The notes under the pieces: generated by a model
Database searches by the model: none
What the model saw: only the letters and a program-made list of their open reading frames with translations
Told to the model about the DNA's origin: nothing
IMG/VR virus record: IMGVR_UViG_3300020183_000503
Location: 1-22,337 of that record
Direction: 5' to 3' (one strand)
Length of the DNA stretch: 22,337 nt
DNA from: a virus
Part shown: positions 1-22,337 of the stretch, in pieces
Position numbering within the stretch: the first letter of the stretch is position 1
How the letters are laid out: each line of letters starts with the position of its first letter
Made by a program: the position numbers and the translations under genes

Positions 1-1
1 T

Positions 2-205
2 ATGCCATTTGAAAATGGCAATAGTTGGTTGAGAGGAATAGAAAAAGGTATTTCTGGATTTAGTAATTATTTGTATGGACTATTATTTGGCTCTAGTAGA
101 TCTGGTACAGGAATACAATCTAAAAATAAAATTAGAAGAGCAAACTATAAGCCTGTAAAATACTTTACATTGTTATATAATGAATTTATAAAAAGTTTTA
201 AATAA
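2..205 (+). CDS. C-terminal part of an unknown phage structural-region protein (5' partial)
   Basis: The frame is open from the left edge to a TAA at 203-205, so at most 67 residues are visible and the true start probably lies outside the window. The ATG at position 2 has no visible upstream region and cannot be judged. The peptide is basic towards its end (KNKIRR, YKPVK) with a Gly/Ser-rich stretch in the middle (LFGSSRSGTG). I recognise no family. The next gene starts one base after this stop, so the two are probably translated together. Position upstream of the tail tube gene suggests a head-tail connection or tail-completion role, but that is inference from gene order only. Confidence 0.6.
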   Translation: MPFENGNSWLRGIEKGISGFSNYLYGLLFGSSRSGTGIQSKNKIRRANYKPVKYFTLLYNEFIKSFK

Positions 206-206
206 T

Positions 207-1070
207 ATGAAAATTCAATTCAACAATATTGCTATGACAAGTATGTTATTTTGGTTTGATAATACTCTTTTAACAAAAGGCGAAGCTTTCACTAATCATG
301 GAAGTTATTTTTATCCCTTAAACACTTTATATTATGGATACTATACATATGGGGCGCCATTTAAGCAAATGGTTATAGATGAGGCAATTTCTGGAGCCAC
401 TATAATTAGTGGGGTATATTTAAATGGCAATTTTATAACAGTAGGCCAGAGTGGATTAACTGGGATCAATTCCTCTCAAGGCCAATTATATTTTTCTAGT
501 CAGATTTCAAATGCACCCACATCCCTAAGTGGAAATTATGCAGTTAAGGATTTTAATATATATTTAACAAGCGAAACAGAAGAAGACCTATTGTTTGAAA
601 CTCAGTTTCAGCTAAATCCGAAAACCTATCAAAATCCAACTGGTTTACCTCTTAACGCCGAAACGTATCCAGTAATATATCTGAAACACCAAGGGGGAAA
701 TAATGAGCCACTTGCTTTTGGGGGTCTAGATAAAACGAATATTAATATTAGAGCAATAGTATTATCTGATAATATATTTAAATTAGATGCTGTTACTAGT
801 ATATTTAGAGACACAAATAGAACTCTCGTGCCTATTATATATGATAATGAAATGCCATTTAATTCTCTTGGTAGCTGTACTGGGGCATGTTTTAACTATA
901 AAGAATTAATTCAAAATAAAATACCAGATAGTGATTATTTCTATATAGATAACGTATCTATATCTAAAGTAGACACTCGCCTTACCAATAGCTATAATAA
1001 ATTAAACCCTAATGTTTTTGCAGGCTTTATTGATTTTGAGTTATCTAAAAATAGATATCCTAGACAATAA
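207..1070 (+). CDS. Unknown structural protein upstream of the tail tube gene (possible tail-completion/terminator)
   Basis: This 287-residue protein starts one base after the previous stop and ends 58 bases before the tail tube gene. No Shine-Dalgarno sequence precedes its ATG, so translational coupling is likely. The N-terminal third is rich in Tyr, Gly and Asn. The middle (residues about 110-205) has alternating hydrophobic patterns typical of beta structure, and the segment AFGGLDKTNINIRAIVLSDN reads like a small virion protein. The C-terminus ends in NRYPRQ. There is no signal peptide or membrane segment. In lambda-like gene order this slot holds tail-completion or tail-terminator proteins (gpU/gpZ type). 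I cannot show homology to them, so the role is inferred from position only. The coding status is firm: a long open frame with phage-like composition in a same-strand series. Confidence 0.75.
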   Translation: MKIQFNNIAMTSMLFWFDNTLLTKGEAFTNHGSYFYPLNTLYYGYYTYGAPFKQMVIDEAISGATIISGVYLNGNFITVGQSGLTGINSSQGQLYFSSQISNAPTSLSGNYAVKDFNIYLTSETEEDLLFETQFQLNPKTYQNPTGLPLNAETYPVIYLKHQGGNNEPLAFGGLDKTNINIRAIVLSDNIFKLDAVTSIFRDTNRTLVPIIYDNEMPFNSLGSCTGACFNYKELIQNKIPDSDYFYIDNVSISKVDTRLTNSYNKLNPNVFAGFIDFELSKNRYPRQ

Positions 1071-1095
1071 AAAAAATGAAAAAATATCAAAATAA

Positions 1096-1106
1096 GGTGT
1101 AATTAC
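1096..1106 (+). promoter_or_regulatory. Putative phage promoter motif GTGTAAT before the tail tube gene
   Basis: GGTGTAATTA occurs in the short gap before the tail tube gene; the GTGTAAT core is at 1097-1103. It ends 25 bases before the ATG at 1129, and a GGAG ribosome-binding site lies at 1117-1120. The same core precedes five other genes in this window. If it acts like a -10 element, transcription would start near 1110 and give a short leader that still includes the GGAG. No conserved -35 box is visible. Confidence 0.45.
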
Positions 1107-1128
1107 AGTTAATAATGGAGAATAATAT

Positions 1129-2241
1129 ATGGCAAATAGAATAATTTATCAATCTGAAGCACTTTATGTTGGACCAAGTCCAGCTTCTGGTTATCATTTT
1201 AGCTCTGGCAATAGCGGAGATAATCTTGTAAATCAATTACAAAGAATACAAACAGCTAATTACAGTTTTACAGTTGATCGTACTGATGTAAATCAATTCG
1301 GCCAATTAGCTGCTATAGATCGTGTTATACTCAATTCGCCAACCGTTGCACTTGATTTTAGTTATATCCTAGCAAATCTTGCCAATGAACATAATGTAGG
1401 TCTTCATGTTAGAACTGGAAGTATGGCAGAAGTTTCTGCTATATCTGGCATTTTAAATAAAAGCACTGATGAGAAAAACTATTTCATTAAAACAACATCT
1501 GAAGGTACAGATGCAGTTGGCGATAGCACAACTGGCACAGCAGTTGGAGTAATAGGAGTTGGAAACGGATTCTTAACTTCTTACTCTACAGAAGCTAGTG
1601 TAGGTAACTTCCCAACAACTACTATTAACGTAGAAGGTCTAAACATGGTCTTCCAAAAGGGCACAGTCAAGAACTATATTCCTGCAATTAATCCTGCAAA
1701 TGGAGTAGCTGTCACTGGCAACTTATATCAGCTTGCAACAACAACTCAAGGCACAGCAGTTACTGATTCTGCCACCGGAATTAGTGCTCTACGCCCAGGC
1801 GATATAACACTAACATTGCCAACAACTCTTGGAGCAGATACAAGCACATTTAATGTACAAAGTTACACCCTAAGCTTTGACTTAACTCGTACACCAATCG
1901 AAAGATTAGGTAGTAAGTTTGCGTTTGCTAGAGAAATTGATTTTCCTGTTACAGTTAGCCTTAGCGTTGACGCTCAAGTAACAGATCTTACAACTGGCAC
2001 ACTTGCTAACTTGGTCTGCGCAGACAGCACAAGTTATAGTCCAGTAATCACAATCAAAGAACCTACTTGCGGAGCAAGTCCAGCTACAATAGCAAGATTT
2101 GAGCTAAAAGGAGCTAAACTTGATAGTCAAGAATTTAGTTCTGATATTGGCGCAAACAAAACAGTAACATTAAACTTTAGCGCACAAATTGGTGGTCCAC
2201 AAGATACAACTAACGGCCTATTTATCAGCGGTATTCGCTAA
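1129..2241 (+). CDS. Major tail tube protein (two-domain)
   Basis: This 370-residue protein probably polymerises into the tail tube around the tape measure. The start is supported by GGAG at 1117-1120, 8 bases upstream. The reading comes from position (just before a chaperone-slot cluster and the tape measure), Thr/Ser/Gly/Ala-rich beta-type composition, and an internal duplication: residues 40-84 (IQTANYSFTVDRTDVNQFG...) resemble residues 243-287 (VQSYTLSFDLTRTPIERLG...), each followed by a P-T-V or P-V-T-V beta strand. Such duplication suits a tube subunit carrying two tube folds, as known for phage T5 pb6, whose trimers make pseudo-hexameric rings. A second protein at 20213-21013 shows the same pattern. 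The gene has its own putative promoter and is followed by a strong terminator, as expected for a highly expressed structural gene. The exact family assignment is inferred. Confidence 0.75.
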   Translation: MANRIIYQSEALYVGPSPASGYHFSSGNSGDNLVNQLQRIQTANYSFTVDRTDVNQFGQLAAIDRVILNSPTVALDFSYILANLANEHNVGLHVRTGSMAEVSAISGILNKSTDEKNYFIKTTSEGTDAVGDSTTGTAVGVIGVGNGFLTSYSTEASVGNFPTTTINVEGLNMVFQKGTVKNYIPAINPANGVAVTGNLYQLATTTQGTAVTDSATGISALRPGDITLTLPTTLGADTSTFNVQSYTLSFDLTRTPIERLGSKFAFAREIDFPVTVSLSVDAQVTDLTTGTLANLVCADSTSYSPVITIKEPTCGASPATIARFELKGAKLDSQEFSSDIGANKTVTLNFSAQIGGPQDTTNGLFISGIR

Positions 2242-2263
2242 TATATAGCTAGTAATTATAAAG

Positions 2264-2293
2264 ATAACCCCCGTTCTACGGGGGTTATTTTTT
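2264..2293 (+). terminator. Rho-independent terminator after the tail tube gene
   Basis: A 9-bp perfect stem pairs 2264-2272 (ATAACCCCC) with 2280-2288 (GGGGGTTAT) around the loop GTTCTAC and is followed by a run of T to 2293. It starts 22 bases after the tail tube stop codon. The five G-C pairs stand out in this AT-rich sequence. It probably separates abundant tube transcript from the chaperone and tape-measure genes. It is the only convincing intrinsic terminator I found in the window. Confidence 0.9.
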
Positions 2294-2304
2294 GTGTAAA
2301 TAAA
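2294..2304 (+). promoter_or_regulatory. Putative phage promoter motif GTGTAAA before the chaperone-slot operon
   Basis: GTGTAAATAAA (core 2294-2300) directly abuts the T-tract of the terminator, giving a terminator-promoter tandem. It lies 39 bases before the ATG at 2340. The leader contains AAAGG at 2326-2330 as ribosome-binding site. It matches the GTGTAAW motif found before five other genes, with A in place of T at the seventh position. Confidence 0.4.
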
Positions 2305-2339
2305 ATTAAGGTTAAAGGTTAAAATAAAGGTAAAAGATT

Positions 2340-2564
2340 ATGGAAAATGATCCTATAAAGGATATAACTCTTTTTCAGATAAAGAGGAAAATAACTAATA
2401 TATATAAAAATTTCTTTTTTATTTTAGAAGATTTATCTGATTCTGGTCATAATATAAATGATGAAACTTATCAAAAAATACGCAAAAGAGTTCTCGATAA
2501 TGCTAATGACGCAGTAAGAGAGATAGAAGAGAGTTTCAGTAAATTAAATATATCAATAAAATGA
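2340..2564 (+). CDS. Small helical protein in the tail-assembly-chaperone slot
   Basis: A 74-residue charged protein predicted to be mostly helical (FQIKRKITNIYKNFFFILED, then YQKIRKRVLDNANDAVREIE). AAAGG at 2326-2330 supports the ATG. Its last bases overlap the next start as ATGA, so the pair is coupled. No signal peptide, membrane segment or metal motif is visible. In lambda-like phages the genes between tube and tape measure encode tail-assembly chaperones that hold the tape measure before tube polymerisation. Location makes a role in that process plausible, but I do not recognise a named family. Confidence 0.7.
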   Translation: MENDPIKDITLFQIKRKITNIYKNFFFILEDLSDSGHNINDETYQKIRKRVLDNANDAVREIEESFSKLNISIK

Positions 2565-2836
2565 GACCTAAAAAAATAAACTATAATTATCCAGTAGATA
2601 AGATAATAGAGGGCAACTTGTCTATCCAGAGCATACAAAAAAGTTTAAAAGATAATTTTGGCATCCTAAGACCTAGTCTAACAATTTTTAAAAATCCTAA
2701 TTTTATTAATAATTATAAAAATTGGGATGAAAATAAAAAGCATCAATTTATTAAAACAATTGGTGGAGTAGTTTACTATGGTAAAATAAAGAGATACCTT
2801 AATGAAATAGTTGAAAACAATGGAGAAAAAATATGA
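2561..2836 (+). CDS. Small unknown protein in the tail-assembly-chaperone slot
   Basis: A 91-residue basic protein that starts inside the previous stop (ATGA) and itself overlaps the next gene by ATGA. No clear Shine-Dalgarno sequence precedes it, so translation probably depends on coupling. The N-terminus is Lys/Tyr/Asn-rich (RPKKINYNYPVDK) and the rest is a mix of short helices. I do not recognise it. The tight overlaps on both sides argue that it is a real gene and part of the same assembly unit as its neighbours. Confidence 0.7.
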   Translation: MRPKKINYNYPVDKIIEGNLSIQSIQKSLKDNFGILRPSLTIFKNPNFINNYKNWDENKKHQFIKTIGGVVYYGKIKRYLNEIVENNGEKI

Positions 2837-3606
2837 AAACCATGTACGAATTCCAAATTAATGAAGAAAAAGAGATAGAAAAGATTGAAGAAACCAAGAA
2901 TGAAAGTGGCGAAGACATAAAAATAACTAGGAAGATAAAGACAAATGTCCCCATAAAATTAGCTATAAAAAAGCCAAATAGAGGTCTATTTGATGAAGCA
3001 GAACTATTTTTTGGCGTTCGCTTATCCGAAGGCATTAAGGCAGGACTTTTAACAAGAGCGTTGTTAGCGAAAAGATTTAGTAATGACGGAGGTGTTTTTA
3101 GTGACTTAGATAAAGAAGAATACACAAAACTTTATATAAAACTTTTTGAACTTCAAAATGAATTTCAAAAAATATCTCTTAAAGAAGAAAAAGATAGAAA
3201 TGATAGTGAAAAAATTGAATACAAAAAAATTGTAAAAGACATAGCAGAAACAAGAGAAAAGCTACAAGATTATGAATTTGCACAAGCAAGTTTATTTGAG
3301 CAAACCGCAGAGAATAGAGCTAGGAACAAAACAATTATGTGGTGGGTATTGCAATTAAGTCAGGTGCTAGATGAAAATGGAAAACTTAAGGATTTATTCG
3401 CCGGATCTTCATACGAAGACAAATTAGATGCATATGACTTAGTAGAGGAAAAAGAAGAATCTTCGTGGGAAAGACGAGCTTTATCTAAATTTGTCTATCT
3501 AATTAGTTTTTGGTATACTGGCAGAGCATCTTCTCAGGAAGAATTTGAAAAGCTAATGAATGTAATTCAATCTGAGGACTCCAAACAACAAAGTACTCCG
3601 GAGTAA
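2833..3606 (+). CDS. Probable tail-assembly chaperone-type protein
   Basis: A 257-residue acidic, mostly helical protein. GGAG at 2822-2825 lies 7 bases before the ATG, and the start overlaps the upstream stop as ATGA. Residues about 53-88 (FDEAELFFGVRLSEGIKAGL followed by an Ala/Leu-rich helix) form the most conserved-looking block. The centre is a Lys/Glu-rich probable coiled coil (about 95-150), and a Trp-rich patch (IMWWVLQLSQVLDENG) follows. It lies two genes after the tube and one before the gene preceding the tape measure, the slot of lambda gpG/gpGT. It ends with a TAA in the same frame as the next gene, with no other stop between the two. The function is inferred from position. Confidence 0.7.
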   Translation: MKTMYEFQINEEKEIEKIEETKNESGEDIKITRKIKTNVPIKLAIKKPNRGLFDEAELFFGVRLSEGIKAGLLTRALLAKRFSNDGGVFSDLDKEEYTKLYIKLFELQNEFQKISLKEEKDRNDSEKIEYKKIVKDIAETREKLQDYEFAQASLFEQTAENRARNKTIMWWVLQLSQVLDENGKLKDLFAGSSYEDKLDAYDLVEEKEESSWERRALSKFVYLISFWYTGRASSQEEFEKLMNVIQSEDSKQQSTPE

Positions 3607-3615
3607 TGCAACTTG
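3600..3615 (+). promoter_or_regulatory. GGAG ribosome-binding site that decides a TTG start
   Basis: GGAG at 3600-3603 overlaps the last codons of the upstream gene and lies 9 bases before TTG at 3613, a good spacing. It is only 2 bases from the ATG at 3606, which would give just five codons (MQLGP) before a stop at 3621. The ATG at 3620 also closes after five codons. TTG is therefore the best start for the 338-residue protein, unless the upstream stop is read through. Confidence 0.6.
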
Positions 3616-4629
3616 GTCCATGACAAGAATAAATTAAAATTAATTTTTATAGATATCTTAAGAGGATATTCTATAGCTTTATACGAAAAAAGTAAAATTT
3701 TTGTTAAACATCATACAAACTTAGATGCAGGAGATATAGATTACAGAAAAGAGGATTTTAGAAATAAAGCAATAAAAAGTGGTTTACCAACTTTAGAATC
3801 TCAAGAAAAATATATAATTAAAGAGAATTTGTGGTCAGAAGAAAAAAATAAAGAAATTAAGAAAACAAAAGATTTCGTAACGGGCCTTAGAGCTACAAAG
3901 TCAAAGCTATTCAAAGAACTAGAGATAAAGCAAGTCCAAGATTCTATTGATGAATATAACTTAAAGTTAATTAATCTTATAAACGAGAAAAAAGAGCTCA
4001 TAGGATTCACAGTAGAAGATTACGTCACTAAAAAAATTAATGAATATTATATGTTTATATCTTTATTTAAAGATAAAAATCTCGAAACTTCATTCTTCAC
4101 AGAAGAAGAGTTTGACGATTTAGACAATAAAAATTTATTTGCTTTAATTAATATCTATAATAAAATCTCTGAAGATTTTAAAGATATAAATATTAAAAGA
4201 ATAGCTTTATCATCTTCTTATTTAAGTTTGTTTAATCTTTGCGAGGATAATATTTACAGTTTACATGGGAAACCTGCTATATTTCTTACTTTTTATCAAA
4301 TAGAATTATTTAGCTTTGCTAGATATTTTAAAAATGTTGTTTCTAACGCAAAACATAAGCCGCCAGATGAATATTATGAAGATCCAGATAAATTAATTGA
4401 ATGGGTTGAAAGCTCTAAAAATATGGAAGAAATTTTAGAAAAAACCAACAAAAATAGCAAAAATCAAGACGCCAAAGCAATTGTTGCTACTTCCATAGTT
4501 GGAGCTTCTAAAGAAGATCTAAAAAAAGCTGGATTAGACCAAGGTAAAGGAATAAGTTTAGTAGAAGAAGCCAATAAAAAGGGTGGAGCATTGAGCATGC
4601 AAGACCTTATGAAATTGCATGGTTTATAA
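3613..4629 (+). CDS. Probable tail-assembly protein preceding the tape measure (TTG start)
   Basis: A 338-residue protein with no ATG available near its beginning. TTG at 3613 with GGAG 9 bases upstream is the best start. It is rich in Lys, Glu, Ile and Asn and mostly helical, with a probable coiled coil at about 75-125. A C-terminal part contains NAKHKPPDEYYEDPDKLIEW, the segment ATSIVGASKEDLKKAGLDQG, and a final LSMQDLMKLHG. Its position directly before the tape measure is that of the T part of lambda gpGT, which binds the tape measure. It is in frame with the upstream gene across a single TAA, so the two together could form a long and a short product. The role is inferred from synteny. Confidence 0.7.
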   Translation: MVHDKNKLKLIFIDILRGYSIALYEKSKIFVKHHTNLDAGDIDYRKEDFRNKAIKSGLPTLESQEKYIIKENLWSEEKNKEIKKTKDFVTGLRATKSKLFKELEIKQVQDSIDEYNLKLINLINEKKELIGFTVEDYVTKKINEYYMFISLFKDKNLETSFFTEEEFDDLDNKNLFALINIYNKISEDFKDINIKRIALSSSYLSLFNLCEDNIYSLHGKPAIFLTFYQIELFSFARYFKNVVSNAKHKPPDEYYEDPDKLIEWVESSKNMEEILEKTNKNSKNQDAKAIVATSIVGASKEDLKKAGLDQGKGISLVEEANKKGGALSMQDLMKLHGL

Positions 4630-4646
4630 CATAAATATATAATATT

Positions 4647-4659
4647 TCGTGTAATTTAT
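4647..4659 (+). promoter_or_regulatory. Putative phage promoter motif GTGTAAT before the tape measure
   Basis: CGTGTAATTTA lies in the 49-base gap before the tape measure gene; the core is at 4649-4655. It ends 23 bases before the ATG, almost the same spacing as at the tail tube gene. A leader starting near 4662 would include AAAGG (4666-4670), 8 bases before the start codon. Confidence 0.45.
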
Positions 4660-4678
4660 CATAGTAAAGGAATAAGGA

Positions 4679-7600
4679 ATGGCTAGGACCTCGGCTACAA
4701 TTTCAGTAGGAGCAGATACAAGGCAACTCGAAAGAGATATTCAGAGCGCCTTAAGCAGAGATTTTAAATTCAAAGGAATTAATGAAAAAGCATTTACCCA
4801 GCCGTTGGGCAGAATCACGGGGGCTGCAAATGAATTTCAAAAATCATTAGATGCGTCAAATGCTCGTGTTATTGCATTCGGTGCTAGTGCAGGATTAATT
4901 TATACTGTAGAAAGAGCTTTTGTAGATTTAATTAAAAGTACAGTAGAAGTTCAAAAATCATTAACTGATATTAACGTTATTTTAAATACAACTGCTCAAG
5001 GATTAACTAAATTTGGTGGAGAGGTATTCAATATAGCTAAAAGCACTGGCCAGTCATTTCAAGCCGTTGCTCAAGCAGCAACAGAATTTGCTCGTCAAGG
5101 TCTAGGCGTAGAAGAAACGTTAAAAAGGACTAGAGATGCATTAGTGCTAACTAGATTAAGTGGACTAGATGTTGTAAGTTCCGTTGAAGCCCTAACTGCT
5201 ACAGTAAACAGCTTTAACAAAGTAGCATTAGATTCAACGACTGTAATTAACAAATTAGCCAATGTTGACGCAGCATTTGCTGTAAGTTCGGCAGATCTTG
5301 CAAATGCTATTTCAAGAGTTGGTAGTTCTGCGCAAGACGCAGGAGTATCTTTTGATGAATTATTAGGTATTGTGACGAGTGTTCAACAAACAACTGCCAG
5401 AGGTGGCGCAGTTATTGGAAACTCTTTAAAAACAATTTTCACACGAATACAAAGAACAGATGTTTTAGATCAACTCCAATCTTTAGGAATTAATGTAAGA
5501 GATTTAGAAGGAAATACTTTACCAGCTTTACAAATATTAAGAGAGTTAGGAACAACATTCGATACTCTAGCAGACTCTCAAAGAGCTCAAGTTGCAGAAA
5601 GCGTTGGCGGCGTGTTTCAAATTAACGTTTTAAAAGCAGCTTTAGGGGATTTAGGGAAAGAATATTCTATATATGAAAGAGCTTTAAAAACTTCTGTATC
5701 TTCAACAGACGAAGCAATAAAAAGAAATGAAGCTTTAAATGAAACAGTCTCAGCTTTATTTAATCGTACAGTTGCTAATGTAACACAATTGAGCGCAGCC
5801 TTTGGAGCAGGAGCTTTTCAACCAGCAATTGAAAGTACATTAAAAAATATTAATAAAGTTCTAGAGTTCATAAGCAATCAAGATAGTGAAAGTATTGGCG
5901 GAAAACTTGGAGAAGGAATTCTAAAAGGACTTTCAACTTTTATTTCTGGCCCTGGTCTAGTATTAATAACAGCTGTTATTGGTAAACTAAGTTTAGATTT
6001 AGCAAAATTTGCAGCTTCAGGTTTTAAAACTTTATTGGGTGTTAATCAGCAAGCAGAAGCAAGAGCTCAGATACAAGCAAAAATTAATCAAGTTTTAAGT
6101 CAAGAGCCTCAATTACTTGCAGCAATTAATGCTAAACAAGTTAATGTTTTATCTGTAGAAAATCAAATACTGAAAATACTGCGAGAACAAAACGCTCTAA
6201 GAACTCAGGCTGCAACATTATCTTCAACTATTTCTGCATCTTTAGCTAGAAGAGGTGTTGGGGTACAGGGCGGACAAATTACTACCAAATCTTCTGGATT
6301 TATACCTAATTATGCAATGTCAGAAATATATGGTGCTTTAGCAGGAGGATACAAACCAGGAAAATTAAAAGAAATGAATATTTCTGGAGAGGGAAAAATA
6401 ATATATAATTCTGCTGAAAAAGTTAAAAAATTCGCAGGCATGACTCAACCAGCGATTATGCCTCCTCAAAATAGCAAAGCGGGGAAAAATTATAAAGATA
6501 ATTTTATGAAGAAAAATGGTTTTGATCCTTATGCAAGTAACGGATACATACCAAATTTTATTACAAATGCCTTTTCTCAAAATGTTTCGGTATCAGAGGC
6601 AAGACAACAATATAGATTTCGAACATTAATGAACCAAGGTTATCAACCTTTGCGTGGAGAAGAAGCTGAAAGGGCTATGCTTAGATCTAATGAAAGTTTA
6701 TTTAGAGATCGAACATTGGTGCTAGAAGGGGGACAGGTATTTGTAAAATCTGGATCTAGAGGAATAATAACTCAGCAATTAAGAGAAAAAGAAAAAGCAA
6801 CGGCTGCTGGCAGAGGAGCAAAAGAAAGCTCGAAGCTAAGGAAGAATTATGTACTAGTTTATCCCTCAACTGCTGGTGGTCCTTCGATTTTAACAGGCGG
6901 AAATACTAAAAATGATGGATCATATAGATTTAGCGCATATCCCTTTCCAGGGGGAGATGCAGCGGTACCAGATCAGTTATACAAGGATGCAACAAATTCA
7001 TTAATACAAAATGCAAAAAATTATATAAGTTCTGTATCTTCTAGGCCGCAACTTGTTCAAAGCGCAAATTTTGAAAATTATGTTCGAGGAAATTTAAGTA
7101 GAAGCGCAGTAGAAGCAACTGTTGGACAGGTTTTTGAATCAGCAATAAAAGCCTCATTAAATAGAATTTCTACTAGTGAAATTAACACATTTGATTTAAA
7201 TCAAAATGAATTATACGCTCTATCTAAAAGATTTAAAAATACTGAGGAGCTAGGAAGATTTGCTTTTGGAGATTTAAAGAATTCGCTTTCTGAGGGAAAT
7301 TTAGATAGTTTTGCGGAGAAAATAGCTCGAACAGAAGGCAAGGGTGCTATTAAAAGAAAAACAAAATCTGGAGGTTTTATCCCCAATTTTACAGCTCTTG
7401 GAGAAGCTATAAGAAGAGAAGCTTCTGCAGGGATACCTGTATCGAGAATTCGAGTTGGGCAAGATAATAGATTAATGAGTCCTTACAACCCATTAGGCGT
7501 TGGAGTTTATAATACTGAAGACGAACCAAATGGAATTAAACAAGGAATTGCGGCACAAAAAAATATTAATGTTGCGAAAAAAGCAGGATCTTTTTCTGAA

Positions 7601-10600
7601 GGATTTATTCCTAATTTTGCTGGTCAATTTATGCAGATTGACCCTCAAACGCTTGCATCAATGACTGGGGCAGGAATGACGACTCAACAAGCTGGACTAC
7701 AGTTCCAAAAAACTTTTATAGCAGACGCACAAAAAGAGTTTCGTGGAATTGTAGATCAATTAAGAAATCAACAAATAAGTTTAAAAAATGCTAATAAACA
7801 AATTAATGACTTAGGTCAAAAATATAGTCTTTCAAACCAAAGTGTTGCGAATATGAATCGTAGCTTGCAAGGAGTTGCAAATGCTACAAGATCATTTAAT
7901 CAAAATGTTTCTAATTTAGAAAGATCTGCTGGAGGATTTTTAGGATTAGGTATCGGTAGGGGTAGGCAATTAAGAGAATTAGAAAGAATTAGAGACACTA
8001 CAACTGGTGAAAGGGCACAGAGAGCATCCGAAGCTTTAGGTAGAGCCCAACAAGCGAGACAAGCTGGTGGAGCAAGAGTACAAGGCGCAGGAATTGGTTT
8101 AAGCATAGGCGCACCAATACTTGCTCAAACAATTGCTGCTTCTAGACCAGGAGATAAAAATGCTCAAGCTGCCGCAGAGGGGATTGGAACATTTGCAAGT
8201 TTTGCTGGAGCTGGTGCTTTATTTGGGCCCTGGGGTATTGCTATAGGAGGAGCAATCGGAGCAATTGTTGGATTTAAAAAAGCTTTAGACACAGTTAATA
8301 GTAGAGTAGAAGAATTTTCTAGACAGGCAAGAGAATCGCAAAATAATCTTTCCAGATTTGGCGAAGATATTCAAGCATTTTTAGCTAACAGGACACAAGT
8401 AGAAGGATTAAGAAGTGGAGAAATAAAAGGAACTCAAGGAGATCTTCGCAAAGCAGAAAGAGAATCTCAAGCAAGTTTATCTAGGATATTTAATAGTGTT
8501 GGCCCAGAAGTTAAAGACCAAATTAAAAATGCTTTAGAATCAGGAAACGAAGAACAGCTAAGAGAAGCATTAGGAAGAGCTTCTATGGCAAAAGAATCCG
8601 CAAAAAGTATAGATGAGTTTACAAGTAAAATAATTGAACTAAAAGAAAAAGGAAAGCTCAAAGAAACATTTGACGAAAATATTACTGCTTTTGGTATGTT
8701 GCGAACAAAATCTGGAGAAACTTTTGCAGAATTATTTTCTAATAATGAAAAATTAATTAGATCATTATCTGGATATGCTAATGCTGTTGAATTAGTTTCA
8801 TTTACTACATCGAAAGGTCTAGAAGAACTAGAAAAATCTATAGCAAATGATCCTTTTGGCTTTACAAATATATCTGCTGTTGGTGAAGGGCCAAGAAGTA
8901 TTATGGAAACTGGCACGCTTCCATTCTCAGAAGAACAAATAAGCAAAAAGCTTAAAGATCTAGAATATGCATATTTAGAATCTATAGATGGACTAACTTC
9001 TCAATTAACTTCAACAGTTCCTGCAGACTTTTTAACAAGAACAGAAGAGAGTAAAAGAGCATTTGCATTACAAAGCTTGGCAACTGATTTGGCAAATGAA
9101 AGTCTTAAAAAATTTAACCAAGAAACAAGTTCTTTTGTACAAAATTTAGTAGATTCTAAGCAAATAACTGAAAAAAATGGTGCAGATATTAAAGATGCAT
9201 TTAAGGCTATTCTAGAGGGTCCAGGAGATCCAAAAGAAAAAATTGACAAAGTAATAGAAAAATTTAAAAGCTTAGGAGAAAATGGAGAATTAGCTGCAAA
9301 GGTACTAGAAAATGCATCTAAGGGATTATTTAATCTTAGTAAATTATCTGGAAATTTAAAACAGTTATTTATTCAGGGCGATGATGCTAACGCTATAGAC
9401 AGAAGAAATGCTGCAGCGCAAGCATTAAAAAGAGCAAATTTTGCAGATATTTTAAAAGATCCATTGTTTATGGAGCAGTATACTCCAGAAAATGTTCTTG
9501 GTGGTTTAATTAAAACTACAGCAGGAAAGATATCGGAAGGAACTCAAGACCAATTTAAAAGAGAAGAAATATTTACTGGATTTGCAGATGAATTTAAATC
9601 TGAACTTGATGCATTAGCTAGTGGTGCTAAATTAACTGATGAACAATTAGCAAAACTAAGTGCCGGAGCTGAAAGAGCAGCTCAAAAAGCATCTTTTTCA
9701 TCTGAAAATTTTTCATTCTTAAATAAAAATATCTCGGATGGAATATTAAGGCAAGAAGCTATTAATGAATATAAAAAGATTGAAGCTGATTTAACTAAAA
9801 AATTAAATGGAAATATTGATCTTCTTGCTCCTGCAGCTAAAAATGCTGCAGAAGAATTAGCTCTTATACAAAAAGCAAGACTTGGTCAATTATTCTTAGA
9901 GGAAAAAAATCAAAGATTAATACAAGGAGCTTATGCTAAAATAAAAACTCCTGGATTATTTGAAGGACTTGATGTAGAGGAAATGACTACAAGAACCGCT
10001 GCAGACTATGAAAAACTTGTAGCAGATCTAACCAATGAAGGAATTACTTCTATAAATACTAATGTATTTGATGAACAGGCTAGAACATTAGCAAAAGAAA
10101 GACTTAAAGCTTTAGAGCAAGAACAGTTAAATTTAATAAGAACCCAAGGAGGTTTATCAACAAGACAGGCCTCCGATGCGCAAGCTAGGTTCAGACAACT
10201 TAACCAAAGCAATCAAGCATTAAAAGAAGGATTTGATACTTTAAATGAAAGTATTGCTGATGCTAATTTAAGAGAAGAAGCTAAAAATATTTTACAAGAT
10301 AAACTAAGAACTTTAGAGGTTGAATATGAAGGAAATTTAATAAGATTAAATGCAGCCTCTGCAAATTTAATAGAGTTACTTACAATCCGAGCAAAATATG
10401 CAGAAGGAACAGTTTTCGCTGATGAACTCAAATCAGCAGAAGAAACAGCTCGAACAGAAAAGATTAGGCAGGGAAAATTTGAAGGAACTGATATTTTTGA
10501 TGCTTTTTCTGATGAAATGACTTATGGTCCTCAAGACGCTATGCGAGATTTAAATGCGATTGGAACAGATACAGCACGAACTCTTAAATCTGAATTTAAT

Positions 10601-12082
10601 AATGCATTTCAGTCTGTAATGGACGGGACGCAAGAAGTTGGAGATGCATTTAGAACTATGGCTTTAAATATATCAAGAAGAATACAACAGTTAGCATTAG
10701 ACATGACAACAAATCTCATGTTTAATAGTTTATTTAGTAGTTTTGGTGGTGTACCCTCTTTATTCAAGAATCCCCTCGGTATGAAACGTGGAGGAGTCAT
10801 CAAAGGATATTCTTCTGGAGGAAAAGTAGCCGGAGGCTCTGGAGTAAGAGATGATGTGCCAGCTATGCTAAACAAAGGAGAGTATGTTATAAGAAAATCT
10901 TCTGTTAATAAGTATGGAGAAGATTTTATGCAAAATCTAAATTCTGGAGGCGTAGTTTTAAGAGCAAGAGGTGGCGCTGGCGAAATAGGTAATCGCATGA
11001 ATAGACCATTTCAAGAAGATGGAACTTTTAGAGTAGAGCGAGTAAATAATTTGCCTATCGAAGCAATGAGAGCTCCACAAGGAATGGGAGCAACACCAGA
11101 TATTTCTATAAGAGGGGTAAGTGGAGGAGAGTTTTCTTCTGAACTTTTATCTGATTTTATATATACTGGTCAAGAATTTGGTTTACCTACAGGAGGAAAA
11201 TATGTTTTTGACCCAAGACTCACACCCGAAGCAATTCTAAGGGAAGATGATCCCATGAATCAATTAAGGCAAGGTAAGGTTGAAAGACTATCTATATTCC
11301 AAGGAGAAATACAAGCATATAAGGAATATCTCGCAGATTTAGAAGAAAGAAATAGACAAGAAAAAGCAAGAATTGATCAGTTAAACAAAGAACAACGATC
11401 AACCTATAAAAAACAACAAAATAATCTATTTTGGGGATCTTTGCTTCAAGCTGGCATGGCTGTTGGAGCGGGGTTATTTAGTCAATATGGCGTACCAGCC
11501 TTAAAACAAGCTTTTCAAGGATCTTCAGGATGGTCGAATTGGAGAAGCGGATCTTCCAGTTATGGTGAAAGCATGAATTTTAGTCCTCCTGGCAAAGCTA
11601 ATAGATATAATTTGAGAGGGACGGTTCCCTCTATTCGTCGTGGATATGCAAAAGGAGGAGTAGCAAATAAAGATACAATACCAGCTTTATTGATGGATGG
11701 AGAATATGTCATTAAGAAAGATATGGTTAACTTTTACGGGAAAAATTTCTTCGACAAACTAAATACAGGTAGAGTTAAAAAGTTTGCTGAAGGTGGTAGC
11801 GTAGGCAACCAAGGTGGATACTCAGATTCATCAACGTCTGCTACAACAAACAATACAAATAATATTAATATAACTGTTAATGTTGCAAAAGACGGTGGTT
11901 CGACTGAATCAAAAGAAGAAAATTCAAATAAAAAGAACCCAACAACAGAAAAAGAAAGACAAGAAGAAACAGACAGAAATAGATTATTATCAGAAAGAAT
12001 TAAGTCTGAAGTTGTTAAAGTAATCAACCAAGAGCAAAGACCTGGCGGATTATTAAGTAGCTCTAAGTATAAAATGAACTAA
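4679..12082 (+). CDS. Tail tape measure protein with inserted modules
   Basis: At 2467 residues this protein spans the tail lumen and sets tail length. By the usual rule of about 0.15 nm per residue it implies a tail of roughly 370 nm. Residues about 1-400 form the TP901-type tape-measure core (GFSFDELLGI-like and RGGAVIGNSLKTIFTRIQR segments). A hydrophobic stretch follows near 430-450. Motifs G-[FY]-I-P-N-[FY] begin at 540, 622, 899 and 975 and bound modules, including a PD-(D/E)XK-like one (E820, D839, D865-L-K867). A Gly/Ala-rich membrane-prone segment lies at about 1168-1202, then long coiled-coil regions. Near the end two copies of a GEYVI module (2035-2099, 2322-2373) flank another hydrophobic stretch. 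The C-terminus carries an Asn/Thr-rich linker and VINQEQRPGGLL. RBS AAAGG at 4666-4670. It shares its stop-codon bases with a convergent gene. Confidence 0.95.
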   Translation: MARTSATISVGADTRQLERDIQSALSRDFKFKGINEKAFTQPLGRITGAANEFQKSLDASNARVIAFGASAGLIYTVERAFVDLIKSTVEVQKSLTDINVILNTTAQGLTKFGGEVFNIAKSTGQSFQAVAQAATEFARQGLGVEETLKRTRDALVLTRLSGLDVVSSVEALTATVNSFNKVALDSTTVINKLANVDAAFAVSSADLANAISRVGSSAQDAGVSFDELLGIVTSVQQTTARGGAVIGNSLKTIFTRIQRTDVLDQLQSLGINVRDLEGNTLPALQILRELGTTFDTLADSQRAQVAESVGGVFQINVLKAALGDLGKEYSIYERALKTSVSSTDEAIKRNEALNETVSALFNRTVANVTQLSAAFGAGAFQPAIESTLKNINKVLEFISNQDSESIGGKLGEGILKGLSTFISGPGLVLITAVIGKLSLDLAKFAASGFKTLLGVNQQAEARAQIQAKINQVLSQEPQLLAAINAKQVNVLSVENQILKILREQNALRTQAATLSSTISASLARRGVGVQGGQITTKSSGFIPNYAMSEIYGALAGGYKPGKLKEMNISGEGKIIYNSAEKVKKFAGMTQPAIMPPQNSKAGKNYKDNFMKKNGFDPYASNGYIPNFITNAFSQNVSVSEARQQYRFRTLMNQGYQPLRGEEAERAMLRSNESLFRDRTLVLEGGQVFVKSGSRGIITQQLREKEKATAAGRGAKESSKLRKNYVLVYPSTAGGPSILTGGNTKNDGSYRFSAYPFPGGDAAVPDQLYKDATNSLIQNAKNYISSVSSRPQLVQSANFENYVRGNLSRSAVEATVGQVFESAIKASLNRISTSEINTFDLNQNELYALSKRFKNTEELGRFAFGDLKNSLSEGNLDSFAEKIARTEGKGAIKRKTKSGGFIPNFTALGEAIRREASAGIPVSRIRVGQDNRLMSPYNPLGVGVYNTEDEPNGIKQGIAAQKNINVAKKAGSFSEGFIPNFAGQFMQIDPQTLASMTGAGMTTQQAGLQFQKTFIADAQKEFRGIVDQLRNQQISLKNANKQINDLGQKYSLSNQSVANMNRSLQGVANATRSFNQNVSNLERSAGGFLGLGIGRGRQLRELERIRDTTTGERAQRASEALGRAQQARQAGGARVQGAGIGLSIGAPILAQTIAASRPGDKNAQAAAEGIGTFASFAGAGALFGPWGIAIGGAIGAIVGFKKALDTVNSRVEEFSRQARESQNNLSRFGEDIQAFLANRTQVEGLRSGEIKGTQGDLRKAERESQASLSRIFNSVGPEVKDQIKNALESGNEEQLREALGRASMAKESAKSIDEFTSKIIELKEKGKLKETFDENITAFGMLRTKSGETFAELFSNNEKLIRSLSGYANAVELVSFTTSKGLEELEKSIANDPFGFTNISAVGEGPRSIMETGTLPFSEEQISKKLKDLEYAYLESIDGLTSQLTSTVPADFLTRTEESKRAFALQSLATDLANESLKKFNQETSSFVQNLVDSKQITEKNGADIKDAFKAILEGPGDPKEKIDKVIEKFKSLGENGELAAKVLENASKGLFNLSKLSGNLKQLFIQGDDANAIDRRNAAAQALKRANFADILKDPLFMEQYTPENVLGGLIKTTAGKISEGTQDQFKREEIFTGFADEFKSELDALASGAKLTDEQLAKLSAGAERAAQKASFSSENFSFLNKNISDGILRQEAINEYKKIEADLTKKLNGNIDLLAPAAKNAAEELALIQKARLGQLFLEEKNQRLIQGAYAKIKTPGLFEGLDVEEMTTRTAADYEKLVADLTNEGITSINTNVFDEQARTLAKERLKALEQEQLNLIRTQGGLSTRQASDAQARFRQLNQSNQALKEGFDTLNESIADANLREEAKNILQDKLRTLEVEYEGNLIRLNAASANLIELLTIRAKYAEGTVFADELKSAEETARTEKIRQGKFEGTDIFDAFSDEMTYGPQDAMRDLNAIGTDTARTLKSEFNNAFQSVMDGTQEVGDAFRTMALNISRRIQQLALDMTTNLMFNSLFSSFGGVPSLFKNPLGMKRGGVIKGYSSGGKVAGGSGVRDDVPAMLNKGEYVIRKSSVNKYGEDFMQNLNSGGVVLRARGGAGEIGNRMNRPFQEDGTFRVERVNNLPIEAMRAPQGMGATPDISIRGVSGGEFSSELLSDFIYTGQEFGLPTGGKYVFDPRLTPEAILREDDPMNQLRQGKVERLSIFQGEIQAYKEYLADLEERNRQEKARIDQLNKEQRSTYKKQQNNLFWGSLLQAGMAVGAGLFSQYGVPALKQAFQGSSGWSNWRSGSSSYGESMNFSPPGKANRYNLRGTVPSIRRGYAKGGVANKDTIPALLMDGEYVIKKDMVNFYGKNFFDKLNTGRVKKFAEGGSVGNQGGYSDSSTSATTNNTNNINITVNVAKDGGSTESKEENSNKKNPTTEKERQEETDRNRLLSERIKSEVVKVINQEQRPGGLLSSSKYKMN
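6296..7618 (+). repeat. Four G-[FY]-I-P-N-[FY] motifs bounding tape-measure modules
   Basis: Within the tape measure, GFIPNY (residue 540), GYIPNF (622), GFIPNF (899) and GFIPNF (975) are spaced 82, 277 and 76 residues apart. The segments between them differ completely: YKPG...QPAIMPP...GFDPYAS in the first; a basic and aromatic segment plus a nuclease-like module in the second; and AIRREASAGIP...NPLGVGVYNTEDEP in the third. I recall these block types from other phage tape measures. The regular boundaries suggest a cassette structure in which modules can be exchanged. Confidence 0.8.
7121..7324 (+). other. PD-(D/E)XK-like nuclease module inside the tape measure
   Basis: Residues about 815-882 of the tape measure read VGQVFESAIKASL, then NTFDLN, then FAFGDLKNSLSEGNLDSF. 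Candidate active-site residues in the classical order are E820 (helix), D839, and D865-x-K867. The G-x-x-F-E helix and the D-x-K strand followed by S..N..S are what I would expect of this superfamily. The PD proline is missing (FD instead), so activity is uncertain. The assignment is inference from motif order. Confidence 0.4.
10781..10975 (+). repeat. GEYVI module, copy 1 (tape-measure C-terminal region)
   Basis: Residues about 2035-2099 of the tape measure. The core reads D-D-V-P-A-M-L-N-K-GEYVI-R-K-S-S-V-N-K-YG and is followed by F-x3-LN-S-G. Copy 2, 223 residues after the end of this one, shares the pattern [VI]PA-x-L-x2-GEYVI-x-K-x2-VN-x-YG-x2-F-x3-LN-x-G. Both copies are flanked by Gly-rich linkers ending in GG. 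Confidence 0.85.
11642..11803 (+). repeat. GEYVI module, copy 2 (tape-measure C-terminal region)
   Basis: Residues about 2322-2375 of the tape measure; the core reads T-I-P-A-L-L-M-D-GEYVI-K-K-D-M-V-N-F-YG and is followed by F-x3-LN-T-G. It is a diverged protein-level repeat of copy 1. Between the copies lie an acidic helix and a hydrophobic segment (LLQAGMAVGAGLFSQYG). Confidence 0.85.
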
Positions 12083-13482
12083 ACAGATTTAACTTGTATT
12101 TCAAAAGGAATTTGTTTGTATATTAAATCTTTTATTGGTATGTTTTTATCTGCTGCTAAAGCATTTAGTTCTTGCCAAGAATATTTGTAATAAAATAATA
12201 AAGTTAAATATAAATTATTATTATATAATTTACTATATTTTTTATCTAAAGATAACTTATTAGAAGAAATAAATACATTTTCTGTGGGATTTAAATTAGT
12301 CAAAAACTCAATATAGACTATAATTTCGTCATTTATATTATTAACGTTTAATATTTCTGCACTGATAATATTATTATGGCTAAAATATAATATATTATTT
12401 TCTATATTAATATAATTATTATTATAATAAAAACCAAGATCTACGTCAGGTATTGAGACTAGCATATCATCTTCGGGGCTTTCATCCCAAATACCTAATA
12501 CTGTTTTTTCTGTTGAAATATTTGAAATAGGAAAAAAGTTCTTATAGAAAATACCATTAATATTTTTATATTCTTTTGGCCAAGATAAATTTTGTAAATT
12601 CAAGTCATTGAATAAATAAAGGTTGCCTTGAAAAAAAGCATCTTTGTTTTTAGTGGAAATATTATATTCTAATTTCTGATTAAAATATTTTTCTTTAACA
12701 AGTATATACATTTCATCTTGGCTTACTAATTCTTGAAGTTGTTTAATTATATCTGATTGTAGTTTCGATAAAGGAAAAATCTCTAAATTAATATCTTTTA
12801 CCTCTTCTATCAAACCTACATCTTCAAATGGCGCAGTTAATAGTTTAAGATTATTGATTGAATTTAACCAATTTGATTCTATATTTTCTATAAAACTATA
12901 GGATAAATTTGTATCTATAGACTTAGGAAAAATTAATAAAGAATGCACACCAATTTCTTTTGTCTTAATAGGGTCTATAAGAAACTTTACAGAATATAAA
13001 TCATTACTACGATATACTTTATAAAAAATTGCATCCAAGTTATTTGCTTCTATACTAGGATATTCTATCTCAAAATCTAGATAGCTGGGTTCCTCTGAAT
13101 TAAATTTTACTTGAAATTTTAAATTAGAATAAAAACCAGGTTTGTTATTTAAACTTTTATATTTTAAGAAATTGTTTAAAAAACTATATTCAAAATAATT
13201 TTCAACAACTTTCTTTTTATTTCTATTAAGTTCTAATTTTCTACCTAAATTTACACCTCGATTTAAATTTTTCGCAAGAGGCTTGGTTAGCATTATTTTA
13301 ACGGTTTCTCTTTTATTGTCTAGATTCTCTAAAGAATCTAATAATAATTCATTTTCATATATATAGACACTAAAGGAAGGAAAATATTTTGTTGATACTA
13401 AATCATTTGCATTATAAGCTGTTAATGCTGAGAATGTATTCCAATAAACTTTTAAATCTGGTTGTTTTGCTATTATCTTCAT
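12079..13482 (-). CDS. Unknown tail-tip cassette protein downstream of gpJ
   Basis: A 467-residue protein encoded last in the inverted tip operon. Its ATG overlaps the gpJ stop as ATGA, so it is co-translated with gpJ. Its stop (TAG on the minus strand, bases 12079-12081) overlaps the tape measure's TAA (12080-12082). The sequence is rich in Asn, Tyr, Ile, Leu and Lys with alternating hydrophobic patterns suggesting beta structure, and has no signal peptide, membrane segment, cysteine cluster or catalytic motif that I can see. A short basic stretch lies at about 100-115. In lambda the genes after J encode outer-membrane and side-fibre proteins, so a receptor-binding or tip-decorating role is plausible. 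I recognise no family. Confidence 0.75.
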   Translation of the reverse strand: MKIIAKQPDLKVYWNTFSALTAYNANDLVSTKYFPSFSVYIYENELLLDSLENLDNKRETVKIMLTKPLAKNLNRGVNLGRKLELNRNKKKVVENYFEYSFLNNFLKYKSLNNKPGFYSNLKFQVKFNSEEPSYLDFEIEYPSIEANNLDAIFYKVYRSNDLYSVKFLIDPIKTKEIGVHSLLIFPKSIDTNLSYSFIENIESNWLNSINNLKLLTAPFEDVGLIEEVKDINLEIFPLSKLQSDIIKQLQELVSQDEMYILVKEKYFNQKLEYNISTKNKDAFFQGNLYLFNDLNLQNLSWPKEYKNINGIFYKNFFPISNISTEKTVLGIWDESPEDDMLVSIPDVDLGFYYNNNYINIENNILYFSHNNIISAEILNVNNINDEIIVYIEFLTNLNPTENVFISSNKLSLDKKYSKLYNNNLYLTLLFYYKYSWQELNALAADKNIPIKDLIYKQIPFEIQVKSV

Positions 13483-16400
13483 GGTTGGCCTTCAACATTT
13501 ACGCCAGAAGCAAGTACTTTATCCATTGGAGCTTGACTAGTTAATCTAAAAAATCCAGTAACCATAGGTGACAATTCTTCTAGTGAATTTTTAGCAAAAA
13601 CTCTAAAGAAAAAGTCTCCGCTTTTTAATGGTGTTACATATGGCGGATATATCCCTAAAGAAGTTCCGCCAGCTCCTGTTGGGAAAAATCCAGTCTGTGG
13701 ATTTGCAGGTAATATATCTATCAAATCATTAACATCTAAAGCTTGAGAGGAAAAATTAATTCCGCTTCTCATATATACCAAGTATTGACTAACAAACTGA
13801 GAGTTTACCAGAGGACGTTGAACCGAGTATGCTATACTATTAATTCCATTAGAACTTACAACTCCTCCATATAGCCTTTTATTTGATCCAGTTAAATTTC
13901 CTAATGCGTCTCTAAATAAGCCACTTAATAATAATATTGGAGCTTGCGGAACTTCTGGTTTTAATGCCACATTTGTTAATTTTGCGTCAAGATCAATTTC
14001 TCCATATTTCTGAGGGACAAATTCCATAGCAGAAATATTGAATGTTCCTTTTTCCGTATTCTCTTTTATATTTAAAACTCTATAAAGTTGAGGTTTATTT
14101 AAAAAGCTATCATAAAATGCACCTGGATAAGTTAAATTATTAGAGTTATTAATTGGAGATCTTATATCTATACCTGTATATCCTGATGTATTTACATCTA
14201 TATTCCATATTGTATTTTGCAATAAGACATGATTTCCGCTATTTAGTCCGCTCCCAACGGGAAAATTTATTCTTATATTATTTGAATAATATCCTGTTCC
14301 GCTTGTAATATAACCACTTGTTGGATTTGGTATAGTTATTTTTTGAATTCCACTTCTTCTAAAGAATTGTGTATTTAAACCCGTAGCCCCGCTATTGGTT
14401 ATATTGAATCCTGTTATATAGTTATCGCCAAGATCTGTGCCATACTGTAAATTAAAAGTTGGTGTTAAGAAGTAAATATCAAAGTTTGATCTAAAACCTG
14501 TAAGAGTATATAATATTCCGGTATTATATGGAAGGTCTAAAGTTGCGCTTCCTGTCGTTAACTCTTTTGTTCTCCCCGCATAACTTACATTGCTTCTGTT
14601 CTGATCATAAATCTGAACAACGTCTCCAGGCAAAAGATATGAAGCTTCTAGTCCTGCATCGAAATTTACAGTTTCTGTTTCTTCGTTTTCTGTTATTAAA
14701 AACCATTTTCCTAAACGTCTTGCTTGGTTTTTGCTTGTGCATCCAAATGCTGTTACTGATGTTTCTCTAATTCCATACTTCATAATGCCTTGCCTATACT
14801 CTACATATTCTACTGCGGGCTTATAGTTATTGTCTTGATCGTTAAATCTTATAACTGCTACTGTTTTTCTTGCTCTTCTTGAAGAATCTGAATAAGCAAA
14901 TTTTCCATCTACAACATTAGTATTATTAAATGCATATATTGGGTCTTTTGGTCTATCTTGAGCAGCAAATATCTGACCAGCGGAGTAATAGGTAATTCCT
15001 CTAAATATAGAAGCCATATCATTTAAAACTTTATAAGCTTCTTCTTTTGCTGCTATCATTAGGTTGCATGTAAATCTTGGCTCAAGACCTCCTTTCCCGT
15101 CTGGTACAAGCTGATCACAATATTGCGATATTTCATATAAATTCCATTTATCAACAAGGTCTCCATTTATATATTTTCCTAATCCATATCTATTATTTGT
15201 TATTAAGTCATAATAGCACCAAGCTGGGTTATCTGTCCAAGCTAACTTAAAAGACCCGTTCCAAAATCCGCTATAAGTTCTTAGATCTGTATTATAATTA
15301 CTAGGGACTTTAACTTTAAGAAGTCTCATTTTATAACTCCTAGTTGGAACACTATTAAAATATCTAGAATCAAATTCATTGTATACCATAGCTGCATTTG
15401 GATATACAAAGCGATCACTAAAAACTTCTGTGACAGAATCAATACTTGTTGCATTGGCAATCCCAGGCGGAAGACCTTCTTCTGTATTTTTTACTACCGT
15501 AACAGCCCATCCGACTTGATCTTGAAGTATTTCTACGTATGGAAAATTTTCTGCATATGGCCTAAATCCTACTTCGAATGTAATTAACATTGGAGAGCTA
15601 GATATTTTACCTTTAACAATAATATTTTCATTATAATAATAATCTCTTATATATGGCCAAAATTTTGAACTATCAACTAGAACTAAATCTCCATTCTTAA
15701 ATACTCTCATTAATAGAAATCCGATATTAAGTTGTTCTCTCGAGACATTTCCAGCGTTTCCTGCATTCACCGCTACAATTGTTTGACCAAGATTATTTAT
15801 TTTCAAATTTATTTTAATAGAAGAAAGATCTGTGTTGTAAAAATAATATACTTTTGGGAAACCGACGTCAAAAGTACCAGTTGTAATTATTGAGCCGTAT
15901 AATCTTTCGTTAATTCCCTTTGATCGTGAAGTAGGCAAAGGATACTTAAATTTGTCAGTTAAAGCTCCCCAATAATTATATCTATCTTCATAAAGATCAA
16001 TTCTGGGGTGGGCTTGAATATGAATATTTGGCTGAGCATAACTATATTTAAATTTTACTGATTTGAAGTTAAAATAACCATTTGCATCGACAATAGGTGT
16101 TTCATTCCAAAAAATTGATCTTGCTTCTGGTGGAGCTTCAATGTAAGTGTTGCCGTCTTCCGATCCTCCATAATATCCTGAACTTGTAAATGGAACAAAT
16201 GTTACTGCTCGATAGCCAATATCTCCTGTTGTTCTACCTGAGTAATCATAGAAATAATTTCCAGTTACGAATCCTTCTATCGGTCCTTCGCAAATTAAAT
16301 CTAATACTCCAACTTTTGTTATACTTGTGATTGATACATTACCAGTTTGAGATGTTGTTCCATACCCATCTGCTGGATCTGGGGCAACCCCATAAACTAT

Positions 16401-16751
16401 ATTATATCTATCTGTAAAAGGTGGGGCTCCATAAACCACTGTGGGAGTTCTTGTATCAATAGAAGAAATGCTTCCAAATAAACAATTATTATCAAAGTTT
16501 GTAATTGGGCATGTTGGATCATTAAAAGTAAGAATCTGGCTAGAATAAGAAGCAAATCCGCTTATGGCTGTGTTTCCATTATAATATGTATTACCAAATA
16601 CATCATATCCACTAAAAAGTAAATCATTATTTCCATAAGCCGCATCCATCACATCACTATCTGCAAAAGTCATTCCTTCAAACGAAAGCCCATATGTGCC
16701 TGGGCCATAAATGTACTCTAAACCCTCAGAATATAAATTTGAATTTCCCAT
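13479..16751 (-). CDS. J: Tail tip attachment protein, lambda gpJ homologue
   Basis: At 1090 residues this is the central tip and host-specificity protein. Lambda-J landmarks appear in order: DLICEGPIEGF at 151-161, KVPSNYNTDLRTYSGFWNG near 490, DNPAWCYYDLITNNRYGLGK near 506, QYCDQLVPDGKGGLEPRFTC, the VLNDMASIFRG helix near 575, FGCTSKNQARRLGKW, LLPGDVVQIYD near 710, and YRVLNIKEN...MEFVPQKY near 905-925, followed by a probable fibronectin-III-type domain from about 930. EGPIEG lies near residue 31 in lambda J as I recall it, so about 120 residues rich in Gly, Tyr and Asn have been added at the N-terminus. The segment between the GD-V-V motif and YRV is also longer. It starts one base after gpI stops and overlaps the next gene by ATGA. 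Confidence 0.93.
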   Translation of the reverse strand: MGNSNLYSEGLEYIYGPGTYGLSFEGMTFADSDVMDAAYGNNDLLFSGYDVFGNTYYNGNTAISGFASYSSQILTFNDPTCPITNFDNNCLFGSISSIDTRTPTVVYGAPPFTDRYNIVYGVAPDPADGYGTTSQTGNVSITSITKVGVLDLICEGPIEGFVTGNYFYDYSGRTTGDIGYRAVTFVPFTSSGYYGGSEDGNTYIEAPPEARSIFWNETPIVDANGYFNFKSVKFKYSYAQPNIHIQAHPRIDLYEDRYNYWGALTDKFKYPLPTSRSKGINERLYGSIITTGTFDVGFPKVYYFYNTDLSSIKINLKINNLGQTIVAVNAGNAGNVSREQLNIGFLLMRVFKNGDLVLVDSSKFWPYIRDYYYNENIIVKGKISSSPMLITFEVGFRPYAENFPYVEILQDQVGWAVTVVKNTEEGLPPGIANATSIDSVTEVFSDRFVYPNAAMVYNEFDSRYFNSVPTRSYKMRLLKVKVPSNYNTDLRTYSGFWNGSFKLAWTDNPAWCYYDLITNNRYGLGKYINGDLVDKWNLYEISQYCDQLVPDGKGGLEPRFTCNLMIAAKEEAYKVLNDMASIFRGITYYSAGQIFAAQDRPKDPIYAFNNTNVVDGKFAYSDSSRRARKTVAVIRFNDQDNNYKPAVEYVEYRQGIMKYGIRETSVTAFGCTSKNQARRLGKWFLITENEETETVNFDAGLEASYLLPGDVVQIYDQNRSNVSYAGRTKELTTGSATLDLPYNTGILYTLTGFRSNFDIYFLTPTFNLQYGTDLGDNYITGFNITNSGATGLNTQFFRRSGIQKITIPNPTSGYITSGTGYYSNNIRINFPVGSGLNSGNHVLLQNTIWNIDVNTSGYTGIDIRSPINNSNNLTYPGAFYDSFLNKPQLYRVLNIKENTEKGTFNISAMEFVPQKYGEIDLDAKLTNVALKPEVPQAPILLLSGLFRDALGNLTGSNKRLYGGVVSSNGINSIAYSVQRPLVNSQFVSQYLVYMRSGINFSSQALDVNDLIDILPANPQTGFFPTGAGGTSLGIYPPYVTPLKSGDFFFRVFAKNSLEELSPMVTGFFRLTSQAPMDKVLASGVNVEGQP

Positions 16752-16752
16752 A

Positions 16753-17505
16753 TTAGAAGTTTATTTCATTTATAATTGGACTTTGGCCAATTAATTTACA
16801 TTGCGAGTTAAATAAATATGTAAAAGCTCCAGAACTTGTAGTATTATTATACTCATTAACTCCTCGTTTATTTGTCTTATATTGTATGTCATAAGATGCA
16901 TATACATTGTTCGATCCTATTAACAGAGTTCCATATCCGACGGGGACTGGGCCTCCTTCACCTACTGTATTTACGGGTCCGTTAAATAAATATGAGCTAG
17001 GACCTCCGACTTCTCCAGCAGAAGTATTTATAGGATCTGCTTGCTGTGCGCTAAATGGAATTAAAGGAGGAGGCTTGCTCAATAAAGATGTAACTCCGGC
17101 CGCAAGTAATCCAACTCCCGCAAGGATTAATAATGGAGCAAGAGGTGGTACAAATATTGCTACAACAATAAGAATAACAGCTATAAAGATCATAAAGAAA
17201 CTTCTTGAGCCCATAATTTCAGGAAAAATATCTATTGTTTCAAGTTTATCTCCATATTCCATAAAAACTTCGGAATTCTTAAACTCCTCGACTTTCATAT
17301 CTTCTTTAAAAGTTAAAAATTTATTATTAACCGATATTGCGTAGGAAGAGTAGCCTTGTTCATTAGCATGGTCTAGAAACCATTTTCTTAGATTCCTAGT
17401 GTTTGCTTCAATAGCCCTCATAGCTTCTGCTACGGAAGACACATCAAGCTCCCAAGATTTTCCTAAATCTTCTCCAAGCTTTCCATGTAAATTAACACGC
17501 ACCAT
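16753..17505 (-). CDS. I: Tail assembly protein, lambda gpI homologue
   Basis: A 250-residue protein with the lambda gpI layout. An N-terminal ubiquitin-like beta-grasp region spans about 1-95 (MVRVNLHGKLGEDLG). A long hydrophobic segment covers 103-142 (FFMIFIAVILIVVAIFVPP and a second leucine/alanine-rich stretch). Then come a Pro-rich link and the family signature SYLFNGPVNT (171-180) with GGPVPVGYGTLLIGS (184-198). About 45 residues follow the signature. GGAG on the minus strand (bases 17515-17518), inside the end of gpK, is 9 bases before the ATG and supports the start. In lambda, gpI is needed for tip assembly with gpJ, gpK and gpL. The hydrophobic segment suggests membrane contact in tip assembly or DNA entry. 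Confidence 0.92.
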   Translation of the reverse strand: MVRVNLHGKLGEDLGKSWELDVSSVAEAMRAIEANTRNLRKWFLDHANEQGYSSYAISVNNKFLTFKEDMKVEEFKNSEVFMEYGDKLETIDIFPEIMGSRSFFMIFIAVILIVVAIFVPPLAPLLILAGVGLLAAGVTSLLSKPPPLIPFSAQQADPINTSAGEVGGPSSYLFNGPVNTVGEGGPVPVGYGTLLIGSNNVYASYDIQYKTNKRGVNEYNNTTSSGAFTYLFNSQCKLIGQSPIINEINF

Positions 17506-17507
17506 CT

Positions 17508-18221
17508 TTATTTTCTCCTAAAAATTCCAATTTTTTTTCTATTATAATAATTACAGTAATTTTTTATTCTAGAAAAAGCATTTCTTGGTTGTTCTAAAAT
17601 TTTATTATTTCCTAAATATATTGCAAAATGAAAATAATTATCTATATTAAACAACAAAATATCGTTAACCTGTAAAGAAATCTCTTCTTGTAAGAAGATC
17701 ATATTATTTGGTTGAATATATTTAACAATTTCAGAAAGATTTTTTTCTGTCACTTCTAACTTATCTGTTTGATTTAAATCTATTGGAAATTTTATATTAA
17801 AATTTAATTCTTCTGAGTAATATTTTCTAACTAAATCAAAACAATGCGTATTATGAAAGTCAATGCTTCTTCCAATATATTTAACGGCATCAGAATTATT
17901 TGCTGTATAATGTTTAAAAATATTCTTTTTAAGTACGTACAGAACCATGTCTATTTTTGATTCTTCTGAGCATATTTTATCCATGATCGAAAAATTTTCT
18001 TCTTCATTGTGGCTATGATATATATAAAGTATGTTATGATGATGTTTATTAACAAGAAAATCTCTGCTTGAAATCTTAAAATTATTTAAAGGGTCCTTTG
18101 CTATATTTTCGCATTCTATAACATCAAGATCTCCATTTTTTTCTATAATAAAACCACAGCATTCTAATGGATCTTGATTTTTTGCATGATTGATAATTTT
18201 ATTTTTTATTTTAGTATTCAT
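17508..18221 (-). CDS. K: Tail tip peptidase, lambda gpK homologue (JAMM + NlpC/P60)
   Basis: A 237-residue two-domain protein. The N-terminal JAB/MPN (JAMM) metallopeptidase domain has E20, H69-S-H71, S78 and D81. The spacing from H71 to S78 is six residues where the canonical motif has seven. The C-terminal NlpC/P60 cysteine-peptidase domain has C127 in THCFDLVRKYY and H198 in FHFAIYLG; Q211 in the following strand could be the third catalytic residue. Together these suggest cutting of peptidoglycan crosslinks during entry or proteolytic processing of tip components. The start overlaps the gpL stop by one base (TAATG). Gene order L-K-I-J matches lambda exactly. Confidence 0.92.
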   Translation of the reverse strand: MNTKIKNKIINHAKNQDPLECCGFIIEKNGDLDVIECENIAKDPLNNFKISSRDFLVNKHHHNILYIYHSHNEEENFSIMDKICSEESKIDMVLYVLKKNIFKHYTANNSDAVKYIGRSIDFHNTHCFDLVRKYYSEELNFNIKFPIDLNQTDKLEVTEKNLSEIVKYIQPNNMIFLQEEISLQVNDILLFNIDNYFHFAIYLGNNKILEQPRNAFSRIKNYCNYYNRKKIGIFRRK

Positions 18222-19612
18222 TATTGATTATTAGGTTGATCTGTTCCAGGAAAACCTCCGAATGGAAGAAATCCGTTTAGATATCCTCCTGTATAATCTT
18301 TTGGTATGCCATGGGCGTAATCTGCAATTGGGTTCCATACTGCTGGTCTTCTTGGAAAATAAACACCAGTCCCACCAACTCCAGTTAATACAAACTCCAG
18401 ACTACTTAGCATACTAGTTGAGTCTCCTGCTAGTTTAAAATAAGAATCAGCTTTTTTATATTTATCTAAAGTCCATCCACCTCTGTTTGTTGGCCAAATA
18501 ACCGGTCTAAATGCAGGATTTTTAAGCCATCTTAATCTACAAGCGGAAATACTTTTTGAGCAACTGTCAGAAAGCCAATGAACGGCGTTTGGGGGAGAAT
18601 TTTGATAAGTAGAAGTATGGTTATTAATACAAACAAAATAATAGTTTAATTTATTGTTTTGAAGATGTATAAAATCTCCGCTTACATATGCCACCCCTGT
18701 TGACCATGCTCCTAAATTTCCGGCGCCACCTGTTATTCTTGTTATTGCTGTTGAATCTGGAGCTACTCCAGTTCTAAAAACCGCACCAGAAGGACCAATA
18801 AATAATTGATCATTTTCTGTTGCGACAGGAGGAGCGGTTTGCAATAGTCTTATATTAACTCCAGGATTCGAAACTCCCGCATATACTCCACTGTGAACCG
18901 CTGATCTTCTAGAATCATATTCATACAAACACCCTTCGCCTCTATATTGGAAGGGGCATTTAGAAGCAAAAATTGTTCTTCCTGGCAAGGCAACACCTTC
19001 GACGTCAAGAATAGATCCTAGGGTATATTCTAATGTTAAATTATCTTCTTGATTTTTTCTGTCTATGTAGTAAACATCTTTGGGCAATTCTATCTCATAT
19101 ATAGAAGGATCATCTGTAAATGGATTAACGTTGCCAGAAAAATTAGATCCTTTTAAATATTTTAAAAATGTTTTTATTCTAGTAAATTTTGCCCCGACAA
19201 TGTCTCCCAATGATTCAATTTGCATTCTAATATATTTATAAAATGAATTTGTAGATGAATCGGGACTATTATTTGATATAAATAATCTTGGAGTTGGAAG
19301 TGTTCCTGCGCTATTCATTTCAAATCCGTCCGCAAAGATTGGCATTGGGAAGAATTGCTTATCCTTCCAAGTAATTATACCATATGGGTTAGTAGACATA
19401 TTATATAAATTATAATCATTATATATTCTTAAAATGCCATTCTGTATAGGTTGATTCGTAGGTAATGATGTGGTATTAATTGTTTGAGGATATACCGGGG
19501 TTAAGTCGATCTCATATAAAAAAACTTGAGAGGATGGTTCTAATTTTGCTATCTCTGCATTGATTGACCTATATCCACTAACAATTTGATTGTAAATTGA
19601 AATTGAGGACAT
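18221..19612 (-). CDS. L: Minor tail protein, lambda gpL homologue with large insertions
   Basis: At 463 residues it is about twice the length of lambda gpL (about 232). The family signature ALPGRTIFASKCPFQYRGEGC carries C219 and C228, and DSCSKSISACRLRW carries C351 and C358. Lambda gpL coordinates an iron-sulfur cluster with four cysteines, and the C-x8-C and C-x6-C spacings fit. The link between the pairs is 122 residues, where lambda has about 22. It contains a W...Y...YY...N...P...W module (303-347) and a fifth cysteine, C328. A second insertion separates C358 from the usual C-terminal LPFGGFPG (449-456). The gene starts two bases after gpM stops. It is a tip component that connects gpM to the gpJ complex. 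Confidence 0.92.
   Translation of the reverse strand: MSSISIYNQIVSGYRSINAEIAKLEPSSQVFLYEIDLTPVYPQTINTTSLPTNQPIQNGILRIYNDYNLYNMSTNPYGIITWKDKQFFPMPIFADGFEMNSAGTLPTPRLFISNNSPDSSTNSFYKYIRMQIESLGDIVGAKFTRIKTFLKYLKGSNFSGNVNPFTDDPSIYEIELPKDVYYIDRKNQEDNLTLEYTLGSILDVEGVALPGRTIFASKCPFQYRGEGCLYEYDSRRSAVHSGVYAGVSNPGVNIRLLQTAPPVATENDQLFIGPSGAVFRTGVAPDSTAITRITGGAGNLGAWSTGVAYVSGDFIHLQNNKLNYYFVCINNHTSTYQNSPPNAVHWLSDSCSKSISACRLRWLKNPAFRPVIWPTNRGGWTLDKYKKADSYFKLAGDSTSMLSSLEFVLTGVGGTGVYFPRRPAVWNPIADYAHGIPKDYTGGYLNGFLPFGGFPGTDQPNNQ
18572..18706 (-). other. Small aromatic (CBM5/12-like) module inside the gpL homologue
   Basis: Residues 303-347 of the gpL homologue: WSTGVAYVSGDFIHL, then NYYFVCINNHTS, then PPNAVHW. 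The spacing of W, Y, D/V, YY, N, P and W resembles small chitin-binding-type (CBM5/12) modules and the N-terminal segment of the adjacent gpM homologue. Sugar binding at the tip is inference only. Confidence 0.45.
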
Positions 19613-19614
19613 AA

Positions 19615-20160
19615 TTATGCTGGAACTTCTTCGAAAGTTGTCCGAATACTATAGTTATTATAAAAATTATATGCTACTTCCCAATTAGGGGCAATAAATT
19701 CTGTTATTTGTTGGCCTGTTCTTGCGTATATTGTTGGAACGTTATAGACGAAAGCTTCTCTACCGCCTCTTTGCTCTAAAAAGTGAAGGATTGATACAGT
19801 TTCTACTTCTGTTCTATTATCAAAATTTAAAGATAAATTTTTCATTTGAAAATTTAGTCCATCGGCAAATCTTTGCTGGTATCCATTTCCAAATTGGATT
19901 TTTTTTACTCTTGGTTCAATTTTTGAATTTGATTGATATGATGGTTTCCAGAAAAAATTAGGTACTAATACAGAATTTATTAAGATATAACCATCCCATT
20001 TGGATTGAAGATTGCTATTGGTTGTTGGGTTATTAGGCACGCCAAAATTACTATCTATAGAAGAATAGTAATATCTTGAATTTGATCCAGACACAATACT
20101 ATATTTATTATAGTTCCTAGTGCTAGACCAGCCATTAACTGTATCATATACGCTTGCCAT
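19615..20160 (-). CDS. M: Minor tail protein, lambda gpM homologue with N-terminal extension
   Basis: A 181-residue protein. Residues about 70-181 match the phage minor tail protein M family: FWKPSYQSNSKIEPRVKKIQ, FGNGYQQRFADGLNF, FLEQRGGREAFVYNVP, and a final RTTFEEV. Lambda gpM is about 109 residues, so about 69 residues are added in front, containing a W...Y...YYSS...P...W module (11-58). In lambda, gpM joins the tape measure/tube end to gpL at the tip. It is the first gene of the minus-strand tip operon. A GTGTAAA motif (20181-20187) lies 20 bases upstream, with AAAAGG closer to the ATG. The gene is divergent from the tube-like gene at 20213. Confidence 0.93.
   Translation of the reverse strand: MASVYDTVNGWSSTRNYNKYSIVSGSNSRYYYSSIDSNFGVPNNPTTNSNLQSKWDGYILINSVLVPNFFWKPSYQSNSKIEPRVKKIQFGNGYQQRFADGLNFQMKNLSLNFDNRTEVETVSILHFLEQRGGREAFVYNVPTIYARTGQQITEFIAPNWEVAYNFYNNYSIRTTFEEVPA
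19987..20130 (-). other. Small aromatic (CBM5/12-like) module at the N-terminus of the gpM homologue
   Basis: Residues 11-58: WSSTRNYNKYSIVSG, then SRYYYSSIDSNFGVP, then a W followed by DGY. It is outside the region shared with lambda gpM and parallels residues 303-347 of the neighbouring gpL homologue. The module could be a sugar-binding or protein-docking unit. Confidence 0.45.
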
Positions 20161-20177
20161 ATACCTTTTACCTATAT

Positions 20178-20207
20178 AAATTTACACTTAAAAAGAGGTG
20201 TAATTTA
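20178..20207. promoter_or_regulatory. Divergent promoter pair forming an inverted repeat between gpM and the tube-like gene
   Basis: On the plus strand, AAATTTACAC (20178-20187) faces GTGTAATTT (20198-20206) across ten bases, an imperfect inverted repeat. Read outward, each arm is one copy of the GTGTAAW motif. The minus copy (core 20181-20187) is 20 bases before the gpM start; the plus copy (core 20198-20204) is 8 bases before the ATG at 20213. The whole intergenic gap is 52 bases. It can be read as back-to-back promoters or as the binding site of a dimeric regulator. Confidence 0.5.
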
Positions 20208-20212
20208 TATTA

Positions 20213-21013
20213 ATGTTACGAACTTCTAGTATAGAAAACCAAAAATTTTATATCAATCAGAATTTTATATCTGGTATACAATCCCTTTCTTTAAACTATG
20301 ACACTAATATAAACCCTTCATTTTATGTTAATGATACAGGCATGAATTATTTTATATCTCAGCCTATAGTGGCAAACTTTAGCGTAAACTATATTCCTGG
20401 AGATACAGAACCATTTATAGACTATACCGGAAATAATTTTTTTACAGGAAAAATTGAATACGCAAATAAATTTATACAGTTTTCTAGCGGATACATAGAT
20501 AATTATACTATACTTTCAGAATTAAATCGCCCTGTAGAGGTATCTGTTCAAGGAAAAGTTTATGGAGTTCTTGCGTATAACACTGGTTTGAATACATCTA
20601 GCGGATCATTAAATTATAGTATTAATCCAATAAATTATTGTTATTTAGATTTAAATCTAAACGACGTGAATTTAAATAGATTAAATAGTTGTTCAATAAG
20701 CTATGACTCAAAAAAAATAGCAAATTACAATATTGGTGATTTTTTGCCATTTGAAATAATACAGGAATATCCAATAGAGATAAATACAAGTATAAATTTC
20801 GAAATTAGTGAAGATATTCTCAAAAGTCCAACCGGACTATTCTCAAACCAAGAAATACAAGATTTAACAGTAAGTTTTAAAAATATCAACAATACCTCTA
20901 TAATTAGAACATTTAATGTTAGAAATTCGGCCCTATCTAATAAAAATTATAATTTTAGCGTAAATGAGAATGGCACCTTCAGTTTGGCTTATAAAAGTTA
21001 TATAAATAATTAG
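20213..21013 (+). CDS. Second tail-tube-like protein (paralogue of the tube protein)
   Basis: A 266-residue, Asn/Ser/Tyr-rich, beta-type protein with no signal peptide or membrane segment. Residues 22-64 (IQSLSLNYDTNINPSFYVND, then Q-P-I-V-A-N-F-S) and 157-200 (LNSCSISYDSKKIANYNIGD, then E-Y-P-I-E-I-N-T) follow the same strand-turn-strand pattern as the two halves of the tube protein at 1129-2241, and the C-terminal part also matches in layout. It is therefore probably a two-domain tube-fold protein, for example a distal tail ring, tube initiator or terminator. No Shine-Dalgarno sequence is visible. The GTGTAAT motif ends only 8 bases before the ATG, so the transcript may be leaderless. Identity per position is low, and homology is inferred from pattern. 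Confidence 0.65.
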   Translation: MLRTSSIENQKFYINQNFISGIQSLSLNYDTNINPSFYVNDTGMNYFISQPIVANFSVNYIPGDTEPFIDYTGNNFFTGKIEYANKFIQFSSGYIDNYTILSELNRPVEVSVQGKVYGVLAYNTGLNTSSGSLNYSINPINYCYLDLNLNDVNLNRLNSCSISYDSKKIANYNIGDFLPFEIIQEYPIEINTSINFEISEDILKSPTGLFSNQEIQDLTVSFKNINNTSIIRTFNVRNSALSNKNYNFSVNENGTFSLAYKSYINN

Positions 21014-21040
21014 ATATTTGACATATATTTAATATAATAT

Positions 21041-21457
21041 ATGTATATGGAAATACCTAAGCAAAATTTAACAAATGTTATACATGCAATCATATTAAAT
21101 AATGATTCATTCTTCGAAATGTCAAAAGATTTTCCGGAAATAGCCGCAGATCTAACAACTTTTAAACATAACCCTAATTGTTCTTGCAAAAATAAAGTTA
21201 CTAAATTTTTCAATGATAAGATTGAATCTGGACAAAAAGATATTTTAGATAAGTATTATATAGGCAAAGAAACCACAGAGAATAGGATCTTAAAGATAAT
21301 TAAAGATCATGACGAAAAAGTACTTACTGGTAAAATAATTACCATTGACAACTCCAAAGAAGCTTGGAACAATTTTGCGCAAGAATGTTCATCTAAATTC
21401 TTTAGAAATTTTTCTGTTATAGAAAAAGGAGATAAACTAGACATATATTTTATATGA
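21041..21457 (+). CDS. Unknown small protein with an NPNCSCKNKV segment
   Basis: A 138-residue soluble protein without a recognisable family. C47 and C49 lie in HNPNCSCKNKVTKFF and C115 lies further on. The rest is mixed helix and strand with many Lys and Asp. The start may be the ATG at 21041 or the in-frame ATG at 21047; no Shine-Dalgarno sequence supports either. It follows the tube-like gene by 27 bases and overlaps the next gene as ATGA, so it belongs to the same plus-strand unit. Confidence 0.7.
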   Translation: MYMEIPKQNLTNVIHAIILNNDSFFEMSKDFPEIAADLTTFKHNPNCSCKNKVTKFFNDKIESGQKDILDKYYIGKETTENRILKIIKDHDEKVLTGKIITIDNSKEAWNNFAQECSSKFFRNFSVIEKGDKLDIYFI

Positions 21458-21747
21458 TCTTTGTTGCGTATCTTTTGGTCTGTCTTGGTTTAACTTACGC
21501 CTGGTCTGATACCGAAATAGCTATTCCTTTCAGAAATTTTGTAGCAAGAGTTCCATATATTCGAGTGCCTCTTCTTTGTCAAGAATGCTCAAGCTTTTGG
21601 ATTTCTTTGGGATTAACTTTATTTATAAATCCCTTTGAAATTTATACTTATGATTATGTATCTAACTTCTTAAGTGCTATATCTGGATTTTTTATAAATT
21701 TGTTATTTGTAAGAAGAAAAATAATTCCTTTCAAAGACGAAATATAA
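21454..21747 (+). CDS. Small membrane protein with CxxC-SSFW motif (DUF1360-like)
   Basis: A 97-residue protein with three hydrophobic segments: about 1-17 (MIFVAYLLVCLGLTYAW), 47-60 (FWISLGLTLFI) and 70-86 (SNFLSAISGFFINLLF). Between the first two lies C42-Q-E-C45-SSFW. A Cys-x2-Cys followed by a short S/T-F-W before a membrane helix is what I associate with the DUF1360 group of small membrane proteins, found in bacteria and phages, function unknown. The start is coupled to the upstream stop (ATGA). A holin is an alternative from size alone, but nothing specific supports it. Confidence 0.7.
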   Translation: MIFVAYLLVCLGLTYAWSDTEIAIPFRNFVARVPYIRVPLLCQECSSFWISLGLTLFINPFEIYTYDYVSNFLSAISGFFINLLFVRRKIIPFKDEI

Positions 21748-21755
21748 CATATTTT

Positions 21756-21768
21756 TGGTGTAATATTA
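21756..21768 (+). promoter_or_regulatory. Putative phage promoter motif GTGTAAT before the Cys-rich gene
   Basis: TGGTGTAATATTA lies in the 27-base gap after the membrane-protein gene; the core is at 21758-21764, 10 bases before the ATG at 21775. No ribosome-binding site fits in this gap. As at 20213, a start site about 7 bases downstream of the motif would give a nearly leaderless transcript. Confidence 0.4.
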
Positions 21769-21774
21769 GTTACT

Positions 21775-22125
21775 ATGCCATCAGGAACAGTAGGAACTGG
21801 AGATGAAAAATGCCCTTGCAAACCAGATTGCGAGTGCAATCTTGCTACTACAGCATGTTGCTGCGACGCAGGTTGCGATGGAGTAGCTGGCAAATGCCCA
21901 GACTGTGGTTGCACAGATCCAAAAGCAAAAAATTATGACCCTAAAGCTACATTGGATGATTGTAGCTGCAATAACAAATGTCATCATAATTCGGGTCATC
22001 CAGGATGCTCTGGTTCTTCAAATTTTGATATTAAAAAAGTAAAAACTAAGCGAGCTGGACTAGAAGGATACGCAAATCTTATCGGGCCAGAGATGTTAAT
22101 CATAGACGAATTATTAGATATATAA
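21775..22125 (+). CDS. Cysteine-rich protein with CTDPxAxNY...DDxSC motif
   Basis: A 116-residue protein with 15 cysteines, all in residues 13-78, in patterns such as CPC, CEC, CCC, CGC and CSC. Residues 46-65 read CTDPKAKNYDPKATLDDCSC. This is a variant of a Cys-bounded motif (CTDPxAxNYxxxAxxDDGSC) that I recall from many extracellular proteins of Bacteroidetes and from aquatic phages; here the usual Gly before S-C is a Cys. CHHNSGHPGC (69-78) could bind metal. The last 35 residues are Cys-free (KKVKTKRAGLEGYANLIGPE) and look like a separate tail, perhaps for attachment to the virion. There is no signal peptide. The role is unknown: a disulfide- or metal-stabilised virion decoration and a metal-binding intracellular protein are both possible. 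Confidence 0.7.
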   Translation: MPSGTVGTGDEKCPCKPDCECNLATTACCCDAGCDGVAGKCPDCGCTDPKAKNYDPKATLDDCSCNNKCHHNSGHPGCSGSSNFDIKKVKTKRAGLEGYANLIGPEMLIIDELLDI

Positions 22126-22128
22126 AAT

Positions 22129-22151
22129 ATATTAATATATAATATTAATAT
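22129..22151. repeat. Two tandem copies of the palindrome ATATTAATAT at a start codon
   Basis: ATATTAATAT occurs at 22129-22138 and 22142-22151 with a three-base spacer (ATA). The second copy overlaps the ATG of the following gene. Each copy is a perfect 10-bp palindrome, so the pair resembles a tandem operator, though the 24-base gap is pure A/T, where such patterns arise easily by chance. Confidence 0.3.
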
Positions 22152-22337
22152 GTTATCTAATAAAATAAAATATATACCTAATTTATTTGTAACTAATTTT
22201 GCAGATTTTATGCCACAAAGAGGCTTTGTGGTTTCTAATCAAAGGATTCTTCCTGTAATAGATATAGATACTTCTGTTGCTCTGTCTTATGATATTGTGC
22301 CTATGGAAGAAAAAGGAAAGCAATTCTTTTTTACAGA
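22150..22337 (+). CDS. N-terminal part of an unknown protein (3' partial)
   Basis: An ATG at 22150 opens a frame that stays open for 62 codons to the right edge of the window. The visible part begins MLSNKIKYIPNLFVTNFADF and continues with MPQRGFVVSNQRILPVIDID. It is mixed hydrophobic and polar with no signal peptide. No Shine-Dalgarno sequence is visible, and the upstream gap is pure A/T. The same strand and close spacing to the Cys-rich gene suggest membership in the same unit. I do not recognise a family from this fragment. Confidence 0.65.
   Translation, partial: MLSNKIKYIPNLFVTNFADFMPQRGFVVSNQRILPVIDIDTSVALSYDIVPMEEKGKQFFFT

Follow-up and report, generated by a model that had tools for sequence, protein, structure and literature searches.

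The window analysed here, the whole 22,337-base sequence of the IMG/VR virus record IMGVR_UViG_3300020183_000503 (GC content about 33%), is probably a fragment of a virus genome. Its longest ORF, a single uninterrupted reading frame on the plus strand (positions 4679..12082), encodes a tape measure protein of 2467 amino acids. The conserved tape-measure core is recognized by a PhageMin_Tail profile match (E=1.2e-29) at residues 120-311 (5036..5611, plus strand), and PHROG "tail length tape measure" families match the same ORF, down to 3e-54. Tail assembly and minor tail genes (PHROG) and a gene for a JAB plus NlpC/P60-like protein lie in its neighborhood, so that the region can be assigned as a tail module in which the core-bearing longest ORF stands among tail genes. 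The minor tail, JAB/NlpC and tail assembly genes, together with the gene for a 1090-aa protein, occupy the minus strand at positions 12079-20160 and converge on the tape measure gene. In phage lambda, the tail genes are co-directional, whereas the tail-tip genes here lie on the strand opposite to the tape measure. Tape measure proteins set the length of the tail, and tailed phages push them into the bacterium along with the DNA; they are usually viewed as rulers and DNA conduits.

A short recurring motif of the GFIPNF type divides the middle part of this protein. It is found four times, at residues 540-545 (GFIPNY, 6296..6313), 622-627 (GYIPNF, 6542..6559), 899-904 (GFIPNF, 7373..7390) and 975-980 (GFIPNF, 7601..7618), all on the plus strand, as are all tape-measure features described below. 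The first two motifs enclose a conserved segment of about 75 amino acids (GALAGGYKPG...YNSAE...QPAIMPP; 6314..6541), which is matched in many relatives, and the last two enclose a conserved segment of about 70 amino acids (IRVGQD...NPLGVGVYNTEDEPNGIKQGI; 7391..7600), which is matched in most relatives. Across at least about 300 related loci, such motifs occur up to nine times per tape measure and separate otherwise variable segments. The proteins we gathered contain 914 occurrences, compared with 3 after shuffling, a contrast that is overstated because the loci were picked by that same motif. A protease site, a linker or a docking motif are possible roles; in the open-access literature, which leaves most subscription journals outside its scope, we found no description of these motifs.

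Between the second and the third motif, the initial annotation had proposed a nuclease-like module of the PD-(D/E)XK type at residues 815-882, which correspond exactly to positions 7121-7324. The residues G816 (7124), E820 (7136), D839 (7193), D865 (7271) and K867 (7277) are located as it had stated and form the signature G816-x-x-F819-E820, D839, D865-x-K867 between GYIPNF (622) and GFIPNF (899). This pattern occurs once in the protein. A loose version of it was also matched in 15 of 2000 composition-shuffled copies of the tape measure, and the single sequence therefore provides modest evidence only. What raises the signature above chance is its conservation across a large and divergent family.

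Queries with the module against Pfam, PHROGs, PDB sequences and cultured phages gave no credible match, and relatives were therefore sought through the flanking motif. Searches for close relatives, with the module or with the whole tape measure, each returned one contig of 90% identity and nothing else. DNA-pattern scans of IMG/VR for GFIPNFA, GFVPNFA and GYIPNFA yielded at least about 300 loci, nearly all of which, among those listed, encode long proteins in which GFIPNF-type motifs recur; many of these proteins have a recognizable tape-measure core. Within these, a regular expression followed by an iterated HMM identified at least 181 copies of the module in at least 170 proteins from uncultured viruses. 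Among the copies listed, position 816 is glycine in 178 of 178, position 820 is glutamate in 173 and aspartate in 5 of 178 (motif I; 7136..7138), and position 839 is aspartate in 180 of 180 (motif II; 7193..7195). In motif III, D865-L-K867 (7271..7279), position 865 is occupied exclusively by aspartate (129) or glutamate (52), and lysine 867 is retained in 178 of 181 copies. Position 881 (7319..7321) is lysine in 149 and glutamine in 28 copies. The seeds required aspartate at 865 and ignored 881, so that neither the D/E exchange nor the K/Q alternation was built into the search. In a first alignment of 60 rows with a mean column identity of 15%, G816, D839 and K867 were the only invariant columns.

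When the 11 motif columns were masked in the HMM, the non-seed loci still showed G816 in 60/60, E/D820 in 60/60, D/E865 in 55/61 and K867 in 55/61 cases; D839 was recovered in 45/62, the remainder being apparently misaligned. On a FastTree phylogeny, position 865 switched between aspartate and glutamate at least 11 times and never to a non-acidic residue, a count that tends to be lowered by the inclusion of column 865 in the tree. This position thus behaves as expected for a metal ligand. A tblastn search with four different members against 50,697 cultured-phage records gave no match. A cellular origin of the module was rejected for the two orders tested, since it was found in none of 424 other bacterial genomes; the two contigs that came from genome bins (L123, L126) probably derive from viruses.

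Structure prediction gave a confident model of a domain that is larger than initially annotated. AlphaFold2 with 60 sequences for residues 628-898 (271 aa) reached a pLDDT of 81.6 and a pTM of 0.66, and with 135 sequences for residues 718-898 (181 aa) a pLDDT of 87.9 and a pTM of 0.80. Since the same confident model also takes in three strands and two helices on the N-terminal side, the folded domain extends over residues ~718-898 (6830..7372), while the interval 815-882 holds the catalytic-motif core. The N-terminal beta strands cover residues 724-757 (6848..6949; DSSP strands 7-13, 19-23 and 32-40 of the model) and precede the putative catalytic helix. In both models, every conserved residue lies in or adjoins the helix or strand that is expected for PD-(D/E)XK enzymes: in the 718-898 model, E820 is on the helix (91-109) that would correspond to the first core helix, D839 adjoins a short strand (a one-residue assignment), D865-x-K867 is located at the next strand (146-149), and K881 takes the K/Q position in the helix that follows (155-168).

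The order of these elements is less orthodox. The canonical PD-(D/E)XK core runs alpha-beta-beta-beta-alpha-beta. Our model, with two short helices omitted, reads beta-beta-beta-alpha-alpha-alpha(E820)-beta(D839)-alpha-beta(D865-x-K867)-alpha(K881) and thus departs from the canonical order: three strands stand N-terminal to the E helix, no strand is predicted between E820 and D839, and a helix intervenes between D and (D/E)-x-K. The strand order is therefore probably non-canonical, and since the canonical E-to-D strand is absent while three strands are found at the N-terminus, the predicted sheet is perhaps permuted. With the superfamily, including VRR-Nuc and TseV3, the module shares the ordered E, D and (D/E)-x-K, the D/E exchange at motif III, a K/Q in the helix after it and the secondary-structure setting of these residues.

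The motif reading of the initial annotation is borne out by the conservation of E, D and (D/E)-x-K in at least 181 copies; membership in the PD-(D/E)XK fold is putative, as no solved structure of this superfamily matched the models. Foldseek found no match for the 271-aa model in PDB and BFVD and no convincing one in PDB for the 181-aa model, for which the best hits were GTPases (E=0.037, TM ~0.2). VIA-align reached best Z scores of 3.7 (271-aa model) and 3.8 (181-aa model; trigger factor and Hsp70), with no nuclease listed. Pfam, PHROGs and PDB-sequence searches likewise revealed no relationship to a known nuclease family. Matches to plant lectins among PDB sequences (E ~0.001-0.06) extend over 35-50 residues and were regarded as spurious, and PADLOC matches to CARF_PDDEXK (0.0045), HamA (0.018) and Cas4 (0.054) were discounted, as their number is about what chance would give in 135 scans. 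The absence of a structural match is weak evidence and not a sign of a different fold, because TseV3, a proven PD-(D/E)xK effector, likewise attains a best structural Z of just 3.8, to known VRR-Nuc (PMC9635880).

Few parts of the tape measure are under stronger constraint than the module. In comparison with a relative that is 90% identical over the module (L001), residues 628-898 have a dN/dS of 0.045, and the motif core 815-882 has 0.028, the lowest value of any stretch measured. Residues 1-540 stand at 0.081, and the ratio rises to 0.29 in residues 981-1500 and to 0.34 in residues 1500-2467; these ratios are approximate, because several dS values exceed 1. The initial annotation had also considered that the module might be a relic. 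We reject this reading, since the catalytic positions are kept across the family and the dN/dS of the module is 0.045.

Among the listed tape measures that combine the core with at least 800 further amino acids, 104 of 127 carry the module, in a sample biased towards GFIPNF proteins. It follows the core motif at a stable distance, with a median of 545 residues. By inspection, most of the 23 module-negative tape measures show other nuclease-like signatures in the same region, for example E-V-K-S-G, E-I-K-S-G and E-F-K-A-G after an aspartate, and SNase-like segments (SNase E=0.014). Profile comparison suggests that some unassigned segments are missed members of the module family. A variant subfamily (L018, L092, L100, L136, L186 and L195) retains G-x-x-F-E and the D motif and has GDAH/ADAH, ADAY or similar in place of D-x-K, often followed by GxGH; its active site is perhaps altered or inactive. 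Four tape measures (L020, L089, L064 and L065) contain two module copies each, and in the last three of these one copy lacks the N-terminal strands and has a C-terminal extension instead, which may hint at a permuted strand order.

Other inter-motif segments of the relatives resemble further enzymes. Pfam recognizes an acetyltransferase (GNAT; 7e-5) and a GHKL ATPase (5e-5), the sole such segments with E < 1e-4; others resemble, by eye only, ADP-ribosyltransferases, protein kinases and HAD phosphatases. Tape measures with GNAT, GHKL ATPase, SNase, ADP-ribosyltransferase, kinase, HAD phosphatase or ParB-like segments include those of L048, L121, L086, L040, L027, L005, L032, L172 and others.

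Several known systems share individual traits with this locus. The nearest published concept is that of the polyvalent proteins (Iyer et al. 2017, PMC5512222), in which enzymatic domains of diverse kinds are united in one large protein that is believed to accompany the DNA into the host. The carrier differs: here the tape measure plays this part, its segments being set apart by GFIPNF-type motifs, and the text of that paper contains no occurrence of "tape" and does not name a tape measure as a carrier. Polyvalent proteins combine at least two unrelated enzymatic domains; the window holds one enzymatic-looking module, and in the relatives this region contains others. Tme, a tape-measure-related effector of the contractile injection systems of Streptomyces davawensis, has a proven endonuclease domain (PMC11126660) and is thus another case of a tail-like machine whose tape-measure-like protein bears a nuclease domain. 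The Tme domain is EndA-like (DRGH, H-N-N), C-terminal and part of a bacterial injection system, whereas the domain described here is PD-(D/E)XK-like, internal and part of a phage tape measure; the DRGH motif of the Tme type is absent from the 2467-aa protein. SNIPE (PMC13190303) likewise places a nuclease where the tape measure guides DNA into the cell, with the difference that SNIPE is a membrane nuclease of the host that acts against phage DNA, whereas the nuclease-like domain here is the phage's. In the open-access literature, most subscription journals being outside that scope, we found no paper that describes a phage tape measure with an internal domain of the PD-(D/E)XK type, and no experiment on this family.

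The domain at residues ~718-898, with its conserved signature, confidently predicted fold, constraint and wide occurrence, is best explained, at a probability of roughly 0.6, as an intact metal-dependent nuclease of the PD-(D/E)XK type that is carried by the tape measure, delivered at infection and directed against the DNA of the host or of a competitor; its activity, delivery and target are what we infer here. The nuclease domain, which has a constant place between linker motifs of the GFIPNF type, would travel in the tail lumen within the tape measure. On ejection it would pass into the cell envelope and the cytoplasm, either before the genome or together with it. In the presence of a divalent metal it would cleave DNA, the likeliest substrate being host DNA or that of a resident competitor at the start of infection. 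Since the domain recurs in the majority of the sampled uncultured relatives, these phages may deliver a nuclease at infection, and such a delivery appears plausible by analogy, because the lambda tape measure is labelled by the inner-membrane protein ManZ during injection (PMC13190303) and because Tme has an endonuclease domain (PMC11126660). A tail-borne nuclease must, however, have some way to avoid cutting its own genome, which counts against this reading; the phage genome could be spared through timing, position or modification.

Alternatively, the nuclease could act on the phage's own DNA or its entry, by trimming or nicking the genome end or by clearing periplasmic DNA. The near-universal presence of the module (104/127 listed GFIPNF tape measures) would suit a function tied to infection better than optional weaponry, and the nuclease domain of Tme resembles the DNA-entry endonuclease EndA (PMC11126660), but the varied nuclease-like segments in the region look more like weapons or counter-defence than like one conserved step of DNA processing, and we regard such a role as unlikely. 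Slightly less likely again is that the acid/acid/acid-x-K set belongs to another, non-nuclease enzyme or binding fold. A confident model that matches no solved PD-(D/E)XK structure and has a non-canonical strand order would be in keeping with this, yet five positions, among them the K/Q in the helix after motif III, agree with the superfamily in order, spacing and secondary-structure context, and the low structural score of the proven TseV3 (PMC9635880) lessens the force of the missing match. The least probable of these alternatives is a module that binds DNA or metal without cutting, in which an inactivated nuclease fold would be kept for a structural role, for leading the DNA or for docking. 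The missing structural match and the GDAH/GDAY variants, which show that the lysine can be lost, fit this idea; K867 is nevertheless kept in nearly all listed copies (178/181), and the acidic positions change only between D and E. Inactive nucleases normally lose these catalytic residues.

A nuclease delivered with the tape measure would bear on what phages do to their host in the first seconds of entry. A catalytic signature that widely diverged phages have kept in their tape measures would turn this protein into an enzyme that is injected, and thereby offer a testable reason for the length and modularity of these proteins. The module would also point to an undescribed nuclease family that is absent from Pfam and PHROGs. 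More tentatively, and with somewhat less than even odds in our estimation, the tape measure of a large group of uncultured tailed phages could be a modular effector carrier, in which GFIPNF-type motifs part exchangeable segments. One slot would nearly always hold a nuclease, usually of this undescribed and possibly permuted PD-(D/E)XK family and otherwise of another nuclease-like fold, other slots would hold acetyltransferase-, kinase-, ADP-ribosyltransferase-, phosphatase- or ATPase-like segments, and all of them would be delivered with the genome.

Downstream of the module, a glycine-zipper-like hydrophobic stretch is found at residues 1174-1203 (8198-8287 of the window, within EGIGTFASFAGAGALFGPWGIAIGGAIGAIVGF). 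A GxxxGxxxG pattern is present no more than 700 residues downstream of the module in 80 of 113 module-bearing tape measures, and a hydrophobic 19-mer in 49 of 113; in the DNase effector Tde1, a glycine zipper is needed for translocation (PMC10240207). Near the end of the window, a small cysteine-rich ORF (CPCKPDCECNLATTACCCDAGC...CPDCGC; 21775-22125, plus strand) encodes a product that possibly binds metal.
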